49,945 nucleotides of DNA from an uncultured Opitutales bacterium (GTDB lineage: Bacteria; Verrucomicrobiota; Verrucomicrobiia; Opitutales; Intestinicryptomonadaceae): positions 1 to 49,945 of the forward strand of contig CALXNZ010000019.1 in the NCBI GenBank assembly GCA_944389885.1, given 5' to 3'. A program made the position numbers and the translations under genes. Shown in pieces: positions 1-49,945 of the stretch. The notes beneath the pieces were generated by a model that worked only from the letters and a program-made list of their open reading frames with translations, was not told where the DNA came from and searched no databases. Position 1 is the stretch's first letter; each line of letters begins with the position of its first letter.

Positions 1-123
1 ACTTGTGGAATGCGGGGTGAATCTATGAAAGACAAATCTAAAAAATCAACCTATTCCACAACCTTTGGTGTTGACCCCATTTTTAACAATTTTGCAGAAA
101 AAACAGCCTTGTATTGCGATTAG
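1..123 (+). CDS. Possible 3' end of a CDS or small ORF (partial)
   Basis: A plus-strand frame is open from the left edge to a TAG at 121-123 (40 codons), with in-frame ATGs at 10 and 25. The peptide is polar and Lys-rich and matches no family I recognise. A bidirectional hairpin terminator follows 40 bases downstream, which would suit a gene ending here. No ribosome-binding site decides a start, so it could be the tail of a longer gene or a chance frame. Confidence 0.22.
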   Translation, partial: TCGMRGESMKDKSKKSTYSTTFGVDPIFNNFAEKTALYCD

Positions 124-162
124 CGGCGATTGCCAAAAAAGCACCTTACGGCGGAAATCCGC

Positions 163-197
163 AAAAAAAGAGGCCTCCCAATAGGGAAGCCTCTTTT
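163..197 (-). terminator. Rho-independent terminator after tRNA-Thr (bidirectional)
   Basis: Arms at 166-179 and 184-197 pair at 13 of 14 positions around an AATA loop. A run of seven A at 163-169 gives the T-tract for minus-strand transcripts leaving the tRNA. TTTT at 194-197 could also stop plus-strand transcription from the left. Confidence 0.85.
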
Positions 198-201
198 AAA
201 G

Positions 202-277
<76 letters not shown>

Positions 278-411
278 ATAAATTTTCCGTTATAGAAAAT
301 ATCCGCATATTCCTTTTGCAAGACTTTTTTCCGCATAAACTAAACTATTCGCATATATTCTATTTTTCATTCAAAATACATTAAATAGTTTGGGGAAAAT
401 GGAATAGAAGC

Positions 412-2064
412 TTATTTCGCCTTTGCCGCTTTTGCTTTTTCGGCCGCAATTCTGCGTTCTTCCAATATCCTTTTTACAGTTTCGTCCGCTGCGGTTAAAT
501 TTGAATCAAAATTGAATCCGTAAGTTTTTGCCGTATTACGGGCATGGGAAACCGCAACCTGCGCAAAATCGAAATCCTTTATGCGCCCGCATAAAGCCGA
601 ATATATTCCCATGGATTTGGAGGCATTCGCCTTTTTGCCGGTGGAAGAAAGAAAATTCGCCAATTCCATTGAAAGACCTACCCACATGTCATCTTTCCAC
701 GGCTCCCGCCCATAAAGCTCTAAAGCGAAATGTTCGGCAAAGGCAGAGTCGCCAATCGATTCCGCAATTTGACACAATTTCCAGGTCAGGGCATTGTCTG
801 GAATCTTGCCGATATACGAACGCCCAAACGTCAGAGCCCCGTCCCTATCGTTATTCTTCAACATAGAGTTCATTTTGCGGATTACGGCATACTGCGAATA
901 TTCGTCGATTTTTCCGGAATCAATCATGGCTATTTGGGCGTCGAGCGACACTTTAAATGGTCTGTAAAATGGATCCCCCAGAAAGACGCCTTGCCAGCTC
1001 AAGACCGGTATTGCCGCATATGCGGACTCGCCCGCGCACAAGCCGTTTACGAGGCCCTCCAATACTTTATGCGGCTGATGTATAGGGCCCAGGAAAGGCT
1101 CAAAGACATTCCCGTATGTAGCCGCAACCCCGCAGTTTGCAAAGCGCGCGCACCATTCATTGTTCGAGCGCAGATTTCTTGCGCTAAAAGAAAATATATG
1201 CAATCCGAACCCACCGGGCGCAAATCTGAATTTTTCAAGTTTGAAATGCGTTGAGGGAACAAACGAATACCAGCCAAAATAAAACGCCGGAGCGTCCATT
1301 CTATAATCGAACGGATAAAGGCGCGGAAGAGTATCCTCGGAAACTTCATAGCCATTATCCTCAAGAATGCGTTTGCAGGCGTCGAGCCAATCGTCCCCGC
1401 CCTTTACCTTTTGGCTCTTATCTATATAGGCGCGTCCTCGCAAGCCAAATGTCTCGGCATAAATTGCGCTCTCGTAAAGGCTGCGGGCGTCTTTTGGAGT
1501 GGCCCCGTCAAGCCGCGCCACCCGCATTATAGCGTATGTGCGGAAAATCTCGGGATTTTTATAGTTGCCGAACAATGGATTCTTCACAAATCCGGATAAT
1601 GTCTTCGCAGGAAGAAAGCGAGCAGACAATTCCGAATCAACAGAAGCGCAGTCGCTTTTGGGTGCGCCTTTTGGGGAATTGGAAGACGGATTTATCCCCC
1701 ACGGAACCCCGCGGCACAACACAATGTAATCGATGTCAAAATCAAGCAGAACATACTCTTCGCGCCCGTAAGAGTCTTTTCTATTCAGAGGCATCAACCT
1801 TACCCTGCCCGTTTCCGAAAGTTTTTTTATCAACGGGTTTTCTATTTTATCAACATAAGTCTGCCGGTCAACTATTCCGGACTTAGGCATATCAAGTAGC
1901 AATATGTTGCGCGCCGGAATTGAACGGGCTTTCGCGTAATCCGACGCTATGGATTTGGAATCTTCATCGGAAGAATTCGCCACCACAAAGACCTTTTCGG
2001 GATTTATTTCGCAAAATCCCTTAGAAACAAATAAAGCAAAAAGCAATGCCCATACAAATTTCAT
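412..2064 (-). CDS. TIGR03790-family secreted protein
   Basis: A 550-residue protein. The N-terminus MKFVWALLFALFVSKGFC looks like a signal peptide, so it is probably exported. It is followed by the family hallmark: VFVVANSSDEDS, then YAKARSIPARNILLLDMP, then a central region with the FDIDYIVLCRGVPWGI segment. The last ~150 residues look helical and may be TPR-like. The frame stays open upstream to 2328, but that extension overlaps the metal-binding gene and precedes the signal peptide, so I chose the ATG at 2064. TIGR03790 proteins occur in Verrucomicrobia, Planctomycetes and Acidobacteria and have no established biochemical role. It is the last gene of the 5596-412 minus-strand run, 131 bases after its neighbour, with a candidate promoter of its own in that gap. 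Confidence 0.8.
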   Translation of the reverse strand: MKFVWALLFALFVSKGFCEINPEKVFVVANSSDEDSKSIASDYAKARSIPARNILLLDMPKSGIVDRQTYVDKIENPLIKKLSETGRVRLMPLNRKDSYGREEYVLLDFDIDYIVLCRGVPWGINPSSNSPKGAPKSDCASVDSELSARFLPAKTLSGFVKNPLFGNYKNPEIFRTYAIMRVARLDGATPKDARSLYESAIYAETFGLRGRAYIDKSQKVKGGDDWLDACKRILEDNGYEVSEDTLPRLYPFDYRMDAPAFYFGWYSFVPSTHFKLEKFRFAPGGFGLHIFSFSARNLRSNNEWCARFANCGVAATYGNVFEPFLGPIHQPHKVLEGLVNGLCAGESAYAAIPVLSWQGVFLGDPFYRPFKVSLDAQIAMIDSGKIDEYSQYAVIRKMNSMLKNNDRDGALTFGRSYIGKIPDNALTWKLCQIAESIGDSAFAEHFALELYGREPWKDDMWVGLSMELANFLSSTGKKANASKSMGIYSALCGRIKDFDFAQVAVSHARNTAKTYGFNFDSNLTAADETVKRILEERRIAAEKAKAAKAK

Positions 2065-2136
2065 ATATTGTAAAATTTTGCCATTTAATGCGAGAAAGTA
2101 CAAGTTTAAGAATTGGCAGACTATATCTGCTCCCAT

Positions 2137-2165
2137 ATTATACAATAAAACATTATCCAAAGAAA
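2137..2165 (-). promoter_or_regulatory. Candidate sigma70 promoter for the TIGR03790 gene
   Basis: A perfect -10 TATAAT (minus strand, 2142-2137) lies about 75 bases before the ATG at 2064, in the 131-base gap after the BtuF-like gene. The -35 region is weak (TTTTCT, 17 bases away). Confidence 0.4.
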
Positions 2166-2195
2166 AACAGCGGGATTGTGCCCAAGCACCAATAG

Positions 2196-3071
2196 CTATT
2201 TTGTACGTTTTTGGAGGAACTCCGCCATCAAATTCATCGCCTCTACAATTCTCAAAGAGGGAACCACAATGAACTCGCGCGGGACAAAACACACATTCCC
2301 CTTTGCAATGGCCGGAGACGCTCCCCAAACGGGATCATTTTTATATTTTGCAAGAATCGCATCGGGATTTTCCCCAGGAGCAAGCTCGACAAAGAGAACT
2401 TCCACCCCCGACGCCAATATGAATTCGCGCGACAGAGCCGGCCACGCCCTGCCGCTTTTTGCCGCGCAATTTTCAAGCCCCATGAGCTTCATTATTCCGT
2501 CGACATACGACCCCGAACCCGCCGCTATATTCCCAAAAAACATGAACAGCGCGCGTTTCCCCGCCCCGATTTTTTCGCGAGAAATTCTATCAACCACTTT
2601 TTCAAATTCGGCCGCCGCGCGTTCCGATTCCGATTCGGAATTGAAGAGTTTTCCTATCAACCTTACATCGTCCGCAATATGTTCAAATCCTTCGTTATGG
2701 ACAAAGAAACACTTTATGCCCAAAGATTCCAATCGCTGGGATACGCGGGAGTCGGAAATATCCGGCATGATTACGATATCGGGCTTAAGAGACACGATTT
2801 TCTCGTAGTCGAGATCGAGAATACCCCCTATTTTCGGCTTGCCGCGAGCTTCCAACGGATAGTCGCAGTATCTGGAGTTCGCCAGCAAACAACTCCCCGC
2901 ACCGGCGGCATATACGGCCTGAGTAGCGGACGGTGAAACTGTCACTACTTTTGGCGGCTGGCGGAATTCAAAAGCAGTACCGCGTATATCGCGGACGGAA
3001 TAAGAAAAAGCATAGGGGACAAAAACTGCCGACGCAAGCACGAGAAACGCTTTTTTTAATGCCTGGCGCAT
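2196..3071 (-). CDS. BtuF/FepB-like ABC transporter substrate-binding protein (metal/cobalamin type)
   Basis: A 291-residue protein with an N-terminal signal peptide (MRQALKKAFLVLASAVFVPYAFS). It has the helical-backbone metal receptor pattern: VVTVSPSATQAVYAAGAG near residue 45, GGILDLDYEKIVSLKPDIVI, then the long linker helix and a C-terminal lobe ending in VVPSLRIVEAMNLMAEFL. Such proteins bind corrinoids, haem or ferric siderophores in the periplasm and deliver them to an ABC importer. No permease, ATPase or TonB receptor is encoded nearby, so the ligand cannot be told and the partners must be elsewhere. It starts 2 bases after the VC0807-like gene with a GGAG ribosome-binding site, so the two are surely co-transcribed. 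Confidence 0.82.
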   Translation of the reverse strand: MRQALKKAFLVLASAVFVPYAFSYSVRDIRGTAFEFRQPPKVVTVSPSATQAVYAAGAGSCLLANSRYCDYPLEARGKPKIGGILDLDYEKIVSLKPDIVIMPDISDSRVSQRLESLGIKCFFVHNEGFEHIADDVRLIGKLFNSESESERAAAEFEKVVDRISREKIGAGKRALFMFFGNIAAGSGSYVDGIMKLMGLENCAAKSGRAWPALSREFILASGVEVLFVELAPGENPDAILAKYKNDPVWGASPAIAKGNVCFVPREFIVVPSLRIVEAMNLMAEFLQKRTK

Positions 3072-3073
3072 CT

Positions 3074-3808
3074 CTACTCCGCCTTTTTTTCTGGAACCTT
3101 TACCAAATCTTCCAATGTTAGCCCCGTTATGCGGGTTATATCCCCAAATAACTTGAACAAGGCATATATGAAAACGACCATAGTCGGCAGAACAATCACC
3201 GGAAAAGATAGGGCCGTCATACGCCCGACCTCCGCATTAAATTCGTCCGTGCCGGCCGGGCTCTTGTAAATCCAAGCCGCGAGCGCAAAATTCAATACAG
3301 AGCTGAGCAGAAAAGACGCAGAAACAATATATGTGGCTGTTTTGAGAGCGGAATCAAATTCCGATTCCGCAGATTTTGCCGTTAGTTCCGCATGTATTTT
3401 TTCAACATTTACGACGAAATCGTTCATCAACAAAACGCTAACTAAAGGTTTTTTTGTAAAGGCACTAATAAGGACGGCAACTCCCAAGGCCAAGGGCACT
3501 GCGCCTTCCTTTACAATCATCCATTCGCGGGAAAGTTTCATCAACCCTATACCGCCTGTCAGCACCACGCTCAATATGCCTATCACGGAAAATATGTTGA
3601 ACTTGCGCCTCGATACGAGATCCCATATTCCATAGGCAAGCGGAAACAGCAAAGCCAGACAAAATATCGCCACCGCGGCGTCTGAAGGCTGCAATTCAAA
3701 TCCACACCACTCCACCAATGCCTTGCCTTTTATCAAAAGCGCACTCGGCACCACTATATTAAAACCGAGGTTCAACCAGACGTTTTCCCTTTTAGAGTCC
3801 CCCGACAT
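3074..3808 (-). CDS. VC0807-like integral membrane protein
   Basis: A 244-residue polytopic protein with about six hydrophobic segments. It resembles the VC0807 family of unknown function by its early FNIVVPSALLIKGK segment, the Arg-Arg-Lys loop near residue 68, and the C-terminal pair of long helices around FPVIVLPTMVVFIYALFKLF. It starts immediately after the stop of the glycosyltransferase gene (TAA followed directly by ATG) with a good AAAGGAAG ribosome-binding site. It ends with TAG 2 bases before the BtuF-like gene. The context suggests a role at the cell envelope; no reaction can be assigned. Confidence 0.65.
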   Translation of the reverse strand: MSGDSKRENVWLNLGFNIVVPSALLIKGKALVEWCGFELQPSDAAVAIFCLALLFPLAYGIWDLVSRRKFNIFSVIGILSVVLTGGIGLMKLSREWMIVKEGAVPLALGVAVLISAFTKKPLVSVLLMNDFVVNVEKIHAELTAKSAESEFDSALKTATYIVSASFLLSSVLNFALAAWIYKSPAGTDEFNAEVGRMTALSFPVIVLPTMVVFIYALFKLFGDITRITGLTLEDLVKVPEKKAE

Positions 3809-5596
3809 TTACTTCCTTTCAATTCTAAATAGCAAAATATCGCCGTTGCGCATAATCTCCTCTGCCGCCGGAGAGAGTTTCTTTAGAATCTCCGCATCAG
3901 AGGCTCTGCATAGCACCCATAATGCCGCCTTGCGCGATTTTATAAATTCGGATTGCTGCTCGGCAGTAGGAAAAAATCTATGGGCGTGTTTTTGTTTCTC
4001 GCGCATAAATCCAAATCTCTGCTCCAGCGGAGGTACATCGAATAGATATACAGTTTCCCCAAGCCATACTGGAAGATCGTGAAAGTGGTTGTAGTCGCGC
4101 AAAATAGCCACATCTTCTCCTGTTTTGCGATTGGCCTTTAAATATTTTGCCAAAGGTTCGGTATCGGAACGCTGAAACAATATGGCCATAGGATTGAAAT
4201 ACATAGAGAATACGCACGACACCACAAAAACCATCGCCATAAACGCTTTTACATTCTTCTTGACCAGCATTATATATAAGGTCGCCGTCGTAAGAATAAG
4301 CATTATTACGGATAGCGAAATACACACGAATAAAGCATAGGAATGGTCGTATATTTTTCCTTTTGAGCTCAATACAAAATATATAGGGATTGGCGCAACC
4401 GATACCAGATATCCCAGCACTACGAATAATATTTGCTCAATTTTTATTGACCGAGCGAATTTATCTTTCCAACACTTTGCAAACCATGCGCCAGTCAACA
4501 CTGACAAAGCGGGGAAAATCGGCAGTATGTACGGCGCGAGTTTAGATTTTGACAAGGAGAAAAAGAATACCACAAAAACTATCCAAATACAAAAGAACAC
4601 TGCCTCCTTAGGCGCATTGAGCATGCGCCTTCCGCAGTCGCCAAACGTATCTTTCAAGGCCCGCGGCAACAACAAAACCCACGGTATAAATCCAACTAAA
4701 GACAAAACTATAAAAAACCACCACGGCTGCTCGCGCATGCTCGTATCGACGTCTATATAACGCAGAAAATGCTCGTGAATTATATAATACCAAAAGAACC
4801 CCTGGCCTTCCCATTCTTTTGAAAAGATTCCCCCGGCGTTGTCGTAAGCTGGATTGTCGAGACTGGCAAGTATATGCCACGGCACGGATATTATCGAGAA
4901 CAACGCGATTCCAATCAAAATCCATATCCAATCGCCACGCCCGAATTTTTTGAAAAAATCCACAGGCCCCGTGCAAATCGCATACAAAAATATAATGGCA
5001 GCGGGAATGACAATGCCTATGAGGCCTTTGGTCAGCACTGCGAGAGCGCACAGGACAAAGAAAGCCGCAATTAGAGCGTGCCTCCACAAGCCACTCTTTT
5101 TTATCCCGACAATGAATGCGAACAGCGCCGACGAGATAAATACAGATACTGTTGTATCCAAAGTTATAATCTGTCCCAGCGCCAAATATAGGATTGAAGT
5201 GGCGAGAATCCCCGCGGAAAACACACCGGCGGCCCTGCCGGACAGAGCCCTTGCGGCAGCATAGGTTGCACAAATCCCAAATACCGCCATTAGGGCATTG
5301 GGAAAGCGCAGCGAAAATCTATTTATGCCAAATGTTTTAATCGATGCGGCCTGCATCCAATAAAAGAAAGGAGGCTTGTAGAAATACGGCATGTCGTTCA
5401 AGCGCGGCGTGACATAGTCGCCATGGGCTACCATCTCCCTCGGTATCTCGCTGTACCGCCCTTCGTCGGGACTCGCGAGCGGGCGCATAAACCCCAAAGC
5501 CATATATATTACGCAGCCCACAACAAATATCAAAATGATATCGCTACACCAAGACATCTTGGAAGAGGGTGTCGTTTCTATAAAGTTATTTTGCAT
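3809..5596 (-). CDS. ArnT-like GT39-family glycosyltransferase, polyprenyl-phosphate dependent
   Basis: A 595-residue inner-membrane protein with roughly a dozen transmembrane segments. The first periplasmic loop holds the GT39/GT83 signature SPDEGRYSEIPREM, with the Asp-Glu pair typical of the ArnT and protein O-mannosyltransferase superfamily, followed by YFYKPPFFYWM. Relatives move a sugar (for example L-Ara4N) from undecaprenyl phosphate onto lipid A or another acceptor on the periplasmic face. The donor and acceptor here are unknown: no arnBCDF-type genes are nearby. It heads a minus-strand run with the VC0807-like and BtuF-like genes. Confidence 0.85.
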   Translation of the reverse strand: MQNNFIETTPSSKMSWCSDIILIFVVGCVIYMALGFMRPLASPDEGRYSEIPREMVAHGDYVTPRLNDMPYFYKPPFFYWMQAASIKTFGINRFSLRFPNALMAVFGICATYAAARALSGRAAGVFSAGILATSILYLALGQIITLDTTVSVFISSALFAFIVGIKKSGLWRHALIAAFFVLCALAVLTKGLIGIVIPAAIIFLYAICTGPVDFFKKFGRGDWIWILIGIALFSIISVPWHILASLDNPAYDNAGGIFSKEWEGQGFFWYYIIHEHFLRYIDVDTSMREQPWWFFIVLSLVGFIPWVLLLPRALKDTFGDCGRRMLNAPKEAVFFCIWIVFVVFFFSLSKSKLAPYILPIFPALSVLTGAWFAKCWKDKFARSIKIEQILFVVLGYLVSVAPIPIYFVLSSKGKIYDHSYALFVCISLSVIMLILTTATLYIMLVKKNVKAFMAMVFVVSCVFSMYFNPMAILFQRSDTEPLAKYLKANRKTGEDVAILRDYNHFHDLPVWLGETVYLFDVPPLEQRFGFMREKQKHAHRFFPTAEQQSEFIKSRKAALWVLCRASDAEILKKLSPAAEEIMRNGDILLFRIERK

Positions 5597-5753
5597 AAAA
5601 ATTACTGAATCTTAATTTCCCAATTCGTACAAGATTTATTGTCATTCTAAGTATGAAAATCAAATTTTCCCATTTTTCCACACTGAAAAGTTTTCTCTTA
5701 TAAGATTGACGCCCATGCCGGACAGAGAGTCAAAGAATGCGGTCCATGGGAAT

Positions 5754-5784
5754 AAAAAGGCCCCCGACAACCCGGAGACCTTTA
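5754..5784 (-). terminator. Probable weak terminator after the GH28-like gene
   Basis: An imperfect stem (AAAGG...CCTTT outer pairs with inner CCG/CGG pairs) lies 19-49 bases past the stop of the 5803-7260 gene. It is preceded on the plus strand by AAAAA, which gives Ts on the minus strand. Confidence 0.5.
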
Positions 5785-5802
5785 ATTAAAGCAACATTGA
5801 AA

Positions 5803-7260
5803 TCAATCTAAGAAAGAGTCTTCCTTCTCAGTATTGTTGAATTGATAAGGCTCGGGAGAGTTTTTAAGCATTATCGATTTTGTGCCGCCTTTTGATTTCT
5901 GCCATATGCAGTTCATTATGCGCACATCGTTAGACTGATCCAGGAAGAAAGCCGGGCGAGTTTCGTCCGCCCCGTAATAGGCGATTTGCACATTGTCGAA
6001 AGTCAAATTCTGCGCCCTGCGGACATAGAATCCATATGCCGGGAGAACGCTCCCGAACATTCTGTTTTCAGGATATCCGGAAACTTTTTCCGGAATATTG
6101 CCCTCGAGCAAATCGGCCGGAATTTTATCCTTAACAGTGGCTTTCATATTGAGATAGCAATCGCTGATGGTTATGTTGCGGAGCGTATGCCCCTCGACGC
6201 ATGTTATGGAATTAGCTATCCAGCTCTCCGATTTTGCAGTCACTCCGCTTATGATAACATTTGAAATGCTGCTTTTTGTCTCGTCTTTGTTGCGGTGTCC
6301 AACTCTTATAAATATGGGAGTCTGAATGCCAGTCATCGAGATGTTTGAAATATTAACTTGTTCCAAAAATCCGCCGTCAACCGCTTCGAGGGCGATTCCG
6401 CTGATTCCGGTAATGGGATACTCCACCCCTTTGTCGGCCAATAATTTTTCCCAATGCCAAACTACCGTATCCGAACAATGGCGCATGACACAGTTTGAAA
6501 TCGCTATATTTTTAAACCCGCCCAAATTTGCGGTTCCGAACTTTATGAAGTTGCAGTTCGACGCAATTACGCAATTTGAGACCGTCACATTCTCGACTAT
6601 AAAATCTTTCTTTTGGCTTTTAAAACAGATAGCATCGTCGCCGCAATCTATTATGCAATTTGTAATCACGACATTTTTGGCGTCTATATCTATGCCGTCA
6701 TTGTTGTGGTTTGCATGTCCCAAAAGATGTATTCCCTCTATAAAGACGGTATCGCACTGGCGCAAGTCGAGGGTCCACGACCATGAAGAATAGAGATTTA
6801 CCCCTTGAACTCTAATATTTTGACATTCTTTGAAACGCAAAAGATGGGCGCGATTTTTAACTTCGTTTTCTTTTTTCGGGATACCGAAGTCTTTTCCGCT
6901 TCCGTCTATAGTGCCCCCGCCCACTACGCCGACATTCTTTACCTTTTCCGCTAAAATAAACGTTCCGCGAGTTTCGGGAACTATCGCCTTCAAAGTCACT
7001 CCCGTGGGGACTCTCAAAACTACGTTGTCTTTAAGATTTATAGTTTGGGAAAGAAATACTCCGCTCTTTTCGGGAAAGATAACCTCTCCGCCGCCGCTTT
7101 CCGAGCAAGCGTCAATGGCCTTTTGTATGGCCTCAGTGTTGTCCGTCTTGCCGTCGCCTACGGCGCCGAAAGTGGAAAGCTTTATGTTTCTTGCATGGAG
7201 TGGAGCCGAGAGCAATAAACATATGGACACTCCGATACAAAAGTCGCGTATTTTTATCAT
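5803..7260 (-). CDS. Secreted polygalacturonase-like protein, GH28/right-handed beta-helix
   Basis: A 485-residue protein with an N-terminal signal peptide ending near LHARN. The segment FGAVGDGKTDNTEAIQKAID is the classic opening of pectate-lyase-fold polygalacturonases, and the body is a series of beta-helix coils (VxISNC, VxISGV and similar). Likely catalytic motifs are NND (residues 186-188, normally NTD) and GDD (207-209). Where GH28 normally has GHG, this protein reads CNFIKFGT (236-243) and lacks the His. IFIRVGHR (316-323) replaces the RIK region. It is therefore a divergent GH28 member acting on a uronic-acid or rhamnose polysaccharide, or a related beta-helix enzyme. The ATG at 7260 has the ribosome-binding site AGAAGGG; a start at 7293 lacks one and would precede the signal peptide. 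Confidence 0.8.
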   Translation of the reverse strand: MIKIRDFCIGVSICLLLSAPLHARNIKLSTFGAVGDGKTDNTEAIQKAIDACSESGGGEVIFPEKSGVFLSQTINLKDNVVLRVPTGVTLKAIVPETRGTFILAEKVKNVGVVGGGTIDGSGKDFGIPKKENEVKNRAHLLRFKECQNIRVQGVNLYSSWSWTLDLRQCDTVFIEGIHLLGHANHNNDGIDIDAKNVVITNCIIDCGDDAICFKSQKKDFIVENVTVSNCVIASNCNFIKFGTANLGGFKNIAISNCVMRHCSDTVVWHWEKLLADKGVEYPITGISGIALEAVDGGFLEQVNISNISMTGIQTPIFIRVGHRNKDETKSSISNVIISGVTAKSESWIANSITCVEGHTLRNITISDCYLNMKATVKDKIPADLLEGNIPEKVSGYPENRMFGSVLPAYGFYVRRAQNLTFDNVQIAYYGADETRPAFFLDQSNDVRIMNCIWQKSKGGTKSIMLKNSPEPYQFNNTEKEDSFLD

Positions 7261-7370
7261 AAATAAATCCCTTCTAAATATTGGCTTTACCAATTAAAAG
7301 CATGATGCGGCACGGGCAAGCAAAAACTTCCATTTACGTTTGGATTCAGCCCGCAATGAAAAAATTTTCA

Positions 7371-7452
7371 GCCAATTTCCGCAAGCTTTCCGCCCAATTT
7401 TATTCAAAGGGCAAAATGTGCCCAATTTGACATAAATGGCCAAGCCCAATTT
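7371..7452. repeat. Four direct copies of GCC(C)AATTT upstream of the GH28-like gene
   Basis: GCCAATTT (7371-7378) and GCCCAATTT (7392-7400, 7420-7428, 7444-7452) lie in the 230-base gap between ccsA and the GH28-like gene. Starts are 21, 28 and 24 bases apart. All copies have the same orientation, reading AAATTGGGC in the direction of the GH28 gene. A short inverted repeat GGGCA-N5-TGCCC (7409-7423) overlaps the third copy. The arrangement suggests an array of regulator-binding sites; it has no coding potential. Confidence 0.55.
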
Positions 7453-7490
7453 CCACAATGCTGAAATACGACGCCAAGAAATAAAATAAA

Positions 7491-9332
7491 TCAGTTTGAA
7501 TCGACTTTTTTATACTTGATAAATCCGAGCGGAGCTATGGCTAAATTGCATAATACGAACACCCCGAACCACAGCCAACCGCCGTCGGTAAAACCGTACG
7601 AATGCAAGCCTATTCCGAGCAGATTTACGCCAAACCACGCCCAAGCCAGAACGATATTTCCCAAGACAGTCAGCGACAAAAATATTCTGTCGGAGCATAG
7701 TTTTAGGGCTCTCGCATGGATTACTGCAGCGCACCAAAGCACCGTCATTAACGCTCCGTTCTCTTTGGGGTCCCAGCCCCAGAAGCGCCCCCAACTCATA
7801 TCGGCCCAAACTCCTCCGAGCATGGTTCCCGCAAATGCGAAGACCAGCGCGAAACAGAGTATCGCATATACGCTCCTTGAAGTTTCTCCTGTCGCGAGGC
7901 CGAAGTCCCCCTTGTCAAAAACGTTTGCTACGAGCCTGAAAGCGGCCAAAGAACCGGCTAAAAGTATTCCGCAATACCCTACCATTATCGTCACCACATG
8001 CATGGTGAGCCAGAAGTTTGAATTCAGCACCGCTCTCATCATACCCATATTGTCGCCGCTATACGGCATATTCATAGCCACCAAGAGCGATAAAAATCCG
8101 ACACCGGCCGCCGATACCCCAAAATAGGATTTAAGAGTCTTAAAGTATCCGAAAAGCCCCATAGCCGCCGCCACGCCGCCAACAAAAACTATCGAAGAAT
8201 ACATGTTCGTCACAGGAGGGCGAGACTGTATATACATGCGGGCGCAGAAAGCTAAGACGTGTACGAATGTTCCGAATGAAAGCAAGCCCACTGCAATCGT
8301 TTTGAGGGAATCGCGGAAGCGCTCTACAAGCAAAGCCGTTAGGAAAAACAGCAATGAAAGCGAATATAGCAGAAAACCGCAAAAGAAAGGGTCGGCAAGG
8401 TTGTATAAGTTCTCAAGTTTTATGCGAAACCAATCCACAGAATCGGACGAATGGAGCATATCCGAAAGCTGGACGAGCTTTGAATACGCCAAATCCTTAT
8501 TTCCCGACGCTATCGCATCGCGGATTTGCGAATACAATAGTATTATTTTATTAGGCTGTTCACCCGACTTTCTGTCGAGAGCTACGGCCGTAGGCGTAGA
8601 GAATTCCCCGTTTAAAGACGGTACCACGCGCAATATGGAATCCGGATTGGAAGCCTCAAAGTCGGAACATTCTTTTAATAATTGCAATGTTCTGTTTGCT
8701 TCCGAGAGTTTTTCGGGATTCGGTTCGCGTTTTTCTTTTTGGGCGGACTCAAATTCTTTTCTGGCTGTTTCTACGGCCTCTTTCCAATTTTCAAGGGATT
8801 TTTCCGCGTTGGAAGTATCGGAAAACCGCGGAATGAGAGCGTTTGACGCCAATGCGTAAGCTATCGCCGATTCAACCGCTTCTGTACACGCTTCGGCATA
8901 AGGAGTCTTACCGGAAGTCGCCCCGGCATATACCTCCTCATAATTGTCCAACAGTTGCGAATAGGAATAATAGCGCCCCTTAGCCCCAAGGAGCTTCTGC
9001 AAATCTCTATTGTCGGTTCTGAATACGGGATCTTTTGAGGAAAGCTCCGGATAAGCCGCCAATCGCCAGAGCCAATTTGTGGAAGACAACCTGTCTCCGG
9101 AAGATGTTTTAGAAGATGTTCTTCCCGATATTTGCCTCAAGACATCTGCCGATGCGCTTGAAAGCGGCATTATTCTCCCTGCCCTCTGTACAGGCAATGT
9201 TCCCAAACTATCCCCAAACGCGGCATCGTATATGGGAGTCCCGAACCACACCTGCCAAAGGGAAAATGGCGTAATCAATACTGCGGCGGCCAGAAATATG
9301 CCTAATATCAAAGCGTAATTTTTATTGTTCAT
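7491..9332 (-). CDS. ccsA: Cytochrome c biogenesis protein CcsA/ResC (system II haem handling)
   Basis: A 613-residue polytopic protein. The CcsA core in the C-terminal half carries the tryptophan-rich WWD motif WGRFWGWDPKEN, preceded by ADMS and followed by MTVLWCAAVIHAR, plus conserved His residues near HVVTIMVGY. With ResB it exports haem and attaches it to CXXCH motifs of periplasmic c-type cytochromes. The first half is a TM segment followed by a large periplasmic region that includes LPVQRAGRIMPLSS, a feature of the fused CcsBA proteins of Bacteroidetes-like lineages. Here ResB and CcsA remain separate genes. The ATG at 9332 overlaps the resB stop by ATGA, implying translational coupling; the open frame extends to 9503 but that stretch lies inside resB. 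Confidence 0.9.
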   Translation of the reverse strand: MNNKNYALILGIFLAAAVLITPFSLWQVWFGTPIYDAAFGDSLGTLPVQRAGRIMPLSSASADVLRQISGRTSSKTSSGDRLSSTNWLWRLAAYPELSSKDPVFRTDNRDLQKLLGAKGRYYSYSQLLDNYEEVYAGATSGKTPYAEACTEAVESAIAYALASNALIPRFSDTSNAEKSLENWKEAVETARKEFESAQKEKREPNPEKLSEANRTLQLLKECSDFEASNPDSILRVVPSLNGEFSTPTAVALDRKSGEQPNKIILLYSQIRDAIASGNKDLAYSKLVQLSDMLHSSDSVDWFRIKLENLYNLADPFFCGFLLYSLSLLFFLTALLVERFRDSLKTIAVGLLSFGTFVHVLAFCARMYIQSRPPVTNMYSSIVFVGGVAAAMGLFGYFKTLKSYFGVSAAGVGFLSLLVAMNMPYSGDNMGMMRAVLNSNFWLTMHVVTIMVGYCGILLAGSLAAFRLVANVFDKGDFGLATGETSRSVYAILCFALVFAFAGTMLGGVWADMSWGRFWGWDPKENGALMTVLWCAAVIHARALKLCSDRIFLSLTVLGNIVLAWAWFGVNLLGIGLHSYGFTDGGWLWFGVFVLCNLAIAPLGFIKYKKVDSN

Positions 9333-10096
9333 TTCCGACTCCCAACACTTCCCGATTGAAGCGCGCGCGGAATGAATATTATTAACATTCCTACGAAAGT
9401 TGCCCCCACGGCAAGCCATGGAAGGAATCTCGCCGGATTCCTCACGGCTCCGAGCACGCTGACATTTCCGCCTTCGCCAAAAGACATCTGATAGAACATC
9501 CACCCTCCGAATGCCGCCGGAGCGTTCATTTCCACCACAGCTTCAATCTTTTCTGAACCTTTTTCAAAAACCAGTACGCTCTTATAGCTTTTGGGGATAT
9601 TGCTCCCCTGCCACTTTTCCTCTTTAAAGCTCTTGAGATGGACTTTGAATGGCAGTTTATGCGTGCGAGTGGAGTCTTGAGAGGCCGACATTACAACAAT
9701 ATCGCTTGTCTCTCCAATCCTTAGAGCCATTCTGCCTTCATCTCGCATGAAATACTGCAGCCCCCCGGAAAGCAGCAACAATGCCAGCGCCATATGCGTT
9801 ATAGACACTCCAAAGCCCTTTGTATCGAAACCTATAAAACGCACTCCGCTCGCGATTATATTGACGAAAGCCACAATGCCAACCGCAGCGCCGCCCGGAA
9901 TTGGAATCTCCATTATCCCGATTGATAGAAACGCCACAAAGCTTTCTATAAACTCCGATTTTGCCACTTCAATGCCAACGCTTGTCTGCGCGATAGTCGC
10001 TGCGAACACCAGCAATACCGAATACGCCAAAAGCCCCACGGTCAATTTGGGAGACGACGCGAGCGCAAAAGACTTTTTAAGGATTTCAGACTTCAT
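9329..10096 (-). CDS. resB: Cytochrome c biogenesis protein ResB-like
   Basis: A 255-residue protein with three N-terminal transmembrane segments, a periplasmic beta-rich region and a final TM helix. The C-terminal NAPAAFGGWMFYQMSF, then SVLGAVRNPARFLPWLA and a closing TM segment, are typical of the short ResB/CcsB proteins that pair with CcsA in system II cytochrome c maturation. It starts 2 bases after ychF and overlaps ccsA by 4 bases, so it is clearly the partner of ccsA. It is shorter than Bacillus ResB. Confidence 0.85.
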   Translation of the reverse strand: MKSEILKKSFALASSPKLTVGLLAYSVLLVFAATIAQTSVGIEVAKSEFIESFVAFLSIGIMEIPIPGGAAVGIVAFVNIIASGVRFIGFDTKGFGVSITHMALALLLLSGGLQYFMRDEGRMALRIGETSDIVVMSASQDSTRTHKLPFKVHLKSFKEEKWQGSNIPKSYKSVLVFEKGSEKIEAVVEMNAPAAFGGWMFYQMSFGEGGNVSVLGAVRNPARFLPWLAVGATFVGMLIIFIPRALQSGSVGSRK

Positions 10097-10098
10097 TC

Positions 10099-11199
10099 CT
10101 ACACGTTGAACCTAAAGAGAGCCACATCCCCGTCTTTAAACACATACTCTTTGCCTTCAAGCCTATATTTGCCGGCTTCTCGCGCATGGGCAACGCTGCC
10201 GGCGGACAGCAAATCGTCGTAAGAGACTATTTCCGCCTTTATAAAGCCTTTTTCAAAATCCGTATGGATAACCCCCGCACACTGCGGGGCGGTCATGCCC
10301 TTTTTGAAAGTCCAAGCCCGAACTTCCTTTTCGCCGGCAGTAAAATAGCTTGCCAATCCGAGAAGGTCGTAGGCCTTGCGTATCAGCTCCGAAACCCCGC
10401 TGTCTTCCACGCCCAGCTCTTTCAAATATTGGGCCGACTCCTCCGGGGACAAATCCGACAAATCTTCCTCCAACTTTGCGCATATCCTGCAACATTCGGC
10501 TCCGTGCTCTTTTAGGGCGTACTCTTTTACAAGTTTCTCGTATTCATTCAGCCCTCCAGACAAATCCGACTCCGCTACGTTGCACGCGTATAACACGGGC
10601 TTCGACGTTAAAAGGAAAAAAGAATTTATTCTTGCTTCGTCCTCCGACGATACTTCCATCGTTATAGCCGGTTTCCCCGAATCGAGATGTGCGATAAGCT
10701 TTTGTAAAAGCTCCACATTTTTAATCGCCTCCTTATCCATGCCCTTTGCCTTGCGGGCGTTTGAGTCGAGTTGTTTTTGGCAACTCTGGAGATCGCTCAT
10801 TATAAGTTCGGTAGTGATTATCTCTATATCCCTTATGGGATCCACTCCGCCCATGGAATGCAGTATATCCGGATCGTCGAAGCAGCGCACAACTTCCACT
10901 ATTGCATCTACCTCGCGTATATTGGCCAAAAATTTATTTCCCAAGCCTTCCCCTTTGCTGGCGCCCGCCACGAGTCCGGCTATATCCACAAACTCAACCG
11001 CTGCCGGAATTATGACGTTTGTCTTTGCAATTTTAGCCAGCGGAGCCAAACGCGAATCCGGAACCTCCACTACGCCTACGTTGGGTTCTATCGTACAAAA
11101 CGGATAATTTGCCGCCTCGGCCTTACGGCTGCGAGTCAGCGCGTTAAACAAGGTGCTCTTGCCGACATTCGGCAATCCTACTATTCCTGCCTGAAGCAT
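10099..11199 (-). CDS. ychF: Ribosome-binding ATPase YchF (Obg-family, OLA1-like)
   Basis: A 366-residue protein, the usual length. It has the P-loop GLPNVGKST at residues 8-16, the switch region CTIEPNVGVVEVPDSRL, the G3 motif DIAGLVAGASKGEGLGN, the G4-equivalent NVAE (the variant that favours ATP over GTP), and a C-terminal TGS domain starting near YFTAGEKEVRAWTFKKG. YchF binds the 70S ribosome and hydrolyses ATP. I chose the ATG at 11199 because GGAG lies 5 bases upstream and the protein then begins MLQAGIVGLPNVG as in orthologues. It sits between purM (50 bases) and resB (2 bases) in one minus-strand run. Confidence 0.96.
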   Translation of the reverse strand: MLQAGIVGLPNVGKSTLFNALTRSRKAEAANYPFCTIEPNVGVVEVPDSRLAPLAKIAKTNVIIPAAVEFVDIAGLVAGASKGEGLGNKFLANIREVDAIVEVVRCFDDPDILHSMGGVDPIRDIEIITTELIMSDLQSCQKQLDSNARKAKGMDKEAIKNVELLQKLIAHLDSGKPAITMEVSSEDEARINSFFLLTSKPVLYACNVAESDLSGGLNEYEKLVKEYALKEHGAECCRICAKLEEDLSDLSPEESAQYLKELGVEDSGVSELIRKAYDLLGLASYFTAGEKEVRAWTFKKGMTAPQCAGVIHTDFEKGFIKAEIVSYDDLLSAGSVAHAREAGKYRLEGKEYVFKDGDVALFRFNV

Positions 11200-11249
11200 T
11201 TTTTCTCCAAATTTGGCTGCGCCCAAAAGAACGCCGCCCCGGTTAAATG

Positions 11250-12452
11250 TTAGTCGCGAGGGCCGTATTCGAGAACCTTCCCGGCGTATTTTATTGTCAC
11301 ATGGTTTTTGCCGTCGGCTCTCGAGCTCTTTAGAGTATGCCCTATTTCCGCGGCTTCTATTCCAAAAGAATTTGCCGTTTTTACTACCTTATCCACGTCG
11401 GAACTCTTGCAGTAAACTTCCATTCTATGTCCCATATTATACACTTCAAACATTTCAGAATCGGAAGTTCCGCTGGCCTTTTTTATTGCGTTGAATATTG
11501 GTGGAACCGGCATAAGCGAATCTTTTACAAAATGCACTCCTCGCCCAAAACGAACGCATTTTGTCTGGCCGCCCCCGGAACAGTGCACCAATCCTTTTAT
11601 TAGGCCCGGATATTTCTTTGCTATTTTCATAATCACGGGCGCGTACGTGCGGGTGGGAGACAGGAGAGCCTTGCCTATGGTAAGGGTTGACCCCTCAAGT
11701 TTGTCCCCCAACTTGTAGGGGCCGCAATAAACGAGATTTTTCGGAGTGTTGGAGTCGTAAGTTTCGGGATACGCGTCTCTATAATATGGGCACAGCATAT
11801 CGTGTCGGGCGCTTGTAAGGCCGTTTGAGCCTATGCCGCTATTTTCCTCGTCTTCGTACGATGCCTTTCCCGCGGACGACAATCCTACTATGCTCAATCC
11901 AGCCTTAATCCCCGTCCCGCTTATGACGTCCTTGCGCCTCATGACAGCAACAGCGCAGGAATCCACAACTACCGAACCTGTAAGATCTCCCGTATCGGCT
12001 GTTTCTCCGCCTCCAGAGTATATCTTAAGCCCAAGTTTGCGCAATTTAGCGAGAAATTCTTCCGCCCCCAATATGAGTTCCGCCAAAGGTTTCCCCCCAA
12101 AGTTCCTGGCGTTGCGATTCACCGTGTTGGACAAAAGTATTCTCTCAAAAGCCCCTATGCACAGGAGGTCGTCTATGTTCATCACTATGGAATCCTGCGA
12201 TATCCCCCTAAACACCGACGCGTCCCCGGTCTCCTTATAATAAAGATAGGCTATTATTGATTTTGTGCCGCTTCCGTCGGAATGGATAACATTGCATTTG
12301 GCTTTTGAGCCTGTGAGGTAGTCTTCAGTTATTTTGCAGAACGCCCCCTTAAATATGCCGCTATCGAGCTTATCAACCGCAGCGTGAACTTCCTCTTTCC
12401 CGGCGGAAACGCCTCTGGCGGCATATCTGCCGCAGGACTTCTTAGATGCCAT
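11250..12452 (-). CDS. purM: Phosphoribosylformylglycinamidine cyclo-ligase (AIR synthetase), Bacteroidetes-type PurM
   Basis: A 400-residue protein that closes the imidazole ring in purine synthesis (FGAM + ATP to AIR). Its start [21 protein letters not shown], the ATP-binding stretch [32 protein letters not shown] and [13 protein letters not shown] follow the longer form seen in Bacteroidetes rather than the ~345-residue E. coli form. The C-terminal AIRS domain contains [11 protein letters not shown] and [10 protein letters not shown]. An AGGAGTG ribosome-binding site lies 8 bases before the ATG. It follows thrH after 6 bases. No other pur genes lie in the window. Confidence 0.9.
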
Positions 12453-12458
12453 AATCTC

Positions 12459-13064
12459 TCACTCCTTTAAAAATTTATCGAATTCGGCTTTTAACCCCGC
12501 ATAGTCGAAAACCGCGGGAAGATCGGAATTTTCGGATGCAAAGGCCGGGGTTGGCCTGTATAGTACCGCCCTATCGGCAGCTCTCAACATTGATAGGTCG
12601 TTGTAAGAGTCCCCCGCAGACACTACCTTAAAATTCAGGGAACGAAACGCTTCCACCGTCTTTCGCTTCTGGTCTCCGAGGCGCAATTTATATCCGCTCA
12701 CAAAACCGTCGGCATCGGTTTCTATTTCGTGGCAGAACAGCACCGGGTTTCCCAACTTCCTCATGAGCGGAGCCGCAAACTGCTCAAAAGTATCCGACAG
12801 TATCACCACCCTCGTCTTTTCTCTTAGCCAGTCGAGAAACTCCTTTGCGCCTTCGAGGGGTTCTATGGTATCTATTACGGCCTGTATGTCCGACAATTTT
12901 ATCCCTTTTCTGGATAGGATTTCCAACCTATAATGCATAAGTTTATCGTAGTCGGGCTCGTCGCGCGTGGTTCGGCACAATTCAGGGATTTTTGCCGCAT
13001 CCGCAAAAGAAATCCATATTTCAGGGACGAGAACTCCCTCTAAATCCAAAGTCGCGATTTTCAT
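12459..13064 (-). CDS. thrH: ThrH-type HAD phosphatase (phosphoserine phosphatase/homoserine phosphotransferase)
   Basis: A 201-residue HAD-superfamily protein. Motif I is ATLDLEGVLVPEIWI, with Asp7 the likely nucleophile, and the DLEG variant is characteristic of ThrH. The insert-domain segment LMHYRLEILSRKGI, motif II LSDTFEQF, the Lys region DQKRKT and motif IV AGDSYNDLSML follow. ThrH of Pseudomonas dephosphorylates phosphoserine and can transfer the phosphate to homoserine. I chose the second of two adjacent ATGs because orthologues begin Met-x-Ile. No ribosome-binding site is evident; the gene starts 12 bases after the tolB-like stop and may depend on translational coupling. Confidence 0.85.
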   Translation of the reverse strand: MKIATLDLEGVLVPEIWISFADAAKIPELCRTTRDEPDYDKLMHYRLEILSRKGIKLSDIQAVIDTIEPLEGAKEFLDWLREKTRVVILSDTFEQFAAPLMRKLGNPVLFCHEIETDADGFVSGYKLRLGDQKRKTVEAFRSLNFKVVSAGDSYNDLSMLRAADRAVLYRPTPAFASENSDLPAVFDYAGLKAEFDKFLKE

Positions 13065-13076
13065 CATAGGGCGGAC

Positions 13077-14276
13077 TCAGCGCGGGTTATAGACAAAATC
13101 TGCCTCCTTAGTAGATCCGAACGCAGAAGTGTGCAAAGGTTTTTGGGAATTTGTCTCTGAATCCACAACGTAAAGGCGAGTTTTTTTGCCTTCGGTCTTT
13201 GTGCATATAAGATGCCGACCGTCGTTGAGCCATACCGCCCCCGCGGAACTCGCCCCAGATGTTATCCAACGGCTATTGCGCTCGGAAAAATCGTAAACCG
13301 CTACTTGGAATCCCTTTCCCACAGCCGCAGTAAAGGCTATGAGATTTGGATTTGCCTTATTCCAGATTGGCTCGGAGCAGTAGCGGCTTATGCGAGTCGG
13401 CACTATTTGCATTTTTCCTCCGGCAGAGGGCATTGTATAAATTTGGGGTCCGCCGCGAGAATCGCTGGCGAATATCAATTTCGAGCCGTCCGGAGAAAAG
13501 CTTGCCGAGCTCTCGGTCGCAGAGGTTTTTGTCATTCTCCTGAAGTTTGTTCCGTTTGAGGAGGCCGTCCAAACTTCCGCATTGCCTGATGATGTCAATA
13601 TCATAGCCACTTTCGAGCCGTCTGGTGAGAAAGATCCCCCTGTATTGCTCCCTTTGTACGCCGCAAAAGTTCTGCGCGTATTGCTGGAAATATCTATTTC
13701 AAACAAATCCATAAACCCGGACTTATAATAACCGGTATACATTATTTTTTTGCCGTCCGGAGAAAAATGCGGCATGAGGGAATCGGAATTATCGTTTGTG
13801 AGTTTGCGCACATTTTTAAAGATTATATCCGATGTGCATATTTCGCTTTTTCCCTCTCCTCGTACGATTGAAAACGCAATGGTGCCGGCAAAAAATCCGG
13901 GGGTTCTCAATGTCCTTGCCACTGCGGTGTCGCAGGCTTTCAACAAGGCCTGGGTTTTAGTGGACCCCGCGCATACCTGTTCGTAAACCGAGCCGCCTCT
14001 TATAGTAAGCTTTACGGCATTCGCCCCCTGGGGCGAAAAATTAAACACAAACTGGGCGTTGCCAACGGGAACCTGTTTATAACTGCCGTGCAAATTGAAT
14101 GCCCGCTTTGCCATATCCGCCAATTCGGCGTCATCGGAACTAATATGCACCCGATAAACGGGGACGTTAAATTTGGCAACATGCTGCGTGACCGTGCCTC
14201 CCTCTATTGCCGTCTGTGCATTTGCCGGCACAAGCGCCAACGCCAAAAATGAAAGTATCAAAAAATTCTTAATCAT
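13077..14276 (-). CDS. TolB-like periplasmic beta-propeller protein
   Basis: A 399-residue protein with signal peptide MIKNFLILSFLALALVPANA. Residues ~25-150 resemble the TolB N-terminal domain (VPVYRVHISSDDAELADMAKRAFN). The C-terminal half is a WD40-like propeller with PD40 repeats HFSPDGKKIMYTG, SFSPDGSKVAMI and SFSPDGSKLIFAS. TolB acts in the Tol-Pal outer-membrane complex. No tolA, tolR or pal is adjacent, although a TolQ/MotA-like segment is encoded at 29718-31373. The ATG at 14276 has AGAGG 6 bases upstream; upstream ATGs at 14306 and 14348 would place extra charged sequence before the signal peptide. It seems to head the run through thrH, purM, ychF, resB and ccsA. Confidence 0.8.
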   Translation of the reverse strand: MIKNFLILSFLALALVPANAQTAIEGGTVTQHVAKFNVPVYRVHISSDDAELADMAKRAFNLHGSYKQVPVGNAQFVFNFSPQGANAVKLTIRGGSVYEQVCAGSTKTQALLKACDTAVARTLRTPGFFAGTIAFSIVRGEGKSEICTSDIIFKNVRKLTNDNSDSLMPHFSPDGKKIMYTGYYKSGFMDLFEIDISSNTRRTFAAYKGSNTGGSFSPDGSKVAMILTSSGNAEVWTASSNGTNFRRMTKTSATESSASFSPDGSKLIFASDSRGGPQIYTMPSAGGKMQIVPTRISRYCSEPIWNKANPNLIAFTAAVGKGFQVAVYDFSERNSRWITSGASSAGAVWLNDGRHLICTKTEGKKTRLYVVDSETNSQKPLHTSAFGSTKEADFVYNPR

Positions 14277-14471
14277 ATATGCCTCTATTTTTTTATTTTC
14301 CTTCATTCTTTTCAACTCTTTTATATCCAAAAAGAGAAATAAGAGCATGGGTCGCGTAAATTTTCTCGGGATTTATGCATGTTTTTTTGGAGAACCCGCG
14401 GAACGCCGTGTACCTTATTCGACGCAAAAGAACGCCATCGGAACGCTTCCGCATCGGCGCTCTCGGAAACA

Positions 14472-14506
14472 TAAAAAACGCGACACCCCCAAATGGAGGC
14501 GTCGCG
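14472..14506 (-). terminator. Rho-independent terminator after the DUF1080 gene
   Basis: Arms at 14479-14490 (CGCGACACCCCC) and 14495-14506 (GGAGGCGTCGCG) pair at 10 of 12 positions. On the minus strand they are followed by a T-run (AAAAAA at 14473-14478 on plus). Confidence 0.8.
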
Positions 14507-14537
14507 AATTAAAATACAGTTAAAACCGTTCTGAAAT

Positions 14538-15563
14538 TTAGAGGGGTTTTATCCAAATATTCCTGAAGCTAAGAGGATTTGTATGGTCCTGAATCTGTAT
14601 TTTCAAAGGTGTTTGCGGATGCGTGAATGTTGCCGCCTTATTCGGGAAAAGACTCGTTCCATAATAAATCGGCGTTTCGTTTTGGACGCGTTTGCCGTTT
14701 ATCCACGCGGTAAAGGTCGGAAGCTTTACAAGTTTTCCGTCGTTAAATTCGGCGGGCTTAAATATGATGTCGTAAGTCTGCCAAGCCCCAGGCTCGAGAT
14801 TTGCGTTCACTTGAGCGGGAGTCTGGCGATACACCGAACCGCATTCATTCCAAGCGCCTTCAGTCCCGAACGAGTCGAGTATCTGCATTTCGTATGGGCC
14901 AACGATTATTCCGGAGTTATTGCGGGCCTGCCCAAGTTTGTCGTACGCGTCGGTCGGGATTAAAAACTCGAGATGGAGTTTAAAAGCCCCGAAAGAATCT
15001 TTCGTAAAGAGATTGGTGTATATTTTTTTCCCTTTTTCATTCTTGAGATCCACATTGATGGTCATGGCGCCGTCAGCGACTTTCCAGCAGCACGGTTTGC
15101 CGTCTTCGTGTTCCCATTTTGAAGTATCTTTACCGTCGAAGAGAACTATCGAACCGGCGGGCGGAATTGCCCCCATAGTTGGAGAGACATATTCGTAGCG
15201 CTTGAGGGAAAGCGATACGGGCTTCCCGTTGTAAGAGCCCTTTGCCTCTATATCTTTAGGAGTTATACGTCCTTCGAGATCCAAGTATTCGGACTTTCCC
15301 TTAAAAGCAATAGTATCGCCTTCGGCTTTGAGGTTGTCCATAGTGTAGTAGGACTCCGCACGAGACAGAATCGCCGGCAGTATCTTTATACGGTACCCTT
15401 GGGGCCCGCGATACACCTCTGCATAGAGATCCGGACAACTTCCCACCGGATACCCTTTAGCCCCTTCTATCGTACCCTTATAAAATCCCGCAAACGAATC
15501 CTTTTGGGCGAATGCGGAAAACGTAAAAATGAAACCCAATAAAATAAATAATAATTTCCTCAT
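14538..15563 (-). CDS. Secreted DUF1080 (3-keto-disaccharide hydrolase-like) protein
   Basis: A 341-residue protein with signal peptide MRKLLFILLGFIFTFSAFA. Residues ~130-341 match the DUF1080 concanavalin-like fold: SIVLFDGKDTSKWEHEDG, CWKVADGAMTI, FKLHLEFLIP, RNNSGIIVGPYEMQILDS, and the closing PLKIQIQDHTNPLSFRNIWIK. Many copies occur in Verrucomicrobia and Planctomycetes, and some Bacteroides members cleave 3-keto-glycosides. Residues ~25-110 form an N-terminal domain I do not recognise. The ATG at 15563 is chosen because the signal peptide starts there; the open frame continues to 15740. The ribosome-binding site is poor (GGGG 14 bases away). Confidence 0.82.
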   Translation of the reverse strand: MRKLLFILLGFIFTFSAFAQKDSFAGFYKGTIEGAKGYPVGSCPDLYAEVYRGPQGYRIKILPAILSRAESYYTMDNLKAEGDTIAFKGKSEYLDLEGRITPKDIEAKGSYNGKPVSLSLKRYEYVSPTMGAIPPAGSIVLFDGKDTSKWEHEDGKPCCWKVADGAMTINVDLKNEKGKKIYTNLFTKDSFGAFKLHLEFLIPTDAYDKLGQARNNSGIIVGPYEMQILDSFGTEGAWNECGSVYRQTPAQVNANLEPGAWQTYDIIFKPAEFNDGKLVKLPTFTAWINGKRVQNETPIYYGTSLFPNKAATFTHPQTPLKIQIQDHTNPLSFRNIWIKPL

Positions 15564-15786
15564 ACGTTTTATAATGAATCCCCATACTCCGCGAATGTCA
15601 ATCCTATTAACTAAAACGCATATCAGGATTTTAAAACATATATTTTGGAACGCTTCTCGGCTCTTCGCCTGAATCTCCCGGGGCGATACAACAAAATGAA
15701 AAGTAATGCGCGCGCAATTTAAAAAACGCCCGTTTTTCAATGGACATAAAGGCGTTTCATGGAGGAAATTTATTTACGCTACCGAA

Positions 15787-15813
15787 TAAAAAAGGCCGCG
15801 CAAAAGCGCGGCC
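15787..15813 (-). terminator. Rho-independent terminator after rpsA
   Basis: A perfect 8-base-pair stem GGCCGCGC (15794-15801)/GCGCGGCC (15806-15813) with AAAA loop is followed on the minus strand by a T-run (AAAAAA at 15788-15793 on plus). It lies 27 bases past the rpsA stop. Confidence 0.92.
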
Positions 15814-15839
15814 CGGCAAAATGCACGGCAAAGTAGGAT

Positions 15840-17504
15840 TTACTCTTTCGTGGCCTCGTCGAGAATGTCGCCGAGAGATGTGAGATCCTGGTCTTTGCGA
15901 ATTTTTTCAAAGGCTGCAACCTCTTCGGCAAGCTTTTCCGCATCGTATTGGGCGGCCTTTATGGAGAGGCCTATGCGGCGTTCGTCGCGATCAATCTTCA
16001 CGACCCTCGCTTTTACGATGTCGCCAACCTTGAGGTGATCCTTGATTTTCTCAACGTGGTCCTCAGATATTTGGCTGATATGAACCAATCCGTCGATATC
16101 GTTTTGGAGTTCGATAAACGCGCCGTAATTGGTAATCTTGCTGACTTTTCCTTCGACGAGATCGCCGACCTTGAAGAGGCTGTCGATTTCTTCCCACGGA
16201 TCGGCAGAAAGCTGCTTTATGCCGAGAGATATGCGCTGGTTTTCAGGGTCAACCAAAAGCACGATTGCGTCAACCTCGTCGCCCTTCTTAAGCATTTCCG
16301 ATGGGTGGTTGATTTTGCGCGTCCAGCTCATATCGGAGACGTGCACCATGCCGTCGATGCCTTCCTCCAATTCGATGAATGCCCCATAAGTCGTAAGGTT
16401 GCGAACTTTTCCGCGGACATGGGCGCCCACAGGATAGTTGTGCACAACCATTTCCCACGGATTTTCTTCGAGCTGACGCAAGCCGAGGGATATTTTTTGT
16501 TCTTCTTTATTGATGCTGAGTACAACCGCTTCTACATCGTCGCCAACTTTGAGGACTTCGGAGGGCTTTGTAATGCGCTTCGTCCACGAAAATTCGGTGA
16601 TGTGAACCAGGCCTTCCACTCCTTCTTCAAGTTCGATGAACGCGCCGTAATTGACGAGATTCACGACTTTTCCGCGGACGCGCACCCCTACGGGATATTT
16701 GCGCTCTATATTTTCCCACGGATTAGAAGTGGTTTGCTTGAGGCCGAGAGATACGCGCTCGCGCTCCGAATCAACTTCTATAATCATTACTGAAATTTCT
16801 TCGCCCACTTTAACCATTTCTGATGGGTGGGAAATTCTGCCCCAGCTCATATCAGTGATATGGAGGAGGCCGTCGAGGCCGTCGAGGTCTATAAATGCGC
16901 CGTAATCCGTGATATTTTTCACTACGCCCTTGCGGATATCTCCGGGCTTAACTTCGGAGAGAAGCTTGCGACGTTTTTCCGCGCGCTGTTCCTCTATGAG
17001 TTCGCGGCGTGAGACTACGATGTTTTTGCGCTCAACATTGATTTTTACTACTTTAAAGTCGTAGGTTTGCCCGACATACTGGTCGAGATTTTTGGGCGGT
17101 TGAACGTCGATTTGAGAGGCCGGGAGGAATGAATCCACGCCAATGCTGACAATGAGGCCTCCTTTTACCTTACTTTTTACTCTGCCCGGCAATACAGCTC
17201 CTTCTTTGCAATTTGCCAGGATTTCCTCCCAATTTTTCTTTTGTTGGGCTTTGTCGTAGGATATTACGGGATTTCCCTCTTTATCTTCGAGTTTCTCGAG
17301 AAGGACTTCAATTTCTTGCCCCGCTTGAATATCGTTAATATCCACGAATTCATTTACCGGCACGACGCCTTCGCTTTTTCCGCCAATATCAACTACCACT
17401 TCGTTTTGGCGGATTTCGATTACTTTGCCCTTTACGATAGAGCCCTGTTTGAGTTCGGCAAAACTGCTGTTGGCCAACAGTTCTTCCATTATGTTGTTAG
17501 ACAT
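15840..17504 (-). CDS. rpsA: 30S ribosomal protein S1
   Basis: A 554-residue protein with six S1/OB-fold repeats, the standard length for Gram-negative S1. The repeats begin near residues 20, 103, 188, 275, 362 and 449. The last four carry the strong RNA-binding pattern GxVxNxxxYGAFIxLxxxxxGLxHIxxxSW. S1 helps the 30S subunit bind and unfold mRNA, especially where Shine-Dalgarno sequences are weak, which is the case for many genes here. The ATG at 17504 has AAGGA 5 bases upstream. It is flanked by its own promoter and a strong terminator, so it is probably monocistronic. The first two repeats are more divergent, as usual. Confidence 0.97.
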   Translation of the reverse strand: MSNNIMEELLANSSFAELKQGSIVKGKVIEIRQNEVVVDIGGKSEGVVPVNEFVDINDIQAGQEIEVLLEKLEDKEGNPVISYDKAQQKKNWEEILANCKEGAVLPGRVKSKVKGGLIVSIGVDSFLPASQIDVQPPKNLDQYVGQTYDFKVVKINVERKNIVVSRRELIEEQRAEKRRKLLSEVKPGDIRKGVVKNITDYGAFIDLDGLDGLLHITDMSWGRISHPSEMVKVGEEISVMIIEVDSERERVSLGLKQTTSNPWENIERKYPVGVRVRGKVVNLVNYGAFIELEEGVEGLVHITEFSWTKRITKPSEVLKVGDDVEAVVLSINKEEQKISLGLRQLEENPWEMVVHNYPVGAHVRGKVRNLTTYGAFIELEEGIDGMVHVSDMSWTRKINHPSEMLKKGDEVDAIVLLVDPENQRISLGIKQLSADPWEEIDSLFKVGDLVEGKVSKITNYGAFIELQNDIDGLVHISQISEDHVEKIKDHLKVGDIVKARVVKIDRDERRIGLSIKAAQYDAEKLAEEVAAFEKIRKDQDLTSLGDILDEATKE

Positions 17505-17554
17505 TATATTCCTTGTGTCGTCAAGACTCCCATTGGAGAGATGACGGGTTGATT

Positions 17555-17584
17555 GTTATAGTTTTATCTTTTGCGAAGATGCAA
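17555..17584 (-). promoter_or_regulatory. Candidate sigma70 promoter for rpsA
   Basis: On the minus strand a TTGCAT -35 (17584-17579) and a TATAAC -10 (17560-17555) are 18 bases apart, about 50 bases before the rpsA ATG. Confidence 0.55.
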
Positions 17585-17683
17585 AAGATGTTAAATAAAG
17601 GCGTTATAGTTTTCAGATAAGGCGGCTGCTTGCAAGCGTTTTTTAAGATTTTTTAGCCGAATGAGACATTTTGGATTTGCGGG

Positions 17684-17719
17684 CAAAAAAAGCGGCTCCC
17701 CGAATTTGGGAAACCGCTT
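17684..17719 (-). terminator. Rho-independent terminator after the first PEP-CTERM gene
   Basis: Arms 17690-17701 (AAGCGGCTCCCC) and 17708-17719 (GGGAAACCGCTT) pair except at two positions. A minus-strand T-run follows (plus AAAAAA before 17690). Confidence 0.75.
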
Positions 17720-17740
17720 CTGTTTAAATATTAGAAATAA

Positions 17741-19138
17741 CTACTTTCTTCTGCGGCAAGCTGCAAAAGCGATAACAAACAAACCTAAAATCGCCGCGCA
17801 AGTAGAAGATTCAGGAATTGCGGGGCCGGCTACGACAAAATTTGCAACACTTTCGGGAGACCAATCTACATTGTTGCCTTCGGAATCTTGAAACAGCCTT
17901 ATGAAGGCGGCCTGTGCGGCTTCGTCGCTTTCATAACCTGCCATTACTATGGTGGCGCCTTCTCTAATAAGAACGAGGTCGCTTGCCGAAGCAACAGTAG
18001 AAGAGTCTGCTTCAAAAAGAATGTTAACTTGGTCTGTAAGCGTTAAAGTTATTCCATCTGTAAGTTCCAAAAGGCCTCCGTCTTTTATGTCTATAGCCCC
18101 GCCCGTCAGTATAGAGTCCACAGTGAGTTTCGCCGAAACTTCGTGGGCTGTTATCGTGAAAGTATCACCCGCCCCGAGCATTAACCCTTTATTAATGGAA
18201 CTATCTCTATCGTTGCTGAAAATTTCGCCGCTACCCAAGAGCGTATTTATATTTTCTCCCGCGCTTGCGATGTCAGAAACATTAAATGATACTCCGTTTA
18301 CCGTAGCACCCCTAAAATCTGTGGATTTTAAAGTATTTCTTGCGCTGTCAATCCAAACATAAGGATAATCAGATCGTACAGTAATTTTCGCATCTTTGGC
18401 ACTCAATCCGTCGATGATATTTCCGTTCGAGGTAAATGCAAAGCCGTTGGGTGTATTTACCTCAATATTGTCCATGTTGACATTTTTTACGTCCTTGTTG
18501 AAATCTATTGCGGCGCCTATATTGGCAACGCTAATCTTGGCGGAAGTTAGATTTATATTTTCGGCAACACTGTCATCGCCGCCGAGTCCGCCAATGCGCA
18601 AACCGTATCCCGCATGAGTTTCGTCCGTGCTCTGCTGAATTTCCACATTGGAAAAATTTAAGTTCTTTACGGATCCTAACAAGTTGACCGCTACATACTC
18701 ATATCCATTCGGATTTTCTGCCGTATGCGAAAACTTAGAACCTGAAAAATCCACATTTTCCAATCTTGAATCGCTATATAAAAGGAATGCACTAAGGCTT
18801 GAATAAAGTGAACTTGCAAAGTAAGTGCTATTTGAAAAATTGCTGTTTTTAACCGTCGAATTTGCAATGGTAAGAGCTGAAAACGCCAATGATCCGGGAT
18901 ACTTTACGGGATTTCTGCCGCTGCTGTCTTTTGCGTCAACACCCGAAGTTTTGTTGGAATAGTCAAGCCCGTCCCACGTATTGTTCTCAAAGATAGTGAA
19001 ACCTTTACTATCCGTATATATGCCATTTTCATCGTAAGAGTAGCCCCCTCCGTCTCCAGTTGGATATTGCCATTCTTGTGCAAAAGAAATTGCCGCAAAC
19101 GAAAAAATAGTTATGCAGATTGTCAGAAGTTTTTTCAT
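17741..19138 (-). CDS. Secreted PEP-CTERM surface protein with pentapeptide-like repeats
   Basis: A 465-residue protein. Signal peptide MKKLLTICITIFSFAAISFA is followed by an aromatic/Gly-rich start. Residues ~90-290 carry degenerate beta-helix repeats of the type xVKNxNFSNSxx (for example STVKNSNFSNSTYF, SRLENVDFSGSKF, GSVKNLNFSNVEI, KNVNMDNIEV). A C-terminal sorting tail reads IPESSTCAAILGLFV, a hydrophobic stretch, then CRRRK. Such tails direct PEP-CTERM proteins to an exosortase that cleaves and releases or anchors them; the motif here is PESST rather than PEP. No exosortase is encoded in the window. The body matches no catalytic family I know. It has a strong promoter, its own terminator, and a 3' tag shared with the next gene. 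Confidence 0.8.
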   Translation of the reverse strand: MKKLLTICITIFSFAAISFAQEWQYPTGDGGGYSYDENGIYTDSKGFTIFENNTWDGLDYSNKTSGVDAKDSSGRNPVKYPGSLAFSALTIANSTVKNSNFSNSTYFASSLYSSLSAFLLYSDSRLENVDFSGSKFSHTAENPNGYEYVAVNLLGSVKNLNFSNVEIQQSTDETHAGYGLRIGGLGGDDSVAENINLTSAKISVANIGAAIDFNKDVKNVNMDNIEVNTPNGFAFTSNGNIIDGLSAKDAKITVRSDYPYVWIDSARNTLKSTDFRGATVNGVSFNVSDIASAGENINTLLGSGEIFSNDRDSSINKGLMLGAGDTFTITAHEVSAKLTVDSILTGGAIDIKDGGLLELTDGITLTLTDQVNILFEADSSTVASASDLVLIREGATIVMAGYESDEAAQAAFIRLFQDSEGNNVDWSPESVANFVVAGPAIPESSTCAAILGLFVIAFAACRRRK

Positions 19139-19173
19139 ATTTAGGACTTACATTTTCATTTTTAAAGGTTGTG

Positions 19174-19202
19174 ATATAAATCTAACAAGCTTTTCAAGTC
19201 AA
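19174..19202 (-). promoter_or_regulatory. Strong candidate sigma70 promoter of the first PEP-CTERM gene
   Basis: On the minus strand TTGACT (19202-19197) and TTATAT (19179-19174) are separated by exactly 17 bases. The expected start point lies about 30 bases before the ATG at 19138, giving a short leader with a weak ribosome-binding site. Confidence 0.65.
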
Positions 19203-19204
19203 GC

Positions 19205-19222
19205 TTTTAACAGTTGTTAAAA
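19205..19222. repeat. 18-base palindrome beside the PEP-CTERM promoter
   Basis: TTTTAACAGTTGTTAAAA is a perfect inverted repeat (8 bp arms, 2-base centre). Its edge is 2 bases upstream of the -35 box of the promoter at 19174-19202, a position suited to an activator or repressor site. It lacks the features of a terminator. Confidence 0.55.
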
Positions 19223-19534
19223 AAATTATTCGATTGCATTAAAACGTTTATATTGAGTTGAGAACAACATAAGGCTCTTACAATCGCTTCCATTCATATA
19301 TTCCTTCCTTTTTAACACTCATTGTCGCAATTTTACACTGCAAAAAAATTTTCGATAGCGAATAAGAGCCTCGCCGACAAATCACCAGTTATAGGCGATT
19401 TAGATGTTGCAGACTAATGTATGTTTTATTATATGCCTAAAAGTTTCAAAACCTTTCGCGCTCCACTGCATATATGCTCAACGACAGGAAATCTCATATT
19501 CTTTCACAAGCGCAAAATTTGATTACCATAAACT

Positions 19535-19562
19535 AAAAGGACTTTCCAGAATTGGAAAGTCC
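19535..19562 (-). terminator. Rho-independent terminator after the second PEP-CTERM gene
   Basis: A perfect 9-bp stem GGACTTTCC (19539-19547)/GGAAAGTCC (19554-19562) with a 6-base loop is followed on the minus strand by TTTT (plus AAAA at 19535-19538). It lies about 40 bases past the stop codon. Confidence 0.85.
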
Positions 19563-19602
19563 CTGTGAGAATTATCTTAACAAGTTTAAATCGCTGCAAT
19601 CT

Positions 19603-21072
19603 CTACTTTCTTTTGCGGTAAATTGCAAAAGCGATAACAAACAAGCCGAAAATCGCCGCGCAAGTAGAGGATTCAGGAATTTGAGTTCCCAGGTTAAATG
19701 AAATCGAGCCGTCCTCTCCGTAATTAAGATCGGTAGTCGACCATTCCTGGTTGCTTGAGTCAACAACAGTAAGAGCGGTATTGTTTTCTTTCATTGAAGC
19801 CAACACTACGCTTGTATTGTCGCCAAAAACAGAATTTAAATCGAGATAATTTGGATCTCCCGCAGAAAAATCAGAAGACGATATCAGGGTCAACGTGTCG
19901 AATTTAGAGCCTTGCGTCATGGTGAGTTGGGCTTGCCCATCGGCAAGCAAAGCCGTTTCATTTAATTCAACGACCAACTTATTTATCGAGAAATCATTCG
20001 AAAACGCCACCTTGCTGTCTTTTGTAATTACAACGACATTGAGATCCTGTATCTCAAAAGCTTGGCCTTCGGCGGCCACAAAAGCCTGGCTCGAGTTTCC
20101 AATATAAAGAGTCTTGGTTCCGAGCAGAGAACAATCCGACGTTACTCTATTGCCTCCGGATATTACTCCTGCTATGTTAATATTGCTTCCGTCCCCGATT
20201 AAAGTAATATTTGTTCCGTTCGCGCTGCCGCCCTCGCCGGAATAACCGCCATACACATCGCCGAGTATGCTTCCGCCGCTGATTGTAATATTTGTGGAAC
20301 CCAAAATCTTGCCGGCAGTATCCCCGGCAACACCGCCGCCGTGGACGTTTCTATCTATTGTGCCGCCTGTTATATTGACATAAACATTCCCTTCAACAGT
20401 GCCGCCGTAGTTCGTCCCGGCATACACGTTTGAATATGTATTTTCCTCATAGGTTATGTGGCCTCCCATTATATTGAGATGCGTATCGCCCTTTATTATC
20501 GCGCCTTGCTGGGTAGTAATATAGCCGTAGATTGTCGGCTGCGAGGCCCCAGAATCGTTCGAGCCTATATTCAAGGTGTTGTCGCCGTAAATTACAACCA
20601 TTGGATCTGTCACCGCGTATTGTCCCAATCCTCCCAATATATTGCAATCTGCCGTCGTCTGGGTGCCCTTGCCAAGCACGCCGCCATTGATATTCATGGC
20701 AACATTTCCGTAAACGTTTGTTCCCACAACGGTTTGACCGAATATCTTTGTCTGAATCGTCCCCGAATTTACGTTTAACGTGATTGCATCGGCAGTCTTA
20801 TCTATAACGTTTGCACCGTCCCAATTATCGGTATAAACATCTCCCCCTGCGTTTAAGTTCAGGCTACCCTATATAGTATAAGGCGAATCTGAATCGCTAC
20901 CATTTACGTTTACCGTAATTTTCCCGCTTGTTGTTTCACCCGGCTGTACGATATTATAATCGGACACCGGTTCGGTTATATTTACGATAACGTCTCCATT
21001 TTGGGCCATTACAGTTCCCGCAAACACGGGAATTAATGAAACCGTATATAACAATGATTTTTTCATATTCAT
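19603..21072 (-). pseudogene. PEP-CTERM beta-helix surface protein interrupted by an in-frame TAG
   Basis: One minus-strand reading frame runs from ATG 21072 to the TAG at 19603, broken only by a TAG at codon 68. Before it lies a signal peptide (MKKSLLYTVSLIPVFAGTVMA) and a beta-rich start. After it 421 sense codons continue in the same frame with no other stop. These hold Gly/Asn-rich beta-helix repeats (NVAMNINGGVLGKG, NVYVNITGGTIDRNVHGG, NITISGGSILGDVYGGY) and end in the PEP-CTERM tail IPESSTCAAIFGLFV...RKRK. The 5' half alone would be a 67-residue secreted stub. The 3' half could start only at a GTG at 20727, without a signal peptide. The ATG at 21072 has GGGG 6 bases upstream. A recent nonsense mutation, sequencing error or readthrough all remain possible. 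Confidence 0.7.
20869..20871 (-). other. In-frame amber codon splitting the second PEP-CTERM gene
   Basis: The context is ATA TAG GGT, between PYTI and GSLNLNAGG. TAG is a genuine terminator elsewhere in the window (rnpA, the VC0807-like gene, the first PEP-CTERM gene), so general amber reassignment is excluded. Confidence 0.8.
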
Positions 21073-21087
21073 ATGAATCCCCATTAA

Positions 21088-21116
21088 AAAATAGAGTGGG
21101 ACATCTAATTCAACAA
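21088..21116 (-). promoter_or_regulatory. Candidate promoter of the second PEP-CTERM gene
   Basis: TTGTTG (21116-21111, minus strand) and TATTTT (21093-21088) are 17 bases apart. They lie just upstream of the GGGGATTCAT ribosome-binding region. Confidence 0.4.
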
Positions 21117-21169
21117 GGGTCCTTGTCTATACAAATATTCTAAAAAAGTTTATCCTGTAATGAGCTCTA

Positions 21170-21217
21170 CAATACTATGATGCTGAGACATGGAAATATA
21201 GCATCTGTATAGTATTG
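21170..21217. repeat. Inverted repeat upstream of the second PEP-CTERM gene
   Basis: CAATACTATGATGC (21170-21183) is repeated inverted at 21201-21217 with a 3-base insertion (GCATC-TGT-ATAGTATTG); the loop is 17 bases. No T-run follows, so a terminator is unlikely. It could be an operator pair or an RNA hairpin. Confidence 0.5.
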
Positions 21218-21267
21218 AATGAAATAACATATTTCCGCCAAAGCCATTTCAACATCAAAAGCGACAT

Positions 21268-21292
21268 AAAAAAAGGCCTAAATATTTAGGCC
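21268..21292 (-). terminator. Rho-independent terminator after the MGH1-like gene
   Basis: A perfect 18-base palindrome GGCCTAAATATTTAGGCC (21275-21292) is followed on the minus strand by seven T (plus A-run 21268-21274), 22 bases past the stop. Confidence 0.82.
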
Positions 21293-21313
21293 CTGAAAAA
21301 TTTTAAAAATTCA

Positions 21314-22918
21314 TTAAATTTCTATTTTTACTTTGCCGGGAGACTTTGACCGGAATACCTCGACGCCGTCAACATATACCGCGAATCCCGCTCCTTTGCC
21401 GTAGCGGGAGCCGTCCTTATCCCATAAAACAGATACCATTTTCCCCCTGAATGGAACTTCGTCAACGGCGAAAAATTCCCATGAATCCGGAGCCAAAGGC
21501 TCAACAATCAAACTCCCGTCAAGCTGCGGTTGTATGCCGACGAGACCGTTTATTATTAAATCGGCAAAGGTGGAGTGGTTATAGTCCTTGCCGCGCTCAA
21601 CCCAATTCGCCTCGGTATCCCAGCCGCCATTTTTCCAAGTTTTGAGGCGCGTGCGGGATATCCAATCGCCGTTGAAAGGATTTATATTCTCGTCTATCCA
21701 AAATACGGTTTTCCCGTCTTCGCGCGTGCGCCGGTGCGATTTAGCGTAAGTCATAAGCGCATCGAACCAATCGCTCTTGTCCAAAACGCCATTTGTTTGC
21801 CCGCCGCGCAAGAAATTTGCCATGGCCGACAGCGTTATCGACGTCGAATACGGCCAGACAGGCCCGTTCCACTGACATTCGTGCCCCACATAATTTATTT
21901 GGAAGAGCGGGCTGCGGCGCTCCAGGCTCGTGAGCCCAAAAGGCGCTTTAAATCCCTTCTCGTCTTTAATCTGAGCCCATGCCTCGGCATAATCGGCGGG
22001 AGCGAGATTAAAATACCAAGGAGTATAACCGTGCAGTTCTCGATGCGGAGAAAACACGTCGGCGCTTCCGTTTCGCGGAAGAACCTTATAAAACTTGGCC
22101 GAAGAATCCCACAGAATGAGATTCATATTTTTCTTCAATAGTTCGCCCTCCTTTGCATACGCCTCCGATTCCTCTTTTAAGCCGGACATTTCGGCTATTT
22201 TGGAAAGTGAGCCGCACTCCGAACACATATAGCTGTTTATGGTAGCCCTGTATCCCTGCCACTGCATGTGCAGCGAACCGGACGCCGAAAGCTCCATTCC
22301 GTCGGCGCCGTCGTTAATCCAAAACAATCCTTTTTTAGGGTCAAAATTGCGTTTCTTCCATGCGGCGTAATTTGCCTTTAGCTTGGGATACAAACGCTTT
22401 AAAAGCTCCGAATCTCCCGTCGCGGAATAAACGTCCATTGCGGAGGTCGCAAACCAAGCCGAATACGACCTTGGCCTGTCGGAGGAAAAGCACCAAAATG
22501 TTATGTAATCTTTTGCAATATCGCTATTGTGAAGCCATCTGGCTTCCCTGATATGGTGAGCGGACGCGCACGATATGGTATTGTGTTTCCCGCCCCAACC
22601 GACATTTGGCATAAATTCGGTGATTGTCCACCCGTCGTCTTCGGAATGCCTCAAATGCTTGCGGAAAGTCCACCACCTAAAATAATACACCTTCTTAAGC
22701 ATATCGTCGGGGCAATCAAAGCGGGGGATATTATTGAGCATAAATTCCTCGGCGGCGGCATTGGGAATTTTATTTTTGTACAACTCGTCGTCGTCCAAAT
22801 TAAACTCCTTAACGCTTTCAGATATGGCAGCGTCCCCCAATTTTTCCGGCATCACGGAAGCCGACAATCCCGCAGCGGAAATCAACAAAGCATAAAAAGC
22901 ATGAAGAATTCTATTCAT
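21314..22918 (-). CDS. Secreted (alpha/alpha)6-barrel glycosidase, MGH1/GH63-like
   Basis: A 534-residue protein with a signal peptide (MNRILHAFYALLISAAGLSA). The body shows the six-hairpin fold typical of GH15/37/63 relatives: YYFRWWTFRKHLRH, GGKHNTISCASAHHIREARWL, LFWINDGADGMELSAS, the Trp/Pro-rich CQWNGPVWPYSTS and the late NWVERGKDYNHSTFADLIING. The C-terminus (~450-534) is a beta domain (GSLIVEPLAPDSWEFF). MGH1-like enzymes hydrolyse mannosyl or glucosyl linkages. The Asp of NDGADGME and a Glu near the C-terminal part are candidate catalytic acids by family analogy only; the substrate is unknown. It is divergent from the WbsX-like gene 85 bases away, so the pair may share regulation. Confidence 0.72.
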   Translation of the reverse strand: MNRILHAFYALLISAAGLSASVMPEKLGDAAISESVKEFNLDDDELYKNKIPNAAAEEFMLNNIPRFDCPDDMLKKVYYFRWWTFRKHLRHSEDDGWTITEFMPNVGWGGKHNTISCASAHHIREARWLHNSDIAKDYITFWCFSSDRPRSYSAWFATSAMDVYSATGDSELLKRLYPKLKANYAAWKKRNFDPKKGLFWINDGADGMELSASGSLHMQWQGYRATINSYMCSECGSLSKIAEMSGLKEESEAYAKEGELLKKNMNLILWDSSAKFYKVLPRNGSADVFSPHRELHGYTPWYFNLAPADYAEAWAQIKDEKGFKAPFGLTSLERRSPLFQINYVGHECQWNGPVWPYSTSITLSAMANFLRGGQTNGVLDKSDWFDALMTYAKSHRRTREDGKTVFWIDENINPFNGDWISRTRLKTWKNGGWDTEANWVERGKDYNHSTFADLIINGLVGIQPQLDGSLIVEPLAPDSWEFFAVDEVPFRGKMVSVLWDKDGSRYGKGAGFAVYVDGVEVFRSKSPGKVKIEI

Positions 22919-22936
22919 AATGATTTCTTTACAATA

Positions 22937-22958
22937 TTGAGAATATTTGTAAACTCAA
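22937..22958. promoter_or_regulatory. Possible shared operator between divergent glycan genes
   Basis: TTGAG-N12-CTCAA (22937-22941/22954-22958) lies midway in the 85-base gap between the two divergent secreted-protein genes. On the minus strand TTGAGT (22958-22953) with TATTGT 16 bases downstream could be a promoter, so a protein bound here would cover it. Confidence 0.38.
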
Positions 22959-23003
22959 AACTTAAAACATTTCCATATAAAATTGAATTTTTATCATAAA
23001 AAT

Positions 23004-24203
23004 ATGACAAAAACCTTTTTATTGCCGCTCTTGTTTATACTATGCGCCGCAACGCCGCTATTTGCCAATAAATACGATATCGCCGCCTTTGTATGGCCGG
23101 CATATCAGGCAGAACCGCGATGGAAAGAATTAGGAATATTCTCCCACGGAACAGGCGAATGGCAGAGCGTCTATGAAGCGGTTGCCAAGACGGAAGGGCA
23201 CAAACAGCCAAAGATTCCGCTATGGGGATACGAAAGAGACGACGACCCCATCGCCGTTGCGCGCCAGATAGACGCGGCCCTCGCCGCCGGAATAAATGTT
23301 TTCATTTACGATTGGTATTGGTATAAGGGCAGGCCTTTTCTTGAAAACGCCCTAAATAACGGATTTCTAAAAGCCCCGAATAACGGGCGCATGAAATTCT
23401 TCATAATGTGGGCCAACCATCACGTCAACAACTACTGGGACAATACCAAATCTAAGAAATCAACTCCACAGCCAATTTGGGACGGCCGCATAAGTCTCGA
23501 CGAATTTAAATCCATAGCCAAGCGCTCTCTCGACATGTATTTCAAAAAGCCCAACTACTATACCATAGACGGCAAGCCGGTTTATGGAATATATGAGCTC
23601 GACACTTTTGTGGACGGCGTTGGAGGAGCAGAAAAAGCCAAAGAAGCTATAGAATATCTTAGGGAAATATGCCGCGACGCAGGTTTCAAAGGTGCCCACG
23701 TCATGGTCATTGCGCGCTTTCCCGACACAATAAAAGGCGGAATCCCCAATGTAAAAAATCCAACGGCTAAAGATATTGCAGCCTACTTAGGCATAGACAG
23801 TTTCACCACATACAACTGGGTTCATATCTCGGGGGATAAGGGCGAATACAAAGATTGGGCAGAAAAGAGCCTAAACGCTTTCGACACTCTCTCTGAAAAA
23901 GTGGGAATCCCCTATTTTGCGAACGTGTCGGTGGGCTGGGACAACAATGCCAGATTCCCGAAAGATTTTCTATCGCCTATGGTCGTCAATTCAAATCCCG
24001 ATGACTATGCAAACGCCCTTGAAAAAGCCTTAAAATGGGCGGACTCGCACAATCCGCAGCTTCCTAAACTCATAACTGTAAACTCTTGGAACGAGTGGAC
24101 TGAAGGCTCGTACCTCATGCCAGATACTGACTTCGGATACGGATACTTGAACGCCACGCGCAAGGTTCTCGACAAGCATAAGGCAGATTGCCAAAAGCAA
24201 TAA
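23004..24203 (+). CDS. Secreted WbsX/GH99-like glycan-active protein
   Basis: A 399-residue protein with signal peptide MTKTFLLPLLFILCAATPLFA. KYDIAAFVWPAYQAEPRW opens the mature protein. GINVFIYDWYWYKGRPFLENAL and the closing ITVNSWNEWTEGSYLMPD are hallmarks of the WbsX (PF14307) and GH99-related clan, with Glu residues in the NEWTE segment likely to be functional. WbsX was named from O-antigen loci, but secreted Verrucomicrobia/Bacteroidetes versions are thought to act on polysaccharides. I use the ATG at 23004, where the signal peptide begins; a TTG 21 bases upstream is also in frame. There is no clear ribosome-binding site. Confidence 0.82.
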   Translation: MTKTFLLPLLFILCAATPLFANKYDIAAFVWPAYQAEPRWKELGIFSHGTGEWQSVYEAVAKTEGHKQPKIPLWGYERDDDPIAVARQIDAALAAGINVFIYDWYWYKGRPFLENALNNGFLKAPNNGRMKFFIMWANHHVNNYWDNTKSKKSTPQPIWDGRISLDEFKSIAKRSLDMYFKKPNYYTIDGKPVYGIYELDTFVDGVGGAEKAKEAIEYLREICRDAGFKGAHVMVIARFPDTIKGGIPNVKNPTAKDIAAYLGIDSFTTYNWVHISGDKGEYKDWAEKSLNAFDTLSEKVGIPYFANVSVGWDNNARFPKDFLSPMVVNSNPDDYANALEKALKWADSHNPQLPKLITVNSWNEWTEGSYLMPDTDFGYGYLNATRKVLDKHKADCQKQ

Positions 24204-24321
24204 AGCGATAAGCCCGCCGCGCACACTCGACGCACATATAGTGTAATTTTTATTTTGGCAATTAACCCGTTGCGGGGCTTCTCGGACTTTACCAACATGT
24301 AAAGTGCTTTTAATAAAAAAT

Positions 24322-24358
24322 AAAAAAGTACGGCGCGATTCCTGCGCCGTACTTTTTT
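24322..24358. terminator. Bidirectional terminator between convergent wbsX-like gene and hppA
   Basis: A 15-bp perfect stem (24322-24336 with 24344-24358) includes flanking A6 and T6 runs: GTACGGCGC, a 7-base loop, GCGCCGTAC. It serves both convergent genes. Confidence 0.95.
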
Positions 24359-24382
24359 CATATTAGTTAATTTACAAGCCCT

Positions 24383-26668
24383 TTAGAACAACGTGTAAGA
24401 AACCGTAAATCCTGCCATTACTATGGCCACCATGCTCATCAATTTTATGAGAATATTGAGAGATGGTCCGGAAGTATCTTTAAATGGGTCTCCCACAGTG
24501 TCGCCTATTACGGCGGCTTTATGGGCGTCTGATCCTTTGCCTCCAAGATTGCCCTGCTCTATATACTTCTTTGCGTTGTCCCAGGCTCCGCCGCTGTTTG
24601 CCATAAATACGGCAAGGACAAATCCAGAAGCGAGCGCCCCGCCCAAGAGTCCCAAAACACCTGCCACTCCGAATACCAGACCTATGGCCACGGGAGCCGC
24701 CACCGCTAAGAGAGCCGGGAACAACATCTCTTTTTGGGCCGCCTTTGTAGATATAGCAACACAACGGGCATAATCCGGATCGGCCTTTCCTTCCATAATC
24801 CCCAGATTTTCGCGGAACTGGCGGCGGACTTCGTTAACCATTTGATTCGCGGCTCTACCAACCGCATTCATCGTCAATCCGCAGAATAGGAACGCCATCA
24901 TCGAGCCGAAGAACATACCCAATAAAACCTTGGGATTCATAAGGTTGACTTCGTACACATTCATAAAGTCCATGAGGGTTGCCGAGTTTACCCCGGAAGA
25001 AACTTCCGAGAATTTTTCCAAAGTGGCTTTCGCGTAAGCCGATATGTCCGAATTTCCGGCGACGCGCATCAAACCTATGCGCAACTCCTCGACATAAGAG
25101 GCTATAAGAGCCAAAGCAGTGAGGGCGGCGGAACCTATTGCAAATCCCTTGCCCGTAGCAGCAGTTGTGTTGCCGAGAGAGTCGAGCATATCGGTGCGCA
25201 GGCGCACTTCCTTGCCAAGTCCAGACATTTCGGCGTTTCCGCCGGCGTTATCGGCTATTGGGCCATAGGCGTCGGTAGCCAAAGTTATGCCGAGAGTAGA
25301 AAGCATGCCAACGGCGGCTATGCCTATTCCATAGAGCCCCTGGGTCATATGCGAGAGAGCCTCGACAGAAAAACCTCCGGCCGAGAATCCATATGCGAGG
25401 AAAGTTCCTATTATTATTGCCAGAACCGGATAGAACGTTGAAATCATACCCGTTCCCATGCCGCCTATAATTATTGTGGCAGGTCCCGTCTTTGCTTGTT
25501 CGGCTATGCGGCGCGTCGGCGAATACGCTTCCGATGTAAAATATTCCGTGACCTTTCCTATAAATATGCCTGTCACCAGACCGACTATGATTGAGCCCCA
25601 ATTTCCGAACCAGTTCTCGATGCCGAGCAGATAGAGCACCGCCAACGAGAACAACGCTATCAATACTGACGATAGGTTTACCCCCCTTCCGAGGGCATTT
25701 AAAAGTTCGCGGCTGTCCGCTCCGGGTTTTGCCCTTACAAAATATATTCCAAATACGCTTAGGGAAACTCCGAGAGCGCCTATTACCATCGGCGCAATTA
25801 TAGCTTTCATTTGCATATCGGGAGCGGTCATATAAGCGGCGGCTCCGAGAGATGACGTGGCCAGTATTGAACCGCAATAAGATTCATAGAGGTCGGCTCC
25901 CATGCCCGCTACGTCGCCGACATTGTCCCCGACATTATCGGCTATAGTGGCTGGATTGCGCGGGTCGTCTTCAGGAATTCCGGCTTCCACTTTTCCCACA
26001 AGATCGGCGCCTACGTCCGCGGCTTTTGTAAATATACCGCCGCCCACCCTTGCGAAGAGGGCCTGAAGGCTGGCTCCCATTCCAAAGGTAAGCATAGTGG
26101 TGGTTATTATAATCATTTTATGAGTCTGGCTTACGTCGTCTATGAAGTAATTCAATATAACGAACCATGCCGATATGTCCAAAAGGGCGAGCCCGACAAC
26201 GACGAGCCCCATTACCGCGCCCGAACGGAAGGCCACGCGCAAGCCCCTGTCCAACGATTCATTTGCAGCCCATGCGGCGCGATTGGAAGCGTAAGTGGCC
26301 GTTTTCATTCCGAAGAATCCTGCCAGCCCCGAAAAGAATCCACCCGTTATAAATGCGAAAGGAACCCACCCGTTTTGAACCTTTAATCCGTAGGCCAAGA
26401 ACATGAAGAACAGCATTAAAACTACGAATACAGTAGCGACCACCTTGTACTGCTGCTTGAGATACGCCAACGCCCCGTGCCTTACATGGAGGGCTATTTT
26501 TTTCATGATATCCGTACCTTCGTCCTCCTTTTTCATCGACGTATAGAAGCGCCAAGCGCATACGAGCGCAAAAATCGAGGCTGCTGGGACAAGCCAGAAC
26601 GCCTTGTTCAAGGGAACCGTTGCAGTCGCGTCGGCAACTGCCAATAGTGAAGCACATAGCGTATTCAT
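24383..26668 (-). CDS. hppA: Membrane-bound ion-translocating pyrophosphatase (K+-dependent type)
   Basis: A 761-residue protein with about 16 TM helices. It hydrolyses PPi and pumps H+ and/or Na+. Diagnostic sequences are [38 protein letters not shown] and, late, [17 protein letters not shown], which together bind Mg-PPi. [16 protein letters not shown] has Ala and Gly where K+-independent enzymes have Lys and Thr, so K+ dependence is predicted. Na+-pumping enzymes belong to the K+-dependent class, but ion choice cannot be settled by eye. The ATG at 26668 has GGAA 6 bases upstream; an upstream start at 26695 lacks support. Transcription is isolated, ending at the shared terminator. Confidence 0.96.
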
Positions 26669-27072
26669 ATTTTTATTCCGTTTGCGCAAAGTCATGCTTC
26701 CCCATGAGACAAAGTATGAAAAATGCGCATAAAAAAAATTTGCTGAGCTTAATTCACAACTTTTATTTTTCCCGTCAACCTTTCATTTTTTAACTCGCAA
26801 AAATTTTTCAACATACGCAATAAAACATAAAAAATACAACATAAACTAACATTAAAACAAAGACAAACAAAGAGATTTTATAAGCAAACATTTTGACGAT
26901 AAGAAAAAATATATTTACATCAAAAACGGCCTTGCAAAAAATCGCCACAAGGTAAAATTGCTTGTCTTTTTACGAAAATTACAAATGATAGGAAATCGGA
27001 AAGAACCTATGCCAAGTGTCATTAGCTTTGCGATTGGTTTTGTCCGCAACAACTAAAAATAAGAAGGAAATA
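26669..27072. other. 404-base AT-rich divergent intergenic region (hppA / unknown gene)
   Basis: Very A-rich on the plus strand between 26800 and 26930. It must contain the divergent promoters. TTGACG at 26893-26898 with TACATC 17 bases on is a poor candidate for the rightward gene, and no clear hppA promoter is visible. A 15-codon ORF with a ribosome-binding site lies at 27009-27056. No RNA gene or repeat was recognised. Confidence 0.5.
27009..27056 (+). CDS. Possible 15-residue upstream peptide
   Basis: ATG at 27009 with GGAAAG 6 bases upstream opens a 15-codon frame (MPSVISFAIGFVRNN) ending in TAA 16 bases before the next gene. It could be a leader peptide or chance. Confidence 0.2.
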   Translation: MPSVISFAIGFVRNN

Positions 27073-27837
27073 ATGAAGAAATACCTGTACTTGTCACTCT
27101 TGCCGGAAGCATTGATCGCGTCTAACCTTCCGCCCGAAGAATTTGGAGCATATTTTTCTACGGGCGTATTTCGTAGGAACTGCGACAAAGCAATTTTCTT
27201 TGAAATAGACCAAAATTTCAAATCCGACTATCTGCCGGTTGACAGGATAGATGAACTCTGCACTCCCCATGCGGACGGCAAACCGCACAAATCCGTATAT
27301 CTTTCAGTTTACAGAGTTCTTGAACATGTGCCGCTTTCAGCTTTTAAAAATTTATATGTGGTGACATCCGACGGCAAGACACTCGAACTCACCCAGGGTG
27401 AATTCACCCCGGATAAAACATCGCATTTGTATATGTACCAAGACTTGGGGCCTGCAAAACCGCGAGTCGCCAGTATTCTAAATCCCAAGGAATACATTAA
27501 GCGCATAACCTCTGAAGACAGACTCGTACATCTTCCGCAAATAGCGTTCTGCGACTTACAGCTTGGTGCGCTTGAATCAGATCCGCAAAATGGAGATTTG
27601 GGAGATCTCCCCTACATAAACCAACACCATTTGCGCGACTGCCTAATGCAGGTTAGAAACAAAGGCGGAAAGAACAACAAAGTCGTTGCGAGAACTCTTG
27701 CGGAATTTTCATACCGCACCATCAAGAACGGTTTTTATGTCGGCAAAGGCGACGATATGCTATATTATCCCATGCCGAATAAAGAAGAGCTCGAAAATAA
27801 ATACTATCTGTGGTGGCGCAGCGCCCAGGTTCAATAA
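27073..27837 (+). CDS. Conserved-looking protein of unknown function
   Basis: A 254-residue, apparently cytoplasmic protein: no signal peptide and no TM segment. It starts KKYLYLSLLPEALIASNLPPEEFGAYFSTG. It has ordered alpha/beta character and ends YYLWWRSAQVQ. I do not recognise the family, although this opening recalls hypothetical proteins of anaerobic gut bacteria; that is an impression, not a match. The ATG at 27073 has AAGAAGG 6 bases upstream. It stands alone, divergent from hppA and ending at its own strong terminator, so it is likely a single-gene transcript. Confidence 0.75.
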   Translation: MKKYLYLSLLPEALIASNLPPEEFGAYFSTGVFRRNCDKAIFFEIDQNFKSDYLPVDRIDELCTPHADGKPHKSVYLSVYRVLEHVPLSAFKNLYVVTSDGKTLELTQGEFTPDKTSHLYMYQDLGPAKPRVASILNPKEYIKRITSEDRLVHLPQIAFCDLQLGALESDPQNGDLGDLPYINQHHLRDCLMQVRNKGGKNNKVVARTLAEFSYRTIKNGFYVGKGDDMLYYPMPNKEELENKYYLWWRSAQVQ

Positions 27838-27845
27838 ATCATAAC

Positions 27846-27880
27846 AAAAAAAGCGGGATCTAATCTTCCCGCTTTTTTTT
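27846..27880. terminator. Bidirectional terminator between convergent unknown gene and pdxA
   Basis: A7, then AGCGGGA (27852-27858), loop, TCCCGCT (27867-27873), then T8. It is 9 bases past the plus-strand stop and could also serve pdxA. Confidence 0.92.
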
Positions 27881-27997
27881 GCGCAATTTTACAAAATAAG
27901 AAACTTATAAAAAATCCTGAGACCTTGCCCTTATCCTAAAAAAGAACTCTACTTTGCAGGGCCATAAAGCTACGCAATCAGATACCCGACAAAATTA

Positions 27998-28924
27998 TCA
28001 TAGGCGACTTTTCACGAGTTTCACGGCTAAATCGAAAGCCGCCGAAAAACTTCCCGCTGACGCAATTTGTTTTCCGGCTATAGAAAATCCCGTGCCGTGA
28101 TCAGGGGAAGTTCTGACAAACGGCAGGTTCATTGTCACGTTTACGGCCTCATCAAATTCCAGGGCTTTTAACGGAGCCAGAGCTTGGTCGTGATACATCG
28201 CCAAAGCGCAATCGAACTCTCCGCGCAATACCCGCTCAAAAACTGTATCGGGCGGCAGGCATTCGGACAGGTCGAGACCTTCCGAATTGCGCGCCGATTC
28301 CAAAATCGGATTTATAATTTTAATTTCCTCGTCTCCGAGGATTCCGCCCTCGCCGGCATGCGGGTTCAGCCCGCACACGGCAATCCTCGGGGTCTGTATG
28401 CCCTTGGCGACCTTTGTCAAATCAGAAAGCGACTTCGCCGCCCTCAATATGTTGCCTTTATTCAAGGCGGACGGGACGTCTCTAAGCGGAATGTGCCAAG
28501 TTGCCAAAGCCGTTATAAGTTTTTTCCCGGCAAACGCCATCACAGGCTCACCGCCCCACTCCGACGCAAAAAATTCAGTATGCCCGGGATAGTTAAAGCC
28601 CACCCGCTTCATCTGATACTTTGAAATCGGAGCCGTGACCACCGCGCCGTATGTGGAATCTGCGCAGCCCCTTGCGGCGGCTTCCAAAGCAGATTTAGCC
28701 ACTCGCGCGCCGGCGTCGTCGGGAAGTCCCGGTAGAGGGACATAAGAGCTTGGCCCGACTTCGCGTTTAGACAAAGATTCCGGCAAGGTTTCAAGAAACG
28801 ACCTATGCCCTATGACTTCTGCAAATTGCAGCAATGGCGAATTTTCCAGAGCCCATTTGCGTATCACTTCAGGACCTACTCCTGAAGGGTCTCCCACCGT
28901 AATGGCTATCTTTGGAAAATTCAC
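27998..28924 (-). CDS. pdxA: 4-hydroxythreonine-4-phosphate dehydrogenase
   Basis: A 308-residue protein that oxidises 4-phosphohydroxy-threonine for pyridoxal phosphate synthesis (DXP-dependent route). KIAITVGDPSGVGPEVI opens the protein. Metal-binding His residues lie in YPGHTEFFA, ALAMYHDQALAPLK and RTSPDHGTGFSIAG, and VVTAPISK and ICGLNPHAGEGG-type segments (here VCGLNPHAGEGG) are present. The start is GTG at 28924 with GGTGGAAGG just upstream. It begins 8 bases after lpxA, making it the third gene of that run. No pdxJ is visible nearby. Confidence 0.96.
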   Translation of the reverse strand: MNFPKIAITVGDPSGVGPEVIRKWALENSPLLQFAEVIGHRSFLETLPESLSKREVGPSSYVPLPGLPDDAGARVAKSALEAAARGCADSTYGAVVTAPISKYQMKRVGFNYPGHTEFFASEWGGEPVMAFAGKKLITALATWHIPLRDVPSALNKGNILRAAKSLSDLTKVAKGIQTPRIAVCGLNPHAGEGGILGDEEIKIINPILESARNSEGLDLSECLPPDTVFERVLRGEFDCALAMYHDQALAPLKALEFDEAVNVTMNLPFVRTSPDHGTGFSIAGKQIASAGSFSAAFDLAVKLVKSRL

Positions 28925-28932
28925 CCTTCCAC

Positions 28933-29721
28933 CTACTTTTCTCTTGCGCGGGGTTGCAGATAATGACGCCCCTCCAAAGCAAAGAAATCCAAGAATATTT
29001 TTCCAGCCCTTGTAGTTGGAGGTTCCGAATCTTTCAGTTGCATGGCTATTTTTCTGGGAGATCCTCCGGAATAAACTTTAAAATACAAACTTTTCACCTC
29101 CGCTATTTCCTCGCGGGAAAATCCCTTGCGCGACATGCCCACCACGTTTATGCCGCCTATATCATTGCGGGCATGGGCGTAAGAAAATGGCGGTACGTCG
29201 AGGGATACCGCGGAAGTCCCGCTTATAAAAGCCCCCTCTCCCACTCTTGTCCGCTGATGCACCATTACGCCTCCGCTTATAAAAGCCCCCTTGTCCACAT
29301 GCACGTGCCCGGCCAACGCGGAAAACGAGCACAAAATTACATTGTCGGCCACTTTACAGTCATGCCCTATATGGGAACTTGCCATCAATAGACAGTTGCT
29401 TCCAACGCGCGTGGCTTGCCCGGCAAAGGTCGCCCTATGTATTGTAGAACTTTCGCGGACAAGCGTGCCGTCCCCTATTTCGACAAATGTCGGCACGGAC
29501 ATGTCAAAGTTTAGGTCCTGCGGATCCCCGCCAATAAGGGCATACGAACAAATGCGAACCCCTTTGCCTAATTTTACACAACCGCGCAAGCGGGCATAAG
29601 GCTCCACAATGCAGTTATCGCCCACGACAGCGCCGTCCTCGACAATGGAATAAGGGCCGATTTCAACATTTTCGCCGAGCGACGCCTTGCCGACGATTGC
29701 GGAGGGGTGAATTTTTGTCAT
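28933..29721 (-). CDS. lpxA: Acyl-ACP--UDP-N-acetylglucosamine O-acyltransferase
   Basis: A 262-residue protein and the first enzyme of lipid A synthesis, a trimer of left-handed parallel beta-helices. Hexapeptide repeats begin at IHPSAIVGKASLGENVEIGP. SSHIGHDCKVADN carries the catalytic His (His120, aligning with E. coli His125). The C-terminal helical part has GMSRKGFSREEIAEVKSLY. Its presence indicates an LPS/lipid A-bearing outer membrane. The ATG overlaps the stop of the upstream membrane-protein gene by ATGA, so translation is coupled. lpxD, fabZ and lpxB are not adjacent, unlike the usual cluster. Confidence 0.96.
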   Translation of the reverse strand: MTKIHPSAIVGKASLGENVEIGPYSIVEDGAVVGDNCIVEPYARLRGCVKLGKGVRICSYALIGGDPQDLNFDMSVPTFVEIGDGTLVRESSTIHRATFAGQATRVGSNCLLMASSHIGHDCKVADNVILCSFSALAGHVHVDKGAFISGGVMVHQRTRVGEGAFISGTSAVSLDVPPFSYAHARNDIGGINVVGMSRKGFSREEIAEVKSLYFKVYSGGSPRKIAMQLKDSEPPTTRAGKIFLDFFALEGRHYLQPRAREK

Positions 29722-31373
29722 TGTCCGATTTCGACGAGAAGCTTGCGCTTAAATCTGCGCAAATGCACAATTTTCACGAGCGCAGTAACGAGGATTCCGA
29801 AGAGTGTGGAGGTATATGCCGCCATCAAGCTTGCCGTCACAATACCCACGGTAAGAAGCACCAGAGACACTACAGTTCCGGCCAGTCCTATATACAGGCC
29901 GAGGTCGAAAAGATTTTCCTCATTTTCAAGCAGCTTTAATTTGAGCTGCGGAGAAGTCTTCACGCGCTTTATGGAAGCAATGCGTATAAGACAGAATAGG
30001 TATACGAGGAACTGTAGAACGAGGAAGAGCCCCACAGCCGCAAGCGTTGCCGTATCAGTGTCGAGTTTCATAGTATCCTCCTGAATATTGTTTACTATTT
30101 TTTCAAATGCAAATCTTAACTCCGGCGGCGCTTCGCCGGTGTCGATTTTTACCATAAATGCTTCCGGTTCCACCAGCACGAAGAATGTCACCGCCACTAC
30201 GAGGGCCTCGAGCAGGCCGCGGGCCAGAGCCAGCGGCGAATACCATGCAGGCGTATCCCTGTAAGGGGAAAATATCCTAAGAAATCCGCGCGCCAGAAAG
30301 TATCCGCCGAGAATCGACACCAAGACTTTCATTGTCAAAGCGGCGTTTGGGTAGGCTGCGCATATTCCGCCAAGCTTTGACTTTATCACATTGGCCACGG
30401 GAGCTATATGGCGGGCTACGGGAGAGTCCTTATAAATCGGCTTGTCTAACTTTAAAAGATACTCGAGAGAACCGGAGCCGTTGAGCAGCGCATAAGAAAA
30501 GTCGGATTTTTTACGGTCGTCCGACGAATATCCAAGATACTTTACGCACAAATCCGGAGCCCTCGTAAGCAAGAGTCCGGAGAGCAAAAGGCGGCGCTCC
30601 TCCATGTTCTTGAGACTCGAATACAGGCGGGAAAAATCGTACAGGGAGGTCGGAGAGTCAAAATGCTCAAAGACAGAGCGCAGCTGGGTCCAATCCAATC
30701 CGCGCGCAAAAACAAGGGTTGCCAAGAAGTGTTTTTCAAGTATTTCTTTTTTTGTTTGGTCGGTTTTTGCGTTGTCCACCAAATCCGAGAAAGCCCGCAA
30801 AAATTTCTGGTTAAAATCCCCCGTTTGAACGAGTAGGGCATTTATCAATATAGCCGCGTCCAGCGGAGCTCCCGCCGAAGAATATACGGGCGGGAGAAGC
30901 ACGGAATTCAAATCCCTGAGCGCCAATACGCGGCCAACGAGAGCCTGGTTGCTCTGGCTTAAAAATTCCACCAATTTGCTTCTATTCGCCTCCGTGGACA
31001 ATAGCGGATAAACCCTTTGAGGAGCCCCCGCATTTCCATCGTCGACAGAGGAATAAAACGCCTCGAAAAATGGGTCGTCGCCTCCTCCGGCTATCCATTG
31101 AGGATGTTTTGAATACAATTCTTTAGCCTGGGGCTCTATTGATTGGGAATCTCCTATTGACGAAGACACCATCACTGCCGACGAAACTTTTGCTGCATCG
31201 AGATAGATTTGAGCCAATTTAGAAACAGATATGTCCGACGAGGAGTTTGCGGCCGTCACGCAGTATTTATCAACCGCCGTAAAGTAAGCCGGTATTCCCG
31301 CAGCAAATAAGAGAAGCCCCGCGCCCAATGCGAGTCGCGCCAAGCAAAATATGAAATTCTTTAATATGCGCAT
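29718..31373 (-). CDS. Large membrane protein with TolQ/MotA/ExbB-like C-terminal segment
   Basis: A 551-residue protein. One N-terminal TM helix (residues ~5-30) is followed by ~290 residues, mostly helical and probably periplasmic, that I cannot assign. A TM pair (~345-400) precedes a C-terminal region (~440-551). The stretch NLFDLGLYIGLAGTVVSLVLL then SLMAAYTSTLFGILVTALVKI recalls the TM2-TM3 signature of MotA/TolQ/ExbB proton-channel subunits (weak, by eye). No ExbD/TolR/MotB partner follows. It has a GGGAGGA ribosome-binding site and heads a three-gene run with lpxA (4-base overlap) and pdxA. An envelope role is likely; function unknown. Confidence 0.7.
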   Translation of the reverse strand: MRILKNFIFCLARLALGAGLLLFAAGIPAYFTAVDKYCVTAANSSSDISVSKLAQIYLDAAKVSSAVMVSSSIGDSQSIEPQAKELYSKHPQWIAGGGDDPFFEAFYSSVDDGNAGAPQRVYPLLSTEANRSKLVEFLSQSNQALVGRVLALRDLNSVLLPPVYSSAGAPLDAAILINALLVQTGDFNQKFLRAFSDLVDNAKTDQTKKEILEKHFLATLVFARGLDWTQLRSVFEHFDSPTSLYDFSRLYSSLKNMEERRLLLSGLLLTRAPDLCVKYLGYSSDDRKKSDFSYALLNGSGSLEYLLKLDKPIYKDSPVARHIAPVANVIKSKLGGICAAYPNAALTMKVLVSILGGYFLARGFLRIFSPYRDTPAWYSPLALARGLLEALVVAVTFFVLVEPEAFMVKIDTGEAPPELRFAFEKIVNNIQEDTMKLDTDTATLAAVGLFLVLQFLVYLFCLIRIASIKRVKTSPQLKLKLLENEENLFDLGLYIGLAGTVVSLVLLTVGIVTASLMAAYTSTLFGILVTALVKIVHLRRFKRKLLVEIGQ

Positions 31374-31395
31374 ACGAGTCCTCCCTAAGCCGATA

Positions 31396-31425
31396 AGGAT
31401 ATTCTAAAGAATACCGCATAGTCAA
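31396..31425 (-). promoter_or_regulatory. Candidate promoter of the membrane protein-lpxA-pdxA run
   Basis: TTGACT (31425-31420, minus strand) and TATCCT (31401-31396) are 18 bases apart. They are 23 bases upstream of the ATG, with a strong ribosome-binding site between. Confidence 0.5.
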
Positions 31426-31456
31426 ACAGTAAATTTCTTTAGCAAAAATGCGAAAG

Positions 31457-31488
31457 AAAAAACGCTCCGATTTAACAAAAATAGAGCG
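31457..31488 (-). terminator. Possible terminator after leuC
   Basis: A short stem CGCTC (31463-31467)/GAGCG (31484-31488) is followed on the minus strand by TTTTTT. The loop is long (16 bases) and it lies ~95 bases past the leuC stop, so the call is weak. Confidence 0.4.
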
Positions 31489-31581
31489 CCGATTTCACTT
31501 CCGCCCGATCCCCTCAAATTTGCAACTCGGCCTCCAAATACATCAATAGAGCCATAGAATAGAAATCGAGAGCCGCCCCGC

Positions 31582-32970
31582 TCAATCGGTAATATAGCCT
31601 GCCACAGCCGACAATGCCACCATTTTGGGGCTCATCAGCACCGTCCTACCAGTCGGGCTTCCCTGCCTTCCTTTGAAGTTGCGGTTGGAAGTCGAAGCGC
31701 AAATCTGATCGCCTTTCAACTTGTCGGAATTCATAGCCAGGCACATTGAGCATCCGGGCAATCTCCATTCAAAGCCGGCTTCGATAAAAATCTTATCCAA
31801 TCCCTTCTCGCGGGCGATTTTATCCACCACTTGCGACCCGGGCACCGCGAGGGCCCACACGCCGGGAGCGACTTTCTTGCCTTTTAGGAATCTTGCGGCC
31901 TCTTCAAAATCGGAAATTCTACCGTTTGTGCAGGAGCCTATAAACGCCACGTCTATTTTTAGCCCCTTCATTTTCGAGCCCGCCGAAAGTTTCATATACG
32001 ACAACGCATCTGCAGCGTCCTTGCGCGATGTCTCGTCAGGCATCGATTCCGGCGACGGTATGGCCTCGTCTATTGAAATTGCCTGAGATGGATTTACGCC
32101 CCATGTGACGGTCGGCTTTATATCGGCCCCGTCGAAATCGACCACATCGTCGTAGTGGCAACCTTCGTCGGACGCCATGGACTTCCAATATTCCACAGCC
32201 TTGTCCCATTCTTCAGCCTTTGGAGCGTATGGGCGCCCCTTCAGATATTCAAAGGTTTTTTCGTCCGGATTCACATAGCCTATGCGGGCGCCGCCTTCTA
32301 TGGCCATATTGCACACCGTCATTCTGCCCTCCATGGACATGTCGTCGAACACTTTCCCGCCGAATTCGTAGGCATAGCCTATTCCGCCGTTGACGCCGAG
32401 TTTGCGTATTATATACAAGGCCACGTCTTTGGGATAGACCCCTTCATTTAGAGAGCCGTTTACGTTCACCCGGCGCAGCTTCAACTTCTTGAACGAAAGC
32501 GTCTGCGTGGCCAGCACATTGCGGACCTGGCTCGTTCCTATGCCGAAGGCTATCGCCCCGAACGCCCCGTGCGTTGCCGTATGCGAATCTCCGCAGACTA
32601 CGGTCATGCCGGGGTGTATTAGCCCCTGTTCCGGGGCCACTATATGTATTACGCCCTGACCCCCCGTTTTTACGTCGAAGAATTTTATGCCGTTTTGGGC
32701 GCAGTTTGAACGCAGGTGTTGAAGCATTTCATAAGCTCTCGAATCGGCATACGGTTCCGTCCTGTCGTCGGTAGGAATTATATGGTCAACAGTCGCAAAA
32801 GTCCTCTCGGGACACTTGACCTTCAAATTCATAGACCTGAGCATTCCAAACGCCTGCGGACTTGTCACCTCATGAAGCAAATGGGTCCCGACGAGCAACT
32901 GCGTAGAACCGTCCGGCAACTGCCGCACGCTGTGTTTATTCCAAACTTTTTCAAATAGGCTCTGTTTCAT
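31582..32970 (-). CDS. leuC: 3-isopropylmalate dehydratase large subunit
   Basis: A 462-residue aconitase-family protein that isomerises 2- to 3-isopropylmalate in leucine synthesis. It starts [20 protein letters not shown] and has [31 protein letters not shown] and the 4Fe-4S ligands in GSCTNGR and [28 protein letters not shown] is the substrate-binding stretch. The small subunit LeuD, normally adjacent, is not in the window. ATG 32970 is used because the upstream TTG extension has no family match. The ribosome-binding site is poor. A strong hairpin lies 34-68 bases upstream of the start. Confidence 0.96.
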
Positions 32971-33003
32971 TTTTGCGTGTGAATTTAGGATTAAATCCCT
33001 CAA

Positions 33004-33038
33004 CAAAATCGGAGGAGGATTTTAGTCTCCGCCTCCGA
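33004..33038 (-). terminator. Hairpin terminator between yebC and leuC (or leuC attenuator)
   Basis: TCGGAGGAGGA (33009-33019) pairs with TCCGCCTCCGA (33028-33038) with one mismatch; on the minus strand TTTTGTTG follows. It ends yebC transcription and/or sits in the leuC leader, 34 bases before the leuC ATG. Confidence 0.75.
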
Positions 33039-33068
33039 CAGTATAAATAAATATTATCGGGTTTAGCG

Positions 33069-33809
33069 TTAATCCAAAAGCGAATCGTCGATATCGTCGT
33101 TGGAATAGACATTCTGGACGTCTTCAAGCTCGTCGAGGGCGTCTATGAGTTTTACGACTTTTTTTGCGATATCAGGATCGGTAATCGGGGTGGTCGAATT
33201 AGGTATCCAAGCAATTTCCGAATCGTCGGGAACTATGTTCGCCTTCTCGAGGGCGACTCCGACATCGGTAAAAGCGCTTATCGGGCAGAGCACTTCAAAG
33301 GTGTCGCCGTTGTTTTTTATGTCTTCCGCTCCGGCGTCGAGAACTACGTTCATCAAATCTTCTTCCGTGGTTTTATCCGCGGAAATTTCAAATTGCCCCA
33401 TTCGCGTGAAGTTGAACTGGAGGGCTCCGGGAGTCGCAAGATTGCCGCCGTTGCGGGTAAAGGTGGAGCGGACGTCGGAAGCGGCTCTATTTTTATTGTC
33501 AGTAGTCACTTCCACTATGACACCTATGCCGCCGGGAGCGTATCCTTCATAAATGAGCTGTTCGTAAACCACTCCGGGAAGTTCTCCCGTGCCTTTTTTA
33601 ATTGCCCTATCGACGTTGTCGGCCGGCATATTGGCGGCCTTCGCTTTCTGAATCAACATGCGAAGGCGAGCGTTTGAAGATGGATCTCCGCCGCCGTCTT
33701 TTGCAGCGAGGGTTAGATCCTTGCTGATAGAGCTGAATATCTTACCGCGCTTGGCGTCTATGGCGGCCTTGTGCCTTTTGGTTGTGGCCCATTTACTGTG
33801 TCCGGACAT
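33069..33809 (-). CDS. yebC: YebC/PmpR/TACO1-family protein
   Basis: A 246-residue protein of usual family length. It opens with the diagnostic MSGHSKWATTKRHKAAIDAKRGKIFSSISK. IQKAKAANMPADNVDRAIKKGTG and YEGYAPGGIGVIVEVTTDN lie in the middle, with the C-terminal alpha/beta domain to residue 235. It was long annotated as a DNA-binding regulator; mitochondrial and bacterial relatives are linked to translation at difficult (for example proline-rich) sequences. AGGAG lies 8 bases before the ATG. It has its own promoter and terminator and so is probably monocistronic. Confidence 0.96.
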   Translation of the reverse strand: MSGHSKWATTKRHKAAIDAKRGKIFSSISKDLTLAAKDGGGDPSSNARLRMLIQKAKAANMPADNVDRAIKKGTGELPGVVYEQLIYEGYAPGGIGVIVEVTTDNKNRAASDVRSTFTRNGGNLATPGALQFNFTRMGQFEISADKTTEEDLMNVVLDAGAEDIKNNGDTFEVLCPISAFTDVGVALEKANIVPDDSEIAWIPNSTTPITDPDIAKKVVKLIDALDELEDVQNVYSNDDIDDSLLD

Positions 33810-33886
33810 TTTGTTATCTCCTATTTGTTATGGTGTGCAAATTTAAACGTTTCAACATTCTCCGCCGTAAAAAATGCTTTGGAAAA

Positions 33887-33913
33887 ATATTACAACGCAG
33901 AAATGCCTGTCAA
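33887..33913 (-). promoter_or_regulatory. Candidate promoter of yebC
   Basis: A perfect TTGACA -35 (33913-33908, minus strand) is followed by TAATAT (33892-33887) at 15 bases (ATATTT at 17). It lies directly after the yidC stop. Confidence 0.5.
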
Positions 33914-33926
33914 GAAAATGTAAATT

Positions 33927-35927
33927 TTATCTGCGTTTGGATTTTGTGCTCCTGCCGCCGGGATTTTTCTTACGCTGTTCGTACATTGTCCCATTCAATC
34001 TTGCCGCTTTCGCCTTGGCCGCCGCCTCGGCGTTTTCCTTCCTTATAATTTTGAGCTTTTCGGAAAGGGGCAGCTTATTGAATTCAGGCCCGCGATTTTC
34101 CTGCATGGCTTGAGCTTTTGCAAATGCGTCCTGCAGTTTTTGGAAAAATCCCGGCTTTACAGGTTTTTTGACCAGGGGCTGAGCGGCGCTTTTTGCGCGG
34201 GCCCTGCGAATCAACAAGGCTTGCAGAACGCCTATAAAACTCTGAACAGTCCAATACAGCACAACGCCGGACGGGAATGTGTAGAAAAATAGCAGCATGA
34301 TAACCGGCATTATCTTGAACATCCACGCCTGGGTCTTGTCGGCCGTGGGAGTCGGGGTTATATGCATCTGAAGGAAAGTCACCAACGCGTTGATTATCGG
34401 AAGTATATGTATGGGTATTCCGAAAATCGAAGGCAGCCCGGAAATTGTGTCGGGCATCGACAAATCTTTTATCCATAGGAAGTGCGCAAAGCGTATTTCG
34501 GAGGACGACTGAAGCATGTAATACAAGCCTATGAAAATGGGGATTTGTATAAACACCATAATCAAACCGCCGCAGCCTGCGAGCGGATTTATCCCGTACT
34601 CGGAATAGAGCTTCATCATCTCCTGGTTCTGCTTCTTGGGATCGTTCTTATACTTCTCCCTCAACTCTTTTATGGGCTTCTGAAGCTTTGCCAATTCAGA
34701 TGTCGATTTTATCTGCTTTGCGTTTATGGGCCATAATATTCCCCTCACAATTATAGTCAGAATTATTATTGACCAGCCCCAGCCCCAATTAGGAGACACT
34801 TCGCTTACCCACGAATATATCCACGACATCAAACGCGACAGCGGGCGGCTTAGGAATCCGAACCACCCGTAATCCATTATTTCCTCTTGGTGCCCCCCCA
34901 TGGAGAAGAGGCGCCCGAGCTCTTTTGGCCCTACGTAGTATGTCCCGTTGAGAGTCCACGACTCCCCCGGTTCGAGCGCCTTCATATCGAACGCCAAGAA
35001 AGCGGTAAGTGCGTTCCTCATGTACTTATCCGACGCCGAAGGGTCTATCAATATAGGCAGAGCCACTCCTCCTTTTGCCTTTTGGCCTTCAGGGGTGAAC
35101 ACCGCCGCAAAAAATTGATTCTTAACCGCGCCCCAATCGGAAGGTTCAAACAGCCAATCGTAGAGCCTCGCGCTATGCGCCCCTATGCCGAGAAAACCGC
35201 TGGAATCCACAAACTCCGTGGATTTCACGAACTTAGCCCCCTCGGTTCCGTATATGGAAAACGCGAGATTTCCGCCGTAGATGTCGCCTATTGTAGGCGG
35301 CACTGCCCCCAAACAAAGGAAAATCTCCTCCATATTTTCCGCCTTTTTGGATATGTTTGTGAGGGTCGTACTCGTGGCCAAAGTATAGGCGGCATAATCT
35401 TTTTTGGAATTTTCGAGGAAAGAATAGGTTCTGACTATTTTATATTTTCCGGGTATTATGAGCTCGTAAGTGAGCGAGTTTTTATCGGCTTTAGTAAGGG
35501 CGAATGCATTGTTCACGGGTTGCGGCAACGCGCTTTGAGTGTCGCGCACTCCCAAACCCATGGCCACCATTCCGCCAATTGAATCGTTAAAAAGGTACGG
35601 CAGAGACGAATCCTGGCTCTTCTCGTATTTCAAAAGCTCCACAAATGCTATGCCGCCGCCCTTGTTTGTAAAATGAACTTTTATGCTGTCGTTCTCGAGA
35701 CAGACAATTTCCTCTTTTACATTTGTCTCCGGCGCAAAAGGAGAAACTATATCAGCCTGATAGGCAGGTTTCGCAGATTTTGAGGCCTCTTCCTGGCGGG
35801 CGTCAGAAGCCGCTATCGCCGCAGCCTGCTCTGGGGTAGGGATCTGCTGGCGCTTCGCGGAATCAAACATAAAATAGAACGAAGCTATCAGCAGGAGTAT
35901 GCCTATTGTCGTATTTTTCTTATCCAT
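33927..35927 (-). CDS. yidC: Membrane protein insertase YidC
   Basis: A 666-residue inner-membrane insertase of the Gram-negative type. An N-terminal TM anchor (NTTIGILLLIASFYFMF) precedes a large periplasmic P1 domain (~55-390) and the five-helix conserved core from about residue 420. The core has NWGWGWSIIILTIIVRGILWP (with the hydrophilic-groove Arg), LAKLQKPIKELREKYKNDPKK, GCGGLIMVFIQIPIFIGLYYML and FPSGVVLYWTVQSFIGVLQ. A long Lys/Arg-rich tail ends it, suited to ribosome contact. ATG 35927 is the family-consistent start; the ribosome-binding site is weak. It follows yidD after 62 bases. Confidence 0.97.
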   Translation of the reverse strand: MDKKNTTIGILLLIASFYFMFDSAKRQQIPTPEQAAAIAASDARQEEASKSAKPAYQADIVSPFAPETNVKEEIVCLENDSIKVHFTNKGGGIAFVELLKYEKSQDSSLPYLFNDSIGGMVAMGLGVRDTQSALPQPVNNAFALTKADKNSLTYELIIPGKYKIVRTYSFLENSKKDYAAYTLATSTTLTNISKKAENMEEIFLCLGAVPPTIGDIYGGNLAFSIYGTEGAKFVKSTEFVDSSGFLGIGAHSARLYDWLFEPSDWGAVKNQFFAAVFTPEGQKAKGGVALPILIDPSASDKYMRNALTAFLAFDMKALEPGESWTLNGTYYVGPKELGRLFSMGGHQEEIMDYGWFGFLSRPLSRLMSWIYSWVSEVSPNWGWGWSIIILTIIVRGILWPINAKQIKSTSELAKLQKPIKELREKYKNDPKKQNQEMMKLYSEYGINPLAGCGGLIMVFIQIPIFIGLYYMLQSSSEIRFAHFLWIKDLSMPDTISGLPSIFGIPIHILPIINALVTFLQMHITPTPTADKTQAWMFKIMPVIMLLFFYTFPSGVVLYWTVQSFIGVLQALLIRRARAKSAAQPLVKKPVKPGFFQKLQDAFAKAQAMQENRGPEFNKLPLSEKLKIIRKENAEAAAKAKAARLNGTMYEQRKKNPGGRSTKSKRR

Positions 35928-35989
35928 CTTAAAATAATTTACCGCAAGAAGTCTCGACAGACTTCCCGCCAATTTCAATAAAATTTAAA

Positions 35990-36286
35990 CTACTTACCAG
36001 AATCGCGCCATTCGTCAACTTTGTTTTGTCTAAAAAGGCGCGATAACTTAAATTCCTTAGGGACGTAGTCAAAACCGCCGCTGCAAAAGGGCTGGCACCT
36101 CAGGATTCTGCAAATCGCCAATATTGTCCCCTTGACCGCCCCGTGCCGTTCAACGGCCTGCATCGCGTAAGTGGAGCATGTGGGAGTAAACCGGCAACCG
36201 CTGCCGGGGAGCATATGGATTATCGGGGATATCGCCAACTTGTAAAATCTGAAAAACCACCACAATCCGAGGGCGACAATTCCCAT
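35990..36286 (-). CDS. yidD: Membrane protein insertion efficiency factor YidD
   Basis: A 98-residue protein. [36 protein letters not shown] holds the family's conserved Cys pair and CR(F/Y)xPTCSxYA signature, and [13 protein letters not shown] follows. It is an amphipathic, membrane-associated helper of YidC. The frame is open to ATGs at 36319 and 36331 (overlapping rnpA), but the ATG at 36286 has a strong AGGGGG ribosome-binding site 3 bases upstream (AGGGGGCATATG) and gives the usual family N-terminus, so I prefer it. Confidence 0.92.
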
Positions 36287-36311
36287 ATGCCCCCTGCTAT
36301 TCTCCGAACCT

Positions 36312-36692
36312 CTATTCATGGCCAAGCGCATCTTCTGAACACTGCTTTAAAAAGGAAGATAGCGATTTGTCTGCGGCCGCGGCAAATTTGTCAGACAAGC
36401 TGCGAAAATCCGACGCCGCATAATTTTTCCTGACAAATACCATGATGTCGCACGGCAGCTTAAAATTGGGGGCGCACGCCCTAAAAATCTCTCGAAACAC
36501 CCTGCGGGCGCGATTGCGAACCACCGCCCCTCCTATCCTTTTGCTTGCCACTATGGCGATTCTCGAATGCTGCGCGCCGGGTTTAGGCAGACAATAAAAA
36601 ACGAAGGCGGCACAATCCGTCTTCGCCGATTTCCCCCTTACAAGGGCTATGTCTCGCGCCAAGCGCAGCCTATTCTGACTTCCGAAGCGCAT
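36312..36692 (-). CDS. rnpA: Ribonuclease P protein component
   Basis: A 126-residue basic protein, C5 family. It starts [21 protein letters not shown] and carries the hallmark RNR motif ([24 protein letters not shown]) that binds the RNase P RNA for tRNA 5' maturation. It ends with TAG at 36312. It begins 21 bases after rpmH and its end is near or overlaps yidD, as in the conserved rpmH-rnpA-yidD-yidC cluster. Confidence 0.95.
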
Positions 36693-36713
36693 GGCGGAAA
36701 TTTTTGCGCGGCC

Positions 36714-36851
36714 TTATTTTGTGACCAGGCGCTTGCGTCCTTTTTGTCTGCGGGAAGCGATTACGCTTCTGCCACCGCGGGTGCTCATTCTGGCGCGCCA
36801 GCCGCATCTGCGGGCGCGCTTCAATTTGGAAGGTTTAAATGTAGGATTCAT
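36714..36851 (-). CDS. rpmH: 50S ribosomal protein L34
   Basis: A 45-residue very basic protein. It starts [18 protein letters not shown], then [20 protein letters not shown] and ends RKRLVTK: unmistakable L34. ATG at 36851 (AAAGGTAAG upstream), TAA at 36714-36716. It is the first gene of the rpmH-rnpA-yidD-yidC cluster. No dnaA or DnaA-box array is adjacent, unlike many bacteria. One Cys replaces the usual residue in the RARR-x-GW core. Confidence 0.97.
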
Positions 36852-36889
36852 ATTATCTTACCTTTGGCGTAAAAATTATTAAAGGTCGG

Positions 36890-36919
36890 TATGAAATTGG
36901 TATTCAGAACAGCTGTCAA
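36890..36919 (-). promoter_or_regulatory. Candidate promoter of the rpmH cluster
   Basis: A perfect TTGACA -35 (36919-36914, minus strand) and a weak TTCATA -10 (36895-36890) are 18 bases apart. They lie 39 bases before the rpmH ATG and just after the GH13 stop. Confidence 0.45.
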
Positions 36920-36946
36920 CCATTTTTTACCGAAAACTAAAACGCA

Positions 36947-39340
36947 TCAATATTCCGCAAACAGGAAAAATCCCAGAGCGGGAACGCGCAATTTACCCGC
37001 GCAAAATCTTGGCAGGGGCTCCGGCAGACCGCGAATATCAACTCTCTCTGAATCCGCAACCAACCTAAAATTGGAGAGTTCGCAGGCAAAATCCCCTATT
37101 TCAAACTCGGCGGGGGCGGAATCCGGATTGAACGCCGCAAATACCCTGCCTCCAGATGTCTCGCGGTTGGCATTGTATAAAACGGCTGCCGACTTGCCAC
37201 CATTTGCCTCCATGAAAACAAAATAGCGCTCCGACGGCGAATGGCGCAGGCGCAGAGCCTTTGCCGACTCCGACAAACGAAAGCGCACAAGTCCGCGCAG
37301 CCATGCGGAAGTCCCCGGATAATCCACAGCGCGCGCATAATCCAATTCGTTGGCCAAGCCGTCTTTGTAAGTATTGCTCTTGCCCCCTTTTGTGCGTACG
37401 AGATCGAATCCCTCGGCTAACATGGGAATTCCTATCGACAGAATCACAGACGCATACGCAAGCTTATAGCGGCGCAAATCCGGCAGGGTGGGATTTGCGG
37501 GAGTTGACGAAATCCTGTCGAACAGACACATATCGTCATGGCTTTCGAGGTAGTTCACCGTCTGGGCCGGCCATCTCGCGTAATGCCCGAGACTCCCTCT
37601 CATATAATATTTAAAGCCCTCGAAATTTCCTTCGCCCTTTGCGTAGCGCAACATAAATTCGCGGAACCCGTCATTCCAATAAGAGTATCCCGTGTGAAAC
37701 AGAGCCGACGCCATATGCCCCCTAAAACTCCAAGGCTCCGCTATTAAAATTATCGACGGGCGCAACTTTTTAAGCTCCGACTCAATTTCGACTAATACGT
37801 CGAGCCCTATTAATTCGGCCAAATCGAAGCGAAATCCGTCCACTCCGTAGTTCAAGACCATCTTTTTAAGGCTGTCTAAAATCATGCGCCTGCCCATGGG
37901 AGTGGAGGCGCGGAAATCGTTCCCGCATCCGCTAAAATTCGTGAAATTCCCGGAATTATCCGTTTCAAAATAGTACTCCCTATCCACTCCGGCCAGAAAA
38001 TTTGGCTCTCCGCAATGGTTGTAAACCACATCGAGTATTACCGCTATTCCCGCCTTGTGGAAAGCCCGAACAAGCTTGGAAAAGTCGGCATTCTGAGAGG
38101 CCGACGCCGCATCGGTTGCGTACGATGACGCCGGAGCAAACCAATTTACAGGCATATAGCCCCACTCGTAATCTCCCGCGTCGGCAGCGGTAAACTCGTG
38201 CACGGGCTGCAATTCCACGCAGTTTACCCCAGCCTGCCTTATATAGCAGTCCTCAGATTTCAGCCAGTGCGACAATCCCTCAAACCCCCTCCTCTGCGAT
38301 GTAGAGAGCTCTATCGGCGCCAATGAAAGAACGTCGCGCAGATGGATTTCCATTATAGCCAGGTCATGCCAGGGCGGCGGCGTGAAAGAATCCTCGCAAT
38401 GAGGCAAATCCGAATCGAACTTCACTATTGAAGGGCCTGAAGACGACAACATCGCATTTGCGTAGGGATCGGCTACGTCGAACCGGGCGTCTATTCCGGA
38501 TTCGGACGAAGCCCCGGAAAGCCTCCAAAAATAACGCGCCCCGGAGAGATTCCCGGGAATTCGGGCCTTCCAGACAACGCCGTCGCGGGATTCCGCATCG
38601 ACAGTCAGCCTTGCGTCGGCTTTGTTTTCAAACCACCACTGCACCTGAGCCGACTCGGCCCGCGGGGCGAAAATGGAAAATTCCGTAAAATCTCCCGAAA
38701 TATGCGCGCCGAGCCTGCTTGCGGAATATATCTGCAATAAGAGTTCGCCTGCGTCCGCCGTCGCAGAAACGCCGAATTCAGGAAGATTTATTGAGATATC
38801 CTTGCGTATATCGCACATTCCGGAAAAGCGGAGCACAAATGCGTTTTTCCATGTCCGGTTGATTCTGAGCCTAAAATTCAGATTTCCCGAAGAATCCCTT
38901 TCGCTATTCGGGGCATACGCCGGAGGTTCTATCCATTTTCCGTCCGACGATGCAAATTTAAAAAACGCGACCCCGCGTTTGAAGGAGATGTCGGCAATAT
39001 CTACAATAAGGCGCCTAAAACCTTTTCCACCTTCAAGTTTCCATTTGGCATCGCCTATTGCTTTTTCCCAGCCGTTAAAATCTCCGCACACATAATATTC
39101 TGCGCCCCTGTTTTCGGGAATATTCGCAAACATTCTCGAATCCATCATAAAGCAGACTTTGCCGCCGTCTATAAAATACGACGTATATTTTGCAAAAATC
39201 CATTTGTCGATTCGCTCTACATTAAAATCCGGAAAATCGGCTTCGCTTTTCAATTCCACGAGCGGCGGAGAATTAAGATCCCTGTCGAGAACCAAGCACA
39301 AGCGCGAACTTGAGAACCACCAAGCCTTTAATATCTTCAT
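36947..39340 (-). CDS. GH13 alpha-glucan enzyme (pullulanase/isoamylase/branching-type, CBM48)
   Basis: A 797-residue protein with no obvious signal peptide, so probably cytoplasmic. N-terminal beta domains (residues ~60-290, with EYYVCGDFNGWEKAIGD and later FTEFSIFAPRAESAQVQWW) look like CBM48/E-set modules. The catalytic barrel has VILDVVYNHCGE, YGVDGFRFDLAELIG (nucleophile Asp), ILIAEPW (acid/base Glu) and NYLESHDDMCLFD (stabilising Asp). It acts on alpha-1,6 or alpha-1,4 linkages of glycogen/starch-like glucans; debranching is most likely from domain order but not proven. ATG 39340 lies 4 bases after the FtsB-like stop, with GGAA upstream. Confidence 0.87.
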   Translation of the reverse strand: MKILKAWWFSSSRLCLVLDRDLNSPPLVELKSEADFPDFNVERIDKWIFAKYTSYFIDGGKVCFMMDSRMFANIPENRGAEYYVCGDFNGWEKAIGDAKWKLEGGKGFRRLIVDIADISFKRGVAFFKFASSDGKWIEPPAYAPNSERDSSGNLNFRLRINRTWKNAFVLRFSGMCDIRKDISINLPEFGVSATADAGELLLQIYSASRLGAHISGDFTEFSIFAPRAESAQVQWWFENKADARLTVDAESRDGVVWKARIPGNLSGARYFWRLSGASSESGIDARFDVADPYANAMLSSSGPSIVKFDSDLPHCEDSFTPPPWHDLAIMEIHLRDVLSLAPIELSTSQRRGFEGLSHWLKSEDCYIRQAGVNCVELQPVHEFTAADAGDYEWGYMPVNWFAPASSYATDAASASQNADFSKLVRAFHKAGIAVILDVVYNHCGEPNFLAGVDREYYFETDNSGNFTNFSGCGNDFRASTPMGRRMILDSLKKMVLNYGVDGFRFDLAELIGLDVLVEIESELKKLRPSIILIAEPWSFRGHMASALFHTGYSYWNDGFREFMLRYAKGEGNFEGFKYYMRGSLGHYARWPAQTVNYLESHDDMCLFDRISSTPANPTLPDLRRYKLAYASVILSIGIPMLAEGFDLVRTKGGKSNTYKDGLANELDYARAVDYPGTSAWLRGLVRFRLSESAKALRLRHSPSERYFVFMEANGGKSAAVLYNANRETSGGRVFAAFNPDSAPAEFEIGDFACELSNFRLVADSERVDIRGLPEPLPRFCAGKLRVPALGFFLFAEY

Positions 39341-39344
39341 AAGC

Positions 39345-40037
39345 TCATTCCGCCATAAATCTAAGGAATTTAGACGCCTCTTTTGCGGCCTCAGCCCGCC
39401 TCTTGGCCTCCTCCGAATCCATATCTTCAAGTGATTCAGAATTTGATTCTACAATATTTTTATCAAGAGAATCGGCACCTTTTTCTACGGTTTCACCGGC
39501 AGGCTCACTATTTAAATCCTGTGCCGGCAAACGCGAATCCGCCGCACTGTTTACCCCCGCTGCGGGTTTGACTCCGGAGTTTGGGAGGCGTATGGGCTCT
39601 ATTTTGACCTGTTCTATGACAAATTCCCGCATAGGCGCATTCTCATCTTTTACCGCCATTTCCATGCCGGAAGTGTCCGATTTGTCTTTTACATCAAGGC
39701 GCGGAGCCACTCGAGATTCAAAGGGATCCTCTATGCTGACAGGGGAGGAATCGTCAAATTTGAACACAAGTTCCCCCTGCCCTACAAACCCAAGCTTTTG
39801 GCGAATTACCCTATCGGCAAAATTGTCGTCGTGTATGAGGCGGAAGTAATACTCTTGTTTATATGCTTTTTCTTCGGCAAGGCTTTTTAGGCGATACAAC
39901 AATTTTTGCTCGTCGAGTCTGAGTTCGTCGTTAATGGCCCTGGCGTCTGAAACTCCGCGCCAGAGAACGAACCCTATGCCGGCTATCAACATCAGCAGCG
40001 CCGCAATTATAAGCCTGTAAACTGCATGTGAATTCAT
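39345..40037 (-). CDS. FtsB/DivIC-like septum formation initiator protein
   Basis: A 230-residue protein: short cytoplasmic start, one TM helix (YRLIIAALLMLIAGIGFVLW), then a coiled coil (NDELRLDEQKLLYRLKSLAEEKAYKQEYYFRLI). RVIRQKLGFVGQGELVFKF is the typical DivIC/FtsB end that binds FtsL and FtsQ. It then carries ~120 extra residues, acidic and Pro/Ser-rich and probably disordered, absent from the usual ~100-residue protein. The Ala/Glu/Lys-rich tail may be a second helix. ATG 40037 places the TM helix correctly. Its neighbours are a small membrane protein and GH13, not the classical division cluster. Confidence 0.75.
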   Translation of the reverse strand: MNSHAVYRLIIAALLMLIAGIGFVLWRGVSDARAINDELRLDEQKLLYRLKSLAEEKAYKQEYYFRLIHDDNFADRVIRQKLGFVGQGELVFKFDDSSPVSIEDPFESRVAPRLDVKDKSDTSGMEMAVKDENAPMREFVIEQVKIEPIRLPNSGVKPAAGVNSAADSRLPAQDLNSEPAGETVEKGADSLDKNIVESNSESLEDMDSEEAKRRAEAAKEASKFLRFMAE

Positions 40038-40149
40038 ACGCGAATCGGTCCATTCGATGCAAATCCATAATGAGTCTATAAGAAAATAATTTGCAAGATT
40101 TTTAAGAGATTGGCAAGCATATGACAAAACCTATGGGAGAATAAAATTT

Positions 40150-40377
40150 TTACGATATGAAGAAAACTCCCAACGCAATAAAAAGTAATAGCAAAAATGC
40201 GTAAAAGAACCTTTTCATGGCAAGCAAGCGCCTAAAATATGGATAGCCAAAATCGGTGCGATTGCGGTAATCCGAATATAGCTCATCAATATCCGTAAGC
40301 CAATAGTATATTGCGCGCTTAGCGAACAACAGGGCAAAAATTAAAAATAAGAAACCCAAAATTAAATCTGAATACAT
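40150..40377 (-). CDS. Small two-TM membrane protein, unknown
   Basis: A 75-residue protein with two TM helices (LILGFLFLIFALLFAKRAIYYW and FFYAFLLLLFIALGVFFI) joined by a charged loop (DIDELYSDYRNRTDFGYPYFRR). I recognise no family. No clear ribosome-binding site. It lies 112 bases before the FtsB-like gene on the same strand. The regular topology suggests a real gene, but coding remains uncertain. Confidence 0.5.
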   Translation of the reverse strand: MYSDLILGFLFLIFALLFAKRAIYYWLTDIDELYSDYRNRTDFGYPYFRRLLAMKRFFYAFLLLLFIALGVFFIS

Positions 40378-40425
40378 TTTGAGAAAAATTAAATTTAGCC
40401 GTATGCTAATTCGACAAAATACAAA

Positions 40426-40453
40426 CGCGCGCCCAAAAATTAAAGGGCGCGCG
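40426..40453 (-). terminator. Terminator-like hairpin after mdh
   Basis: CGCGCGCCC (40426-40434) and GGGCGCGCG (40445-40453) form a perfect 9-bp stem around a 10-base A/T loop, 23 bases past the mdh stop. The T-run on the minus strand is short. Confidence 0.75.
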
Positions 40454-40475
40454 CATTTTATGGATATAAACAGAT

Positions 40476-41462
40476 TTACTTGGAGAAGTTTTCCTTTACC
40501 AAGCGCTGTTCCTCAAGAAGCTCGTCGTTGGTTATTTTTATTTTCTGCCTTGAAAATTCGTTAATTTCAAGACCTTTTACAATCTCCCAATTCTTTCCGT
40601 CGCTACGGATAGGCAGGGAGGTTATCGTACCGGCAGGAGTTCCGTAGCTGCCGTCGCTACATACGCTTACGCTGAACCAGTCGCCTTCCTTCGTCGGATT
40701 GACGATGGAATGTACGGTCTGGATAGCTGCATTGGCGGCGCTTGCAGCGCTCGACAGGCCTCTTGCGGCAATTATGGCAGCTCCGCGTTTTTGCACTATC
40801 GGAATGAACTCGTTCTTCAGCCAGTTCTCGTCAGATATCACATCGGTGACGGGTTTGCCGCATATCTTGGCGTTATAGAAGTCGGGATACTGCGTGGAAG
40901 AATGGTTGCCCCAAATTGTCATATTCGTGACATCGGAGACGTGCACTCCGGCTTTCTGGGCAAGCTGCGCTTTTGCCCTATTCTCGTCGAGAGCCGTCAT
41001 GGAAAACCATCTGTCCGCCGGGATATCGGGAGCGTTGGCTTTTGCTATCCAACAATTCGTATTGCAGGGATTGCCCACGACAAGTATGCGGATGTCGGAT
41101 GCAGCGTTGCGTTGGATTGCCTGGCCTTGCCCTATAAAAATCTTACCGTTTATACCCAGCAAGTCTCCGCGCTCCATTCCCTGCTTGCGCGGGACGCTTC
41201 CCACCAGGAGAGCCCAATTCGCACCCTTGAATCCTTCGTCCATATCGCAGGTGGTCACTATGTTGCTGAGCAGCGGAAATGCGCAGTCGTCGAGTTCCAT
41301 CTTGACCCCTGCAAGGGCCTTCATTCCCGGTTCTATTTCTATCAAGCGCAGTTCCACGGGTTGATCAGGCCCAAAAACCGCGCCGCTTGCTATGCGGAAA
41401 AGCAGCGAGTATCCGATTTGTCCCGCCGCACCTGTAATTGCTATGCTTATTGGCTTTTTCAT
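40476..41462 (-). CDS. mdh: Malate dehydrogenase (NAD-dependent)
   Basis: A 328-residue protein interconverting malate and oxaloacetate. It has the NAD-binding [14 protein letters not shown], substrate Arg residues in [27 protein letters not shown] and catalytic His in [13 protein letters not shown]. This is the cytosolic/chloroplast-like MDH type (~325 residues) rather than the E. coli 312-residue form. AAAGGAAC lies 5 bases before the ATG. It starts 43 bases after the DUF481 gene and ends at a hairpin. Confidence 0.97.
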
Positions 41463-41505
41463 ATTGTTCCTTTTTAATTTTTTAATTCGTTAAAATCCAG
41501 GTAGG

Positions 41506-42573
41506 TTAATTTTTCCAGTTGAAGGGAAATTCAAACGACAACAACAACGTCTGTTCCGACTTCTGGGCTTCAGAAGCGTTTATTGCATCGTATTCGTAGG
41601 AATATCTAAGGGCTATATTCATTACTTCCGACACTTCGGCTATCAAGGCAAGCTTTAAATACGCCGAATATTCGCTCGGGTTAGTGACGTTGAACCCGAG
41701 GTATCCTTTTTCTTCAAATCTAAATATGTCGGAGAATTTCCAAACTAAATCTTCCGCCAATACCGCCATTACGACCCAATGATGATTATAATCCTGGGCA
41801 TTGATATAGCGGATTGCGGGTCCGGGGCCTATATTTATAACCAAATCGTATCTGTCGAATTCAAAAGTATAGCCCACGGTGACTGCCTCGTCAACCTGAT
41901 CCCTTATGCCCTTAACAAAATCGACCTTATATGAGAGGAGATTTTGCATATACCAATTAGTATTTTTATCGAAGTCGTGGCGATAGTCTGTATTTATGCC
42001 GTATTTATCTAAAGTCGTGCTGTCCACATCGTCGGCGCTGGTTTCAGTGCTGTAATCATAATATGCGTCTGCGTAAAATTTATCCAGTTCCCATTCCTTT
42101 CGCATTTCAAATGTCACATTTGTAGAAAATGACGACGACGATGTTTCCCTCATTTGGACTCCCCCGCGGAGGCGGAATTGCCAGCCTTCAGGGAGATTTT
42201 CCTGCAAGAAAGTTCTGTAATCCGTAATCCATTCCATTTCTTTTTTTACGGGAGTGGGAGCGGCTGGATCTTCGCCGGCCTCTATTTCCTGGGCCACGGC
42301 AGAGGCGGATTGCGCGATAGCCGGAGGGGGTTCGGAAGCGGCTTGAGCGGCAGTAGGCACATCTTCAAAAACGCCTTTTACGGAAGATTTTGGTATGCTG
42401 AGTATCCCAAATTGCGTTTCTACAAGATATTGATTATAATCCGAAGAGACTAATTTTCCCGAAATTCTATCCCCGTTTGCGAGATTAAATACTTTTTGCG
42501 AGCCGTCCTGCGCAATAGAAATGCCCGCAAACAATGCGGAAGCCAGCAAAACAAAGATTTTTATGAGTTTCAT
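41506..42573 (-). CDS. DUF481 outer-membrane beta-barrel protein
   Basis: A 355-residue protein with signal peptide MKLIKIFVLLASALFAGISIAQ. KVFNLANGDRISGKLVS and TQFGILSIPKSSVKGV form a short N-terminal Sm-like beta region. A Pro/Ala linker precedes an ~200-residue barrel of alternating strands (DKFYADAYYDYST, KNTNWYMQNLLSYKVDF, YDLVINIGPGPAIRY) ending in the outer-membrane-type LLLSFEFPFNWKN. It is related to salt-induced YdiY of E. coli. ATG 42573 is chosen for the signal peptide. It is divergent from hpnH (217 bases between). Confidence 0.82.
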   Translation of the reverse strand: MKLIKIFVLLASALFAGISIAQDGSQKVFNLANGDRISGKLVSSDYNQYLVETQFGILSIPKSSVKGVFEDVPTAAQAASEPPPAIAQSASAVAQEIEAGEDPAAPTPVKKEMEWITDYRTFLQENLPEGWQFRLRGGVQMRETSSSSFSTNVTFEMRKEWELDKFYADAYYDYSTETSADDVDSTTLDKYGINTDYRHDFDKNTNWYMQNLLSYKVDFVKGIRDQVDEAVTVGYTFEFDRYDLVINIGPGPAIRYINAQDYNHHWVVMAVLAEDLVWKFSDIFRFEEKGYLGFNVTNPSEYSAYLKLALIAEVSEVMNIALRYSYEYDAINASEAQKSEQTLLLSFEFPFNWKN

Positions 42574-42790
42574 AAGAGGCCGTCTCCGGAAAAAACGTTT
42601 ACTTTCGTTTTTATCGTAAAAAAAGTGTGTTTGTTGATATAGCCAGCCCGCTTTTTCTACAAGCTTTTTTTGCAACATTGCCTATAAAGAACGTCTCCAT
42701 AGATTTAAGTATTGAAAATTTTGTTGAAGATACGACGATAAATGACATTTTAGAAAAATTTTTAAGAAAATAAATGCAGAGGGAAATGAT

Positions 42791-43819
42791 ATGGCAGTAC
42801 CGCTTTCACAGGTTTGCACAGTGGCTAAATACGCCATTACGAACACGCTAAAAGGAAGAAAAAAATATCCGTTAGTCTTAATGCTGGAACCGTTATTTCA
42901 ATGCAATCTCGCATGCTCGGGTTGCGGAAAGATTCAATACCCAAAAAATATTCTCGACATGCGCATGCCTAAGGAGAAGGCATGGGCCGCCATTGAAGAG
43001 TGTGGAGCGCCGGTAGTTAGCATAGCCGGCGGAGAGCCTCTGCTTCACCCGGAAATGCCTGAAATGGTGGAAGGTTTCGTAAAGAGAAAAAAATATGTGT
43101 ATATGTGCACAAACGCGCAGATACTCCTATCTAAGATAGACAAATTTAAGCCGAGCAAGTACTTGTCGCTTGGAATCCACCTCGACGGCACCAAGAGAAT
43201 GCACGACAAGGGAGTAAATCGGGACGGCGCCTACGACACCGCTGTCAGAGGCATAAAGGAAGCCCTCAAAAGAGGTTTCCGCGTGACCACAAACACAACG
43301 ATTTTTAACAATGCCGACCCTGAGGAAATAAGGGGATTTTTCGACGACGTAATGGCCTTGGGTGTGGAGGGCATGATGTTGTCCCCCGGCTTCCCTTACG
43401 ATAAAGCCCCGAATCAAGACATATTTTTAGAGCGCAATAAGACAGTCGAGCTTTTTAGGAAAATCCTCTCCAACCCCCACAAGAATTGGATTTTTAATCA
43501 TTCTCCGGGCTTTCTCGCATTTTTAAAGGGCGAGCAGGAATACGAATGCACCCCGTGGGGCAATCCCACATACTCCATTCTGGGCTGGCAAAAGCCATGC
43601 TACCTTATAAACGACGGTTATTGCTCAAGTTTCGCCGAACTGATGAAAGAAATCGAGAAATACGACCTCGGACATAAGGGTACGCGGCCAGAATGCAAGG
43701 ACTGCATGCTGCACAGCGGTTATGAGGCCAGCGCCGTTCGGGACATCTTCGGCAGCATAGGCGGCCTATTCAGGGCTGCAAAACACATGCGCAATTTCAA
43801 GAAGAAAGTCCGTTCGTAA
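42791..43819 (+). CDS. hpnH: Adenosyl-hopene transferase HpnH-like radical SAM enzyme
   Basis: A 342-residue protein. CNLACSGCGK (Cys38, Cys42, Cys45) is the 4Fe-4S/SAM motif, followed by AGGEPLLHPEM, SLGIHLDGTKRMHDKGVNRDGAYD and a C-terminal Cys cluster (PCYLINDGYC, CKDCMLHSGYE). HpnH joins a 5'-deoxyadenosyl group to diploptene, the first step to extended C35 hopanoids. The match over the full length is strong. No squalene-hopene cyclase or other hpn gene is present here, so the substrate is not certain. GAGGG lies 8 bases before the ATG. dinG begins 4-16 bases after its stop. Confidence 0.9.
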   Translation: MAVPLSQVCTVAKYAITNTLKGRKKYPLVLMLEPLFQCNLACSGCGKIQYPKNILDMRMPKEKAWAAIEECGAPVVSIAGGEPLLHPEMPEMVEGFVKRKKYVYMCTNAQILLSKIDKFKPSKYLSLGIHLDGTKRMHDKGVNRDGAYDTAVRGIKEALKRGFRVTTNTTIFNNADPEEIRGFFDDVMALGVEGMMLSPGFPYDKAPNQDIFLERNKTVELFRKILSNPHKNWIFNHSPGFLAFLKGEQEYECTPWGNPTYSILGWQKPCYLINDGYCSSFAELMKEIEKYDLGHKGTRPECKDCMLHSGYEASAVRDIFGSIGGLFRAAKHMRNFKKKVRS

Positions 43820-43835
43820 TTCGGTGCCCGAATGC

Positions 43836-45914
43836 ATGGATAGAGAATCTCTGCCGCAACTGAGCGAGCGGATTTTCTGCGACGGCGGATACGCCGCCGT
43901 GCTGCCTAATTTCGAGCATCGCCCCGAACAGGAGAAAATGGCGCTTTACTGCGCGCAAGCTTTCGCTTCCGACTCTCCACTGCTGTTCGAAGCTGGCACA
44001 GGGGTCGGCAAGAGCCTGGCCTATCTCGTTCCGGGAATAATAGCGGCCGTCCGCTTTAAGCGCCAACTTGTAGTGGCCACACATACCATAGCCCTGCAAC
44101 AGCAAATCATAGAAAAAGACATTCCTCGAATAAGGGAACTGTTTTCGGCCTGCAAAGCCCTCGAAGACTGCGCCGATTTCAAGGAAGCAATACTTCTCGG
44201 GCGCGCAAACTATCTCTGCACGCACAGACTCAAACGGGCTCTCGCGGAAAAACGCGAACTATTCGATACCGAAGAATCCGCGCAGTTGGAATCCATCGCG
44301 GATTGGGCAACCCATACAAAGACAGGATTGTTTGAAGAACTTCCGTACGGAATATCGACCGAAGTATGGAATTGGGTCAACGCGGATTCCTCCTCTTGCT
44401 CCCAAAAGAACTGCTCCGACGGCACTTGTTTTTATAGGAACGCCCGCGCAAAGGCCGCTTCGGCCCAAATAGTAATACTCAACCACAGCCTTCTTTTCTC
44501 GCTTCTTGCGGGGGGAGGCGGAACGGATCCCGATTGCCGCGGAATCTTATTCCCCGACGACATGCTCGTGCTCGACGAAGCGCACCTCGTACCCGACGTC
44601 GCATCTGAATGTTTTGGCATAAGCCTGAGCGCAGGCGGAGTGTCCACGGAGCTGAAACGCATATACGACCCGCGGAAAAAACGCGGTCTAATCACCCGCG
44701 AAGGCCTTTCGGAATTTAGGGATAGGGAAATTGTCGCCGAAGCAATCTCGTCCTGCGAAAAATTCTTCTCGGACGCCCAAAAGCGTTATTTGGAAGAGCG
44801 CAAAACAGTGCGCCTCTCCTCTCCGGACTGGATATCCACCGACGCCCCTCAAAAGCTCGATTCGCTTATACGCCTGCTCGACTCGCTTTCCCAAAACGCT
44901 AAAAGCGAATCCCTCGCGGCCGAAATAAAGGATCACCGCCGCCGCGTCTCTGGCATAAAAAATTCCATGGAGGACTGCCTGTACATATCCGATAACGACT
45001 ATGTGTACTGGCTGGAATCCGACTCCATATCCGGGCATAAAATAAATGTGAACTCTGCCCCGATTGAAGTCGCCGACAAACTGCGCAAGACAATTTTCAG
45101 CAAGGAGACCGGAGTAGTTCTCACCAGCGCCACTCTGGCAGTCGGGGGAGATATGGAAGACTTTTCGTCGAGGATAGGCGCCGACGGCGCCGAAAGCTGC
45201 ATATGCGACTCACCCTTCGACTACGACAACAACATGCGCGTTCTGCTGAATATTGACTCCCCCGAGCCCGACAAAAACTCCCGGAAATTGGACTGTCGAA
45301 GCCTTGCAAAGAACGTGGAAGCCCTATGCGCGCGCGAGCGCGGCGGAACGCTCGTGCTTTTCACCAGCCATTCCGACCTTCGGGCCACTGCCGAAATCCT
45401 GGAAAATTCGGAAATCTTGCGGGGGAGAAACATATATGTGCAAGGGCGCGGGCGCCGTTCCGAACTCATAAAGAATTTTGCGGAAGACGGCAATTCGATA
45501 TTGCTCGGGACAGACACTTTTTGGACCGGAATAGACGTTCCCGGCCCCGCTTTAAGCCAGGTAATAATAACGCGCCTTCCCTTCGAGAATTTCACGCACC
45601 CTTTGATAGAGGCCAGAATGGAGCGGGCCGAAAGCCTCGGGCAAAACGCCTTCACTAAAATATCCCTGCCCTCGGCCATAATTAAATTCAGGCAAGGGAT
45701 AGGGCGCCTCATACGCTCCTCGACCGACAAAGGCACAGTGGCAATCCTCGATTCGCGCATAATTTCCAAAGGATACGGCAAAAATTTTGTGGCGGCAATT
45801 CCATCTCGCAACAGGGAGCGTTTCAGTTCATCTGAGTTTGACAAAAAATCTTCCCTGAAAAATCGCAATAGCCATACAACGGGCGATTGGGAAGAGGAAG
45901 ACTTCCCATTTTAG
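43836..45914 (+). CDS. dinG: DinG/XPD-family ATP-dependent DNA helicase
   Basis: A 692-residue superfamily-2 helicase. Walker A FEAGTGVGKSLAY (~residues 54-60), four Fe-S Cys (~128, 188, 193, 198: CTHR, CSQKNC, TC), DEAH box (247-250), the SATL motif of domain IV (VVLTSATLAVGG), and motif VI RQGIGRLIRS. It unwinds DNA 5'-3' and is tied to repair of R-loops or stalled forks. The start is uncertain: ATG 43836 or in-frame GTG 43824. Neither has a good ribosome-binding site, so coupling to hpnH is likely. The C-terminus is acidic and disordered. Confidence 0.9.
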   Translation: MDRESLPQLSERIFCDGGYAAVLPNFEHRPEQEKMALYCAQAFASDSPLLFEAGTGVGKSLAYLVPGIIAAVRFKRQLVVATHTIALQQQIIEKDIPRIRELFSACKALEDCADFKEAILLGRANYLCTHRLKRALAEKRELFDTEESAQLESIADWATHTKTGLFEELPYGISTEVWNWVNADSSSCSQKNCSDGTCFYRNARAKAASAQIVILNHSLLFSLLAGGGGTDPDCRGILFPDDMLVLDEAHLVPDVASECFGISLSAGGVSTELKRIYDPRKKRGLITREGLSEFRDREIVAEAISSCEKFFSDAQKRYLEERKTVRLSSPDWISTDAPQKLDSLIRLLDSLSQNAKSESLAAEIKDHRRRVSGIKNSMEDCLYISDNDYVYWLESDSISGHKINVNSAPIEVADKLRKTIFSKETGVVLTSATLAVGGDMEDFSSRIGADGAESCICDSPFDYDNNMRVLLNIDSPEPDKNSRKLDCRSLAKNVEALCARERGGTLVLFTSHSDLRATAEILENSEILRGRNIYVQGRGRRSELIKNFAEDGNSILLGTDTFWTGIDVPGPALSQVIITRLPFENFTHPLIEARMERAESLGQNAFTKISLPSAIIKFRQGIGRLIRSSTDKGTVAILDSRIISKGYGKNFVAAIPSRNRERFSSSEFDKKSSLKNRNSHTTGDWEEEDFPF

Positions 45915-46021
45915 CTGAAGGCTATACCGCCCCACAGGAATTATGCACTTAAGAACCGCCAACATGCAGGATCCGCCTCGGCAAGCCATAGAAAAAACTT
46001 TTAAATAGGATAGGCAGAAAT

Positions 46022-46804
46022 ATGAAATTCACACGCACATATTCGGTGAGGGGATCGGAAATAAATCCGGACTACACCTTAAAGGACTATTATTTAGGAA
46101 TGTATTTTCAGGAATGTTTTGCCGAATACGCGGCATCTAAAGGAGCGGCCGCATATGACGTCGCGAAAATCGGCCTTACATGGATTACGAGCGATATCCG
46201 CATGGAATTTTTTCCACCAATGCCGCTCTGGAGGGATTCGATAGGCGTAAGCGTATGGATACACAAAACCGGAGCGGCCAGAATGTTTGTTAATTTCAAG
46301 GCCGAATGCGGTAATAAGACGCTTGCCAAGGGGGCGTCAATCCAGCTAATAGCCGATATGGAAACGCACAAGCCCCAAAAGCTCGGCCGAATTGCCGGCC
46401 TATTTGAAATAGACTCGGAGCATGTTTTTGAAGGAGAGCATTTCGACAAGATAGAACAATTCGACAACGGATGTTGCGCCGATTTCGGAACGACCCAGAC
46501 CACGCAAACAGTCAGATACGACGATCTCGATTTCAATATGCACCTCAACAACGTTCGCTATATCCCGCGGGCCCTCGAGGCAGTTCCAATAGAATATAGG
46601 CTCTCCCACTCGCTCATGGGGTACCGCATAAAATTTGAGCGCGAGGCAAAGTTTGGCGACGAAATCACAAGCATATGCACAAAGCGCGGAAATTCTTTTA
46701 CCCACAGGCTATACAACGCTAAAAGCGGAATTTCACTGTGCGGGATGCAGACCGATTGGAAACCTATAAAATATTTGCAAACTGCGGAAAAAATTTCAGA
46801 CTGA
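46022..46804 (+). CDS. Acyl-ACP thioesterase (FatA/PF01643-like, double hot-dog)
   Basis: A 260-residue protein, apparently cytoplasmic. Domain 1 (FTRTYSVRGSEINPDYTLK, MYFQECFAEYAASKG, GLTWITSDIRMEFF) is followed by domain 2 with DLDFNMHLNNVRYI, the active-site stretch where Asp/Asn/His act, and a closing GYRIKFEREAKFGDE. These enzymes release fatty acids from acyl-ACP; in bacteria the acid is often reused or exported. AGGATAGG precedes the ATG. It is 107 bases after dinG, so it may or may not be in that transcript. Confidence 0.85.
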   Translation: MKFTRTYSVRGSEINPDYTLKDYYLGMYFQECFAEYAASKGAAAYDVAKIGLTWITSDIRMEFFPPMPLWRDSIGVSVWIHKTGAARMFVNFKAECGNKTLAKGASIQLIADMETHKPQKLGRIAGLFEIDSEHVFEGEHFDKIEQFDNGCCADFGTTQTTQTVRYDDLDFNMHLNNVRYIPRALEAVPIEYRLSHSLMGYRIKFEREAKFGDEITSICTKRGNSFTHRLYNAKSGISLCGMQTDWKPIKYLQTAEKISD

Positions 46805-46908
46805 TTCTCAGAAAAATCTGCGCTTTCCCCACTCTTAGGAAAGTTATGGAAGTTTTTAAGCTCAAGATATTTACTTTGTCTTGAAGATTTCAGCATGGAA
46901 GGAGAGGT

Positions 46909-48228
46909 ATGAAGATAACATCGGATTTTTTCAAATCGTGCGCGATTGCGATTGTATGCGCGGCTCTAAGCATAGAAGTCTCCGGGGAAGAAAGCGTACA
47001 TTCAAAAACCCCGTTATTTACCACTTGCCAGGGTAAAGTGGTAGCCGGATACCAGGGCTGGTTCAGGGTCCCTGAAGACGGTTCCGGCGCAAATGAAAAA
47101 AACTGGGGCCATTGGGGACGCGATGGCAAAAGATTCGGAATTTCCAACTGTACCACCGAAGCCTGGCCGCAAACTGACGAATACCCCAAAACCTACCCAA
47201 CAGACTTCAAATTTGAGGACGGAAGCACAGCAAATATTTTCAGCTCGTACGACGAAAGCACGGCAGATGTCCACTTTAAGTGGATGTCGGAATACGGCAT
47301 AGACGGGGCCTTTTTGCAGCGTTTCTATAGTTATACAAGAAATCCCACTGCATGTACTCATACCATAAAAGTGCTCGAAAACTGCCTAAAGGCAGCAAAA
47401 AAGCACGGTGTCGGAATAATCCTCATGTACGACCTCTCCGGAATGCCGCGCGGCAAGGTCGCAGACGGGCTAATCGAGGACTTCAAAAAGATTTCGGACT
47501 CTATAAACCTTACAGGCGGCGACAAGAGCCCATATATGTTTCACAGGGGCAAACCTCTCGTCTGCATTTGGGGAATCGGATTTTCCGACAGGCATTTTTC
47601 GCCTGCGGAAAGCGACGTCCTAAAATTCTTCGATTTTCTAAAGAACGACCCAAAATACGGAGGTTGCTCCATAATGGTGGGAGTGCCCACATATTGGCGG
47701 AGCTTAAAACACGACACTATAACAAATCCGGAATTTCATAAATTTCTCGAAAAATATGTGGATATTGTCTCGCCATGGAGCGTTGGCAGATTGATTCTGC
47801 GCGGCGACAGAGTTGACACTGGCGGGGGATTGTCGCACAAAGAGGAGGTATCGGCTGACATCGCATGGTGCAAGGCCAGAAACATAGACTATATGCCCGT
47901 AGTCTACCCTGGATTTTCTTGGTATAACAAGATGCACGACCGCCTTAAAAACGTAAAATTCAACCACACGCCGCGGGAAAAGGGCAAATTCTTCTGGGAG
48001 GTTGCCTCAAGCGCGGTTTCCGCGGGGGCCGACATGATATATATAGCCATGTTCGATGAGGTTGACGAGGGCACGGCAATATTCAAGATATGTCCGAATC
48101 CGCCAAGATACGATGGTATTCCCATGCTGGATACGGAGGGAATGCCGTCGGACCACTACTTATTTTTGGCTGGAAAATTCCACGATTTGCTAAAAGCAAA
48201 AAAGAGCCTTCCAATGCCTAAAAGATAG
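46909..48228 (+). CDS. Secreted GH71/GH99-like glycoside hydrolase
   Basis: A 439-residue protein with an N-terminal signal-like helix (MKITSDFFKSCAIAIVCAALSIEVSG). VVAGYQGWFRVPEDGSG opens the barrel, EYGIDGAFLQRFYSY and GVGIILMYDLSGM give the middle strands, and YIAMFDEVDEGTAIFK gives the conserved acidic stretch seen in GH71/GH99 relatives (Glu and Asp candidates for catalysis). The substrate is unknown; relatives cut alpha-mannans or alpha-1,3-glucans. A strong GGAAGGAGAGGT ribosome-binding site precedes the ATG. An inverted repeat TCAAGA-N11-TCTTGA (46862-46884) lies 25 bases upstream. Confidence 0.85.
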   Translation: MKITSDFFKSCAIAIVCAALSIEVSGEESVHSKTPLFTTCQGKVVAGYQGWFRVPEDGSGANEKNWGHWGRDGKRFGISNCTTEAWPQTDEYPKTYPTDFKFEDGSTANIFSSYDESTADVHFKWMSEYGIDGAFLQRFYSYTRNPTACTHTIKVLENCLKAAKKHGVGIILMYDLSGMPRGKVADGLIEDFKKISDSINLTGGDKSPYMFHRGKPLVCIWGIGFSDRHFSPAESDVLKFFDFLKNDPKYGGCSIMVGVPTYWRSLKHDTITNPEFHKFLEKYVDIVSPWSVGRLILRGDRVDTGGGLSHKEEVSADIAWCKARNIDYMPVVYPGFSWYNKMHDRLKNVKFNHTPREKGKFFWEVASSAVSAGADMIYIAMFDEVDEGTAIFKICPNPPRYDGIPMLDTEGMPSDHYLFLAGKFHDLLKAKKSLPMPKR

Positions 48229-48257
48229 AAATCTTTTAGATTTGAGAATCTAAGTAC

Positions 48258-48290
48258 AAATTCTCCCTGCGCTGCGGGGGGAATTTTTAT
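48258..48290 (+). terminator. Rho-independent terminator after the GH71/99-like gene
   Basis: AAATTCTCCC (48258-48267) pairs with GGGGGAATTT (48277-48286) around a 9-base loop with one G-T pair. TTTTTATTTT follows. Confidence 0.8.
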
Positions 48291-48608
48291 TTTGAGAATT
48301 TCGGCTCCGACAAATTGCAGGCTATGCCGCATTTTGCAAAATGCTTAGTTGTATTTTGCAATAAAAATAGAAGTTTTAATGGAAGGGCGACCTCCCAAAA
48401 GTTTGGAAAGCTCAAAACAATATTTACGGGTTTTTCGGCAGTGCGTCAAAATGCATAATAGTATGTTTTAATAACATTTCCGATTGCCTCGACAATCGCG
48501 CGTTCGGAAATTTTATTTATGACTATTTTCTCGGATATTCATATGTATTTTACAAAACATATCCATTAAAAACTCGACACTCCTAAACCTATCATTAAAA
48601 TACTCAGC
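48291..48608. promoter_or_regulatory. 318-base intergenic region with palindromes, upstream of an unknown secreted gene
   Basis: It contains a perfect 16-base palindrome GCATTTTGCAAAATGC (48329-48344), a half-copy TATTTTGCAATA nearby (48352-48363), CGATTG-CCTCGA-CAATCG (48481-48498), and ATATGTATTTT/AAAACATAT (48541-48562). These look like operator-type dyads. A 30-codon frame (48379-48471, basic, beginning MEGRPPK) has no ribosome-binding site and is probably not a gene. No clear promoter for the 48609 gene. Confidence 0.4.
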
Positions 48609-49853
48609 ATGATGCGCATATTTTTAGTCAATATAATTGCCGCCCTTTTGCTTTTTTCAGCATCCTTCGCGCGCGCAGAAAAAAAACCTCCAATGAATGC
48701 TTTCGCAGCCCTAACGAGAGCCGGCCCCAACTTTGACTTTATAAGCAAGGTCCCAAAGAACAAAGCAGTTATCCCTACCGCCGACAAACTGTATAAAAAC
48801 GATGTCGTATACTATATTCCCAATGCCGCGGCGGTCGTTGAAAACGACGGAGACGAATTTGAGCTAAAATACAAAATATCGGTTGGCAAAGTCGGGAAAC
48901 CTTTGAAAATTGCCGCAGATGACACTTTTAAAGGCAAGTTGCCAAACAAGCATCTCATCATCACCCTTCCGATCACTCTCAGCTACATGTTTGAAGACTC
49001 GGACGAATACGGGAACTACGAGTTCCTCCTTGAGATTCAAAATCTAAAGACCGGAGAGCGCGCAGAGGCGAGAACCCCAATAACGCTCGCCAAATGGGTA
49101 AGGCCTGAACCTATTAAAGATGAAAAAGAATTAAACGCGGCCATACTGAAATACAATTTGTCCTTTGATCCGAATATCGCCTATTCAATCTTTACGAGCC
49201 CGCATATGTCTTTCTCCGACAATAAGGGGAATTTCGCTTATGCTGTTTACGGATTTCTTAAAACCGCTTTCACAAGAAATAAATTTTTGTTGGCCGAACT
49301 GGAAAAAGAATTTCCAAATGCCAGCCAGAATCAGCGCAAAAACACCATACAGCTTTTTGAAATACTCGGAGAAGGATATAAACTAAAAGGTCTCAACAAA
49401 TCTGAACAAGACTTGAGGGATTCAATGAAGAAGGTCGTCTCTTCCATTCCTAAAACCGATTCGATTCCAAACTCCGGCGCCACTCTCGATATTTTATGGG
49501 GAGAGTTTTTTGGAAGCGGCGAATTCGCGCCGATAGAAAAAATAATTTCTTGCGCCATAGATAATTCCGCCAACTGCGTCAAATTTTCTGAACTGGCCTG
49601 CGCGGGGAAGTCCGCAAATACTGAAATGAACAATATGGAAACGCTTTTGGGCGCAACCGCTATGTCCGCTTGTTGGAGCCTTATTGCCAACTATAATAAG
49701 AACGATCTGGCGAAGAAATATATAACTTGGCATCTTGGAAAATTGCCCAAAGACCGTTTGGAAAGCTTTAACGCGGCTGTCAATGCAACAAACAAGTACC
49801 TGTCGAACAACAAATCCAAAAGAAGCAACGGCAGGCAAGGCAAGGAAAAATAA
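48609..49853 (+). CDS. Secreted protein of unknown function
   Basis: A 414-residue protein. Signal peptide MMRIFLVNIIAALLLFSASFARA. Residues ~55-170 look like a beta-sandwich (LYKNDVVYYIPNAAAVVENDG, HLIITLPITLSYMFEDSDE). Residues ~180-400 are helical (ILKYNLSFDPNIAY, FLLAELEKEFPNASQNQRKN, TLLGATAMSACWSLI), with a Lys/Arg-rich end. No family recognised. There are three Cys in the second half. The start may be either of two adjacent ATGs; no ribosome-binding site is visible. It follows a strong terminator and so has its own control. Confidence 0.68.
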   Translation: MMRIFLVNIIAALLLFSASFARAEKKPPMNAFAALTRAGPNFDFISKVPKNKAVIPTADKLYKNDVVYYIPNAAAVVENDGDEFELKYKISVGKVGKPLKIAADDTFKGKLPNKHLIITLPITLSYMFEDSDEYGNYEFLLEIQNLKTGERAEARTPITLAKWVRPEPIKDEKELNAAILKYNLSFDPNIAYSIFTSPHMSFSDNKGNFAYAVYGFLKTAFTRNKFLLAELEKEFPNASQNQRKNTIQLFEILGEGYKLKGLNKSEQDLRDSMKKVVSSIPKTDSIPNSGATLDILWGEFFGSGEFAPIEKIISCAIDNSANCVKFSELACAGKSANTEMNNMETLLGATAMSACWSLIANYNKNDLAKKYITWHLGKLPKDRLESFNAAVNATNKYLSNNKSKRSNGRQGKEK

Positions 49854-49891
49854 CTGCGGATTGATAATCGCTCTACGTCAAAGATTGTGGA

Positions 49892-49945
49892 ATGGTGGAA
49901 AAAAAAGAGGGCAAAGAGAACGAAAAATGTTCTACAATGCCCGAT
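49892..49945 (+). CDS. Possible start of a CDS cut by the window edge (partial)
   Basis: ATG at 49892 opens a frame that runs to the right edge (18 codons, MVEKKEGKENEKCSTMPD). It begins 39 bases after the unknown secreted gene, with only a weak GTGGA upstream. It is charged and matches no family. Confidence 0.25.
   Translation, partial: MVEKKEGKENEKCSTMPD

Follow-up and report, generated by a model that had tools for sequence, protein, structure and literature searches.

A PEP-CTERM-type surface protein gene interrupted by one nonsense codon in a gut-type Opitutales bacterium, and independent breakage of its orthologues in two congeners

RESULTS

The interrupted gene and its neighbor

The window (the entire 49,945-nt stretch of DNA that was analyzed) is contig C19 of genome G000, an assembly of 2.2 Mb in 27 contigs that is 96% complete. 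Its relatives are Opitutales genomes, such as CALXLN010000071.1 (a metagenome-assembled genome from an uncultured Opitutales bacterium), and all of the sequences compared are draft or metagenome-type assemblies. The locus contains the following features.

19603-21072, minus strand: interrupted PEP-CTERM-type gene of 490 codons, stops included (translation; full-length orthologues)
20869-20871, minus strand: in-frame TAG at codon 68 (sequence; orthologue alignment)
19606-20868, minus strand: 421 open codons 3' of the TAG, comprising a beta-solenoid-like body and the C-terminal tail (translation; AlphaFold2)
21004-21072, minus strand: signal peptide MNMKKSLLYTVSLIPVFAGTVMA, with an approximate boundary (sequence, judged by eye)
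19606-19680, minus strand: C-terminal sorting tail IPESSTCAAIFGLFVIAFAIYRKRK, with the PES variant of PEP (translation; comparison of tails)
17741-19138, minus strand: intact neighboring gene of 465 amino acids with a signal peptide and a near-identical PES tail (translation)

The interrupted frame reads from 21072 to 19603 on the minus strand, begins with M-N-M-K-K, and has a TAG at 19603-19605 as its terminal stop. Translation of this strand confirms the original prediction of a single TAG at codon 68 followed by 421 open codons in the same frame. Because both flanks of this TAG align with orthologues over the whole length, at 71 to 77% identity, a chance open reading frame is ruled out, and the aligned copies that hold the position of codon 68 have a sense codon there. 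By translation and comparison with orthologues, a frame that is conserved in relatives is disrupted in the window copy.

The signal peptide and the PEP-CTERM tail had both been predicted to be kept. The former is, and the latter is kept only in a variant spelling, Pro-Glu-Ser in place of Pro-Glu-Pro, to which generic PEP-CTERM models give no score; the motif is PEP in the three aligned orthologues. The variant was considered as a sign of decay and rejected: the intact neighbor and a third G000 gene, likewise intact, also end in PES tails, and since two intact genes of the same genome spell the tail in this way, PES represents lineage variation. The tails of the neighbor (17741-19138) and of the interrupted gene (19603-21072) are 79% identical, and these adjoining genes may have come by their common, unusual tail via tail duplication or conversion.

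No convincing family was found in Pfam or NCBIfam for the body of the protein, and defense-system models gave no match. Its AlphaFold2 model (mean pLDDT of 80.8) consists almost entirely of beta strands, with a C-terminal helix at 400 to 420. Foldseek comparison with solved structures returned no significant PDB match (best E value, 0.23), and the weak matches of the model include beta-helical autotransporters. G000 contains two exosortase genes (PF09721 matches above the cutoff), and, from its signal peptide, its sorting-type tail, and these two genes, the predicted product is best classed as a surface protein of the PEP-CTERM type. The gene belongs to a set of about 30 PEP-CTERM surface genes.

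Independent lesions in the orthologues

Four copies of the gene, including that of the window, occur among 19 genomes of the family. The G013 copy (77% identity) is open apart from a TAA at codon 6, and that in G007 (72 to 81% identity; on a 4.2-kb contig of a genome that is 80% complete) has a TAA at codon 58 and a later frameshift of one base. The fourth, from another genus (G014, 71% identity), is intact but shorter, with some 115 residues missing from its N-terminal part; in this orthologue (L056; G014:C40, 6988-8103), the core follows the signal peptide directly. Flanking genes differ from genome to genome: a glycoside hydrolase and rpsA in the window, a GDSL lipase and an RNA methyltransferase in G013, and GH95-like and sulfatase-like genes (both named by eye) in G014.

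The three lesions lie in different places, and that of the window also differs in kind (TAG, as opposed to TAA in the other two), indicating that they are independent. Each of the two congeners with a full-length orthologue therefore holds it in an independently broken form, a finding that is new here. This independence makes a sequence error less likely. Were the window TAG a consensus or assembly error, the population would carry a sense codon and the gene would be intact. A single base position decides between TAG and sense, and the short contig and incomplete genome that hold the G007 copy would also suit such an error, but the same gene has different early stops in two other genomes, and of the 74 other PEP-CTERM genes surveyed, only 1 has a comparable single nonsense lesion. 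We regard this alternative as unlikely.

That survey covered 79 PEP-CTERM tails in six genomes, of which 5 were cut by contig ends and 74 were scored, with signal peptides judged visually and from a simple hydropathy criterion. About 13 of these 74 surveyed genes of the genus, roughly one in six, have no intact start or frame. Early nonsense codons in two of two other full-length orthologues differ from their incidence in the survey (1 of 74; Fisher exact test, P = 0.001) and from that of lesions of any type (13 of 74; P = 0.04), in tests that involve small numbers, nonindependent genes, and categories set after looking at the data.

Age of the lesions

Synonymous sites are saturated between the copies, which renders branch-wise dN/dS unusable, and omega is about 0.03, indicating that the gene has long been under strong purifying selection. 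When neutral decay of the 421 codons is simulated without indels, the chance that no further stop arises is 16% at 5% divergence; when one indel is added for every ten substitutions, the chance is 5% at 2% divergence. Under this model, neutral decay past some 2 to 5% divergence would probably have brought another stop or a frameshift. Amino acid changes unique to the window copy show no excess against those in H+-PPase and rpsA (Fisher exact test, P = 0.48), and accelerated evolution of this copy was rejected on these grounds. Taken together, the simulation and the lack of excess change indicate that each lesion is young relative to the species split, and the simulation supports the earlier suggestion that the window lesion is recent (below about 2 to 5% divergence).

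Young and different lesions in all three full-length copies are unexpected under rare, permanent loss. With three of three copies freshly and differently broken, either OFF alleles are common in the population or the stops are tolerated; the three young lesions suggest that this gene commonly occurs as an OFF allele.

The TAG as a probable functional stop

As originally predicted, the TAG does not signal a change of the genetic code: TAG terminates 10 of the 35 genes in the window, prfA/RF1 is encoded in G000, and no tRNA with a CUA anticodon occurs among 40 tRNA genes, a set that may be incomplete, as the genome is. Recoding of TAG and a suppressor tRNA were both rejected because RF1 is present, no CUA tRNA was found among the 40, TAG is used normally, and the position of the stop is not conserved.

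Tolerance, another possibility that had been raised, would require that the stop be read through or suppressed, giving a little full-length protein. The frame 3' of the stop is intact in both the window and G013, as readthrough would allow, but the stops (TAG, TAA, and TAA at codons 68, 6, and 58) stand in different contexts, RF1 is encoded, the 40 tRNA genes include no suppressor, and the G007 copy carries a frameshift in addition. Because the orthologue stops differ in kind and position and have no common context, readthrough is disfavored, and we consider it very improbable. It is scarcely credible that a separate protein begins after the stop by internal initiation: an in-frame GTG start is available at 20727, but starts beyond the TAG are not followed by a signal peptide, such that the product could not reach an exosortase, and conservation runs on across the stop.

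No switching element found at the interrupted gene

On/off variation had been put forward as a possible outcome of the interruption; it is plausible for the gene family as a whole, but no switching element was found at the interrupted gene itself. Its vicinity contains no run of seven or more G or C, no homopolymer tract, and no tandem repeat, and a homopolymer or tandem-repeat switch was accordingly rejected. No invertible segment was found at the gene. A silent cassette feeding an expressed copy was also rejected, there being no close paralogue in G000 (best other match, 36%). Upstream of the gene lies one further feature.

About 21158-21217, minus strand: imperfect short-loop hairpin with arms CAATACTAT/ATAGTATTG and GATGCT/AGCATC (fold energy z = -2.0)

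The hairpin is situated about 90 to 140 nt upstream of the start and is present in a single copy among the fetched loci.

Likely ON/OFF states of PEP-CTERM genes in the genus

G000 contains three further broken or truncated PEP-CTERM genes (L198, L203, and L178, on G000:C10, C6, and C2, respectively). In G013, a run of 11 G lies inside the signal peptide of L070 (G013:C87), which is out of frame. In G009, a 16-nt tandem repeat directly follows the signal peptide of L119 (G009:C34, near 880-950), whose PEP-CTERM body is out of frame; this repeat is likely a repeat-number switch. The tracts of L070 and L119 are of a type classically linked to switching.

The promoters of these genes in G009 have a common architecture. 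At least 18 PEP-CTERM genes have a promoter of the form TTGACA-N8-10-G8-10-TAnnAT(TTG), with a total spacer of 17 to 19 bp.

G009 poly-G promoter loci: L126-L128, L140, L210-L216, L219, L220, L223, L226, L227, and L229

The entire G009 genome has 25 runs of at least nine G, of which 18 stand 33 to 53 nt before the ATG start of a PEP-CTERM gene and 22 fall within the 17- to 19-bp spacer of a TTGACA...TAnnAT-type promoter. Poly-G spacers are typical of phase variation, and the set is likely a poly-G phase-variable surface regulon. G000 has only three matches to nine G genome-wide, none of which is at the interrupted gene.

Poly-G or poly-C tracts of 8 to 16 nt also occur in or beside the early coding regions of PEP-CTERM genes, namely L070, L123 (G009:C31), L241 (G003:C1), and L230 and L234 (both G001:C1). 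In another PEP-CTERM gene, L087 (G001:C1:1486180-1488610), an in-frame TAG at codon 11 of the signal peptide is followed by 505 open codons, and the promoter spacer carries a run of 16 G.

The family is thus prone to ON/OFF states in congeners, and the interrupted gene is off by substitution. Recurrent OFF states of PEP-CTERM surface proteins are likely in the genus.

DISCUSSION

The gene, which is chromosomal and encodes a PEP-CTERM surface protein, is probably a recent nonsense allele that has lost its function. From a normal start, translation would end after 67 residues, such that neither the beta-solenoid body of 421 residues nor the membrane tail would be made or exported, and presumably no full-length protein is produced. 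Loss of one abundant surface protein had been named as a possible outcome; the loss is supported, and nothing was found in support of the abundance. We infer that this surface protein is broken repeatedly because selection on it is weak or fluctuates, for example through phage or host pressure or through its cost.

One version of the null-allele explanation, compatible with it and tentatively entertained here, is that the loss is reversible or frequency dependent, with the sequenced lineage OFF and ON alleles persisting in other strains or returning by recombination. In its favor, the three full-length orthologues were all caught soon after independent breakage in an otherwise conserved group, the PEP-CTERM family of congeners has poly-G promoter spacers, and the L070 and L119 genes carry their G11 tract and 16-nt repeat in and after the signal peptide. 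Against it, switching by nonsense substitution is not fast, and neither a repeat tract nor an invertible segment nor a close donor copy was found for the interrupted gene. It is possible, if doubtful, that the genus maintains its entire repertoire of PEP-CTERM surface proteins in an ON/OFF manner, through poly-G promoter spacers, signal-peptide tracts, and recurrent null alleles, and that this gene is one OFF member, with orthologues that are repeatedly off in different species.

Taken by itself, the interrupted gene is a recent null allele of an ordinary sort, and its value is as a pointer, both to independent breakage of this surface protein in two sister species and to the phase-variation signatures of its family in congeners. 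With strain-level reads, the retention or loss of particular surface proteins by gut Verrucomicrobiota becomes directly testable.

Homopolymer phase variation is documented in the phylum for an exopolysaccharide gene of Akkermansia (PMC13055324) and was proposed from the Akkermansia genome (PMC3048395), and invertons have been reported near PEP-CTERM genes (PMC11892184). Among the papers searched, none describes phase variation of PEP-CTERM genes in Opitutales. Amuc_1413 of Akkermansia muciniphila (PMC13055324; PMC3048395) resembles the interrupted gene in belonging to the same phylum, in being surface related, and in having OFF alleles among sequenced genomes; it differs in varying through a homopolymer, whereas the interrupted gene lacks such a tract and its lesion is a substitution as opposed to slippage.

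With PEP-CTERM/exosortase substrates (TIGR02595 and PF07589), the gene shares a signal peptide, a long repetitive secreted body, a C-terminal motif followed by a hydrophobic helix and a basic end, and the presence of exosortases in the genome, but its motif is PES, unscored by generic models, and its frame is interrupted by a stop. The gene is also like single-lesion bacterial pseudogenes and null alleles of surface proteins in having one nonsense codon in a frame that is otherwise open. Unlike these, its orthologues in congeners are also independently and recently broken.
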